From assembly GCA_016649995.1 (NCBI GenBank), contig JAENWJ010000011.1, positions 1 through 42,708 of the forward strand: 42,708 nt of DNA. The letters run 5' to 3'. Source of the DNA: Peptostreptococcaceae bacterium (GTDB lineage Bacteria; Bacillota; Clostridia; Peptostreptococcales; BM714). Each line of letters begins with the position of its first letter. Within the stretch, counting starts at the first letter, position 1. This document shows, piece by piece, positions 1 through 42,708 of this stretch. The translations under genes and the position numbers were made by a program. The notes beneath the pieces were generated by a model, which was given only the letters and a program-made list of their open reading frames with translations, was not told the DNA's origin and did no database searches.

Positions 1-286
1 CTTTGAAGTAGTGCTCGTAGTTATCGCTTTGATTGAACCAGCGATAAAAAAGCAAGAAGCCTACGAAGAATGCGCATCTAAGGTAAACCATCTTTGCAAA
101 TAATCCTCTGCTTGAAATGGCAAAATAATCTGGAATTATGAAAAGAAAATTCATTAGAGCCAATATGATTATGATTCGCTTCATTGTTGGCATAATTTTT
201 TTTGTATAATACAGGGAATATTCTGTTTCTGTTTCTTTACAGTCGAATTCCCCTTTCCATCTAGAAATCTTATATGTTTCTTCCAT
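1..286 (-). CDS. Membrane protein, N-terminal part (gene runs off the window)
   Basis: The first 95 codons of a minus-strand gene are present; its 3' part lies left of the window. The product begins MEETYKISRWKGEFDCKETE, a charged stretch of about 35 residues, followed by two probable membrane segments (about residues 38-55 and 68-82) and then a charged stretch. ATG at 286 is preceded by GGAGG at 300-304, a slightly long spacing of 13 nt. The architecture would fit the membrane-sensor front of a signalling protein such as a GGDEF protein, but no such domain is inside the window, so the function is left open. Confidence 0.6.
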   Translation of the reverse strand, partial: MEETYKISRWKGEFDCKETETEYSLYYTKKIMPTMKRIIIILALMNFLFIIPDYFAISSRGLFAKMVYLRCAFFVGFLLFYRWFNQSDNYEHYFK

Positions 287-326
287 AAAAATAATCAATC
301 CTCCATTTTTTACATGTGTAAAATGT

Positions 327-1151
327 CTATAGCATTTCCGGTATTACTGCATCGACCCACGCGCTCAATCGCTCCGACGCGGCATTCGCTGTCTCCACGA
401 CACCTTCATGGGAGTGCTTTTCCTTCCGTATCCCTGTTGCCATGTTTGTCACGCAGGATATCCCCAGCACCTTCATTCCAAGGTAGTTTGCCATTATTGT
501 TTCCGGAACCGTAGACATTCCAACAGCGTCGGCACCCATGGCGTCAAGCATGCGGATTTCGGCAGCCGTTTCATAGTATGGCCCTGTCACACCGGCATAA
601 ACGCCTTTTTCATACTCAATCCCCAGTTTTTCGGCCATTCCCTCCGCCAGGGTAATCAGCCCCCTATCATAGGGCTCGGACATGTCCGGAAAACGCGTCC
701 CGAAGCGCTCGTCGTTTTTCCCAATAAGCGGATTATCCTTAAACATATTTATGAAGTCCTCTATTATCATCAGCGTACCAGGCTTGAAGCCTCTATTTAT
801 TCCTCCGCAAGCGTTCGTCACTATTAAAGCCTCGACACCCAAAGCCTTCATTATATAGATGGGATATACAACCTCCTTCATGGAGTACCCCTCATAGAAG
901 TGGAATCTTCCCTTCATGGCAAGAATGTCTGTATTTCCGACCCTGCCAAAAATCAATTTTCCATCGTGCCCCTTTACGGTCGAAACCGGAAAATGTGGAA
1001 TATCTGTGTATTCAATCTCAAACGGCTCCTTGATCGATTCTCCAAAGCCGCCGAGCCCTGAACCCAGTATTACTCCAATCTTGGGTTTGCTGCCGGTTTT
1101 GCCTTCTATATGCATTTTAGATTCTTTAACTTTCTCAAATAAATTCTCCAT
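327..1151 (-). CDS. punA: Purine nucleoside phosphorylase
   Basis: Cytoplasmic enzyme of purine salvage that splits (deoxy)inosine or guanosine with phosphate to the free base and (deoxy)ribose 1-phosphate. The 274-residue product has the trimeric PNP family layout: phosphate-binding GSGLGG at residues 30-35, the HFPVSTVKGHDGKL block, VTNACGG about residue 112, and the MSTVPE block about residue 210 that lines the purine site. Length matches the family (about 270-280). ATG at 1151 follows GGGAGG with 6 nt spacing. It is transcribed alone, divergently from the GntR/ABC operon. Identification is firm; nucleoside preference cannot be read from the sequence. Confidence 0.93.
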   Translation of the reverse strand: MENLFEKVKESKMHIEGKTGSKPKIGVILGSGLGGFGESIKEPFEIEYTDIPHFPVSTVKGHDGKLIFGRVGNTDILAMKGRFHFYEGYSMKEVVYPIYIMKALGVEALIVTNACGGINRGFKPGTLMIIEDFINMFKDNPLIGKNDERFGTRFPDMSEPYDRGLITLAEGMAEKLGIEYEKGVYAGVTGPYYETAAEIRMLDAMGADAVGMSTVPETIMANYLGMKVLGISCVTNMATGIRKEKHSHEGVVETANAASERLSAWVDAVIPEML

Positions 1152-1181
1152 GCCGTCCTCCCTATTTAATTATCATTTTGT

Positions 1182-1221
1182 TAATAACTATATTATATTA
1201 GTTATTATGTCTGCACTGCAA
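1182..1221 (-). promoter_or_regulatory. Promoter of punA with overlapping inverted repeat
   Basis: On the minus strand a -35 TTGCAG (1216-1221) lies 18 bp from a -10 TATAAT (1192-1197). The -10 sits inside an inverted repeat with 9-bp arms (1182-1190 and 1199-1207) and an 8-nt spacer. A protein bound to this repeat would cover the -10; which protein is unknown. Confidence 0.6.
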
Positions 1222-1242
1222 ATAAACAATATTTTATTTTTG

Positions 1243-1271
1243 TTGACAAAAAATCAAATTGCGGCTATACT
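1243..1271 (+). promoter_or_regulatory. Promoter of the GntR-ABC operon
   Basis: A -35 TTGACA (1243-1248), a 17-bp spacer and a -10 TATACT (1266-1271) stand 44 nt upstream of the GntR start codon. This is close to the housekeeping sigma consensus. Confidence 0.8.
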
Positions 1272-1298
1272 GTATATATCTTATATATACAGTATAGC
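1264..1298. promoter_or_regulatory. Perfect palindromic operator covering the -10 box
   Basis: Two perfect 16-bp inverted arms (1264-1279 and 1283-1298) flank a 3-nt centre. The left arm contains the -10 box. The site lies just upstream of a YtrA-type GntR gene, so autorepression by that protein is the natural reading. Confidence 0.8.
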
Positions 1299-1314
1299 TA
1301 TAGGGAGTCTTTTT

Positions 1315-1686
1315 ATGAACATAATAATTGCAAATTCGAGCAAAGACCCGATCTACCTTCAAATATCTACCCAGTTGAAGGAGGAGATTCTTAAAGGGGA
1401 ATTGACCCAGGGAGACGCGCTTCCATCGATTCGAAGCCTTGCAAAGGATCTAAGAATAAGCGTGATAACGACAAAACGCGCCTATGAGGAATTGGAAAGG
1501 GATGGATTCATAGATACCGTTCCGGGAAAGGGCTCCTTTGTCGCTGGCCAGAACCAGGAATTGCTTTTCGAGCAGCGTTTAAGGGAAATAGAAGGCAAGC
1601 TTTCGGTTCTATTGGATGAGGCTCGAATCATCGGCCTCTCTTCAAAAGATTTATCAGAAATGATGTCAATAATCGAGGAGGATTAA
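1315..1686 (+). CDS. GntR-family transcriptional regulator, YtrA subfamily
   Basis: A 123-residue DNA-binding protein with a winged-helix GntR domain over residues 1-75 (PIYLQISTQLKEEILKG, PSIRSLAKDLRIS, YEELERDGFIDTVPGKGSF) and a short helical tail but no large effector domain. This is the YtrA subfamily, which usually represses an adjacent ABC transporter operon. The open frame extends further upstream, but ATG 1315 has GGGAG at 1303-1307 and lies directly after the palindromic operator, so it is taken as the start. The next gene begins 1 nt after the stop. It most likely represses its own operon until a signal is sensed; the inducer is unknown. Confidence 0.88.
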   Translation: MNIIIANSSKDPIYLQISTQLKEEILKGELTQGDALPSIRSLAKDLRISVITTKRAYEELERDGFIDTVPGKGSFVAGQNQELLFEQRLREIEGKLSVLLDEARIIGLSSKDLSEMMSIIEED

Positions 1687-1687
1687 T

Positions 1688-2557
1688 ATGGAAAACATCC
1701 TAGAGGTAAAAAACCTGACCAAGACATATGACAGCTTCAAACTTGACAATCTGTCCTTTTCTTTAAAGAAGGGATATATCATGGGCTTCATAGGTCCCAA
1801 CGGCGCCGGAAAAAGCACAACCATAAAACTCATAATGAATCTTGTAAAAAAAGACTCGGGAACCATAGAACTTTTCGGCAAAGATTATCAAAAATACGAA
1901 AAATCAGTAAAGGAACGCATCGGTTTCATTTATGACCAGAATCACTATTATGATGATTTAACCATAGCAAGAATGAAACGCATCATAGCTCCATATTATC
2001 CGGCATGGAATGAAACTATATTCAATGGCTATATTAAACGTTTCAACTTGAATCCGAACAAAAAAATCAAGGAATTGTCCCGGGGAATGAAAACGAAGTT
2101 CTCGCTTGCCATCGCCCTCTCCCACGGTGCCGAACTCATCATCATGGACGAGCCTACATCGGGTCTGGATCCTATCTTTCGAAGCGAAATTCTCGACATA
2201 CTTTCAGAAATCATAGAAGAAGGAAATTGCTCGGTTTTATTTTCTTCCCATATAACGCAGGACCTCGAACGCGCCGCAGACTACATAACATTCATAAATG
2301 AAGGCAAACTGATTTTCAGCAAAGAAAAGGATGCTATTTTAGAAGACTATGCATTAATCAAGGGTCCGAACGATTTGCTTAAAGATCCACATGCCTTCAA
2401 AGGCCTTGTAGGTTACAGGCGCGGCAAGTACGGCTTCTCGGCACTTTTCGAAAAAACACATGCTTTGGATGATTTAGACCGCGAAAAAATAGTTATTGAA
2501 AGACCCAACATAGACGACATAATGCTTTACACTGTAAGGGGGAATTCAAATGATTAA
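1688..2557 (+). CDS. ABC transporter ATP-binding protein
   Basis: The 289-residue ATPase subunit of an ABC-2 type exporter. Walker A GPNGAGKST is at residues 36-44, signature LSRGM near 134, Walker B IIMDEPTSGLD near 153, followed by the H-loop region SSHI. It belongs to the BcrA/YtrB-like group, whose systems export or protect against peptides or cell-envelope antibiotics. It starts 1 nt after the GntR stop and overlaps the permease gene by 8 nt, so translation is probably coupled. The C-terminal 80 residues carry no known catalytic motif. The transported substrate cannot be inferred. Confidence 0.9.
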   Translation: MENILEVKNLTKTYDSFKLDNLSFSLKKGYIMGFIGPNGAGKSTTIKLIMNLVKKDSGTIELFGKDYQKYEKSVKERIGFIYDQNHYYDDLTIARMKRIIAPYYPAWNETIFNGYIKRFNLNPNKKIKELSRGMKTKFSLAIALSHGAELIIMDEPTSGLDPIFRSEILDILSEIIEEGNCSVLFSSHITQDLERAADYITFINEGKLIFSKEKDAILEDYALIKGPNDLLKDPHAFKGLVGYRRGKYGFSALFEKTHALDDLDREKIVIERPNIDDIMLYTVRGNSND

Positions 2558-3206
2558 CCTTTTGATAAAAGATTTCATGCTGCTCCGAAAGAACCTCTGG
2601 ATTTTGATCGTCTACAGCTTCATGATTTTCTTCATATTTTCAAAAACAGATACTACGCCTCAGATGATTTATGTTATGGGCATAACAATGATTTCATATA
2701 TTCTACTTATGTACAGCTCGGCCTATGACGACTTGAACAAGAGCGACATGATGCTCAACAGCCTTCCCCTTAAGAGACGGGACATTGTAGCAGAAAGATA
2801 TCTTTCCCTTTTTGTCTTCATTGCCTCAACTGCAATTATCATGTCATTAAGCGGCTTAATCATGATAAGCATAGGAATTGTCAACAATTTGCGGTTAGTC
2901 CGTCTTGATGACGTTGCAATTGCAACCTGCTCAGTATGTTTTATCGTTTTCCTTTATCTTCCTGTCTATTTCAAGCTAGGCTCCATTAAAGCAAAACTAT
3001 TCAATTTCGCCATCATCTTTTTGGTATTCATGATTCCCACATTCCTGAGCAAAGTATTCTTGAACGGGAACACTCCAACTTTTCTTGAAAATCTAAAATA
3101 TGTCACCGAGATACAAGCCATACTATTTATGGGAATCACAGTCACACTTTTAGGCATTGCATCTTTCATGTTATCAAATAGATTCTACAATAAAAGAGAA
3201 TTTTAA
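2550..3206 (+). CDS. ABC-2 type transporter permease
   Basis: A 218-residue membrane protein with about six hydrophobic segments (roughly residues 15-32, 38-56, 85-107, 117-140, 146-165, 190-208). The early hydrophilic block NKSDMMLNSLPLKRRDIV is typical of small ABC-2 permeases paired with YtrB-type ATPases. Its start lies inside the ATPase gene (8-nt overlap), and a strong terminator follows. It is expected to form the membrane channel of the exporter in the cytoplasmic membrane, probably as a homodimer. Confidence 0.85.
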   Translation: MINLLIKDFMLLRKNLWILIVYSFMIFFIFSKTDTTPQMIYVMGITMISYILLMYSSAYDDLNKSDMMLNSLPLKRRDIVAERYLSLFVFIASTAIIMSLSGLIMISIGIVNNLRLVRLDDVAIATCSVCFIVFLYLPVYFKLGSIKAKLFNFAIIFLVFMIPTFLSKVFLNGNTPTFLENLKYVTEIQAILFMGITVTLLGIASFMLSNRFYNKREF

Positions 3207-3224
3207 TCATACTGCTATGATTAA

Positions 3225-3259
3225 AAAAGCCTTATCCCTAAAATCGGGATAAGGCTTTT
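3225..3259. terminator. Bidirectional intrinsic terminator
   Basis: Perfect 14-bp arms (3225-3238 and 3246-3259) with a 7-nt loop, A-rich on the left and T-rich on the right. It separates the convergent permease and yitT genes and can serve both. Confidence 0.88.
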
Positions 3260-3278
3260 CTTATATGCTTCATTTTAA

Positions 3279-4169
3279 TCAAGATTCTTCCTCCAGTTTG
3301 TCAAAACCAGTTCCCTCGCCCCAGACCGAAACGACAGGCAATACATATATGAAAGCCCTCGCATCTATATCCGCTACGAATCGCTTTATAAGCATGGTCT
3401 CTCTGGGAGAACATATGGTGAGTATCTTGCTTTTTATTTCATTGCTGTAGCCCCCGGTGACATCTAATATTGTCAATCCGCGACCTATGTCTTTCATTAT
3501 ATAGTCCGCTATCTGGTCGTTGAATTTGCTTATGATTTCCATTTTGAGTTTTTTCGATCCAAAACCGAAAAGCACAGCATCGACAGATTTAGCAAAAACA
3601 TAATTCGAGATAAATCCGTACAAGGCTATATTGCGGTCGAATACTAATGCGGCAAACAGGATTACGAAGATGTCCATAAAGAATATAATCTGGCTAAGAC
3701 TGATGAACGGGAAAATCTTCTTGTGGAAGATTTGCGCAATGGTATCTGTTCCACCTGTTGAAAAACCCCTTTTGTATACCAGCCCACCTCCGATGCCTCC
3801 TACTACTCCGAAAAATACAGAGCTCAAAAACATGTCATTCTCTATCAGATGAAAACCCGACTTGTCTACAAGTATTAAAATGATTGGAAAAATCAAGGAA
3901 ATAACAAGTATTTTAAAAGCATTTTTCTTTCCCATGAAAACAAAGGCGCTAAGCATTACCACCAATGAAAATCCGTAGTAAATATATGTGTAATTTATAT
4001 TGAATAGATATCCCAATATTATGGACAGCCCCGTAAATCCACCCGTCACAAGCCCGTTTGGCTTTAGTATTGATGCTATTGCAAAGGCCATCATGATGCA
4101 TCCCATACCGGAAACCAGTATGTCCATCAATATTTTATTGCTCTTGATTTTTTCAGTCATATTTGTCAC
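3279..4169 (-). CDS. YitT family membrane protein (DUF161 + DUF2179)
   Basis: A 296-residue protein with five or six membrane segments over residues 15-205, including the family block LKPNGLVTGGFTGLSIILG, and GGIGGGLVYKRGFSTGGTD in the middle. A soluble C-terminal domain (about 215-290) has the DUF2179 pattern RGLTILDVTGGYS. Both parts are at family length. The biochemical role of YitT proteins is not established. ATG 4169 is preceded by AAGGAG at good spacing. It is monocistronic and divergent from the LUD-domain gene. Confidence 0.88.
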   Translation of the reverse strand: MTNMTEKIKSNKILMDILVSGMGCIMMAFAIASILKPNGLVTGGFTGLSIILGYLFNINYTYIYYGFSLVVMLSAFVFMGKKNAFKILVISLIFPIILILVDKSGFHLIENDMFLSSVFFGVVGGIGGGLVYKRGFSTGGTDTIAQIFHKKIFPFISLSQIIFFMDIFVILFAALVFDRNIALYGFISNYVFAKSVDAVLFGFGSKKLKMEIISKFNDQIADYIMKDIGRGLTILDVTGGYSNEIKSKILTICSPRETMLIKRFVADIDARAFIYVLPVVSVWGEGTGFDKLEEES

Positions 4170-4225
4170 TCCTTATTGTTATTACAATGACAAATACTAT
4201 CACTAATCAGTATACAAATACACCC

Positions 4226-4255
4226 TTTGAATGTTACAATTTCATTACATTCAAA
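4226..4255. promoter_or_regulatory. Inverted repeat between divergent genes
   Basis: Perfect 9-bp arms TTTGAATGT (4226-4234) and ACATTCAAA (4247-4255), 12 nt apart, in the 173-nt divergent gap between yitT and the LUD gene. Candidate operator; the regulator is unknown. Confidence 0.4.
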
Positions 4256-4274
4256 ACTGTTTTCAAGCCTTCTC

Positions 4275-4303
4275 TTTAATCGCATCCATTTATGAATTAT
4301 AAT
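4275..4303 (+). promoter_or_regulatory. Possible promoter of the LUD-domain gene
   Basis: A consensus -10 TATAAT (4298-4303) lies 40 nt before the start codon, with only a weak -35 (TTTAAT, 4275-4280) at 17 bp. A weak -35 would suit an activated promoter. Confidence 0.4.
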
Positions 4304-4342
4304 TGAATTAATAATGTAAATCAATCTCAAGGAGGAACAATA

Positions 4343-4984
4343 ATGGATACAAATATGGATTGGCTTTATCAGAAAAGAATAGAAAGAACCATGGAGAACC
4401 TCGAAAAAAACAACATGGAAGCCTTTCTCGTGGAAGACGAGAAAGAATTGATTGAAAAAATGGGTGAAATAGTAGCACCGGGCTCTCTAGTATCCGTAGG
4501 AGGCTCAATGACCTTGTTCGAAACTGGTGTCATCGATTTCCTTCGCTCCGGCAAATTTAAATTTCTAGACCGCTACGCCGAGGGCCTCTCTCCAGAGGAC
4601 ATAACTCAGCTATTCAGGGATTCCTTCTCCGCAAACTACTACTTCACCGGCACAAATGCCGTTACAGAAACAGGAACCCTTTACAATGTGGACGGAAGTG
4701 GCAACCGCACCGCGGCCATGATCTTTGGTCCGGACAATGTTATAGTAATTGTAGGTAGAAACAAACTCGTCACTACTGAGGATGAAGCCATAGAGCGCAA
4801 TCGTGAAGTATCCGGACCAGCTAACGCCAAGCGCCTTTCAAGAAAAACACCCTGCACCGAGCTTGGATACTGTACAGACTGCACGAGTCCCGAACGCATA
4901 TGCAACAGTTTCACGTTCATAAAGAGGCAATTCTCTAAGGGACGAATTAAGGTCTTTATAGTCAACAAGGATTTAGGCTACTAA
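4343..4984 (+). CDS. LUD-domain protein (LutC/YkgG family, DUF162)
   Basis: A 213-residue protein with the LUD fold used by lactate-utilisation proteins LutB/LutC. Typical features are VSVGGSMTLFETGVIDFLR (about 50-68), the glycine/asparagine-rich FTGTNAVTETGTLYNVDGSG (about 97-116) and VGRNKLV (about 137). The tail has a cysteine group in the pattern C-x5-YC-x2-C-x5-C (about residues 172-188). Many clostridial stand-alone LUD proteins share this and are not tied to lactate. No lutA or lutB neighbour is present, so lactate use is not claimed. ATG 4343 follows AAGGAGG at 8 nt. Confidence 0.85.
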   Translation: MDTNMDWLYQKRIERTMENLEKNNMEAFLVEDEKELIEKMGEIVAPGSLVSVGGSMTLFETGVIDFLRSGKFKFLDRYAEGLSPEDITQLFRDSFSANYYFTGTNAVTETGTLYNVDGSGNRTAAMIFGPDNVIVIVGRNKLVTTEDEAIERNREVSGPANAKRLSRKTPCTELGYCTDCTSPERICNSFTFIKRQFSKGRIKVFIVNKDLGY

Positions 4985-4995
4985 AACTGAGCACT

Positions 4996-5030
4996 TGAAC
5001 CTCCCATGACTAAAGTCACGGGTGTTCTGG
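4996..5030 (-). mobile_element. Possible remnant of an IS200/IS605-type right end
   Basis: Arms CCCATGAC (5003-5010) and GTCACGGG (5015-5022) enclose TAAA, with TTGAACCT on the left and TGTTCTGGCGC on the right. Read on the minus strand this resembles the hairpin-plus-GGAGGTTCAA end common next to tnpB genes of IS200/IS605 elements. No tnpB or tnpA is nearby, so at most an orphan end remains. Recognition is from memory of such ends. Confidence 0.4.
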
Positions 5031-5042
5031 CGCTTATCATAA

Positions 5043-5075
5043 AAAATGCGTATTCCATAATGGAATGCGCATTTT
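5043..5075. terminator. Bidirectional terminator between LUD gene and sulfurtransferase
   Basis: 15-bp arms (5043-5057 and 5061-5075) with one wobble pair and a 3-nt loop; A-run on the left, T-rich on the right. It is placed between the two convergent genes. Confidence 0.8.
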
Positions 5076-5134
5076 GCTTTAGCTTTTTTGTCGTTTTTTC
5101 TTTTACTGTTTCTTATCTTTTACTGCCACTTCTT

Positions 5135-5974
5135 TTACTGCCTTTCCTCTCCTGTTTCTATACAATTCTCCTCATATCCGATCCAGTCGCTTAGGCTTCC
5201 CACATATAGGCGAACCGGCATTCCCAATTCTCTCAGTACAACGAAATTGCGTGCTCCGGCGATGCCGCTTCCGCAATAACTTATTATTTCATCGAGTCCG
5301 TCCAATGATTCGTAAAGCTTCGCAAGGGTTTTTTTATCTTTTAAAGAGCATTCCGCTTCCATGTTTTGGGAACACGGGAAGCTAAGTGCCGATGGAATAT
5401 GTCCGGCTTTTGCATAAAGCGGTTCATATTCTCCTGTAAAACGTTCATGTGCTCTACCATCGATTATAGCCGTGCCTTTTTTATTCTTGCAATGCGAAAC
5501 ATAGTCCATGTCGCAATAAATGGATTCATCCATTTTTATGCTAATTTTCCCGAGGGATGCCGCCTTAGGCACTTCTGATGAACAGGCTACGCCTTCTGAT
5601 ACCCATCCATTCCAGCCTCCCTCAAGAATATGTATGTCTTCCATTCCCATGTATTTCATTTGCCAAAATGCACGGGCCGAGCCATATATGTTGTCATCGT
5701 ATAAAACTATTGTCGTAGAATCGGATATGCCCATGACCTCCAGTTTTCCGGCAAAAACTCCTGTATGGGGAATCGGTCTTGCCCCCCCATGTTCTTGCTT
5801 TTCTCCACATATATCCTTGTTGACATCCAGAAAAAATGCCCCTTGAATGTGGTTTTCCGTGTAGGCCTTTTCTCCGTATTCCGGATTGAACAAGTCGAAG
5901 CGACAATCTATAACCTTAATATTCTCATCCTTAAGCCTTTCCTTTAGCTCATCAATTTTTATAAATGTGTTCAT
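5135..5974 (-). CDS. Two-domain rhodanese-type sulfurtransferase
   Basis: A 279-residue protein with tandem rhodanese domains, the layout of thiosulfate and 3-mercaptopyruvate sulfurtransferases (SseA/TST family). The N-terminal domain (about 8-130) begins KVIDCRFDL and is probably structural. The C-terminal domain (about 160-270) carries the active-site cysteine in YCGSGIAGAR (about residue 236), which forms the persulfide. The loop CGSGI resembles SseA-type enzymes more than the CRxGx[RT] loop of thiosulfate enzymes, but substrate choice is not certain. ATG 5974 is preceded by GGGGGAG. Role: sulfur transfer to cyanide or thiol acceptors in the cytoplasm. Confidence 0.88.
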   Translation of the reverse strand: MNTFIKIDELKERLKDENIKVIDCRFDLFNPEYGEKAYTENHIQGAFFLDVNKDICGEKQEHGGARPIPHTGVFAGKLEVMGISDSTTIVLYDDNIYGSARAFWQMKYMGMEDIHILEGGWNGWVSEGVACSSEVPKAASLGKISIKMDESIYCDMDYVSHCKNKKGTAIIDGRAHERFTGEYEPLYAKAGHIPSALSFPCSQNMEAECSLKDKKTLAKLYESLDGLDEIISYCGSGIAGARNFVVLRELGMPVRLYVGSLSDWIGYEENCIETGEERQ

Positions 5975-6060
5975 GTTCTCCCCCTCTTTCTTCTTTTCTT
6001 TGGCTCATTTAATTTTAACACCGAATTACATCAAGGGGAAGAAAATCTACCAAATCACGC

Positions 6061-6098
6061 AGTGGGCAATTTTATCTTTGAGCGTCAAGTTGCCCACT
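6061..6098. other. Stem-loop downstream of the UPF0210 gene
   Basis: 9-bp perfect arms AGTGGGCAA (6061-6069) and TTGCCCACT (6090-6098) with a 20-nt loop, 25 nt past the UPF0210 stop. There is no T-run, so it is not a classical terminator; it could be an RNA-stabilising 3' hairpin. Confidence 0.4.
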
Positions 6099-6122
6099 TC
6101 CTTAGCTGTTTCCATTTTCGTT

Positions 6123-7481
6123 TTAGTTCTTAAAGCTATGAACCGGCGCAGGAATTCTTCCGCCTCGCGCTATGAACAATTCGCTTGAGAAGGGATTTAC
6201 CTTCATTATAGGAGCCGTCCCAAGAAGTCCTCCGAACACGGCTTCTTCACCTAAACCCTTGCCATGGACAGGTATTATGCGAACCGCTGTTGTCTTGTTG
6301 TTAATCATGCCAATTGCGGCCTCGTCGGCGATCATTCCGGCTATGCTTGCCGAAGGCGTATCACCCGGTATGGCAATCATATCAAGACCTACAGAACACA
6401 CGCATGTCATTGCTTCGAGCTTGTCGAGAGAAAGTGCTCCCTTTCGAACGGCTTCTATCATTCCCTCGTCCTCGCTGACCGGAATGAAGGCTCCGCTTAG
6501 TCCACCCACATGCTCCGCCGCCATGATTCCGCCTTTTTTAACGGCATCGTTGAGCATTGCAAGGGCCGCCGTGGTACCGTGGGTTCCCGCAGCTTCAAGC
6601 CCCATTTCCTCGAAGATTCTTGCAACAGAATCCCCTACGGACGGGGTAGGAGCAAGGGACAAATCAACTATGCCAAATGGCACGTCGAGTATTTCGGCCG
6701 CCTCTTTTGCCACCAGTTGCCCTGCCCTCGTAATCTTAAATGCCGTTTTCTTAATTGTCTCGGCAACCTGGTCAAAGGTGCCTCCCCTTACTTTTTCAAG
6801 AGCCGATTTTACTACACCGGGGCCACTTACTCCCACATTTATTACACAATCGGCCTCTCCAACTCCGTGGAAGGCTCCCGCCATAAAGGGATTATCTTCC
6901 ACAGCGTTGCAAAATACAACCAGTTTGGCGCAGCCTATACTGTCTGCATCTCTCGTAAGATATGCCGTCCTCTTTACTATTTCACCCATCATCTTGACTG
7001 CATCCATATTTATACCCGCATGTGTACTCCCAACATTTACGGATGAGCACACCCTCTCTGTAACAGAAAGGGCCTCGGGTATGGAATCAATAAGTATTCT
7101 GTCTCCCTTGGAAAAACCCTTTTGCACTAGTGCAGAGAATCCCCCTATGAAGTTTACTCCTGTTTCGCGTGCCGCTCTGTCCATCATCTTGGCGTAGGCT
7201 ACATAGTCGCTGTCTGAGGAAGCCCCTGCAACAAGGGCAATTGGCGTTACGGAAATCCGTTTGTTTATTATGGGTATGCCATACTTGCCGGCTATGTATT
7301 CCCCGGTCTTTACAAGATTTTCCGCCTTTCGTACTATCTTTTCGTACATCTTTCTTCTGGCTTTCTCACCGTCTCCGTCGCAACAGTCCAGAAGGGATAT
7401 TCCCATAGTAATTGTCCTGATGTCGAGATTTTCGCGATCGATCATCTTTATTGTTTCCATTATCTTTTTATACTGTGTCAT
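6123..7481 (-). CDS. UPF0210 / PFL (DUF711) family protein
   Basis: A 452-residue protein of the UPF0210 family, a formate-lyase-like fold of unknown reaction. Recognisable blocks include [10 protein letters not shown] near the N-terminus, [12 protein letters not shown] (about 155), [19 protein letters not shown] (about 190), VGVSGPGVV (about 250) and [24 protein letters not shown] (about 375). Length is typical. It follows the ACT-domain gene by 11 nt, has its own GGAGGAG ribosome site, and shares the glycine-riboswitch leader. The ACT + UPF0210 pair is conserved in Firmicutes; the riboswitch suggests a role tied to glycine levels, which is inference. Confidence 0.9.
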
Positions 7482-7492
7482 GTTTGCTCCTC

Positions 7493-7762
7493 CTATATTT
7501 GATGCATGGCATTAAATATTTTTTCATTCTGCACGCGTATGTCCATCTCAATGGTTTCCCCCACCAGCTCTAGCTTTTCCTTCAATTCGCCGAAAGAGAT
7601 TTTCATTGAGGATATGTCCGCCATCATAATCATTGCAAAATAGTCCTGCATTATCGTTTGACTTATGTCCAATATGTTGACATCGTTCTCCCACAGTGTT
7701 TTTGAAACATTTGCTATTATTCCTGTTTTATCTTTTCCGATAACCGTTATTACTGTCTTCAT
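7493..7762 (-). CDS. ACT domain protein, UPF0237 family
   Basis: An 89-residue stand-alone ACT domain, beginning [23 protein letters not shown] domains bind amino acids, and the closest described relatives are the UPF0237 proteins and the GcvR-type regulators of glycine cleavage. The glycine at the first turn (VIGKDKTGI) is where ligands bind in other ACT proteins. The start is fixed by AGGAGG at 7 nt. It is first gene of a two-gene unit behind a glycine riboswitch, so a glycine-sensing or glycine-responsive role is likely but unproven. Confidence 0.9.
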
Positions 7763-7786
7763 TTTTTTCCTCCTGGTTTTTTATAA

Positions 7787-7814
7787 TAAAAAAAGAGACT
7801 ATTAGGAAGTCTCT
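7787..7814 (-). terminator. Riboswitch-controlled intrinsic terminator
   Basis: On the minus strand AGAGACT (7808-7814 complement) pairs with AGTCTCT (7794-7800 complement) over a 7-nt loop and is followed by seven T. It lies between the glycine aptamer and the ACT start codon, so it is the probable expression platform. Confidence 0.8.
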
Positions 7815-7861
7815 CTGAGCCGGGCAATCGACAAAAAGCAAGGCATGGCCATGCTTTTACG

Positions 7862-7945
7862 AATCCCCTGTCCTTTTGCCTGAGAGTTTCACCATTTACG
7901 GCTTTCCCCTTCGGCGCTCTTTTTAGAGTCTCTCCAGAGGTCTGT
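7862..7945 (-). promoter_or_regulatory. Glycine riboswitch aptamer
   Basis: The minus strand carries the conserved glycine-aptamer blocks in order: CTGGAGAGACTC (about 7938-7927), GCGCCGAAGGGG (about 7918-7907), then AAACTCTCAGGCAAAAGGACAG (7889-7868, quoted here as two linked motifs: AAACTCTCAGG and CAAAAGGACAG). Only one full aptamer is seen. The 35 nt upstream (to about 7980) end in CCGGACAGA, which might be a vestigial partner aptamer. A terminator hairpin follows at 7787-7814, giving a transcriptional switch for the ACT-UPF0210 genes. By analogy with gcv switches, glycine would turn expression on. Confidence 0.9.
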
Positions 7946-8085
7946 CCGGAACCGGTTGCCAAGTAGGCTTCCGACACCTTCATCCAAACGCTATTTTATT
8001 TATAATAATGATACTAACACAAACAAATAATGCAAACAATACTTTGCTCGATATATTCTATTTTAATTTTTTCTCATAAAAAGAA

Positions 8086-8110
8086 AATCCCGCATTTAAA
8101 ATGCAGGATT
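8086..8110 (-). terminator. Terminator of the small secreted-protein gene
   Basis: 11-bp arms (8086-8096 and 8100-8110) with one wobble pair and a 3-nt loop; on the minus strand followed by a T-rich run. It stands 4 nt past the stop of the gene at 8115. Confidence 0.8.
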
Positions 8111-8114
8111 GCTA

Positions 8115-8600
8115 TCATCGGTATTGTATCAATAAATTGCCTCCGGAATCGATTTTGACATCGACCTTCATTAGGGTTGTAAAAAACTCAAGCGGAACAT
8201 AGGTCCTTGAATCCTTTATTACGGGTTCCTTAGACAGTACAGCGGATGAGTTGTGACGGCTGTAGTACCTATTTCTATTTATCTTCAATATATACATTGA
8301 ATCGTCGTTGTATATTATTATAGTCCTTATCTTTTCGTTCCATACAACCTTATAACCCATTTTTTCTACGGCAACCCTAACCGGTATCATAACCACCATG
8401 TCTCTGCTTAGATAGGGCTTACCCATTGAGTAGTCTGTTTTTTCGTTGTTTATGAAAAAATTGTATTCTATCGGCTCGCTGAAAACTAAATCAAGATACT
8501 CCGGCAAATCTTCAATTTCCTCCTGCTGTGCAAATGCCACGCTCAAGAATGAAAAAACAAGCATTGCTGCAAAAACTATTGCGATTCCCGATTTTTTCAC
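8115..8600 (-). CDS. Secreted protein with copper-amine-oxidase N-terminal-like (stalk) domain
   Basis: A 161-residue exported protein. The first 25 residues (MKKSGIAIVFAAMLVFSFLS then VAFAQQ) form a signal peptide with an AFA-Q cleavage site. Residues about 50-160 match the 'stalk' domain called CuAO_N1: SRDMVVMIPVRVAVEKMGYK, VVWNEKIRTIIIYNDD, and RTYVPLEFFTTLM. Such domains occur as cell-wall or envelope repeats; here a single copy stands alone, with no enzymatic domain. A longer frame begins at 8618, but GTG at 8600 has GGGGGTG 6 nt upstream and starts exactly at the signal peptide, so it is preferred. Function unknown. Confidence 0.78.
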   Translation of the reverse strand: MKKSGIAIVFAAMLVFSFLSVAFAQQEEIEDLPEYLDLVFSEPIEYNFFINNEKTDYSMGKPYLSRDMVVMIPVRVAVEKMGYKVVWNEKIRTIIIYNDDSMYILKINRNRYYSRHNSSAVLSKEPVIKDSRTYVPLEFFTTLMKVDVKIDSGGNLLIQYR

Positions 8601-8686
8601 AGCTATCACCCCCAGCATAAACCAAAAAATTACTTTCTTACTTTATTAGACGATTCTATGGATCATTTAGTTTCAAAACTCCTCAT

Positions 8687-10987
8687 TTAATTTGCAATTG
8701 AAGGAATGCCGTCCTTCATGTCTATTTCAATAACGGTTTTGTTGTCAAGTTCTCCAATTAAATAGCTTTCCGCAAGAACATCCTCTATATGCTTTTGAAC
8801 AGCCCTTCTTAGCGGCCTAGCTCCATATTTATCATTGTATCCCTTTTTGATAAGAAAATCACGGACGCTCTGAGATACTTCGAATTTGATTCCTTTTTCG
8901 GCTATTTCTTCTCCAACCTCCAAAAGCATCAGTTCAAGAATTTTTTTGAGTTGTTCTTCCGAAAGCTTTGAGAAAACAATAATCTCATCAACCCTATTCA
9001 AGAACTCCGGTCTGAATATTTTTTCCAAAGCATCCTTGATTTTCTCTTCCTCAGCGTTGTCTCCGTATTTTTCGAAGCCTATACCTGCAGATTTCAATCC
9101 GGTTCCCGCATTCGATGTCATTATTATGACTGTGTTTTCAAAGTTGACTGTCCTGCCCTGGCTATCTGTAAGCCTTCCGTCCTCGAGTATTTGAAGAAGC
9201 ATGTTGAATATATCGCTATGGGCTTTTTCAATTTCGTCCAGCAGAATCACTGAATACGGCTTCCTTCGGACTCTTTCCGTCAATTGCCCTCCTTGATCGT
9301 AGCCTATATATCCAGGGGGTGCTCCAATAAGCTTAGAAACAGTATGTTTCTCCATGTATTCACTCATATCGAGCCTTATAAGCGCCTCCTCGCTCCCAAA
9401 GAGTTCAACTGAAAGTGCTCTGACAAGCTCCGTCTTGCCAACTCCCGTAGGACCCACAAAAATGAAGGATGCCGGCTTTTTCCTTTTCCTGAAGCCCAAA
9501 CGGTTTCTTCGAATGGCCTTTGAAACACTTTCGACCGCCTCGTTCTGTCCTATTACTCGTTTGTGAAGCCGCTCCTCAAGCTTCATCAGTTTTTCCGCCT
9601 CATTCTCGGTTACACTTCTTACAGGCACCTTTGTCCATGCCTCTATCACATATCCTATGTCATCCATTGTGATTTCAACATTCGATGACTTTTCTTCCAT
9701 ATCCTTTATCTTTTCAATAAGCTTGCATTCTTCCGCCTTGAGCTCCGCAGCTTTTTCATAATTCTCCATAGTAGCAACATCTTCCATTCTTTCGTGCAGC
9801 TTTTCAAGCGATTCGTTCAAAAACTGCAGCTCGACAATTCCCTTGTTCTTAAGGTTTGCCCTCGAGCCCGCCTCGTCTATAACATCTATTGCCTTGTCAG
9901 GCAGAAATCTATCCGTTATATACCTTTCTGAAAGGTTTACCGCTTTTCTTACAATCTCCTCGGATATCTTGACCTTATGGTATTCCTCGTAATAGGACTT
10001 GATTCCCATAAGTATTTCAACGCTATCGTCAATAGAAGGCTCCTCTACAAGAACGGGCTGGAATCTTCTCTCAAGTGCAGCGTCTTTCTCGATGTGTCTC
10101 CTGTATTCGTCAAGGGTGGTTGCCCCAATAATCTGTATTCCTCCCCGAGCTAGTGATGGTTTAAGGATGTTTGCCGCGTTCATTACTCCTCCATGCACCT
10201 CTCCGGCTCCCATAATGTTGTGGAGTTCATCTATTACAAGCACTACATTCCCGAGTTCCTCCGCTTCCTTTATTATTGCCTTCATTCGGCTTTCAAATTG
10301 GCCCCTAAACTGGGTCCCCGCAACTATGGCAGTCATGTCAAGAAGGTATATCTCTGTGCCAAAAAGCTTAGCCGGCACTTGTTTTTCGTTAATCCTGACG
10401 GCGAGACCTTCAGCTATTGCAGTTTTGCCTACCCCTGATTCTCCAATCAGAACCGGATTGTTTTTGTTTCTTCGATTCAATATCTGAACTACCCTGTCCA
10501 TTTCCGGATTGCGGCCAATAATACGGTCTATTTTCCCTTTCTTTGCTTCATTTGTAAGATTGGTGCCATAGGTGTCCAGATTCTTCGTGTCCTTTGCTCT
10601 CTTTTTCTGTTTTTTATCCGACTGCGAATCTTTTTTTTCATCAGCCGACCCTATTGATTTATTTTCTTCAATTCCATCTCCAAGGCTTTCCTGATCTCCA
10701 AAATTTAAAGCGTCTGTCCCCATGGACATCATTTTCATAAACATTTCATTGCTTTCCAAATCGTCCATATCCATATTCTGAAACATTGTATTCATCTGGT
10801 TTGAAAGATTTTCAATTTCCTTTGGAGACATGCCGGTCTGTTTCATCAACTGGTCAATTACCGGCAACCCCATTTTTTTGGCACAATCCAAACAAAGCCC
10901 ATAAAGCTCGGACTTTCCATCAACTATCTTAGTCGTATATATTACCGCTAGATTCTTTTTGCATACTGCACATTTCTGCATTTTCAT
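8687..10987 (-). CDS. clpE: ClpE-like ATP-dependent Clp protease ATP-binding subunit
   Basis: A 766-residue AAA+ unfoldase of the ClpC/ClpE group. The N-terminus has a zinc finger C6-x2-C9 ... C32-x2-C35, the mark of ClpE, in place of the usual Clp-N repeats. The first AAA module has Walker A GESGVGKT (about 182) and VLVIDELHNI; a UVR-like coiled coil follows (about 395-435); the second module has GPTGVGKT (about 510) and VILLDEIEKAH. The protein should feed substrates to ClpP (not in the window). Start: ATG 10987 has GGAGATGAT at proper spacing; the longer frame to 11041 has none. A long polar linker (about 90-150) rich in D, E, K, S separates finger and AAA module. In B. subtilis clpE is controlled by CtsR; no clear CtsR site was found here. 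Confidence 0.88.
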   Translation of the reverse strand: MKMQKCAVCKKNLAVIYTTKIVDGKSELYGLCLDCAKKMGLPVIDQLMKQTGMSPKEIENLSNQMNTMFQNMDMDDLESNEMFMKMMSMGTDALNFGDQESLGDGIEENKSIGSADEKKDSQSDKKQKKRAKDTKNLDTYGTNLTNEAKKGKIDRIIGRNPEMDRVVQILNRRNKNNPVLIGESGVGKTAIAEGLAVRINEKQVPAKLFGTEIYLLDMTAIVAGTQFRGQFESRMKAIIKEAEELGNVVLVIDELHNIMGAGEVHGGVMNAANILKPSLARGGIQIIGATTLDEYRRHIEKDAALERRFQPVLVEEPSIDDSVEILMGIKSYYEEYHKVKISEEIVRKAVNLSERYITDRFLPDKAIDVIDEAGSRANLKNKGIVELQFLNESLEKLHERMEDVATMENYEKAAELKAEECKLIEKIKDMEEKSSNVEITMDDIGYVIEAWTKVPVRSVTENEAEKLMKLEERLHKRVIGQNEAVESVSKAIRRNRLGFRKRKKPASFIFVGPTGVGKTELVRALSVELFGSEEALIRLDMSEYMEKHTVSKLIGAPPGYIGYDQGGQLTERVRRKPYSVILLDEIEKAHSDIFNMLLQILEDGRLTDSQGRTVNFENTVIIMTSNAGTGLKSAGIGFEKYGDNAEEEKIKDALEKIFRPEFLNRVDEIIVFSKLSEEQLKKILELMLLEVGEEIAEKGIKFEVSQSVRDFLIKKGYNDKYGARPLRRAVQKHIEDVLAESYLIGELDNKTVIEIDMKDGIPSIAN

Positions 10988-11055
10988 ATTTATCATCTCC
11001 ATTCGGTTATGTAAAATGTAGAACCCGATGGATATCTTCAAGTTCTTAGTACCTC

Positions 11056-11084
11056 ATTGTATACAATTAATGTTGCAAATACAA
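11056..11084 (-). promoter_or_regulatory. Possible promoter of clpE
   Basis: Minus-strand -35 TTGTAT (11079-11084) and -10 TACAAT (11056-11061), 17 bp apart, about 70 nt upstream of the clpE start. The sequence TTGTATACAA around the -10 is palindromic. Confidence 0.45.
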
Positions 11085-11197
11085 GCGATGCCAATTTCTT
11101 TTACTCTTTCATTATATTCCCATTAATGCTTCTCAAAAACATATTAATGAAAAAATGGCTTCTCCGTTTTCGGCCGCCTTTAAAAATTGCCGTCTTT

Positions 11198-11275
11198 TCA
11201 TTTATTCATAATCGAAAAAAGTATGAGAGCCAAACCGAAAAGGACTAAATATAATCCAATTCTTTTCTTATTCAT
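11198..11275 (-). CDS. Possible 25-residue membrane peptide
   Basis: A 25-codon frame encodes a lysine/arginine-tipped peptide (MNKKR...) followed by about 17 hydrophobic residues and ending in MNK, so it could span the membrane once. ATG 11275 is preceded by AAAGGCGGCGG. It is in the 600-nt gap upstream of clpE, on the same strand. It is unrecognised, and a chance frame is possible. Confidence 0.3.
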   Translation of the reverse strand: MNKKRIGLYLVLFGLALILFSIMNK

Positions 11276-11586
11276 TTTTCCGCCGCCTTTCCATAAAATC
11301 AAATCCCATACTCATTTTATCAATACTATGCATATAAGGCAAGAATCACGTTGCTATCATTTGTCTTTCATTATTTCTTCATGAGCTTTTCTTAGTCCAC
11401 CGGAAACCTCCGGAATGCTTTTGAGGTTAAGGATTGCTCTTCAATCTTTTACTGCAAACAACAAGGTGCCTGCTATTTCAGCCGTAGTGCGCAGCAATCA
11501 GACAAGTCTTGAGACGTTAAGAAGCAAGCCAAGGACAACAAGCTGTAGACAGTAAAGAATAAAAATAGTGTAGCAAAAATCAGACA
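11276..11586. other. Intergenic stretch with possible gene debris
   Basis: No intact gene is visible. On the minus strand 11357-11440 is open for 27 codons and reads like a protein tail (LNLKSIPEVSGGLRKAHEE). It lacks a start and has a stop just upstream. On the plus strand about 11433-11552 reads IALQSFTANNKVPAISAVV and on to a stop, also without a start. Both look like broken ends of former genes; neither family is recognised. A small stem CCGGA/TCCGG lies at about 11399-11412. Confidence 0.3.
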
Positions 11587-11612
11587 GAAAGCTCGCCTTT
11601 CGGCGAGCTTTC
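11587..11612 (-). terminator. Terminator of the ilv operon
   Basis: Perfect 11-bp arms (11587-11597 and 11602-11612) with a TTTC loop, 41 nt past the ilvB stop. On the minus strand it is followed by a T-rich but interrupted tract. Confidence 0.7.
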
Positions 11613-11652
11613 TCACTTGCTTCATCAACAATATTTCCCAGGAAATATTGTT

Positions 11653-13296
11653 CTACTGCAAAATCATTTCATCAAGAGGCTTGCCCGGAGGAACAAACGG
11701 GAAAACGCCTATTTCCTTTGAGATTCTGCAATCAATTAGATATGGACTCATTGTTCCAAGAGCCATGTCAAGCGCGCTGCCAAGGCTTTTCATATCTGAA
11801 GCAATTGCGCCATCAATTCCGAAGCTCTTGGCAATCCCGACATAGTCAACTTCCCGGCTAAGTTCCGTTGCCGAAAATCGGCTGTCGCAAAACTTTTTCT
11901 GCCACTGCCTAACCATTCCCAAGGATTCATTGTCCATAAGAAGTATAAGTATAGGTAGGTTGTATTTCGCCACGGTGATCAGCTCATTGCAATTCATTCT
12001 GAAACTTCCGTCTCCAGATACAAGAAGAACACGCTCCCCACTTTTTCCGAAGGCGGCTCCCATAGCGGCTCCCATTCCATAGCCCATGGTCCCCAGTCCT
12101 CCCGATGTCAGAAAGGTTCTAGGCTTTTCGAATTCCCAATACTGCGCCGTCCACATCTGATGCTGTCCTACCTCTGTAGCAACAACCGTGTCTTTTTCAA
12201 GACGACGGTTTAAGTATTCCAATATTTGCCTTGGATGAAAGTCCGATTCATCTTTAAGGCAGTCCCCATTAGGCAGGCTGTCTATCCAGTCGAGATGGCT
12301 AGATTCAGCAGCAAACTCGGTGAGTATATCAAGTATCCCCTTCATATCTCCAAGAATCCAATGGGCTGTTTCCACATTCTTCCCTATCTCTGAAAAGTCT
12401 ATGTCTATGTGTATTACGCGAGCTTTGGGTGCAAAAGAGTCAGGTGAACCTATTACCCTGTCGCTGAATCGTCCTCCAACCGCTATTATGAGATCTGCTT
12501 TTGAGATTGACATATTAGCCTTATATAGTCCATGCATTCCCACCATTCCAAGAGAAAGCCTGTGATTCCTTGGAAAACCGCCCAAACCCATCAGTGTATT
12601 GACTACCGGAATTCCCGTTTTCTCGGCAAACCGTTTAAGATGCCCTGACGCCCCTGCCTGTACAACTCCTCCACCAGCGTAGATGACGGGACGCTTTGCA
12701 TCGCGAATCCATTCGGCTGCTTTTACTAGGTTTCCCTGCATGGTAGGAGAATTCTCTTTCTCCTCTTTACTTTTTTTCTCCACAAATTCAGCTTCGGCAA
12801 GAAAAATATCCTTTGGCACATCTACAAGAACCGGTCCCTTTCTGCCCTCTCCTGCAATCCGAAAGGCCTTCTCCATTATGTTTTGCAATGAATCAACCGA
12901 CCTCACTATGAAGTTGTGTTTTGTTATCGGCTGTGTCACAGCCGTTATGTCCACTTCCTGGAAAGAATCTTTTCCAAGCAAACTGCTCGGCACCTGCCCT
13001 GTGACATATACTACCGGTATTGAGTCCATATAGGCTGTTGCAATAGCTGTCACTATATTCGTAGCCCCGGGCCCCGAGGTGGCGAAGCATACTCCTACTC
13101 TTCCGGTCGCTCTGGCATAGCCATCGGCTCCGTGCGCAGCGGCCTGCTCATGACAGGTAAGCACATGTTTGAAATGTTCTTTGTTCTTATATAAGGCATC
13201 GTAGAGCGGTATTACGGCTCCACCGGGATATCCGAATATGGTATCCACGCCCTGCCTTTTCAAGCACTCCAAGATTATTTGCGCACCTGTCATCAT
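11653..13296 (-). CDS. ilvB: Acetolactate synthase large (catalytic) subunit
   Basis: The 547-residue ThDP enzyme that joins two pyruvates to 2-acetolactate, or pyruvate and 2-oxobutyrate to the isoleucine precursor. Features: catalytic glutamate in HEQAAAHGADGYAR (about residue 49), substrate channel FQEVDITAVTQP (about 112), central FAD-binding-like domain GRFSDRV (about 270), and the ThDP/Mg motif starting GDGSFRMN (about 430) ending with NNESLG-type DNESLGMVRQW. It follows ilvC by 18 nt with a GGAGG site. It is the last gene of a T-box-controlled ilvN-ilvC-ilvB operon. Slightly short but complete at both ends. Confidence 0.95.
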   Translation of the reverse strand: MMTGAQIILECLKRQGVDTIFGYPGGAVIPLYDALYKNKEHFKHVLTCHEQAAAHGADGYARATGRVGVCFATSGPGATNIVTAIATAYMDSIPVVYVTGQVPSSLLGKDSFQEVDITAVTQPITKHNFIVRSVDSLQNIMEKAFRIAGEGRKGPVLVDVPKDIFLAEAEFVEKKSKEEKENSPTMQGNLVKAAEWIRDAKRPVIYAGGGVVQAGASGHLKRFAEKTGIPVVNTLMGLGGFPRNHRLSLGMVGMHGLYKANMSISKADLIIAVGGRFSDRVIGSPDSFAPKARVIHIDIDFSEIGKNVETAHWILGDMKGILDILTEFAAESSHLDWIDSLPNGDCLKDESDFHPRQILEYLNRRLEKDTVVATEVGQHQMWTAQYWEFEKPRTFLTSGGLGTMGYGMGAAMGAAFGKSGERVLLVSGDGSFRMNCNELITVAKYNLPILILLMDNESLGMVRQWQKKFCDSRFSATELSREVDYVGIAKSFGIDGAIASDMKSLGSALDMALGTMSPYLIDCRISKEIGVFPFVPPGKPLDEMILQ

Positions 13297-13314
13297 TTTT
13301 TCCTCCGTCTATGC

Positions 13315-14307
13315 CTACTTTTGGATCCAGGACATCATGCCTCTGAGTTCCTTGCCAGTCTCAACCATTGGATGCTCAAGCTCCTGTCTCTTCCTTGCAT
13401 TGAAGTACGGTCTTCCTGCAACATTCTCAAGGATCCAGTTTCTTGCGAATACGCCCGTCTGGATTTCTCCAAGCATCTTCTTCATTTCGTTTCTCGTTTC
13501 CTGGGTCACAATGCGACTTGAGGCAGTGTAATCACCGTATTCGGCTGTATCGCTGATGCTGTATCGCATGTTCTCGAAACCGCCCTCGTAAAGTAGGTCA
13601 ACGATTAATTTCATTTCATGTAGACACTCAAAATATGCAATCTCCTTTTGATAGCCGGCCTCTGTCAATGTGTCAAATCCAGCCTTTATTAGTTCTGTTA
13701 TTCCTCCGCAAAGAACGCACTGCTCACCGAAAAGGTCCGTTTCAGTTTCTTCCTCAAAGGTAGTCTCGATTACTCCGGCACGTGTTGCTCCAATTCCTTT
13801 TGCGTAGGCCAGAGCCAAGTCCCTTGTCTTACCTGAAGGATCTTGATGAACCGCAAAAAGTGCAGGAACTCCCTTTCCGTCTTCATATACACGCCTTACG
13901 AGATGTCCGGGACCCTTTGGCGCCACCATGAACACATCAACACTTTCGTCTGCAACAATCTGACCAAAATGAATATTAAAGCCATGGGCGAAAACGAGTA
14001 CATCTCCCGGATTTAGGTTCGGTTTTACAGCCGTTTCATAGAGAACCTTCTGCTTTTCATCGGGTACAAGCATAACAACCAAATCGCTTTCGGCTACAGC
14101 ATCTTCGGCAGTAAGAACCTTGAAACCGTCCTTTTCAGCCTTTTCCCAAGATTTGCTTCCATTATAAAGCCCTACTACAACACTGGCTCCCGATTCCTTT
14201 AGGTTGAGTGCATGGGCATGCCCTTGGCTCCCATATCCCAAAACAGCCACTTTCTTCTTTTTCAACAACTCCAGGTTTGCATCCTTTTCATAATACATTT
14301 TCGCCAT
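13315..14307 (-). CDS. ilvC: Ketol-acid reductoisomerase
   Basis: The 330-residue class I (short) KARI that converts 2-acetolactate or 2-aceto-2-hydroxybutyrate to the dihydroxy acids with NAD(P)H and Mg2+. The Rossmann motif GYGSQG is at residues 24-29; the metal-binding helices include [12 protein letters not shown] (about 190) and [12 protein letters not shown] (about 245). The cofactor loop reads [13 protein letters not shown]; the lysine and serines suggest NADPH. A longer frame extends to 14352, but ATG 14307 follows GGAGG at 7 nt and starts at the family's usual [10 protein letters not shown]. It is second in the ilv operon. Confidence 0.95.
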
Positions 14308-14326
14308 TTTACTTTCCTCCGTTTTT

Positions 14327-14560
14327 TTAGTAGTCAATTGCGTTAAAGCCAATCAATCTGTTAAGGTATGTCATAGCCCTTTTGGAATCATCTTCCGAAT
14401 CAGCCAATGTAATGCTTAAAAAAGCTTCTTCCGGCATGTTGCCTTCCTCCATAAGGACTTTTTTCATCCTAAAGCCTCTTCTTCTCATAGTGCCTACCAC
14501 ACGCATAAGCACATCCGGTTCGTTTCTAACCCGTGCTCTGATTATACTGTCCGCATTCAT
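14327..14560 (-). CDS. ilvN: Acetolactate synthase small (regulatory) subunit, short ACT-only form
   Basis: A 77-residue ACT domain ([20 protein letters not shown]) of the IlvM/IlvN type, which activates the large subunit and confers branched-chain amino acid feedback. It lacks the second domain of full IlvH/IlvN, so it is closer in size to IlvM. ATG 14560 follows GGAGG with 7 nt. It is the first gene after the T-box leader, 19 nt ahead of ilvC. Confidence 0.88.
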
Positions 14561-14597
14561 TCATATTCCTCCTTTCCGCACTGTTTATGGTATAAAA

Positions 14598-14885
14598 AAC
14601 TCCCGTCCTCGAAACATGTCATTGACATATTTCGGGGACGAGAGTTATTCTCGCGTTACCACCCCGGTTTGCTAACTGCTCACGCAGTAAGCCTCTTCAG
14701 GTCGCAGACTTTCATCTGTTAACCCTAGCCATGTAACGGTGGCACTCCGCTTTCACGGATCCGTCCTCGCCTACTCGGTTTCCCTTTAGGCTTGGAAGCT
14801 CGGGAGTGATTAGTATATATCCGTTTAGACCTCGGCTCTCAGCACCCACCGATTCTCTGTAATCTTATATTGAATATTTTTCTCT
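14598..14885 (-). promoter_or_regulatory. T-box leader of the ilv operon
   Basis: The minus strand shows a T-box core GGGTGGTAACGCG (about 14652-14664) and a terminator whose 17-nt arms (14598-14614 and 14630-14646) have few mismatches, followed by six T. Upstream is a long Stem I region with AGAGAATCGGTGGGTGC and, on its 3' side, ACTAATCACTCCCGAGC. The likely specifier is ATC (14808-14810, isoleucine), which fits the genes controlled; a leucine reading (CTA) one register away cannot be excluded by eye. Uncharged tRNA would pair with the TGG bulge and prevent termination. Confidence 0.92.
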
Positions 14886-14925
14886 CCGTCAACGCTTTTA
14901 TTATTTTTTTTTTGATTTGAAACCA

Positions 14926-14954
14926 ATTATATAGCCACAGAAGTCCCTTGTCAA
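14926..14954 (-). promoter_or_regulatory. Consensus promoter of the ilv operon
   Basis: Perfect -35 TTGACA (14949-14954) and -10 TATAAT (14926-14931) separated by 17 bp on the minus strand, about 40 nt ahead of T-box Stem I. Such a strong promoter is usual where control is by attenuation. Confidence 0.88.
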
Positions 14955-15003
14955 CACTTTTTTATGATTTTTCAGAATTATTATGACCCGCTTGATTGTA
15001 TAA

Positions 15004-15570
15004 TTACCTGAACAGCAGGTTTGCAGCGAATAGAAAAAGACAAACACCGACCACGCGGTCGAGATTTTTCATGATCCTCGGAGTCAGAAAACCCTGAACT
15101 CTCGATCCAAGGAAAGATGCCCCAGTTAAAAACAAAAGCGTAGCGGATACGCAACCGCCTGCATAAAGAAGTATTCCGTTGCCTCCGGGCACCATTCCCG
15201 AAGCAACAACCGCTCCAAATGTTCCAGTCCAAAACACTATGCTGAGCGGATTTATCATGGTGAGTTTCAATCCGTAATAGAAGCTCTTTCCCTTTCCCAA
15301 ATCCGCCGTCTTTGCGCTTTGCTTTCCTGCCCGCCTAAAATAGCCAAGCCCGAAATAGCAGAGCACAAGCGCCCCGGCCACGCGCAGAGTCCATGCAAGA
15401 TTGCCTCTTGCCGCCAAAATTCCCGAGACCGCTGTAAACGACAATGCAATATATGCGGCATCAACAAGTGCCACTCCAAGGGTCATCTTGAAGCCCTCAA
15501 TGAAGCCCTCTTTTATGGATTTGTGAAGCAATGCAAAAAAAACAGGTCCGACGGAAAGCTGCAGAGTCAT
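15004..15570 (-). CDS. LysE family amino acid exporter, start region possibly frameshifted
   Basis: LysE/RhtB-type exporter with about six membrane segments; family marks are SVGPVFFALLHKSIKEG, the block KGKSFYYGLKLTMINPLS and the tail LDRVVGVCLFLFAANLLF. As it stands the frame begins MTLQLSVGP with no ribosome site. Thirty nt upstream, ATG 15599 has a strong GGAGGAG site but is in another frame; between them is a run of seven T (15589-15595 on the minus strand). One extra T would give MVFFKGFLLGMTLQLSVGP, the usual LysE beginning. So the gene is either truncated, slippery or misread at this run. It follows the racemase gene closely, suggesting export of a basic amino acid. Confidence 0.78.
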   Translation of the reverse strand: MTLQLSVGPVFFALLHKSIKEGFIEGFKMTLGVALVDAAYIALSFTAVSGILAARGNLAWTLRVAGALVLCYFGLGYFRRAGKQSAKTADLGKGKSFYYGLKLTMINPLSIVFWTGTFGAVVASGMVPGGNGILLYAGGCVSATLLFLTGASFLGSRVQGFLTPRIMKNLDRVVGVCLFLFAANLLFR

Positions 15571-15629
15571 TCCAAGCAGAAATCCCTTAAAAAAACCATA
15601 GCAATTGCTCCTCCTTATTATTCTCTAAT

Positions 15630-16709
15630 TTAAATAAAAACTTTTAAAACCGAATCAGAACCACAAAGAAAGAGCATGGGGCCATAGTACATTCCAAAAT
15701 CCAGAATGTCTCCGACTTTTATACCTACCGTGCAATCCTCAATATCCAATATCAGATGATCGCTGCTTGCCCCCAAAACGAATGCCCCCTCAAGTTTTGG
15801 AATCAGCTTGTCGGGCTGCCCGAAGTCTCCTCTGCCCACAGCAATAAGCGCCCTCTTTCTTCTTCCCTTGTCCTCGAAAACAGGCTTTTCTCCGAAGGCA
15901 TTTACCAACATATCCCCAACGGGATGGGTAGGTTTCGTTTTGACCTCAACCACCTCGGCCTTTAGCACGAATGCATCCCTCTCCAGACCTTCTATTTTGC
16001 AATCAAAGTATTCCTCCATGTCTCTTGCCGTAAGAATGGCCTCCCCTATCCTGAGATGGTTGATCCTTTCGGGCATTTCGCCTTTTACAAGAAGCTTAAG
16101 GGATGATGTTGCTCCTCCCGATATAATTTCAAGGCGTCTGCCTATCCTCTCCTCGATTCTTTCAGCAAGCTTAACAAGCCTGTCCAGATTCTCACGAGTT
16201 GGGGCTATGGATCCATAGCAACCGAGGTTTGTACCTATTCCCTTAAGGCGAACTCGCTTTAAATTGTTTTCAACAAAAGAGGCTGCCTCCAGAAGCTCCT
16301 CTTCATCGAAATATCCTTCTCTCAGATCCCCAAGATCTGCCATAAGAATGACGCTATGGCTTTTATCGTTACGCTCGCAGGCCTCTTCAATTTCCTTCAG
16401 TACCGCAATTTCCGAATTAAGGCTCATATGAACATTGCAAACAAGATTGTCTGCTTCAGATATCATCGGAATTCGAAGGAGAAGAATTTCCGCATCCAGG
16501 CCCCCTCTTCTCATGCTTAATATGTGGTTCATTCTCGAATCTGCAAGGCATGAAATGCCCCCTTCCAAGAATGCCGCCGCAACAGGCAAGAGCGCTTCCG
16601 CCCCCTTTACCACTCCAGCAACTTCAATTCCTCTATCACAACAAATTTTCTTGATTGTTTCGGCATTGTTTTTTATCTTTTTAAGATTTATTTCAAGTAC
16701 AGGATACAT
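15630..16709 (-). CDS. PLP-dependent amino acid racemase, ornithine racemase-like
   Basis: A 359-residue fold-III (alanine-racemase-like) PLP enzyme. The Schiff-base lysine is K35 in GVVKGAEAL; other marks are LRIPMISEADNL, GIGTNLGCYGSIAPT and ISGGATSSLKLL (phosphate binding). These blocks match the clostridial ornithine racemase / YhfX-type group rather than alanine racemase. Ornithine racemase starts the D-ornithine route of oxidative ornithine fermentation; the other genes of that route are not in the window. ATG 16709 has GGGAGG at 6 nt, and the longer frame to 16745 lacks a site. It lies between DUF1836 and LysE genes, probably one operon. Substrate is inferred from family and context. 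Confidence 0.8.
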   Translation of the reverse strand: MYPVLEINLKKIKNNAETIKKICCDRGIEVAGVVKGAEALLPVAAAFLEGGISCLADSRMNHILSMRRGGLDAEILLLRIPMISEADNLVCNVHMSLNSEIAVLKEIEEACERNDKSHSVILMADLGDLREGYFDEEELLEAASFVENNLKRVRLKGIGTNLGCYGSIAPTRENLDRLVKLAERIEERIGRRLEIISGGATSSLKLLVKGEMPERINHLRIGEAILTARDMEEYFDCKIEGLERDAFVLKAEVVEVKTKPTHPVGDMLVNAFGEKPVFEDKGRRKRALIAVGRGDFGQPDKLIPKLEGAFVLGASSDHLILDIEDCTVGIKVGDILDFGMYYGPMLFLCGSDSVLKVFI

Positions 16710-16722
16710 ATGTAGCCCTCCC

Positions 16723-17229
16723 TTATTTTTCAACCGTAAGATCATCCATTAGCTTTTCCGCCAAACGCTTCTTTAAATCAGCTTCAATGGCCAATTCAAT
16801 GATTTCTGCAATTTTTTCACCTTCAGGCATTTCGTCCCACGCCTTTTCGTAGCGCTTCAGAAGCCTTTCAATCGTTTTTTCTTCCGATGCCCTAAATAAC
16901 TCATATCCGTCTTCGATGGAACCCTCAAGCATCCCAAACAGCTTCTCTATATCCTTTAAGGAAAGGACATTCTTTAGGTGATATAGCATAATTATTCTTT
17001 CAATCCGCTCCTTGCCGTACTTCTTCTTGTGGGGGCGTTTGATAACCCTCGCCTTCACATAATTGTTTATCATGGTCTTAGTCATGGCCTTGTCGCCTTT
17101 TCCCCTCTCGAAGACCCCAAGCCTTTCCTCAAGAAACCCCAATATCTGATCCATGTAAAGCTCGATTTCCGGTATGGTCTCCGACGGAATGCCGGGCGTT
17201 TTCAGAAAGCTTTCAATCTTTGAATTCAA
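16723..17229 (-). CDS. DUF1836 protein, probable MerR-like regulator
   Basis: A 168-residue protein with the DUF1836 pattern: MTKTMINNYVKARVIKRPHK (about 49-68) followed by RIERIIMLYHLKNVLSLKDI, a helix-turn-helix related to MerR. It is predicted to bind DNA; nothing is known of its targets. It starts with TTG at 17229, placed 8 nt after AAGGAGG. It is the first gene of a likely operon with the racemase (13 nt gap) and the LysE exporter, so control of those genes is a fair inference. Confidence 0.82.
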   Translation of the reverse strand: MNSKIESFLKTPGIPSETIPEIELYMDQILGFLEERLGVFERGKGDKAMTKTMINNYVKARVIKRPHKKKYGKERIERIIMLYHLKNVLSLKDIEKLFGMLEGSIEDGYELFRASEEKTIERLLKRYEKAWDEMPEGEKIAEIIELAIEADLKKRLAEKLMDDLTVEK

Positions 17230-17304
17230 TTTCTATTCCTCCTTAGACTCTTATATACTGTTTTCTCCACAAATGACGATTCTCCTGTTTTATTAATCCG
17301 CTTC

Positions 17305-17333
17305 TTGCATTTTATAGCGTGTCTTGTTATAAT
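17305..17333 (+). promoter_or_regulatory. Promoter of the hemolysin III gene
   Basis: -35 TTGCAT (17305-17310) and consensus -10 TATAAT (17328-17333) with 17 bp between. Downstream, ATCACATAGT and ATCACATACT form a tandem near-repeat (17340-17359), which could be an operator. Confidence 0.75.
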
Positions 17334-17376
17334 CAATATATCACATAGTATCACATACTATATAGGAGGTCTTTTT

Positions 17377-18030
17377 ATGTTTGGTAAAATACGCGAACCG
17401 GTCAACACAATTACGCACTTTTGCGGAGCCATTCTGTCCGTAGCCGGACTCATCTGGATGCTTTTTAAAGTGCTTAGACATCCTGCTCCGGCCTATCTGG
17501 TTTCTGTTGTCGTGTTCGGCCTAAGCCTCATTCTACTTTACGGCGCTTCCTCTTGCTATCACTGGGTTAAAGCCTCGCCCTCAACAATAAGAGTTCTTAG
17601 AAAAATCGATCATTCTATGATCTACATTCTGATTGCGGGAACATACACGCCTGTTTGCCTTCTTGGGCTTCCACAGCCATTAGGATTTTGGCTTCTTTCA
17701 GGAATATGGTCGCTTGCCGTTCTTGGCATAGTCCTCAAATTCATTTGGCTAGGTGCTCCCAGGTTCATCTATACCGCTTTCTATTTGTTTTTGGGATGGC
17801 TTTCAGTCTTTTTCATAGTCCCAATATACAAGACCATTCCTATTCATGGATTTCTACTGTTTCTGATTGGGGGCCTTTTATATACTTCAGGGGCTGTCAT
17901 ATATGCCTTCAAGCCTTCAAGATTTAGGGTTTCAATTTTCGGTTTTCATGAAATTTTCCACCTTTTTATACTTGGGGGAAGCCTTTCGCATTTTGTAATG
18001 GTCAGCAGGTACCTTCTTCCAAGCCTGTAA
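17377..18030 (+). CDS. Hemolysin III family membrane protein
   Basis: A 217-residue integral membrane protein of the HlyIII/adiponectin-receptor-like (PAQR) superfamily. It has about seven membrane helices and the conserved polar residues of the family: REPVNTITHFCGA at the start, SSCYHW (about 62), RKIDHSMIYILIAGTYTP (about 76-93) and the C-terminal GFHEIFHLFILGGSLSH (about 188-204). The conserved H and D residues are thought to hold a zinc ion, pointing to a hydrolase-like activity; hemolysis itself is not established. ATG 17377 follows AGGAGG at 7 nt. Monocistronic. Confidence 0.88.
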   Translation: MFGKIREPVNTITHFCGAILSVAGLIWMLFKVLRHPAPAYLVSVVVFGLSLILLYGASSCYHWVKASPSTIRVLRKIDHSMIYILIAGTYTPVCLLGLPQPLGFWLLSGIWSLAVLGIVLKFIWLGAPRFIYTAFYLFLGWLSVFFIVPIYKTIPIHGFLLFLIGGLLYTSGAVIYAFKPSRFRVSIFGFHEIFHLFILGGSLSHFVMVSRYLLPSL

Positions 18031-18046
18031 GATTGATTTAATTTTA

Positions 18047-18102
18047 AATAATGGTTGCAAGGACAACTATCTCGTGTTATAGTTGTCCTTGCAACCATTA
18101 TT
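18047..18102 (+). promoter_or_regulatory. Long palindromic operator and promoter of marR-MATE operon
   Basis: Perfect 24-bp inverted arms (18047-18070 and 18079-18102) flank an 8-nt centre. Inside lie a -35 TTGCAA (18055-18060) and a -10 TATAGT (18078-18083) with 17 bp spacing. MarR binding here would block transcription. It begins 16 nt after the hemolysin III stop and might also form a transcript-ending hairpin for that gene, though no T-run follows. Confidence 0.85.
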
Positions 18103-18126
18103 ATTTTGCGATTCAAGGAGGTTCTC

Positions 18127-18597
18127 ATGCAAAATCCTAACATATCTTTGGGAAAATATATTTCTATCATTTATAGACATGGCAAAATGCATATCAATGA
18201 AAAAATAAAGCAGTATGGACTCAGCGAGGGCCAGGCCGTCTATTTAATGGCTCTCTACCATCATGACGGAATACGGCAGGAGGACCTATGCAGGAGTATC
18301 AACATAGACAAGGGCACCACTGCCAAGGCTCTCAAGAAGCTTGAGTCTTCGGGCTATGTTTCCAAGCAAATAGACTCTTTAGACAAGCGCGCATACAGGA
18401 TATACCTGACCGACAAGGCTCTTTCACTAAAGGACGATATAAAATCCATATATATGGGATGGACGGATATTTTAGCAAATGAGATGTCGGCACAGCAAAG
18501 GGAATCCGCCATTGAGTTGCTCAAAATCATGAGCGAAAAAGCCGCAAACAACACATTTGAAATTCATCGAAACAAAGAACAGGAGAACACACAATGA
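18127..18597 (+). CDS. MarR family transcriptional regulator
   Basis: A 156-residue winged-helix regulator: dimer helix at the start (ISIIYRHGKMHINEKIKQYG), recognition region RQEDLCRSINIDKGTTAKAL (about 57-76) and wing KQIDSLDKRAYRIYLT (about 87-102). ATG 18127 follows AAGGAGG at 7 nt; the frame opens further upstream, inside the operator, without a ribosome site. It overlaps the MATE gene by 4 nt, so the two are translationally coupled. The pair resembles MepR-MepA: a drug-responsive repressor of its own operon. Confidence 0.92.
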   Translation: MQNPNISLGKYISIIYRHGKMHINEKIKQYGLSEGQAVYLMALYHHDGIRQEDLCRSINIDKGTTAKALKKLESSGYVSKQIDSLDKRAYRIYLTDKALSLKDDIKSIYMGWTDILANEMSAQQRESAIELLKIMSEKAANNTFEIHRNKEQENTQ

Positions 18598-19970
18598 ACG
18601 AACGAAGCATACAACTCGGAAACGAAAAAATCAGCAAATTGCTATTGCGCATGTCGCTTCCGGCAACCATTGGGATGATAGTCAACGCACTCTACAATGT
18701 GGTGGATACCATATTCATAGGGCGCGGCGTTGGAACGCTTGCCATAGGCGGCCTATCCATCGCTTTCCCGATACAAATGATAATAATGGCATTCGCACAA
18801 ATGGTGGGAATAGGAGCTGCATCTGCTATATCAAGGAGCTTGGGAGCCGGGGAAATTGAAAAGGCGGATCATGTTGCCGGGAATTCCTTCGGTGCTATTT
18901 TGCTTATAAGCTCGATTGTTATGGCCGTCGGTCTTTTTTTCACCGATCCACTACTTAGACTATTCGGCGCGACAGACGCAATACTTCCTTATGCAAGGGA
19001 CTACATCAGAATCATCCTGATGGGCAGCGTCTTCTTTTCCTTTACTGTTTCAGCTAACAATTTGGTGCGAGCCGAAGGAAGTGCCAAGGTATCAATGATT
19101 GCTATGCTAATAGGTACAGGCTTAAACATAATACTTGACCCTATATTCATTTTCACATTGGATATGGGTATACGCGGAGCGGCGCTCGCAACAATAATTT
19201 CGCAATTCTGTTCTTTCATATACATCACTCGATACCTATACAGCGACCAAAGCATTCTCAAGGTGCGCTGGCATCATCTCAAACCTGATTTTAAGATTTT
19301 AAAGGAAATAGTCACTGTTGGATTGGCTTCCTTCGCAAGACAGGTTGCCGGAAGTTTCGTTGCTATTCTTGTCAACCATTCTTTGGCTTTCTATGGCGGA
19401 AACTTGGCCATATCAATTTTCGGAGTCATCAGGCGTGTAACTATGTTCCTTTTCATGCCTCTCTTCGGTGTAGTTCAAGGACTTCAACCTATAGTCGGTT
19501 TTAATTACGGAGCCAAAAAATACGGACGGGTTAAGGAAGCCGTCAAGCTGGCGATTTTGACAACAACTATTTTCGCAAGCGTAAGCGTATTGATGGGAGA
19601 AATCTTTCCCTATGCAATATTTAATATCTTTAGCACAGATGCAGAATTGATTTCTCAGGGAGCCCCGGCTCTCCGATTGGTAATACTTATGATTCCCGTT
19701 ATCGGAGTTCAAATAGTGGGAGCAGCTCTTTTCCAATCCCTTGGCAAAGCTCTACCTTCACTAGTCTTGTCCCTTCTACGGCAAGTATTGCTTTTGATTC
19801 CGCTGCTTCTATTTCTTCCCAGAATCGGAAGCCTTGGGCTGACAGGCATTTGGATATCATATCCCATTGCCGATTTGTTCTCTACAATTCTGACCGGAAC
19901 ACTCATATTCGGAGAACTGAAGAAAATGAAAGACTGCGAAGAAGCTCTGCCTGAAAGCTCTTGTGTCTAA
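18594..19970 (+). CDS. MATE family multidrug efflux transporter, MepA-like
   Basis: A 458-residue membrane protein with about twelve helices in two similar halves. MATE blocks are LLLRMSLPATIGMIVNALYN at the start, AFAQMVGIGAASAISRSLGAG (about 64-84) and the second-half QGLQPIVGFNYGAKKYGRV (about 298-316). It exports cationic compounds using Na+ or H+ gradients. ATG 18594 overlaps the marR stop (ATGA-type coupling), with AGGAG just upstream. Followed by a strong terminator. Specific drugs cannot be predicted. Confidence 0.92.
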   Translation: MNERSIQLGNEKISKLLLRMSLPATIGMIVNALYNVVDTIFIGRGVGTLAIGGLSIAFPIQMIIMAFAQMVGIGAASAISRSLGAGEIEKADHVAGNSFGAILLISSIVMAVGLFFTDPLLRLFGATDAILPYARDYIRIILMGSVFFSFTVSANNLVRAEGSAKVSMIAMLIGTGLNIILDPIFIFTLDMGIRGAALATIISQFCSFIYITRYLYSDQSILKVRWHHLKPDFKILKEIVTVGLASFARQVAGSFVAILVNHSLAFYGGNLAISIFGVIRRVTMFLFMPLFGVVQGLQPIVGFNYGAKKYGRVKEAVKLAILTTTIFASVSVLMGEIFPYAIFNIFSTDAELISQGAPALRLVILMIPVIGVQIVGAALFQSLGKALPSLVLSLLRQVLLLIPLLLFLPRIGSLGLTGIWISYPIADLFSTILTGTLIFGELKKMKDCEEALPESSCV

Positions 19971-19978
19971 CTTAACCC

Positions 19979-20011
19979 TTATCCACAAAATATTGTGCAT
20001 AGTGTGGACAA
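19979..20011. other. Pair of inverted DnaA-box-like sites
   Basis: TTATCCACA (19979-19987, the classical DnaA consensus) and TGTGGACAA (20003-20011, i.e. TTGTCCACA on the minus strand) face each other across 15 nt. They lie between the MATE stop and its terminator. There is no AT-rich unwinding region or dnaA/dnaN, so this is not an origin. Confidence 0.35.
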
Positions 20012-20054
20012 AATCGCCTTCTCTCCCCAATAAATGGGTTGAGCAGGCGATTTT
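20011..20054. terminator. Terminator between MATE and cyclase genes
   Basis: Outer stem AAATCGCC (20011-20018) with GGCGATTT (20046-20053), an inner partial stem CTCCCC/GGGTTGAG, then a run of seven T on the plus strand. It serves the MATE operon and, in reverse, the cyclase gene. Confidence 0.82.
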
Positions 20055-20059
20055 TTTAT

Positions 20060-20707
20060 TTAAAGCGTACCTATTATGGCGATTGCCCTTACGGGAGATC
20101 CGTCCGCGTTTATTGTTTTAAGCGGCATGCATGAAAACCAAAAAATATCTTCACCGATAAGCCTATCCAAATCCTTTAGATTCTCGACTATTACCATTCC
20201 CTTTCCAAGAATAATTCGGTGGTTCGTCAAAAGCAAGTCTTCGACAGGATCGGCTGAGATGGTGTCGAATCCTACTCCCTTAAGCGAAAATGAGGCAAGA
20301 TACATAGCGGCATCTATATCGAGGCATGGAAAGTTGTCATAGTATTCATCCTCTCCCCAATATCTGCTCCAATCCGTATGAAAAAGCACATAATCCGCTT
20401 CCCTTATTTCGTTTTCTCTTTCTTTTAAACTGTTTTTTTCAATAATCCCTCCCGCAGCACCCGATGAGTCGATCACAAATGCCTTACCAAAAAAATGCTC
20501 CGCATCGTATCTGTCTAGTGTTTTTCCATTCCGCAACAAATGGGCCGGGGCATCCATATGTGTTCCCGTGTGTGAATACATCTTTAGTATCTTTTCCTCA
20601 AAGCCGTCTTTTTCGATTGTGTTGGCCTTGATTATTTCGGGCGGCTCCGTTCCCGGAAAAACCGGCATGTCAGGTTCTATCAAATGTGTCAAATCAAATA
20701 TTTTCAT
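20060..20707 (-). CDS. Cyclase family protein (kynurenine formamidase-like metal hydrolase)
   Basis: A 215-residue member of the cyclase/KynB superfamily. The metal-binding signature HTGTHMDAPAH lies near residues 46-56, preceded by the usual DLTHLIEPDMPVFPG opening. Members hydrolyse N-formylkynurenine, isatin or related amides, or act in polyketide cyclisation; no tryptophan-degradation genes are nearby, so the substrate is open. ATG 20707 or GTG 20713 could start it; AAGGAG lies 10 nt before the ATG and 4 nt before the GTG. It is a single-gene unit. Confidence 0.87.
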   Translation of the reverse strand: MKIFDLTHLIEPDMPVFPGTEPPEIIKANTIEKDGFEEKILKMYSHTGTHMDAPAHLLRNGKTLDRYDAEHFFGKAFVIDSSGAAGGIIEKNSLKERENEIREADYVLFHTDWSRYWGEDEYYDNFPCLDIDAAMYLASFSLKGVGFDTISADPVEDLLLTNHRIILGKGMVIVENLKDLDRLIGEDIFWFSCMPLKTINADGSPVRAIAIIGTL

Positions 20708-20843
20708 GTTCACAAATCTCCTTTTGAATAATCAATCTTTTAGCATTTCCAGCCATGTCTACAGTTTACTATAATTCAAAATCAAAAGACATAACTCGGT
20801 TTCTTTTGCTGTATACTAAGAGCAAGAGAAAGAGGTGGTTTTT

Positions 20844-21281
20844 ATGTCTATATTCATCGATGCGGACGGATGCCCCGTGGTTTCACTGAGCGTTAAAATG
20901 GCTGCTCTACGCGGAATGGATGCCTTCATTGTAAAGAACTATTCACACGAAATCGAGAATGCTTATGCAACTGTGATAACCGTCGACAAATCCCTTGACA
21001 GCGCAGACTATTACATAGCAAACCATATTAAACTAGGCGACATAGTAGTAACTCAGGATTACGGACTTGCTGCAATGGTTTTATCACGAGGTGGAAAATG
21101 TATTACCCAAAACGGGCTCGTCATATCTGACGTCAACATAGGTCGGCTTCTTGGCAGCCGCCACATGAACCACATCATACGAAAAGGGGGAGGACGAGGT
21201 TCCCGATTCAAAAAAAGAAGCCCCGAAAATGATAGGGCTTTCGAGGCCTCTCTAAAAGAACTGCTTGACTCCAATTTTTAA
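20844..21281 (+). CDS. UPF0178 (YaiI/YqxD, DUF188) family protein
   Basis: A 145-residue protein with the UPF0178 opening IFIDADGCPV and the motif GDIVVTQDYGLAAMVLSRGG (about 65-84). The acidic residues resemble those of PIN-like nucleases, so an RNase role has been suggested for the family but is unproven. ATG 20844 is preceded by AGAGGTGG; an in-frame GTG at 20835 lies within that site and is rejected. Its 3' end overlaps the convergent nitrilase gene by 4 nt. Confidence 0.88.
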   Translation: MSIFIDADGCPVVSLSVKMAALRGMDAFIVKNYSHEIENAYATVITVDKSLDSADYYIANHIKLGDIVVTQDYGLAAMVLSRGGKCITQNGLVISDVNIGRLLGSRHMNHIIRKGGGRGSRFKKRSPENDRAFEASLKELLDSNF

Positions 21282-22837
21282 TCAGCTTTGCAATCGTTAA
21301 TCATTTTCTTAACATTCAGCTCGTAAAGATCGGTTCGCCGATTTTTCCAAAGAGTAACGGTGCCGTCCCTTCTAGTCCGCTTCAAAAGTTCAAGGTCCAA
21401 GTCCCCTACCACAACCATTTCGATGTTAGGGGTGCATTCACCCATTATTCCGTCACGGGGGAATGCGAAATCAGATGGTGTGAATATAGCCGACTGAGCG
21501 TACTGGATGTCCATATTTTCAACCTGGGTCATGTTGCCTACTGTGCCTGCAATGACTGAATAGACTTGATTTTCTACCGCACGAGCCTGGGCACAATAGC
21601 GCACTCTCATATACCCCTGCCGCTCGTCGGTGCAGAAGGGTGTGAATATAATTTGGGCTCCCTTTTCTGTCACAATTCTGGAAAGCTCCGGATATTCGAT
21701 GTCATAACATATTAGAATGGCGATTCTACCGGAATCCGTGTCGAAAACCTTGATTTCGTTTCCCGGAGAAATTCCCCACCACCTCTGTTCATTGGGGGTG
21801 ATGTGGATTTTATATTGCTTCTCGATGGTACCGTCCCTACGAAAAAGATAGGCCACATTGTAGATCCGGCCGTCCTCCTCAACAAAATGGGATCCGCCTA
21901 TGATGTTGACATTATACTTGACGGCAAAAGCCGTGAACATTTCAATGTAGGGCTCAGTATATGCAGTAAGCTTACGGATTGCATCGCTAGGAGACTTGCC
22001 TCCCAAAAATGAGAGCAGTTGGGTTGTAAAAATCTCCGGAAAAACCACGAAATCAGATTTGTAATTGGATGCAATATCCACGAAATACTCACATTGATTG
22101 GCAAATTCCTTAAAAGATTCAATCCTTTTCATCATGTACTGTATGACGCAGGTCCTTACCGGAAAAGCCGTCTTGAAGTGCCTCTTGGTCTTGGGATGGA
22201 AATCCACATTATACCATTCCATTAATGTGGCGTATTTGAGAGAGGCTTCATCATCCGGAAGGTAGTTGCGGTTGATACGCTTCACCACGAATCCGTTGCT
22301 GAGCTGGAAGGTTAGTATCGGGTCTCGAAGATCGTGACGCATGACCTTTCGTACATACTCGGCCGGAGTCAACTCATCTGCGTATTTGTGATAATTGGGG
22401 ATTCGTCCGCCTATAACGATGCTTTTAAGATTCCAGTCCCGTGCCAAATCCTTTCTGGCCTCGTAAAGTCTTCTCCCAATTTTCATGGCCCTGTACTCAG
22501 GATGAACCATGACCTCGATGCCGTAAAGATTATACCCCTCGGAATCATGGGTGCTGATGGTCCCTTCCCCCGTAATTTCATCCCATGTGTGCTGGTCTTC
22601 ATACTCGTCAAAAGTAACTATTAGGCTCGAGCTCGACCCTATGATTCTACCATCGTAATCGACGCAAATCTGTCCCTCCGGAAAAAGGGTTATGTGGCTC
22701 TCCAGTTGGTCAATACGCCAAGGATCCATTTCCGGAAAACAGATCTTCTGAAGCGCTATAATCTCATTAAAATCCTCCCGCTTTATCTGCCTTACAATAA
22801 GTTTCTTCTCGAATTTTGACAAGTCAATGTTTGGCAC
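21278..22837 (-). CDS. GNAT-nitrilase fusion protein (carbon-nitrogen hydrolase)
   Basis: A 519-residue two-domain protein. Residues about 10-190 are a GNAT acetyltransferase-like domain (QICFPEMDPWRIDQL; GIEVMVHPEYRAMKIGRRLYEARKD, with the acetyl-CoA loop). Residues about 215-500 form a nitrilase-superfamily domain with the triad glutamate in VVFPEIF, lysine in EKQYKIHITPNE and cysteine in ILICYDIEYPE. This fusion is widely conserved, but its amide substrate is unknown; coupled acetylation and amide hydrolysis is a guess. The start is GTG 22837, 6 nt after GAGAGG; the upstream frame to 22870 lacks a site. Confidence 0.9.
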   Translation of the reverse strand: MPNIDLSKFEKKLIVRQIKREDFNEIIALQKICFPEMDPWRIDQLESHITLFPEGQICVDYDGRIIGSSSSLIVTFDEYEDQHTWDEITGEGTISTHDSEGYNLYGIEVMVHPEYRAMKIGRRLYEARKDLARDWNLKSIVIGGRIPNYHKYADELTPAEYVRKVMRHDLRDPILTFQLSNGFVVKRINRNYLPDDEASLKYATLMEWYNVDFHPKTKRHFKTAFPVRTCVIQYMMKRIESFKEFANQCEYFVDIASNYKSDFVVFPEIFTTQLLSFLGGKSPSDAIRKLTAYTEPYIEMFTAFAVKYNVNIIGGSHFVEEDGRIYNVAYLFRRDGTIEKQYKIHITPNEQRWWGISPGNEIKVFDTDSGRIAILICYDIEYPELSRIVTEKGAQIIFTPFCTDERQGYMRVRYCAQARAVENQVYSVIAGTVGNMTQVENMDIQYAQSAIFTPSDFAFPRDGIMGECTPNIEMVVVGDLDLELLKRTRRDGTVTLWKNRRTDLYELNVKKMINDCKAD

Positions 22838-22988
22838 TTTAATCCTCTCCCTTTTATTAATATAATTCATTTATACCCATCCATGGCCTCTTGTCAACCA
22901 TAAAGCAAGACCTGTACCTGCCCTGCTTTAATCAAAAGAAAAACCTCTACTGAGAGAGGATGCATAATAACTGCATTAAATTATTTTC

Positions 22989-24044
22989 TCACTTTTCCAC
23001 AACATCGGCCTTTCGGAAAAAGACCTTGTCCACCAACCATGCTTCAATAGCATCTACGGCTTCGTCAATGTCTTCGTATGTGATTTCCAAATCATATTCG
23101 AGAACATTTTTTATGGAGTAATCATATAGTCCGTCGTAATAGGACTCCATGAGGTATCGTATAACCTCGTGGTATTCATCATTTTTAACCTGGCCCACAA
23201 GTCGATCGGCAGCATCTCCTCCCAATCGCTTTCTAAGGGCCTCTATTGCTCCAATTATTTGCTTCTCAGTTTCAGGCGAAACATAGTCGTCGGCGATTAT
23301 TTTGACGCGATTTTCAATGTTTGTGTCAACGAGTATGTGAACCCCTCTTTTCATAGCCTGAAAGAAATTTTCCTTCAGGTGGAGATCTCCAATACGTTTG
23401 CTTTCACTCTCAAGTATAAAATAATCGTCCCAATCTTTAAGGTTTTCGAAAAGCAACGTATCGAACCGCTTCTGAGTAGGGCCTCTTCCACCGAATGGTA
23501 TTCTACCGAAAACTGACCCTGAGTTGCTTGCATGGGCCTCAAGGTCTACCGTATGGACTCCCCTTTTCTTAAGCTTTTTAAGTATTTCCGTCTTGCCGAC
23601 CCCTGTCCTTCCATGGAGAACCACAAAGGTCAGTTTTTCCACATCCTTCTCAAGATACGCGTTCACAATTCTCCTGTATTCCTTGTAGCCGCCTTCAAGT
23701 TGCAAAACATTCCCCATTCCCAAAGACCGAAAAAACGCAACAACTGCGCGGCTTCGCATGCCTCCCCGCCAGCAGTATACTACTACGCGGTCATGCTTGC
23801 TCGAAAGAGCCTGTATCTGTGTATATAAAAGCTCTAGTTTTTTTGATGCAACCCGTATGCCTTCAAGCTTCGCTTCGCTCCGATCCTCTCTATATATTGT
23901 TCCTATGCGGGACCTCTCTTCGTCATTAAAAAGCGCGAAATTCAAAGCCCCTTCCAAATGGTCCTCTGCGAATTCTCCTTCAGAACGAACATCCAAAAAG
24001 ATGTAGTTTTTCCCTGAAAGAGCCTTCTCAACACTTATAGTCAT
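22989..24044 (-). CDS. mnmH: tRNA 2-selenouridine synthase
   Basis: A 351-residue MnmH (SelU/YbbB) that replaces sulfur by selenium at the wobble 2-thiouridine of Lys, Glu and Gln tRNAs, using selenophosphate and a geranylated intermediate. It has a rhodanese domain (residues about 3-125) with the active cysteine in VVYCWRGGMRS, then a P-loop domain with GRTGVGKTE (about 147-155). Its presence implies that the cell makes selenophosphate (selD elsewhere). The frame opens at 24068, but ATG 24044 has GGAAG at 5 nt and matches the usual family beginning. It follows the S1-domain gene by 29 nt, probably in one operon. Confidence 0.9.
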   Translation of the reverse strand: MTISVEKALSGKNYIFLDVRSEGEFAEDHLEGALNFALFNDEERSRIGTIYREDRSEAKLEGIRVASKKLELLYTQIQALSSKHDRVVVYCWRGGMRSRAVVAFFRSLGMGNVLQLEGGYKEYRRIVNAYLEKDVEKLTFVVLHGRTGVGKTEILKKLKKRGVHTVDLEAHASNSGSVFGRIPFGGRGPTQKRFDTLLFENLKDWDDYFILESESKRIGDLHLKENFFQAMKRGVHILVDTNIENRVKIIADDYVSPETEKQIIGAIEALRKRLGGDAADRLVGQVKNDEYHEVIRYLMESYYDGLYDYSIKNVLEYDLEITYEDIDEAVDAIEAWLVDKVFFRKADVVEK

Positions 24045-24073
24045 ACTTTCTTCCATAATCTCAATCATTCCTT

Positions 24074-24937
24074 CTATATTTTGTTTTGGAATTCTTCTAT
24101 CCCTGCTTCCGTAAGTCTGGTTCCGCCTTCTTCGAAAGTGATCAAGTGCCTCTTGAACAATCTTCCCAAAGCCCTCTTGAAAGAACGCTTGCTTATACCA
24201 AAGCGCTTCCTTATTTCGTCGGCATCCGATTCATCATTAAAAGGCAAGAATCCATCATTCTTGTTTAGTTCCTTAAAAACAAAGTCAGCATCATCGTCCA
24301 TTGTCACATGTGCTTTTTTTCGGAATGTCAGGTTTAGTTTGCCGTCTTCTCTCGTTGATTCAACCCAGGCTTCAATTCTTTCTCCAAGCTGAAATATTTT
24401 ATATACCTCGCGTTTTGGAAGCATTCCATGATATAGATTCTCTACGGCAACAAAAGCGCCCATGTCCGGATTTATATCATAGACCGTTCCCCATACAGCC
24501 ATGCCTTCATCGTACGGGCTTGCACTTTGAAGCCTATTGGATATTTTCATGGTTCCACATAAGCGTCCGCTTTTATCCTCATACAATTGGACTAAAACCC
24601 TATGGCCTTCTTTAATAGTCCCTCTCTGCTCTTTGAATGGCAGAAAGAGGTCCTTATCCAATCCCCAATCCAAAAATGCGCCAAAATCCGTAATAGACTT
24701 AACCGATAAAAGAGCCATTCCTCCCTTTACAAGTCTTGTCTCCTTAGTAGTGGACAAAAGGTTTTGCCTGTTGTCCTTGTAAACAAAAACCTCTAAAGCA
24801 TCTCCTATTTCCATGTCTTCCTTGATTTCCTTCGTCGGCAAAAAAACATTTTGACCTTCTGTGGAATCTGATAGAAACAGTCCGTCAGCGGTTTTTTTAA
24901 TTATTTTCAAGGATTGTCTTTCCCCTAATTTAATCAT
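24074..24937 (-). CDS. S1-domain RNA-binding protein (CvfB/YitL family)
   Basis: A 287-residue protein of the CvfB family: three S1-type segments (FLSDSTEGQNVFLPTKEI at the start; SVKSITDFGAFLDWGLDKDL about 78-97; TVYDINPDMGAFVAVENLYH about 150-169) and a C-terminal winged-helix (KRFGISKRSFKRALGRLFKR, about 246-265). CvfB proteins bind RNA and influence virulence or stress gene expression. ATG 24937 follows AAGGA at 8 nt; the ATG 9 nt upstream sits on the ribosome site. It is first in a probable operon with mnmH. Confidence 0.87.
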   Translation of the reverse strand: MIKLGERQSLKIIKKTADGLFLSDSTEGQNVFLPTKEIKEDMEIGDALEVFVYKDNRQNLLSTTKETRLVKGGMALLSVKSITDFGAFLDWGLDKDLFLPFKEQRGTIKEGHRVLVQLYEDKSGRLCGTMKISNRLQSASPYDEGMAVWGTVYDINPDMGAFVAVENLYHGMLPKREVYKIFQLGERIEAWVESTREDGKLNLTFRKKAHVTMDDDADFVFKELNKNDGFLPFNDESDADEIRKRFGISKRSFKRALGRLFKRHLITFEEGGTRLTEAGIEEFQNKI

Positions 24938-24995
24938 TTTTCCCATCCTTTTATTATCATTCTTTTAATTTCATTTACATTTCTATCATACAGCA

Positions 24996-25020
24996 AAAAC
25001 CCGCTAAATAAGCGGATTTT
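24996..25020 (-). terminator. Terminator of the rRNA methyltransferase gene
   Basis: 10-bp arms AAAACCCGCT (24996-25005) and AGCGGATTTT (25011-25020), one mismatch, 5-nt loop. On the minus strand it ends in five T. It lies 75 nt past the gene at 25096. Confidence 0.75.
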
Positions 25021-25095
25021 TGAAAAATCGAGTTTCTTTTTATGCTTTTAAGGTTATCAAAGCCACAAATCTCTTTTTAATATGATTTAGGGTCT

Positions 25096-26301
25096 TCATG
25101 CCCGCTTGCCAACCCTTAAAAATAGAACTTTCAGATAGTCGCTTTCACTGTAGCTTTCACATATCCTGAAATCCTCAGGAAGCCTATACTCCTCAAGAAT
25201 ATTGAATGTAGCATCCGACTGCTTGAACCCGTCCTTCACCATTTCCTTAAACCGCGTCATGTCAAAGGCGGCACAATTTGTAGACGCAATGAGCAATCCT
25301 CCGTCTTTAAGCAGCTTTGCGGACTCTGAAACTAGATTCCCGTAGTCCTTAGGAGCGCTGAATATGTTTTCCTTGGACCTGGCAAAGCTTGGAGGATCGA
25401 GTACCACTATATCGAAAAGAAGACCCTGCTTGACCGCCCTTTTAAAATACTTGAAGACATCCTCTACAACTATCTCACGTCCTTCTTTTCCGAGACCGTT
25501 AATTTCGAACTGCTCCATTGTCCTTTCGAGGCTCCTGTTAGCAAGATCAATGCTCACGGTTTTTTTTGCTCCACCAAGCGCTGCCGCAACCGAAAACGCC
25601 CCTGTATACGAAAAGGTATTAAGCACGGTCTTGCCCTTTGAATAGACCTCTTTCAGGCGGCCTCGCACTTCCCTTTGATCAAGAAAAATTCCTGTCATGG
25701 CTCCCTCGTTCAGATAAACCGCGTATTTCACACCTTTTTCTCTGACTATTAGAGGAAACTCCGGTTGCAAACCCTTGACAAAATCGTCATCTGTTAAGTA
25801 TTTGCCCCCGGTATCGAATCTCTTTTTCTCATAAATGCCCTTGGCCGCCGTCATTGCAGAAAGCGCTTCTACGATGGTTTCTTTGAATCTATAGATTCCC
25901 AGACTATACCAGTTTATAAGGCAGTATCCATCAAAAAAGTCGATTGTCAATCCTCCGATTCCGTCGCCTTCCCCGTTGAAGATTCTAAAGGCAGTTGTTT
26001 CATGGTCTGCGAAGTATCGGCTTCTCTTTCCGAGCGCAGCCGCAATCCTGTTATAAAAGAATGCTTCATCGATTGCCTCGTTTTCCTTTCTCGAGAGAAC
26101 CCAGCCGGCGCCCTTGTTTTGACTGCCTATGTAGCCCCTTGCGATGAAGTTTCCTGAGCCATCCTCAAGCCTGACGACAGAGCCTTCCTTAAGGCTTTTA
26201 CCTACGCCTTCAAGGTCCTTCTCTCTTATGAGAGGATACCCTTCGATGTATTTTATAGAATTTTTTCCCCTAAGTTTCAGCACTTGTTCTTTCAATTCCA
26301 T
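25096..26301 (-). CDS. Class I SAM-dependent rRNA methyltransferase, RlmI family
   Basis: A 401-residue enzyme of the RlmI/YwbD (COG1092) group that methylates carbon 5 of cytosine in 23S rRNA. An N-terminal PUA-like domain covers residues 1-75 (GYPLIREKDLEG, EDGSGNFIARGYI), a linker domain follows, and the C-terminal Rossmann domain has the SAM motif TVLNTFSYTGAFSVAAALGG (about 217-236) and catalytic VVLDPPSFARSK (about 295). ATG 26301 follows GGAGG closely. Which cytosine it modifies is inferred from the family only. Confidence 0.88.
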   Translation of the reverse strand: MELKEQVLKLRGKNSIKYIEGYPLIREKDLEGVGKSLKEGSVVRLEDGSGNFIARGYIGSQNKGAGWVLSRKENEAIDEAFFYNRIAAALGKRSRYFADHETTAFRIFNGEGDGIGGLTIDFFDGYCLINWYSLGIYRFKETIVEALSAMTAAKGIYEKKRFDTGGKYLTDDDFVKGLQPEFPLIVREKGVKYAVYLNEGAMTGIFLDQREVRGRLKEVYSKGKTVLNTFSYTGAFSVAAALGGAKKTVSIDLANRSLERTMEQFEINGLGKEGREIVVEDVFKYFKRAVKQGLLFDIVVLDPPSFARSKENIFSAPKDYGNLVSESAKLLKDGGLLIASTNCAAFDMTRFKEMVKDGFKQSDATFNILEEYRLPEDFRICESYSESDYLKVLFLRVGKRA

Positions 26302-26380
26302 CTTCCTCCGGTCAATTTATGAATACATGATATCGTTCATCGTCTCTTCAATAAAGCTTGTCCAAAATATTCACATTTTC

Positions 26381-27448
26381 CTATAGCTTACGCTTGTTTG
26401 CAAGAAACCTCTTCATAACCCAAACGGCAAGAAATACCAAAGCAGCAATTCCAATAATCGGCGCCGCTATATAAAGCAGGAAGGCCATTCCATATGATGG
26501 CCTGAAAAGCGCAAGTGAACATACGGCTATGACGCCCCCACATATAGCCATGGTCTTTCGCCTCTTCTTCTTCCAAATCCAAACGGAAAGAGCAATAATA
26601 ACCGCTAACATCCCTAAAACAATTCCGTTATTCAGCGTTCTGTCATTCGTTCCCAAAACCAGACCCTTTCTGTCCGCGAAAGAGAATAGCCATTCCTCTT
26701 CAGGAAGCCCGTCAAGCTCTGCCGAGTAAGCATTCCCTCCGTCCGAATGCATGGGAATGTTGGAGTGCAGAGCCATGTCCATCTCTTCCGGAAAGGAGAT
26801 TTTCAGAGTCACCTTGGGCTCCCCCTCGTAGAATTTCGCGGGAGTAAGATAGTATATCTGCGAACAAACATTGTTTATGACGTTTTGGTACCTGTAAAAA
26901 CCGCTTTCGCTGTCGTAGGCGACTTCAAGAGTCGTTTCCTTCCCTGCCGGCAAGTCCACGGAAAAACGAGTTCCCCAAATGACCGGGCCATCTTTTGACA
27001 CAGCCCCTTCAAAATGACTCGGACTGTTTTCGAGGATTTCTCCACTTAGCGGCTCAACAATCGGCATTCGGCTGGACGCCTCCCAATTTATCGGCATCTC
27101 TTCAAGATGCTTAGCCTGACCTGTTTCAATCATTTCTCCTTTGGAACGGACTGCGAGGGATCCATCCTCCCCCATGTAGGAAGTCATGAAAATCATGTCC
27201 ACAATTTTATCTTCTTTCTCTTCGTTCCTAAGAATGTATGATACGTCTACCCTAGAGCTGTAAAGCCCCTTGTCGCCTTCGAAGCTGAACGAGACCGTTT
27301 CTTCCACCATGCGAATTCCGGAATCAGAATCGAAAACCATGTAGTGGTCCACCGGGTCTTCTATCGGAATTCCCATGTTTGCCCATGCCGCTATAGGAAT
27401 GAGTGCCGTAACAAGCACTAAGATAAATTGGATTTTATATTTTTTCAC
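26381..27448 (-). CDS. Exported membrane-anchored protein of unknown function
   Basis: A 355-residue protein with a signal peptide (MKKYKIQFILVLVTALIPIA, cleavage after AWA), a large extracellular beta-rich domain (about 25-265) and three C-terminal membrane segments (about 276-292, 300-318, 320-343) with a basic end. The extracellular part begins NMGIPIEDPVDHYMVFDSDS, and no enzymatic motif was recognised. It starts with GTG 27448, preceded by GGGAAGAAGA. It stands alone. The layout recalls sensors or envelope-assembly proteins with large outside domains, but no family was identified. Confidence 0.75.
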   Translation of the reverse strand: MKKYKIQFILVLVTALIPIAAWANMGIPIEDPVDHYMVFDSDSGIRMVEETVSFSFEGDKGLYSSRVDVSYILRNEEKEDKIVDMIFMTSYMGEDGSLAVRSKGEMIETGQAKHLEEMPINWEASSRMPIVEPLSGEILENSPSHFEGAVSKDGPVIWGTRFSVDLPAGKETTLEVAYDSESGFYRYQNVINNVCSQIYYLTPAKFYEGEPKVTLKISFPEEMDMALHSNIPMHSDGGNAYSAELDGLPEEEWLFSFADRKGLVLGTNDRTLNNGIVLGMLAVIIALSVWIWKKKRRKTMAICGGVIAVCSLALFRPSYGMAFLLYIAAPIIGIAALVFLAVWVMKRFLANKRKL

Positions 27449-27563
27449 TCTTCTTCCCTTTCCCTTTCGTGTATGTATTTTCCCATCTTAGATCTTGATG
27501 AAATGACTATGGCGCAAAATTATGGATATGAATACGCAAAATACATATACATTGTCTGGAAGC

Positions 27564-28274
27564 CTAGGAGTCTATGATTTCAGAATCGGCATCGGAATAT
27601 TTTTTAAAGGTTCCGCATCTTTTACCATCCGTATGTATCAATCGAAGATTCGCAAGCTCTCCAAGCTTTTCCAAGGTCTTCGACATAAAAAACCCTATAT
27701 GTGTCTTGTCCCTTCGGTAATGCCAGCCTAGAAACGATTCATCATCGTTGTAGTGAAAAAGTGTCATCACGGAAAGCAATCCATCAGTTTTAAGACATTT
27801 CGAAAGCTCCTTAATGGTATCGACGGGTTCTTTGAGATGCTCGAACACCTCCGTGGCAACAATAAGGTCATATTTGTTGTCAAGATAAACCTTCTCAGGA
27901 GAAAAATAAAGATCACATATGTCGGTTTTTATTCCATGCTTTTCCCTCATTATTCGCGACAATACGGGTTCGGGACCACTTCCAAAATCCAATGCCCTGT
28001 CGAAATTTTTCCCATATGGAAAGACAGCTTCATCAAGAAATCCTTCGAGAAAAGATCTATATCCCTCGTTTTCATATGAGTTATTATGCTCTAGATATCG
28101 TTCTTTTTCATCTTCGCTTGAAACATATCCCCCATTGTCCAGAAAAATGTACTTACATACAGGGCATATGTGGTAACGGTCCTTCATTTGCGTATCATAC
28201 AAATCTCTAGTTTCGCTTCCGCAAATCTTGCAAGCAGTTTTGTTGCAAGCGTTTGTTTTTTTGTTATTTCCCAT
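27564..28274 (-). CDS. Zn-ribbon class I SAM-dependent methyltransferase
   Basis: A 236-residue protein with an N-terminal zinc ribbon (C15-x2-C18 and C37-x2-C40, in ACKICGSE and HICPVCKY) followed by a Rossmann methyltransferase domain: FDRALDFGSGPEPVLS (about 90-105, SAM binding) and VATEVFEHLKEP (about 138-149). Such Zn-ribbon methyltransferases often modify small metabolites or sugars. The target is unknown. ATG 28274 follows AAAGGA. It is monocistronic. Confidence 0.82.
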   Translation of the reverse strand: MGNNKKTNACNKTACKICGSETRDLYDTQMKDRYHICPVCKYIFLDNGGYVSSEDEKERYLEHNNSYENEGYRSFLEGFLDEAVFPYGKNFDRALDFGSGPEPVLSRIMREKHGIKTDICDLYFSPEKVYLDNKYDLIVATEVFEHLKEPVDTIKELSKCLKTDGLLSVMTLFHYNDDESFLGWHYRRDKTHIGFFMSKTLEKLGELANLRLIHTDGKRCGTFKKYSDADSEIIDS

Positions 28275-28424
28275 TGGTTTTCCTTTCAGAACAATTGCTA
28301 ATAAGAATCCTTATATTTGCTTCTATAATCTATTATATCAAATATTAAACTCTCTCATAAGGGCACGCGAATCAGACGCAAGACGCAGCAAGCGGGCAAG
28401 AATGAAAGACAGTATAAAAACCGG

Positions 28425-28531
28425 CGAGAATCGCTTAGTTCAAGGCGCTTTCTGAAAACAGTGACTGGAGCGTATAAAATATACGTGACAGAGCGGTTTT
28501 CAGAAAGCAACGCTGAAATTAGCGATTCTCG
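28425..28531. repeat. Large imperfect palindrome (hairpin element)
   Basis: A 107-nt nested hairpin. Outer 11-bp arms lie at 28425-28435 and 28521-28531, inner 12-bp perfect arms at 28448-28459 and 28496-28507, and an apical stem at 28471-28476 with 28480-28485. It fills the 267-nt gap between the methyltransferase and msrA. The form fits a dispersed, MITE-like or REP-like repeat. It has no T-run and no open frame. The 60 nt on the left (about 28360-28424) are unusually rich in GC and may belong to it. Confidence 0.65.
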
Positions 28532-28541
28532 TCGACATTAA

Positions 28542-29018
28542 TTATGCATCCAAATCTATATGGCAGTACCCTCCGGAATTCTTCTTGAGGTATTTCTGAT
28601 GGTACTCTTCTGCCCTGCTATAGTTTTCAAGAGGCAGTACCTCTGTCTGCACCGGTTTCTTATATTTTCCTGCGACCGACCCAATCCATTCATTCGCCGC
28701 CGCAAGGTCGTCCTCGTTCTCCGAATAGACACCCGTCCGATACTGCGCTCCCCTGTCAGGTCCCTGGCGATTTAAAAGTGTCGGATCTATTATCCTGAAC
28801 AGTGCGGCAAGCAAGGTTTCTACACTCGCAAGTCTCTCGTCATACGAAACCTTTACCGTTTCCGCGTGCCCCGTGAAGTTATGGCAAACATCCTCGTAGG
28901 TTGGATTTTCGATTTTTCCGTTCGCATAACCGACTTCAGTTTCGATTACGCCTGCTACTTTCGAAAAATACTCCTCAACGCCCCAGAAACACCCTCCTGC
29001 AAAATATATGCTTTTCAT
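28542..29018 (-). CDS. msrA: Peptide methionine sulfoxide reductase MsrA
   Basis: A 158-residue repair enzyme that reduces methionine-S-sulfoxide with a thiol donor. The catalytic cysteine is C10 in GGCFWGVEEYF; conserved blocks ETEVGYANG and HAETVKV follow, and the resolving region near the C-terminus reads GGYCHIDLDA. No MsrB domain is fused. ATG 29018 has GGAGG at 7 nt; the frame to 29036 is longer but lacks a site. It is 37 nt from the serpin gene and reads the same way. Confidence 0.93.
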   Translation of the reverse strand: MKSIYFAGGCFWGVEEYFSKVAGVIETEVGYANGKIENPTYEDVCHNFTGHAETVKVSYDERLASVETLLAALFRIIDPTLLNRQGPDRGAQYRTGVYSENEDDLAAANEWIGSVAGKYKKPVQTEVLPLENYSRAEEYHQKYLKKNSGGYCHIDLDA

Positions 29019-29055
29019 CTGTTCGCCTCCATTCATTTTGTTCTTTCATCCATTC

Positions 29056-30282
29056 TTATTCTACCACTACATACTTGCCCATGAACAATATATCCCCGTG
29101 TACATCATCGGCAATCATGAAAACAAAGGGTCTGTCAGCCACGAACATAGCCGGGTCTTCCACTGCTGCGCTCTCAAGAATCTCCACAACAGTGACAGCC
29201 GCCGCTTCGCTTCCCTTCTCGTTGACCTCTATGACAGCCTTGTGGAGCACCCTGCTTATGAAAATGTCGTCTCTTATTCCCGAGAAGTCCGCCTCAGCCC
29301 CAAAAGCCTTTTTCATTCCCATCGAAATCAAGGTATCGTTGAGCTTTTTTATTCCGTAATCCATCTTGAACTTGGGAATTCCAAGTATAATATTTTCCGT
29401 TTCCCAGATAGACTCCTTCATTTTTTCCCAGCGGTCTGCGTCCAAAGACTCTATAAGATCATCCACAGTTTGCCCACCCTCAGGCAAAACGAAATACATG
29501 GACAGCTTTTCGTTTCCGTATGGCAGCCTTGCAATTTTGAAGTCCTTCGTCTCGCCGAAATCGACCGTTGTCTTGTTACTCATCATCTCAACAGTCTTTT
29601 GCGTTCCGGATTCCTCCGTGAACTTGGTCTCATAGGTTCTTTTCTCATCAAATGCATTTGTCCACTCGCCCTTGAAATAAACCGCGTTTATGAGATACAT
29701 CACTACATCCGGCGAGATGGGGGGCTCAATCATTTTAGTTATCTTGCCCTTTGTAGCATCCTCTATCCATCGGTTTATTATGTCTGCACTATCCGGCTTT
29801 TGGAAATCAATGGATTCAATAGAAGCATCAAACACCCTTTTATTTAGCTCAAGAAAATTCTCTCCAATGGCCTCTCCTTCTCTGTACCATATGGAATTTG
29901 ATATGTCGATGATTGTCTTTTCATCAGCCTGCATCAAATATGGCAAAAGGTTCTCAAACGAATCGTTTGCTGTCTCATCTGAAAAGATTTCGTACCCCAG
30001 TACCGACTTCATTTCTTCTCTGGTTTCCCCGCCCGAACCGTTATATGTCATTGTAAGCGCTGCTACAATGCTGAGGGGTGAAATGAATATATTTTCGCCT
30101 TTCTCTTCCCTGTTTAGCTCCCTGAACATATCGAATGCGAAGGACGTCATTCCTCCAACAAATTTGTTGTCTATTTTTCCTTCGTCATAGGCTCTTTTAG
30201 GTTCCGTAGCCGGCGAAGTGCATGCGGCAAGAATGACAACAACCAAAATAACGGGTAAAACTACCTTCAAATATTTATTCAT
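29056..30282 (-). CDS. Serpin-family lipoprotein (serine protease inhibitor)
   Basis: A 408-residue extracellular serpin. The N-terminus has a lipoprotein signal with lipobox LAAC and acylated C21. Serpin blocks: NIFISPLSIVAALTMTYNGS (about 64-83), YLINAVYFKGEWTNAFDE (about 190-207), and the reactive-loop hinge NEKGSEAAAVTVVE followed by DRPFVFMI near the end. The small residues in the hinge indicate an inhibitory serpin. The loop has ILESAAVED around the scissile bond, so the target protease may prefer Glu or Ser/Ala at P1; this is uncertain. ATG 30282 follows GGGAG. Bacterial serpins are uncommon; in clostridia some guard the cell or cellulosome from proteases. Confidence 0.92.
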   Translation of the reverse strand: MNKYLKVVLPVILVVVILAACTSPATEPKRAYDEGKIDNKFVGGMTSFAFDMFRELNREEKGENIFISPLSIVAALTMTYNGSGGETREEMKSVLGYEIFSDETANDSFENLLPYLMQADEKTIIDISNSIWYREGEAIGENFLELNKRVFDASIESIDFQKPDSADIINRWIEDATKGKITKMIEPPISPDVVMYLINAVYFKGEWTNAFDEKRTYETKFTEESGTQKTVEMMSNKTTVDFGETKDFKIARLPYGNEKLSMYFVLPEGGQTVDDLIESLDADRWEKMKESIWETENIILGIPKFKMDYGIKKLNDTLISMGMKKAFGAEADFSGIRDDIFISRVLHKAVIEVNEKGSEAAAVTVVEILESAAVEDPAMFVADRPFVFMIADDVHGDILFMGKYVVVE

Positions 30283-30449
30283 ATCTGCGTCTCCCTTCAT
30301 GAAATTTTATGAGAAGCGCCATCCCCATATTTTTTTGTGCATTACTTTAATACCCCAATAGACAAACCGTCAATAGCCTTTTCCTCAATTCATGTCTTCG
30401 ATTGTTTAGACACTCATGCGAATCCTTCCCGTCAATTTTTCAAGCCTCT

Positions 30450-30602
30450 TTACTTTTTCATCAAAGCCCTTATGTATCCGGCTCTGTCCGATTTTATTGC
30501 TTCTGATTCAAGCTCCAGCCGGTTGCCCAAATTCTCCGTCGGAGAATTTCTTATGCTTTCATAATCGCATATTTCTTGAACCTTTGATTCGATTAAAGCC
30601 AA
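30450..30602 (-). CDS. Possible 50-residue protein
   Basis: An open frame from TTG 30602, with AAGGG 5 nt ahead, encodes a charged helical peptide (ALIESKVQEICDYESIRNSP and on to RALMKK). The frame has no ATG, and the same reading continues upstream for a further ~40 codons without a start. So it may be the tail of a broken gene. It is in the gap between the serpin gene and tRNA-Pro. Not recognised. Confidence 0.28.
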   Translation of the reverse strand: MALIESKVQEICDYESIRNSPTENLGNRLELESEAIKSDRAGYIRALMKK

Positions 30603-30622
30603 TATTTCCCTTGTTATGCGTT

Positions 30623-30727
30623 TTATAAGCGTGTTAATCTGTATAGACTTGGCAACACGATGAAGAAAACACTGTAAGTAAAAGGTATAAAGTAGATTTT
30701 TCCTTTTATACGCCTGTATAATTTCAT
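30623..30727 (-). CDS. Possible 34-residue membrane peptide
   Basis: ATG 30727 follows GGGAGGCGGGG, a strong ribosome site. The peptide starts with basic residues (MKLYRRIKGK) and then has about 18 hydrophobic residues (IYFIPFTYSVFFIVLPSL). It could be a small membrane protein, but the frame behind it (entry 30450-30602) overlaps its reading region and a frameshifted longer gene is an alternative. Confidence 0.3.
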   Translation of the reverse strand: MKLYRRIKGKIYFIPFTYSVFFIVLPSLYRLTRL

Positions 30728-30774
30728 TGTTTCCCCGCCTCCCTTAATATTTATATTACCCTCTTTTGACAAAT

Positions 30775-30813
30775 AAAAGCCCCTGCTGTTCATATAGAAC
30801 AACAGGGGCTTTT
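30775..30813 (-). terminator. Terminator of tRNA-Pro
   Basis: Near-perfect 16-nt arms (30775-30790 and 30798-30813, one mismatch) with a 7-nt loop, 6 nt past the tRNA 3' end. T-rich on the minus strand. Confidence 0.85.
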
Positions 30814-30819
30814 ATAATT

Positions 30820-30896
30820 TGGTCGGGATGACAGGATTTGAACCTGCGACCTCTTACTCCCGAAGCAAGCGCGCTACCAAGCTGCGCCACATCCCG
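30820..30896 (-). tRNA. tRNA-Pro (anticodon CGG)
   Basis: A 77-nt cloverleaf including an encoded CCA. Acceptor CGGGATG pairs with CATCCCG; D-arm GCGC...GCGC; anticodon stem CTTGC/GTAAG with loop TTCGGGA, giving anticodon CGG (reads CCG); T-arm with GGTTCAAATCC. All stems are intact. A dedicated hairpin terminator follows. Confidence 0.95.
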
Positions 30897-30986
30897 AAAA
30901 AAGGCACAACACTATGATACATAATTATGGCATTATAATCAATAGCAAAATATAATTATTTCTTGTTTCTTCACGCATCTGTCACA

Positions 30987-31230
30987 ATGAAGGACAATGT
31001 CATTTCAGTCATTGACATACTAAGCCACAACGAACACGGTTCCTCGTACTATATGCCGGCAATGGACAAGGTACCACCTGAGGAAATAATCGAAAGCCAG
31101 TCGATTTCTGTGGACGCGGTGAATGGTTCAACCTGCACATCCTATGGAATCATGAACGCTGTAGGAGACGCTCTTTCGGATGCCGTCGAATCCGGAAGTC
31201 TTGCGGAAATAGAAAATCCCGAGCTTTCTG
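30987..31230 (+). pseudogene. Relic of an FMN-binding domain protein
   Basis: The reading MKDNVISVIDILSHNEHGSS, then IESQSISVDAVNGSTCTSYG and VGDALSDAV, matches the second half of FMN-binding domains (as in RnfG/NqrC and related proteins). The first strands, a signal peptide and a ribosome site are missing. The original stop is also lost: the frame runs on into the convergent ABC-F gene. The part left is about 80 residues. It is best read as a decayed gene fragment beside tRNA-Pro. Confidence 0.65.
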
Positions 31231-31276
31231 GAAAATGCAGTGGAAAGGGAATGCCCCGCGGAAACAAGCATTCTTT

Positions 31277-32893
31277 TTATTTATACATTTTTTCAATTGA
31301 AGCCTGGACCTCTTCGTTTGCAAGAAACTCGTCAAAGTCCCCCACTCGGTCGTAAACGCCCGACGGTGTAAGCTCAATAACTCTATTTGAAATAGATTCA
31401 ACAAACTTGTGGTCGTGTGATGAAAACAGCAATATCTCGTTAAAACTCTGGAGTCCATCATTCACAGCTTGTATTGATTCCAGATCAAGATGGTTTGTGG
31501 GCTCATCCAGAATCAGCACATTCGATCCCGAAAGCATCATCTTCGAGAACATGCATCTTACCTTTTCTCCTCCGGAAAGAACCGGAACCTTTTTCATAGG
31601 CTCCTCTCCTGAGAAAAGCATTCTCCCTAGAAATCCCCTTATGAAACTTTCTTCTTTTTCTTCGGAAAACTGCCTGAGCCAGTCTATAAGATTAATGTCC
31701 ACGTCCTCGAACCACTTGGCATTGTCATTGGGCAAATATGCCTGACTTGTAGTGACTCCCCACTTGAATTTACCCTCATCCGCTTCCATTTCTCCAGCGA
31801 GAATCTTGAAAAGGGTCGTAACTGCCACCTTGTTCTTAGAAACGAATATGACCTTGTCGTTCTTGTTTAAAGTAAAGGAAATATCATCTAGCACCTTGGC
31901 CCCATCGACTGTTTTGGTGAGACCTTCTACAAAGAGTATGTCCTTCCCTGTTTCACGGTTGGGCTTGAACCCAACGAATGGATATCGTCTGGATGAAGGA
32001 ACTATGTCCTCAACATTTATCTTGTCCAAAAGCTTCTTTCTCGAAGTCGCTTGCTTTGCCTTCGATGCATTGGAGCTGAACCTGGCTATGAACTTTTCAA
32101 GTTCCTTTATTTTTTCCTCGCTCTTCTTGTTCTGGTCCTTCATGAGCTTTAATGCCAGCTGGCTCGACTCGTACCAGAAATCATAGTTTCCCACAAAGAG
32201 ATGCACCTTTCCAAAATCTACATCCACCATGTGTGTACAGACCATGTTTAGGAAATGCCTGTCATGGGATACTACTACCACGGTATTTTCATAGTTTATC
32301 AAAAATTCTTCAAGCCAGTTGATAGCCGTAAAATCCAAATGGTTCGTAGGCTCGTCCATAAGAAGTATGTCGGGGTTTCCGAAAAGAGCCTGTGCTAGAA
32401 GCACCTTCACTTTTTCACCGCCTGCAAGTTCTCGCATTAGGAGCCCATGGGCGTCCTTCATTATGCCAAGTCCGACAAGCAACTTCTCCGCATCGGTTTC
32501 AGCATCCCATCCATTCATCTCTGCAAACTCGCCCTCGAGTTCGGCGGCCTTTATCCCGTCTTTTTCAGAAAAATCTTCTTTGGCGTAAAGCGCATCCTTC
32601 TCAGCCATTATTTGCCGAAGCCGTTCATGACCCATTATAACCGTATCGATGACGCTTTCATCGTCGTAGGCGAAATGGTCCTGCCTAAGAACTGCAAGCC
32701 GTTCTCCTGGGGTAATGAAAACATCTCCCGCAGTAGGTTCAAGTTCACCCTCGAGTATTCTCAGCAAGGTGGATTTGCCCGCTCCATTCGCACCTATGAC
32801 GCCATAGCAATTCCCCTTGGTAAATTTCAAATTCACATCATCAAACAACTTTCTATCCGAAAATCTTAAAGATAAATTAGTAACACTTAACAT
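31277..32893 (-). CDS. ABC-F family ATPase (YkpA/YbiT type)
   Basis: A 538-residue soluble protein with two ABC ATPase domains and no membrane part, of the ABC-F class that acts on the ribosome E-site. First domain: Walker A GANGAGKST (about 34), signature LAGGE, Walker B ILLMDEPTNHLD. The linker (about 245-300) is rich in K and E. Second domain: signature LSGGE and VLILDEPTNHLD are intact, but Walker A reads VSKNKVAVTTLF, so the key lysine is replaced by valine. YkpA-type proteins have a deviating second P-loop, but usually keep the lysine. ATG 32893 follows AAGGGTG. Role: translation factor, not antibiotic resistance as far as can be told. Confidence 0.9.
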   Translation of the reverse strand: MLSVTNLSLRFSDRKLFDDVNLKFTKGNCYGVIGANGAGKSTLLRILEGELEPTAGDVFITPGERLAVLRQDHFAYDDESVIDTVIMGHERLRQIMAEKDALYAKEDFSEKDGIKAAELEGEFAEMNGWDAETDAEKLLVGLGIMKDAHGLLMRELAGGEKVKVLLAQALFGNPDILLMDEPTNHLDFTAINWLEEFLINYENTVVVVSHDRHFLNMVCTHMVDVDFGKVHLFVGNYDFWYESSQLALKLMKDQNKKSEEKIKELEKFIARFSSNASKAKQATSRKKLLDKINVEDIVPSSRRYPFVGFKPNRETGKDILFVEGLTKTVDGAKVLDDISFTLNKNDKVIFVSKNKVAVTTLFKILAGEMEADEGKFKWGVTTSQAYLPNDNAKWFEDVDINLIDWLRQFSEEKEESFIRGFLGRMLFSGEEPMKKVPVLSGGEKVRCMFSKMMLSGSNVLILDEPTNHLDLESIQAVNDGLQSFNEILLFSSHDHKFVESISNRVIELTPSGVYDRVGDFDEFLANEEVQASIEKMYK

Positions 32894-33101
32894 TTTTTCA
32901 CCCTTTTAACCTTTTTAATAATATCGTTCCGAATTGTTCACATTAAATTAGTTTATCGTAAAACGAAGCAAATAGCAAATATTCGCTTATAAATTCACGA
33001 ATGTTTGCGTAGGTTTTTTTCTGAATATTCCAGCATTTGTCTTGACCTGCAGGCTCAAGCGGTTTATGATGAAGGAAATACTCTCGAAGGGATGTGCCTA
33101 A

Positions 33102-33617
33102 ATGGAAAAACCAAACAGCAATAGCGACTGCATAAAAGCCCTCGTGATCAGGGAGTACCAACCGGGAGATTTGGGTTATATAGACTACTTGCACTGCAAA
33201 TTGTATGAGAGGGAATATGGATTTGATGTAAGCGAATTCGAGCCATATGTTTTGCCTGCTATGGGCCAATTCCTCGAAACAAATGACCGTAGCGGAAGCA
33301 TGGTCTGGGTGGCCGAAGATAACGGAGTTATCGTTGGGTCTATCGCAATCATACAGAACAGTGAAGACGACGCACAACTCAGGTGGTTTCTAATCGATCC
33401 GTCCGCAAGAGGAACCGGCCTCGGAAACGCGTTTGTAAGGACAGCAATAGATTTCAGCAGGGAAAAGGGCTATAAATCAATTTTCCTATGGACAGTAAAA
33501 AGCCTTGATGTCGCTCGCCATCTTTACAAGAAATACGGATTCGAGATAACTGAATACGCTTCCCGCTTCCTTTGGGGAATAGACCTAATCGAAGAACGCT
33601 GGGAATTGTCTCTTTAA
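33102..33617 (+). CDS. GNAT family N-acetyltransferase
   Basis: A 171-residue GNAT protein. The acetyl-CoA loop is in SARGTGLGNAFVRTAIDF (about 108-125), preceded by the strand QLRWFLIDP and followed by HLYKKYGFEI. The beginning REYQPGDLGYIDYLHCKLYE matches GNAT domains that in many Firmicutes are fused behind a MarR domain. Here no MarR portion precedes it: an in-frame TAA lies directly before the ATG. So it is either a stand-alone form or one that lost its regulator. GAAGGG lies 10 nt upstream of the start. Confidence 0.85.
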   Translation: MEKPNSNSDCIKALVIREYQPGDLGYIDYLHCKLYEREYGFDVSEFEPYVLPAMGQFLETNDRSGSMVWVAEDNGVIVGSIAIIQNSEDDAQLRWFLIDPSARGTGLGNAFVRTAIDFSREKGYKSIFLWTVKSLDVARHLYKKYGFEITEYASRFLWGIDLIEERWELSL

Positions 33618-33636
33618 TTTTCATTCTGAATAAATT

Positions 33637-33678
33637 AAAGGCTGTCGCATCTTTTAAATGATGCGGCAGCCTTTTTAT
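33637..33678. terminator. Bidirectional terminator
   Basis: 15-bp arms (33637-33651 and 33660-33674) with one wobble pair, 8-nt loop, T-run on the plus strand. It stands between the GNAT and threonine aldolase genes. Confidence 0.88.
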
Positions 33679-33722
33679 TGCCCATTAATATTTCACAAAT
33701 AGGAATTTTCTTCTCATCAGTC

Positions 33723-34754
33723 CTATTGGCTTAAACGCTTCAGGTCGGATAGGAAGCTCTTAACCGCATCCTCACCAGTAGCCCAGGACGTCACAAGTCG
33801 AATTGCAGTATGGCTTTCGTCAATCCCACACCATTCATAGAAGCCGTAGCTTTCCATCATTTTTTTTATTACCGTATTGGACAGTATAGGGAAAATCTGA
33901 TTTGTAGTCGACTCGGCCATGAATCCATAGCCCAGATTCTTTATTCCATCGGTAAGCTTTGCCGCCATGGAGTTTGCGTGGCGCGCTAGTTCAAAATACA
34001 GATCATCTCTTAATAATTCCTCAAACTGCACCCCAAGGATTCTTCCTTTTGCAAGAAGAGCCCCCCTCTGCTTCATGGCATACCTAAAGCATGGCTTAAG
34101 GGCTTCATTGTTAATTACGATTGCTTCCCCTATGAGTGCCCCGTTCTTGGTACCGCCTATGTAAAAAACATCCACAAGGGCAGAAAATTCCTCCAGAGTC
34201 AAATCGTTTCCTTCCGCGCATAGTGCCGAACCCAATCTTGCTCCATCCGCAAACAGATACAAGCCCTCCCTCTTGCAAAAATCAGAAATATCCTCAAGCT
34301 CTCTCTTTGTATAGAATGTCCCTACCTCTGTCGAGTTTGATATGTAAACCATCGCCGGCTTGACCATGTGCTCGAAGTAATGCTCCTCCAACACTCTCTT
34401 TATTCCTTCCGTAGTAAGTTTTCCGTCCGTGCTTGTCACCGTATTGATCTTGTGTCCGGTGGACTCCACGGCTCCCGTCTCATGTCCGTTTATATGACCG
34501 GTCTCCGCCGATATTACCGATTCATAGGGTTTCAACATGGACGAAATGACAATCATGTTGGCCTGTGTGCCGCCCGACACGAAGTGTATGTCAGCATTGG
34601 AATTGCCTGTTTTTTCTCTTATGATCCCAGTTGCAATAACGCAATGTGAGTCCTCACCGTATCCGTCTTCCTGATTCATATTCGTTTTTGTCAGGGCCTC
34701 CAATATACTGGGATGAGCTCCCTCGCTGTAGTCGTTCCTAAAACTGTATAACAT
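33723..34754 (-). CDS. Threonine aldolase family PLP enzyme
   Basis: A 343-residue fold-I PLP enzyme of the low-specificity L-threonine aldolase / beta-eliminating lyase family, which cleaves threonine (or allo-threonine) to glycine and acetaldehyde. Marks: FRNDYSEGAHPSILEAL at the start, HFVSGGTQANMIVIS (about 62-76), ADGARLGSAL (about 170) and the PLP lysine in YIGGTKNGALIGEA (about 200). ATG 34754 follows AGGAGG at 8 nt; the frame to 34787 lacks a site. It would supply glycine, the effector of the riboswitch at 7.9 kb, though no direct link is shown. Confidence 0.9.
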   Translation of the reverse strand: MLYSFRNDYSEGAHPSILEALTKTNMNQEDGYGEDSHCVIATGIIREKTGNSNADIHFVSGGTQANMIVISSMLKPYESVISAETGHINGHETGAVESTGHKINTVTSTDGKLTTEGIKRVLEEHYFEHMVKPAMVYISNSTEVGTFYTKRELEDISDFCKREGLYLFADGARLGSALCAEGNDLTLEEFSALVDVFYIGGTKNGALIGEAIVINNEALKPCFRYAMKQRGALLAKGRILGVQFEELLRDDLYFELARHANSMAAKLTDGIKNLGYGFMAESTTNQIFPILSNTVIKKMMESYGFYEWCGIDESHTAIRLVTSWATGEDAVKSFLSDLKRLSQ

Positions 34755-34920
34755 TCCTTTATCCTCCTTGATCTCAATAAATGTCATGTTTGTTTTTCAT
34801 GTATCCATGATATACAAGTCCTGCTCCGCTGTCAATTACACAAGGAGACATGTTTTCTTCCCATATAATTTTTCGCTCATCGTTCTTTTATACATTCAGC
34901 ATTTTTTGGGCACAATAGGC

Positions 34921-35400
34921 TCAATCAGCCACATCAACCAATGTTGCTTTTGCCACAAAGAGCAAGGATTTCGATTCGATCTCCATTTGTAGCCCAATCA
35001 TCCCTCCGCTGACAACAATCTTGTCAAGCAATCCGGCGCTTTCATCTATGAATGTCTTGAAATGCTTCTTCATTCCTATCGGGGAGCATCCTCCCCGTAT
35101 GTATCCGGTAAGCCCCAATATGTCCTTAACATGAATCATCTGTACCTTCTTTTCTCCAGCAGCTTTTGCCGCTTTTTTCAGATTCAACTCCTCGTTCGCT
35201 GGAATAACAAACACGTAATGCTCTCCACTCGAGCCTTCCGTAACAAGTGTTTTGAATACATATTCAGGACTTCGCCCAATTTTGGCCGCAACTGAAACTC
35301 CGTCAATTTTCCCATCCCTGTTTTCGTATGAGATTGTTTCAAAGGCAATGCCTTCTTTTTCAAGCAAGCGCATTGCGTTGGTTTTTTTGTTTTTTGCCAT
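34921..35400 (-). CDS. ybaK: Cys-tRNA(Pro) deacylase, YbaK/EbsC family
   Basis: A 159-residue trans-editing protein that removes cysteine mis-attached to tRNA-Pro. The family signature is present: TNAMRLLEKEGIAFE at the start, YVFKTLVT (catalytic lysine, about 50) and the glycine loop YIRGGCSPIGMKK (about 101-113). Full length. ATG 35400 is preceded by AGAAGGT. It stands alone, 4.5 kb from tRNA-Pro(CGG). Confidence 0.92.
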   Translation of the reverse strand: MAKNKKTNAMRLLEKEGIAFETISYENRDGKIDGVSVAAKIGRSPEYVFKTLVTEGSSGEHYVFVIPANEELNLKKAAKAAGEKKVQMIHVKDILGLTGYIRGGCSPIGMKKHFKTFIDESAGLLDKIVVSGGMIGLQMEIESKSLLFVAKATLVDVAD

Positions 35401-35612
35401 ATTTATACCTTCTTTTCATCTCTTTACATATCATTATATACTCCAACCTGCGAAATTGTCCAAACCATTCGTGAGCTAAAGTATCCATAAGGCAGATTAT
35501 CTAATTGATTTGCACAAAAAAGTGTCTTCAATATTTCCGCATCGCAAACACTCTTGTCTTTTTCTTCTTGTAAAGAAGACTATTAATGATATCCATTTCA
35601 TAGCTTAGGAAA

Positions 35613-35641
35613 TTGTCATCTGCCCTTTTAAATCATATAAT
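35613..35641 (+). promoter_or_regulatory. Promoter of the 52-codon gene
   Basis: -35 TTGTCA (35613-35618), 17 bp, -10 TATAAT (35636-35641), about 30 nt ahead of the start codon. The rest of the 274-nt gap from ybaK (35401-35612) shows nothing recognised. Confidence 0.7.
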
Positions 35642-35674
35642 GATTAAAAATACGTTTTAAAAGGAGCCTCTGCC

Positions 35675-35833
35675 ATGAATACAGACCCCTCACTGCAAGA
35701 TTTGATTGACGATTTTCAAAACATGAAGAACGAAAATCTTGTTCCTTGTTTTTCCACCATGGAGCCAAGGTTTTTGGACTATATACACAATAAGCTTTTC
35801 ACGGCCGGAACAAACATGATAGTTATCAAATGA
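35675..35833 (+). CDS. Small 52-residue protein of unknown function
   Basis: A soluble peptide MNTDPSLQDLIDDFQNMKNE followed by LVPCFSTMEPRFLDYIHNKL and ending TNMIVIK. It has AAGGAG 8 nt upstream, a good promoter and a following terminator, so it looks like a complete expressed unit. No family is recognised with confidence. The end in a hydrophobic strand (MIVIK) could mean it is the front of a longer nucleotide-binding protein that was cut short, e.g. before a P-loop; this is a guess. No cysteine pair and no membrane segment. Confidence 0.6.
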   Translation: MNTDPSLQDLIDDFQNMKNENLVPCFSTMEPRFLDYIHNKLFTAGTNMIVIK

Positions 35834-35859
35834 AAATTAAAGTACCATGTTCAATCTGT

Positions 35860-35897
35860 AAAGAGCATTGCACCCTTCAAGGATGCAGTGCTCTTTT
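35860..35897 (+). terminator. Terminator of the small gene
   Basis: Arms AAAGAGCATTGCA (about 35860-35872) and TGCAGTGCTCTTTT (35884-35897) with one wobble; an inner CCTT/AAGG adds to the stem. It is 27 nt past the stop. Confidence 0.75.
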
Positions 35898-35927
35898 GTA
35901 TGATTGTAAATTAATCGGGGACGGTAC

Positions 35928-35956
35928 TTGACAAATGTTTTATTTTGATGTATTTT
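35928..35956 (+). promoter_or_regulatory. Promoter of the RAYT-like / redox operon
   Basis: Consensus -35 TTGACA (35928-35933), 17 bp, -10 TATTTT (35951-35956), 19 nt before the start codon. The preceding GGGGACGG (35917-35924) recalls a motif seen beside Y1-transposase genes in many bacteria. Confidence 0.6.
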
Positions 35957-35974
35957 ATAACTGAGGTGATTGCC

Positions 35975-36718
35975 ATGGCAAGAAAGGCGAGGGAAAAGGT
36001 TCCCTTCGGGACATATCTCGTTCAACAATCCTGCGTCGAAGGCAAAAACATATTCGATTCCGATACCGACCGACATAATTTCCTCGAAATATTGCAGGAA
36101 AAGAAGGCTCAATTTCAATTCAAGGTATACGGATATTGTTTGGCGGACAAGCAGGCTTACAAGCTTGTGCTTTATGACAATGGAAGCGACATTTCAAAGA
36201 TCATGAAGTCGATCAATATAAGTTATGCCTATCGCATGAGGAATCGGGGCAAGATTTTTAGGGGGCGCTATAGAAGCACATTGATAAAATCTCCGGAAGA
36301 TCTTCGCATTGTTCTGAATACATTGCACGGAGAAAAACCTTGTTGCGACTATTGGTCCGCCATAACCGACACCCTTTTGGATAGCGACATATATTTCACG
36401 CCCGGCAAGAGCAATAGGGAAAGTGTAATGATTTATGACACTGAAACGGGCGAGATTTGCCTTGACGTCAATCCGTCGTGCAAGGACAGGACCGATTGCA
36501 TCCGTACCTTGGACCAGGGGATGAAATTGCTGAAAGCTGCAGCAAAGGTTCATGGCCTCACCCTTGAGCAATTTCTGTCGAACAAGCAACTCAGAAACAG
36601 CGAACTTCTTAATTTCAGAAAAATGACGACCCTTTCTCTCAAGGAAATAGGCACCCTTTTCGGGGGGCTCGGGGAATCAGCCGTATGCAAAATCATAAGC
36701 CGAAACATGGGAAAATGA
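35975..36718 (+). CDS. RAYT-like (REP-associated, Y1 transposase family) protein with degenerate active site
   Basis: A 247-residue protein. Residues 1-115 follow the IS200-like/RAYT transposase plan (MARKAREKVPFGTYLVQQSC, ENIF-like KNIFDSDTDRHNF, then SINISYAYRMRNRGKIFRGRYRS). But the HUH metal site, normally N-H-V-H, reads KQAYK (Q60, Y62), and no typical catalytic tyrosine is seen in the helix after it. The C-terminal domain (about 190-247) ends LSLKEIGTLFGGLGESAVCK, a helix-turn-helix like that of DnaA C-terminal or RAYT tails. So it probably binds DNA but does not cut it. ATG 35975 follows GAGGTGA. The redox genes follow after 12 nt. Confidence 0.78.
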   Translation: MARKAREKVPFGTYLVQQSCVEGKNIFDSDTDRHNFLEILQEKKAQFQFKVYGYCLADKQAYKLVLYDNGSDISKIMKSINISYAYRMRNRGKIFRGRYRSTLIKSPEDLRIVLNTLHGEKPCCDYWSAITDTLLDSDIYFTPGKSNRESVMIYDTETGEICLDVNPSCKDRTDCIRTLDQGMKLLKAAAKVHGLTLEQFLSNKQLRNSELLNFRKMTTLSLKEIGTLFGGLGESAVCKIISRNMGK

Positions 36719-36730
36719 AGGGAGAAAAAA

Positions 36731-37699
36731 ATGGTATTGGATTTTAATCTAAATGGCGCTGCAAAAGCAAAAGGGCTCGACACAGAAAGGCTTTACGATG
36801 CAATAATAATCGGAGGCGGCCCCGCAGGGCTCAACGCCGCATTGTATGCAAAGCGCAAGGGCTTGAATATTGGAATAATTGCAAACCACATAGGCGGGCA
36901 GGTAATGGACACCTCCTCCGTCGAAAATTATCTCGGATTCAAAAACCTCTCCGGTCAGGATTTGATGCATAGATTCGAAGAACATTTAAATGAATACGAT
37001 ATTCCGACAACGACGGGAACTCTGGTTCAATCCATTGAAGATGGTAAAGACTTTAAAAAAATCCACGCAGACAATGGAAAAATATACAAGGCAAAATCAA
37101 TCATTGTTTCCACCGGCAGCAAACCAAGAACACTGGGCGTACCCGGCGAAAAAGAATTCATGGGCAAAGGGGTAGCATACTGCGCGATATGCGACGGACC
37201 GCTTTTCTCAGGCCTGGATGTAATCGTCTCCGGCGGCGGAAATTCTGCCGTTGAAGCTGCAATCGACCTTGCAAAGATAGCCAGCACTGTCAAGATTGTT
37301 CACAGAAGCCAATTCAGGGCGGACCAAGTTCTCATAGACAGACTAAAGCAACTTGAGAATGTTGAGATTTATCTTCAAACTGAAATAAGGGAAATCCGCG
37401 GCGAAAGGCTGCTCACACACATTGTTGCCTTCGACAAAAATGAAGGTAAGGAAATTGAAATCGCCACAAACGGTCTTTTCATAGAGATAGGTTACCTTCC
37501 AAAGAGCGAAGTCTTTGAGGGATTACTTGAAATGAACGAAAGAAAAGAAATTATTGTCGACAGAAAAGCAAAAACAAGCACCGAAGGAATTTTTGCAGCA
37601 GGGGATGTTACCAACGGCGATTACAAGCAAATAATACTATCGGCAGCAGAAGGCGCAACGGCCGCACTAAGCGCAAACGACTATATAAACAAGCTTTAA
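36731..37699 (+). CDS. Thioredoxin reductase-like FAD/NAD(P) disulfide reductase
   Basis: A 322-residue flavoprotein of the TrxB/AhpF type. FAD motif IIGGGPAGLNAALYA at residues 26-40, GIIANHIGGQVMDT (about 48-61), redox-active CAIC at about 155-158, NAD(P) motif VSGGGNSAVEAA (about 172) and the FAD-closing AAGDVTNGDYKQ (about 290). The first 20 residues are an extra polar lead. It begins 12 nt after the RAYT-like gene with GGGAG. Together with the next gene it resembles clostridial reductase/glutaredoxin pairs (AhpF-type split systems) that pass electrons to peroxidases or other disulfides. Cofactor choice (NADH or NADPH) is not clear. Confidence 0.88.
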   Translation: MVLDFNLNGAAKAKGLDTERLYDAIIIGGGPAGLNAALYAKRKGLNIGIIANHIGGQVMDTSSVENYLGFKNLSGQDLMHRFEEHLNEYDIPTTTGTLVQSIEDGKDFKKIHADNGKIYKAKSIIVSTGSKPRTLGVPGEKEFMGKGVAYCAICDGPLFSGLDVIVSGGGNSAVEAAIDLAKIASTVKIVHRSQFRADQVLIDRLKQLENVEIYLQTEIREIRGERLLTHIVAFDKNEGKEIEIATNGLFIEIGYLPKSEVFEGLLEMNERKEIIVDRKAKTSTEGIFAAGDVTNGDYKQIILSAAEGATAALSANDYINKL

Positions 37700-37728
37700 A
37701 ACAAACCCAAAAATGGAGGATTATTAAT

Positions 37729-38370
37729 ATGGCTTTTTTAAATGAAGATATCAGCAAGCAAATCAAGGCAGTTTTTGCACCAATGAAAGAAAATGTGAAC
37801 ATCGCTCTATTCGTTGACAAAACTGGCTGCGAATCCTGCGAAGACGCCCGTGGATACATGGAGGAAATGGCCAGTCTCAGCGATAAGCTTTCGCTATCAG
37901 TCTACGATGTTGCCCGCGACAAGGAAAAAGCCATGGAATTTGACGTAAAGCTTACGCCTGCGATTGTCCTTCTTGACAGCGAAAACAAGAACAACGGAGT
38001 GAAGTTCAACGGAATCCCTGCTGGCCATGAGATAAACTCTTTCATATCAGGCATATTGAATGTATCTGGAGCCGGAGAAAAATTGCCGGAGGAAATGATG
38101 CAAAGAATCAAAAGTATAGACAAACCTGTAAACATTAAGGTCTTCGTAACCTTGGGCTGCCCGCATTGTCCGGGTGCCGTGTCAAAAGCCCACAAAATCG
38201 CTCTTCTAAACCCCAATGTGAATGCAGAGATGATTGAAGCCAACACCTTCGAAGAACTTTCCCAAAAGTTCAATGTCGGCGGGGTTCCTAAAATCGTCTT
38301 CAATGACAGTGTCGATCTTATAGGCGACCAGCCTTTGGATGCGTTCATAAATGCAATGGAAACCCTTTAG
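37729..38370 (+). CDS. Two-domain thioredoxin-fold disulfide oxidoreductase (PDO type)
   Basis: A 213-residue protein with two thioredoxin-like halves: CESC at residues 34-37 and CPHC at 144-147, each after a beta strand (ALFVDKTGC, KVFVTLGC), and the cis-proline turns VKLTPAIV and VGGVPKIV. This is the protein disulfide oxidoreductase / AhpF N-terminal type. It is the natural electron acceptor of the flavoprotein 30 nt upstream. GGAGG precedes ATG 37729. Cytoplasmic, no signal peptide. Final acceptor unknown. Confidence 0.88.
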   Translation: MAFLNEDISKQIKAVFAPMKENVNIALFVDKTGCESCEDARGYMEEMASLSDKLSLSVYDVARDKEKAMEFDVKLTPAIVLLDSENKNNGVKFNGIPAGHEINSFISGILNVSGAGEKLPEEMMQRIKSIDKPVNIKVFVTLGCPHCPGAVSKAHKIALLNPNVNAEMIEANTFEELSQKFNVGGVPKIVFNDSVDLIGDQPLDAFINAMETL

Positions 38371-38443
38371 AAACGTTTTTTTAGAAAAACAATTCGTCAC
38401 TATTAAAGCAGATACAACTTTATGTAATATATAGAAGAAAAGA

Positions 38444-38475
38444 GCCTTCGCAAATCACCCCGCGAAGGCCTTCTT
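38444..38475. terminator. Terminator of the redox operon
   Basis: Perfect 8-bp stem GCCTTCGC (38444-38451) and GCGAAGGC (38462-38469) followed by CTTCTTTTT on the plus strand, with a partial lower stem. It lies between convergent genes. Confidence 0.75.
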
Positions 38476-38516
38476 TTTATGAGTCAACAATAATCCCGGA
38501 ATATTCTTGCGCCATT

Positions 38517-38798
38517 TTATTCTATTCCGAAATCCTTCATGATTGTTAGCAAAGCCTCTATTGTAAGTTTCTTGGCGAATATTTCCCTGAACCGATAGCT
38601 TTTTTCTTTCCCTTCTTCCCTTAGTTTTGCTAGCTCTCCGGGAAGTTTTTCTTTCTGCCCGAGCATGTCTTCAAGCAGGTTCTCGAATTTCGCAAGCCTG
38701 TCGATTGCTTCTCCGCTGTAGCCGCCATTTTGTTTCCCCTCAATATGTTTTGAAATATATGTTTTTTTCTCTTCAATCCATTCGGTCAGTCTGTCCAT
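38517..38798 (-). CDS. Conserved short helical protein, function unknown
   Basis: A 93-residue, highly charged, mostly helical protein (GEAIDRLAKFENLLEDM; ELAKLREEGKEKSYRFREIF). The pattern KxKSxRFRE...KL is shared by short uncharacterised clostridial proteins. No membrane part or catalytic motif. ATG 38798 is preceded by GGAGGAG at 7 nt, so translation is likely. It is a single-gene unit next to the pseudogene patch. Confidence 0.65.
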   Translation of the reverse strand: MDRLTEWIEEKKTYISKHIEGKQNGGYSGEAIDRLAKFENLLEDMLGQKEKLPGELAKLREEGKEKSYRFREIFAKKLTIEALLTIMKDFGIE

Positions 38799-38864
38799 GG
38801 CTTGCTCCTCCGATTGCCCGCTAAATTAAACATTGTTTGTTCTTTCCGTCCAATAATCTCACTT

Positions 38865-38981
38865 CTATTCGGCAACTTTTTTGTCTGCTTCAGAGTTTTC
38901 TAAGGTTTCAAACCCATCAATCCTACACTCGACTGTATCACCACGAGAAATAGGTGTTGCTCTGGGTCTCCCTGTCGAAAT
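38865..38981 (-). pseudogene. C-terminal relic of a fumarylacetoacetate hydrolase family gene
   Basis: A 38-codon minus-strand remnant reading ISTGRPRATPISRGDTVECR and then IDGFETLENS matches the end of FAH-family hydrolases (usual form: T-G-[TS]-P-x-G ... GD-x-V-x-x-x-I-x-G-x-x-x-L-x-N). A stop lies directly upstream, and the rest of the gene is gone. It is joined 10 nt from the threonine synthase relic, so a deletion joined two gene ends. Confidence 0.6.
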
Positions 38982-38991
38982 CCACTACACA

Positions 38992-39402
38992 TTAATAGTT
39001 TTTAGCAATAAATTCGCCAAGGTCTTCCAGGCGGCATTCCTCGCTTTTCATATAATGTTTAGCAAAAGCGGCAGTATATTTAAGTCCGCTCCCGGTAATA
39101 ATGCAAACAACCCTGTCGTCATCTGAAAGCACTCCAGTCTCTTTGAGTTTTTTCACAGCCGCAATCGGAACCGCAGAAGCCATGTTCCCGGTAGAAACCG
39201 TCCCTATTCTTTTATATCCGAGTTTAAGCGCATGTTGCAATCCCACATATGTTCCTCTGTCCTTAAACGACCATGTCGGATTTTGACTTTCATTCTTAAA
39301 ATACAACTTATCAACACCAACAACGTCCGCTAGTCTCTCTGTTTCAACTAGCCCGGTAAATCCTTCATCTAGTGATACTCCTTCATCAACGCTTAAGAAC
39401 TT
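38992..39402 (-). pseudogene. thrC: Threonine synthase relic with in-frame internal deletion
   Basis: A 136-codon remnant that parallels the intact thrC at 41222-42445. It keeps the [18 protein letters not shown] segment, the PLP-lysine block [14 protein letters not shown] and [11 protein letters not shown], then jumps directly to [14 protein letters not shown] and the normal C-terminus ([11 protein letters not shown]...). About 215 residues of the middle and about 45 of the zinc-ribbon N-terminus are missing. The reading frame is intact across the jump. With no start codon and no active domain it should be non-functional. Confidence 0.85.
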
Positions 39403-39706
39403 TCAGTACCACTTTGTTTCCCGTGAAATCGATGGCATCATGGTCGGTTTTATCGTTTTTGGGAAGTCGAAAAGCCAAATACAGATGAAGCCCAAGGAAA
39501 AATCTCCTTCTGTGAGGTTTAGGCTTTCATCTGCACGCGTACTCATTCCTTCAACTGCCCTACGTGATCGGCAAAATCGCTGTGCCGATCTGTTTGATGT
39601 CTTATCCTTAAAAATTCGAATATTGCGAGTTTGATAAAATACAGAATCTGCTATACAGGAACGTATACGCTTCTGTATTTTATCCTCAACCCTAAATTGC
39701 AATCAC
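39403..39706. other. Gene-free stretch with three stem-loops
   Basis: No convincing gene. Three consecutive inverted repeats: CAGATGAAGCC (39482-39492) with GGCTTTCATCTG (39522-39533), one bulge; GATCGGCA (39566-39573) with TGCCGATC (39583-39590), perfect; and 14-bp perfect arms at 39633-39646 and 39671-39684. None has a T-run. The last starts 23 nt past the hom stop. It could be a structured RNA, a mobile-element remnant or 3' processing hairpins. Confidence 0.45.
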
Positions 39707-40741
39707 TTATCTGCTGAATTTATATCCTCTGTGTATATTGATTAGATCTCTCAAAACTGACGCTCCAGCAGGTCTAACACCTGATGCCCCGCCTATGATT
39801 GTCAAATCGCCCAATCCGTCCGAGGTATACCTGACTGCTTTATTTTTTCCATCCACCCCGTAAAGAGAATGGCTCGAGTCAAGTTTTTCAAGCCGAACGC
39901 TCATTCTCACTTGTCCGTCTTTTTTTACCGTTTTGCCAACCAGCTTGAATTTTTTGCCTTCGGCTAAGCACTGACTTACATCCTCCGGTGTGATTTCCGT
40001 AATTCCTTCTACGCTTATGTCTTCCAATGTTTTTTCCTCATTCATAAGTACATTGGTCAAAATCAAGAGTTTAGACGCCGTATCCCAGCCCTCCACGTCA
40101 AGAGTCGGATCGGTTTCAGCAATACCAATTTTCTGCGCCTCTTTCAGCGCCTCAAGGTAGCTAACTTTTTTGTTTTCCATTTCATTTATTATGAAATTTG
40201 TCGTCCCATTAAGTAAGCCTTCTATGGAAAGTATTTCAGACCCGGCCAAGTCCATCATGCCACCGTTTATAGAAGGCAGAGCCCCTCCTGTAGTACAACC
40301 AATTCCCAGCTGCACTCCATTTTTCACTGCTAAATCATTCAGCTTTTTATATGCGAGCAATATTGGCCCCTTGTTGGATGTGATTACATGAATTCCACTT
40401 CCAATCGATTTAGTTATATGGGTCATACCCGGTTCTCCGGTTTTTTTGTTTGTGGGGGTCATTTCAACAACGACATCAACATCTTTGTTTTCAAGCATTT
40501 TACCGAACGAGACATCTTTGCTTCCGCCTTTGGGATATTTAGATATGTCCCTCTCCTTCGCAGAAAATTCCAATAGGTCCATGCAGTCTATACCCTCGGG
40601 GTTATAAACCCCGCCACGCGAATTGATGATGTAGCAGATTTGCGTATCCAATCCTTCTTCACGCAGTATTTCTTCTTTTTCTTCAAGCAGCTTCATGAAA
40701 GCTCTTCCTACACCACCAAAACCAATAACTGCAATATTCAT
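39707..40741 (-). CDS. hom: Homoserine dehydrogenase, short form without ACT domain
   Basis: A 344-residue enzyme that reduces aspartate semialdehyde to homoserine. NAD(P) motif IGFGGVGRAF (residues 6-15), VVVEMTPTNKKTGEPG (about 91-106), substrate block GLLNGTTNFIINEM (about 186-199) and catalytic/metal EAQKIGIAETDPTLDVEGWDTASK (split here as EAQKIGIAETDPTLD and VEGWDTASK, about 208-231). It lacks the C-terminal ACT domain of longer forms, so threonine feedback is not expected. Last gene of the thrC-ridA-hom cluster, 35 nt after ridA. ATG 40741 follows AAGGAG. Confidence 0.92.
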   Translation of the reverse strand: MNIAVIGFGGVGRAFMKLLEEKEEILREEGLDTQICYIINSRGGVYNPEGIDCMDLLEFSAKERDISKYPKGGSKDVSFGKMLENKDVDVVVEMTPTNKKTGEPGMTHITKSIGSGIHVITSNKGPILLAYKKLNDLAVKNGVQLGIGCTTGGALPSINGGMMDLAGSEILSIEGLLNGTTNFIINEMENKKVSYLEALKEAQKIGIAETDPTLDVEGWDTASKLLILTNVLMNEEKTLEDISVEGITEITPEDVSQCLAEGKKFKLVGKTVKKDGQVRMSVRLEKLDSSHSLYGVDGKNKAVRYTSDGLGDLTIIGGASGVRPAGASVLRDLINIHRGYKFSR

Positions 40742-40776
40742 TAAATTCTCCTTATTTCAACATAGACAAAGCTTTA

Positions 40777-41238
40777 TTATTTTTTGATTTTTACGATTAG
40801 TTCAATTTCTACGGCTGCGTTTCCAGGTAATGAGTTAACACCTATAGCTGACCTTGCATGTTTTCCAACTTCTCCAAAAATCTGCTCCAATAATTCAGAT
40901 GCACCATTTATAACTAGAGATTGTTCAGTGAAATCTTCACAAGAATTTACAAAACCTGTCATTTTTACAATTTTCTCTATGTTGTCCAAATCGATTATAA
41001 TATCTTTTATAGCACTAATAGATCTTAATACGCAAAGTTTTGAAGCTTCATATCCTTCAATTGTAGACAAATCTCTTCCTAGCTTTCCTTTGTATACTAA
41101 ATTCACTCCATCTTTGGGAGTTTGCCCCGATACATATATATACTCCCCACACTTAACTGCCGGGACATATATTGCACCCGGTTTTGGCGACAACGGAATA
41201 TTGATTTTCAATTCCTTTAGTCTATTTTCTATTATCAT
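40777..41238 (-). CDS. RidA/YjgF family enamine deaminase-like protein
   Basis: A 153-residue RidA-family protein: YVPAVKCGEYIYVSGQTPKD at the start, central VLRSISAIKDII and KMTGFVNSC, and an end with HARSAIGVNSLPGNAAVEIE. The family arginine in HARSAIG binds the carboxylate of enamines such as 2-aminoacrylate released by PLP enzymes. It is longer than classical RidA (about 128) by an N-terminal lead, like the YjgH/Rid subgroups. It overlaps thrC by 17 nt and has AAGGGG at 9 nt. In this place it would clear enamines formed by threonine-related PLP enzymes; inference. Confidence 0.88.
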   Translation of the reverse strand: MIIENRLKELKINIPLSPKPGAIYVPAVKCGEYIYVSGQTPKDGVNLVYKGKLGRDLSTIEGYEASKLCVLRSISAIKDIIIDLDNIEKIVKMTGFVNSCEDFTEQSLVINGASELLEQIFGEVGKHARSAIGVNSLPGNAAVEIELIVKIKK

Positions 41239-42445
41239 TTTTTATCCCCTTAATTACGCTAGATAGATCTTCTATATCGCAATCAATAGTATTCAGTTTA
41301 TGTTTCTCAAAAACAGCTGTGTATTTCAATCCACTTCCTGTCACAATACAAACAACTCTATCGTTTTCATTTAAATAATTTTGCTTCTTTAATTTTTTTA
41401 CGGCAGCCAATGGAACCGCAGATGCTGGCTGAATAAAAATACCTTCCCTTGCTAGAATCCCCTGCGCATCTATTATTTCTTCATCTGTAACACTAACTGC
41501 GATTCCTCCATTTGCTTTTAGCATACGAAGAATTTGATTGCCGCTTGGTGGATATGGGTTTTCAATAGCATGAGCAATTGTATTGGGATTCTCAACTTTA
41601 TTAACCACTTCGCGTCCATCTTCATAAGCTTCAGCAATAGGAGAACATCCCTTTGCTTGCGCACAAATTATCTTTGGGATTTTATCTATTAAACCACAAT
41701 TTTTAAATTCTCTGAATCCCTTTTCTATACCTCTTGTATTCCCGCCTGAACTGGTTGGCACAACTACATAATCCGGCATATTAAAATTAAGTTGTTCGCA
41801 AATTTCAAAAGCAGCAGTTTTTTCGCCCTCAACCCTAAAAGGAACATCTGAATTCATAAAGTATATATCATTCTCTTCTCCAATTTTATAACTTTCCAAA
41901 TAAATATCATCATAATTCCCATTGATTTTTAGAAGATTAGGATTGTATATCGCTATGGGATTTATCTTTTCAGTAGGTATACCTTCTTTTACAAAAATGA
42001 ATGTTTCTAAATTAGATTTGCTGCCATAAGCAGCTACCGACGGTGCCATATTCCCACTTGAAACAGTTCCTATTCTTTTAAAACCAAGTTTTATGGCATG
42101 TTGTACTGCTGCTACAGTCCCTCTATCTTTAAAAGACCATGTAGGATTTTGACTCTCATTTTTAAAATAAAGCTCTTTAATGCCTATTTTATTAGCAATA
42201 TCCGGAGATTCAGTAAGAGCTGTAAATCCTTCTCCTAAAGATATTCCCTTGGTTAACTCCAGAAATGGAAAAAAATCAGAATATCTTTCTAGCGTATTTT
42301 GGCTGAGTGTATTGCCTTTAGTAATTTTTCCTGTTTTTACCTCTTCTAGTTCCAATGGTTCATTGCAAATATCACATCGGAAATTTATTTTTTTTATTGA
42401 AAATTCTTTACCACATTTTGTACAATTAAGCTTTATATTTTTCAT
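41222..42445 (-). CDS. thrC: Threonine synthase
   Basis: A 407-residue fold-II PLP enzyme that turns O-phosphohomoserine into threonine. N-terminal zinc ribbon with C8-x2-C11 and C24-x2-C27, PLP lysine in [10 protein letters not shown] (about 104), phosphate loop VPTSSGGNTRGIE (about 240), and tail [13 protein letters not shown]. The GC content is clearly lower than in genes left of 38 kb. The group also holds threonine-synthase-like lyases, so another beta-replacement or elimination cannot be excluded; the linked hom gene argues for threonine synthesis. ATG 42445 follows GAGGGGG at 8 nt. Confidence 0.88.
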   Translation of the reverse strand: MKNIKLNCTKCGKEFSIKKINFRCDICNEPLELEEVKTGKITKGNTLSQNTLERYSDFFPFLELTKGISLGEGFTALTESPDIANKIGIKELYFKNESQNPTWSFKDRGTVAAVQHAIKLGFKRIGTVSSGNMAPSVAAYGSKSNLETFIFVKEGIPTEKINPIAIYNPNLLKINGNYDDIYLESYKIGEENDIYFMNSDVPFRVEGEKTAAFEICEQLNFNMPDYVVVPTSSGGNTRGIEKGFREFKNCGLIDKIPKIICAQAKGCSPIAEAYEDGREVVNKVENPNTIAHAIENPYPPSGNQILRMLKANGGIAVSVTDEEIIDAQGILAREGIFIQPASAVPLAAVKKLKKQNYLNENDRVVCIVTGSGLKYTAVFEKHKLNTIDCDIEDLSSVIKGIKNDNRK

Positions 42446-42546
42446 GTTAATTCCCCCTCACTATTAAATAATATTATTAACAGAATGAATTATTGATATT
42501 AATGCCTGCATAGTAGATAGAAGTTGATTGTATATTTTTTTTCTTA

Positions 42547-42708
42547 TTATGCCATCTTTGCTTTTGGATGTTTTCTTTTTTGTAAAATATACGCTACAGC
42601 CAACAGTATTACTGCTATTAGATTAAAATAACGATTTGTTGTAAGTAACATTAATCCGCCAATAAAGAATAATCCTCTCTCGATTATATTCATTTTACTA
42701 GTAAAGAA
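42547..42708 (-). CDS. C-terminal end of a membrane protein, probably a TRAP-transporter fused permease
   Basis: The last 53 codons of a gene that begins right of the window. The reading SKMNIIERGLFFIGGLMLL followed by a second hydrophobic run and a basic tail (LQKRKHPKAK) resembles the C-terminus of TRAP transporter 4TM/12TM fused permeases. It reads toward thrC with a 101-nt gap (42446-42546) with no clear terminator, so it might be co-transcribed with the threonine cluster. AT-rich like thrC. Confidence 0.6.
   Translation of the reverse strand, partial: FFTSKMNIIERGLFFIGGLMLLTTNRYFNLIAVILLAVAYILQKRKHPKAKMA

Follow-up and report, generated by a model that had tools for sequence, protein, structure and literature searches.

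Probable control of a thiol-redox operon in Bacillota by a domesticated RAYT transposase and its terminal repeat

Background

Why should a transposase protein that has lost its catalytic residues lead an operon of thiol-redox genes? The question is raised by a stretch of 42,708 nucleotides from a Peptostreptococcaceae bacterium (hereafter "the window", meaning the whole stretch), in which a first-pass annotation had noted a RAYT-like gene with its own promoter, followed after 12 nt by a thioredoxin reductase-like gene (TrxR), then by a two-CxxC protein disulfide oxidoreductase gene (PDO) and a terminator, and had proposed that the RAYT-like protein was tamed into a DNA-binding regulator, perhaps redox-linked. 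We think that the whole is probably best explained by a domesticated transposase and its terminal repeat acting as the autoregulator and operator of this operon, a reading that we derive from comparison of sequences.

Results

The features described by the annotation are all present. The gene leading the operon (35975-36718, plus strand) encodes a RAYT/Y1 protein of 247 aa, called "dead" below; it is separated by 12 nt from the gene of an AhpF-type thioredoxin reductase-like flavoenzyme with a CAIC active site (36731-37699, same strand), which precedes the PDO gene (37729-38370, plus strand; the two CxxC are CESC and CPHC). A sigma-A type promoter, TTGACA-17-TATTTT (35928-35956, plus strand), overlaps the predicted operator discussed below. 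The operon ends with a terminator-like hairpin and T-run (38443-38480, plus strand; the hairpin was scored on the minus strand, and the plus strand likewise ends in CTTCTTTTTA), and another hairpin with a T-run, read directly in the sequence (35859-35896), sets it apart from the preceding region. Just 5' of the operon lies a small ORF of about 52 aa (35676-35833, plus strand) with its own promoter, TTGTCA-17-TATAAT. Rfam gave no RNA element within the operon; in the rest of the window it gave, both on the minus strand, a glycine riboswitch aptamer upstream of leftward genes (7858-7947) and a T-box leader before leftward ilvC/ilvB-type genes (14631-14901). A short ORF (38992-39306, minus strand) resembles a threonine synthase from which a large internal part has been deleted, the intact paralogue being at 41222-42445 (minus strand).

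The fold of the leading protein is that of a Y1 transposase. It passes the Pfam cut-off for Y1_Tnp (24.3 bits, cut-off 23), and scores below those for the DnaA-type helix-turn-helix, HTH (Pfam, 20.1 bits, cut-off 31.5) and for the NCBIfam equivalog REP_Tyr_transpos (20.4 bits against 80). A sequence search of the PDB, with the single protein and with a profile, found no Y1 relative and just weak HTH matches. An AlphaFold2 model built from 50 sequences (pLDDT 84.9) has as its best Foldseek match in the PDB 4er8, a RAYT-REP hairpin complex, followed by IS200/IS605 transposases. The protein consists of a Y1 core (about 1-120), a cysteine-bearing linker (about 121-178, where the model is less confident at about 121-175) and a C-terminal HTH (about 215-245), the latter ranking with the most conserved portions of the family.

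The annotation had correctly noticed the loss of the HUH histidines, which it placed at Gln60 and Tyr62; alignment with four further RAYTs of the same genome, all with an intact HxH, corrects the HxH positions to Ala61-Tyr62-Lys63. The catalytic tyrosine of the YxxxNP motif is lost as well (position 116 is Thr), and none of 50 relatives has Tyr there. His is kept at position 63 in 26 of the 50 family members, and two (L077 and L091) have His at 61 yet Asp at 63; both histidines occur together in none.

A scan of genome contigs with the single sequence gave no match; rerun with the alignment over 84,980 species, it gave 60 related loci. The annotation had asked whether the linkage to trxB-like and PDO genes is conserved among homologues with the same Q-x-Y change, and among HUH-less homologues it is: 52 of the 60 loci precede a TrxR gene on the same strand, these being all the HUH-less homologues (52/52, Tyr-less too), and the eight loci without TrxR all have HUH. 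Fifty of the 52 also have a PDO gene, one of the others being at a contig end (L048) and one without PDO (L102). In L102 (282-1952) RAYT and TrxR share one open frame of 556 aa, with no PDO downstream; the two may be fused, or the frame may lack a stop and contain an internal start. Loci from the genome searches show the same division when re-scored with the 50-sequence profile: all proteins at or above 225 bits were without HUH, and those below about 207 bits had HUH and YxxxNP, except L025 (no matched HUH). Similarly, among the genomes of 60 relatives, all 11 full-length orthologues have trxR directly 3' on the same strand, followed by pdo in 10 (the eleventh, in G001, is cut inside trxR by the contig end). 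Proteiniclasticum ruminis has an orthologue, and Acidaminobacter hydrogenoformans and Fusibacter are among the cultured carriers.

A separate, order-wide survey of 394 genomes started from the other end of the operon. Dead RAYT genes were found upstream of 33 of the 37 standalone PDO genes over cut-off; the other four comprise two contig ends (G057 and one copy in G178), one operon split by an IS (G129) and one PDO gene truly without it (G072). This last genome, which has trxR-pdo with neither RAYT nor motif, is a point against the regulator reading. In G129 two identical genes for a 474-aa transposase (L140, L141) sit at the break between dead RAYT and trxR-pdo, and the split is apparently IS-mediated. 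By the coordinates of the 394 genomes, fused AhpF-like PDO halves (below the cut-off, in open frames of more than 500 aa) have no dead RAYT neighbour.

The partner genes can be placed more precisely. The TrxR matches the NCBIfam model for AhpF (TIGR03140) over model positions 203-512 with 352.6 bits, below the cut-off of 502.9, and thioredoxin reductase (TIGR01292, TRX_reduct) with 320.7 bits, below the equivalog cut-off of 343; AhpF is also its best PDB match, and by sequence we classify it as AhpF-C/TrxR-like. The PDO, with two Trx folds and two CxxC, passes TIGR02187 (243.4 bits, cut-off 185), and among its relatives in the PDB are 1a8l and 2hls, both protein disulfide oxidoreductases. We rejected the idea that the operon is the sole source of TrxR, a separate TrxR over cut-off being encoded elsewhere in the genome. 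The same genome also encodes (L165, 1387-2103) a peroxiredoxin whose active-site motif, DFTFVU, contains an in-frame TGA; this is likely a selenoprotein, and plausibly a client of TrxR/PDO.

Could the leading gene simply be a decaying transposase that stands beside redox genes by chance? Its catalytic residues are indeed gone. Comparison of close pairs, though, shows the RAYT to be under purifying selection: its dN/dS is about 0.04-0.2, close to the values for trxR and pdo or somewhat higher. In the tree, a single branch with a support of 100 sets all the dead proteins apart from the others; the tree was a quick one with some long branches, and a single origin of this clade is supported rather than proven. 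The spread of this clade over many genera, its invariant partner genes and a near-invariant operator also contradict decay, and random neighbours, frameshifts and isolated redox genes, which the annotation had named as what would refute its proposal, were looked for and not found. We therefore give decay almost no credence.

The predicted operator, GGGGACGGTACTTGA, lies at 35917-35931 (plus strand), its last bases being the start of the -35 box. The feature drawn by the annotation begins exactly at the first operator base, 35917, and the conserved element itself goes unmentioned there. Of 53 orthologous upstream regions, 48 contain GGGGACGGTACTTGA with at most two mismatches, and 27 of these copies are exact. 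Four mismatches are found in three copies from Erysipelotrichaceae, the L062 copy lies inside a mis-called ORF start (the frame begins LGTVLEF, which fits GGGGACGGTACTTGAATTT), and L077 has the sole poor copy. By inspection, the operator overlaps the -35 box in 52 of the 53 regions: its TTGA end is the -35 start, and the -10 box follows at 16-18 nt across the orthologues. Since the orthologous proteins can be as low as 27-30% identical to the window protein, the operator DNA is kept far better than a bare promoter. An HTH, even if weak, together with a conserved cognate site in the gene's own promoter is what one finds in a sequence-specific regulator.

Among the 394 genomes, exact GGGGACGGTACTTGA occurs in 30, adjoining dead RAYT in 28 and lying close to contig ends (reached about 120-300 nt later) in two. 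The window genome has a single exact copy, two-mismatch copies being at or below control level, and we count this single operator against our interpretation. Within the scope of an open library, we found no paper with the motif string GGGGACGGTACTTGA, nor one that treats RAYT together with thioredoxin reductase.

Where the element comes from is suggested by the nearest intact relatives, in which GGGGACGGTTCTTGA, one base different from GGGGACGGTACTTGA, stands inverted on both sides of the gene. These terminal inverted repeats (TIRs) are clear in L090, L100 and L107, have a variant end in L092 and are partial in L094-L096; some can fold hairpins around a GGGGACGG tract (L096, L092, L107). Moreover, at least 29 of the 52 dead loci retain a second copy, in inverted orientation, in the gap that separates RAYT from trxR. 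In short-gap loci, the window included, this second repeat is lost; the window has the upstream copy only, and differs in this from RAYTs flanked by repeats on both sides, the TIRYTs (Di Nocera 2013), some of which carry a GGGGWSAS tract (PMC3733652). The element here departs from this consensus at one position. From the match with the TIRs and the retained second copies, the best reading of the operator is that it was once an end of the transposon itself, an old terminal inverted repeat. As the two repeats flank the RAYT gene alone, we rejected the notion that they serve to move the redox genes. A TIR-like inverted pair of AGGGACGGTTCTTGA, about 30 nt apart, occurs in another genome (L160, near 5080, in G370); it is possibly a miniature element of the intact RAYT family.

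This origin bears on two other explanations. The first is that another host factor reads the element, with the RAYT either a passenger or a partner to the TrxR protein. A physical partnership is suggested by the single RAYT-TrxR frame of L102, but intact relatives of this very RAYT carry the element as their terminal repeat and, in the 394-genome survey, the exact element is found just where dead RAYT occurs or contigs end; we regard this explanation as very improbable. The second, which we find improbable to a slightly lesser degree, is that single-stranded DNA or RNA is still the target of the protein, which would bind TIR-derived sequence (such as the inverted copy in the trxR leader) for post-transcriptional control. 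The Y1 core of known relatives (4er8) is a single-strand hairpin binder, and the inverted copy is in the trxR leader of those 29 or more loci. Against this, the second copy is absent from the window and some 20 other loci, which keep the one at the -35 box, the HTH is among the best-conserved regions, and the hairpin potential of some intact TIRs has mostly gone (mean DNA z of -1.36 in 11 intact against -0.26 in 47 dead loci, a difference driven by a few strong hairpins).

We conclude that the protein is very probably a dedicated DNA-binding regulator of the RAYT-trxR-pdo operon; the operator predicted here and its origin in a transposon end bring strong support to the "tamed" regulator of the annotation.

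What the regulator might respond to is less certain. At least three linker cysteines are present in 45 of 50 dead proteins, C175 being kept in 45 of 50; Erysipelotrichaceae have a reduced set, and some intact RAYTs have three or four cysteines there. The argument for sensing from these cysteines is of moderate strength, and we see an even chance that they sense thiols or metalloids. In genus g88 the operator may have spread to other genes. The RAYT promoter of this genus carries the variant GGGACGGAACTTGA (in G154, GTGACGGAACTTGA twice, 22 bp apart), and other -35/-10 promoters have GGGACGGAAC, or in G154 GTGACGGAAC, at the same position. The genes behind these promoters encode an SBF-family transporter (G187 and G169), a small Fer4 ferredoxin (G187) and permeases of the ArsP_1 family, whose genes are split (G154); a CoA-disulfide-reductase-like gene (G187) has the site in the form GGGACGCAACTTGA. 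That species-specific variants match between sites is expected from a shared trans-acting factor; this set of sites came from inspecting motif matches and was not predicted beforehand.

Two of these genes could point to a thiophilic metalloid, and not disulfide stress, as the signal, with an arsenic-type responsive regulator and TrxR/PDO as repair, since the SBF protein has ACR3-like similarity (two species) and the permease genes are of the ArsP_1 family (one species). We find this rather doubtful: the other extra sites precede the ferredoxin and the CoA-disulfide reductase, the scores behind the ACR3 and ArsP assignments fall short of curated cut-offs or hardly exceed them, and one genus only is concerned. 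The "redox-linked" character of the regulator is suggested by the operon, the cysteine cluster and these extra sites in one genus.

Discussion

Our scenario is as follows. A TIR-flanked RAYT (of the TIRYT/TIRtron kind, with a C-terminal HTH) would have been fixed 5' of a trxR-pdo pair in an ancestor of the Bacillota concerned. HUH and the catalytic tyrosine would then have been lost, and the DNA-binding fold kept together with the RAYT's own terminal repeat, already provided with a TTGA end resembling a -35 box. The dead protein would bind GGGGACGGTACTTGA across the -35 box of its own promoter and control RAYT-trxR-pdo, most likely as an autorepressor. Oxidation of thiols, or a thiophilic agent, acting on the conserved cysteine cluster between core and HTH would probably release the repressor and so raise the TrxR/PDO disulfide-reducing system.

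We consider repression reasonably likely. Activation is the less likely alternative: the protein would bind just 5' of and over the -35 box and help RNA polymerase. The site abuts and overlaps the -35 box as class II activator sites do, this box often reads TTGAAT in place of the full consensus, and an activator next to or over it would leave nearly the same footprint as a repressor. On the other hand, the promoters of many members are close enough to consensus to need no activator, and the site overlaps the -35 hexamer itself. Repression remains our preferred reading.

In its fullest form the proposal is that a Y1 transposase and its terminal repeat were converted jointly, and once, into regulator and operator, were kept with a thiol-redox operon over large distances within Bacillota, and were extended in one genus to further redox and transport genes, forming an undescribed family with a cysteine-based sensor; we hold this to be somewhat more probable than its contrary. 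It would offer a concrete bacterial case of a selfish element turned regulator, in which living genomes hold the ancestor-like state (TIR-flanked intact RAYT), an intermediate (dead protein, both repeats) and the derived state (dead protein with a single repeat, now merged with the -35 box). It would also provide a predicted control site and regulator for the TrxR/PDO system of many anaerobes, and gives grounds to revisit "inactive" transposases dropped by surveys as pseudogenes.

Relation to known systems

The closest known proteins are the HTH-bearing RAYTs (TnpA-REP class 2, subclass 2.1), with which the dead family shares the Y1 core fold and a C-terminal DnaA/HTH-like domain (PMC6006769, PMC3733652), and its intact sisters are TIR-flanked as TIRYTs are (PMC3733652). 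It differs from them in lacking HUH and YxxxNP, in being fixed beside trxR-pdo and in having mostly one exact upstream site per genome, the TIR having become a promoter element. The dead clade would be absent from the tree of the 2018 RAYT survey, because this tree was limited to sequences with HuH and Y motifs (PMC6006769). Compared with AhpF, the window TrxR and PDO correspond to that protein divided over two genes, the PDO having one CxxC more; compared with PDO/TrxR thiol systems and AhpF in general, the genes here are separate and headed by a dead RAYT. The TldR proteins are nuclease-dead in origin. These TnpB-derived RNA-guided transcription factors (follow-up in PMC13418256) are likewise a bacterial transposon nuclease tamed into a regulator. 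They use TnpB and a guide RNA, whereas the dead RAYT is a TnpA-type Y1 protein that would recognise, with no guide RNA, its own ancestral transposon end. Finally, Spx, OhrR, HypR and RsrA are thiol-based redox regulators of bacteria; the dead RAYT would resemble them in mode if its cysteine cluster is a sensor, its fold and origin being unrelated to theirs.
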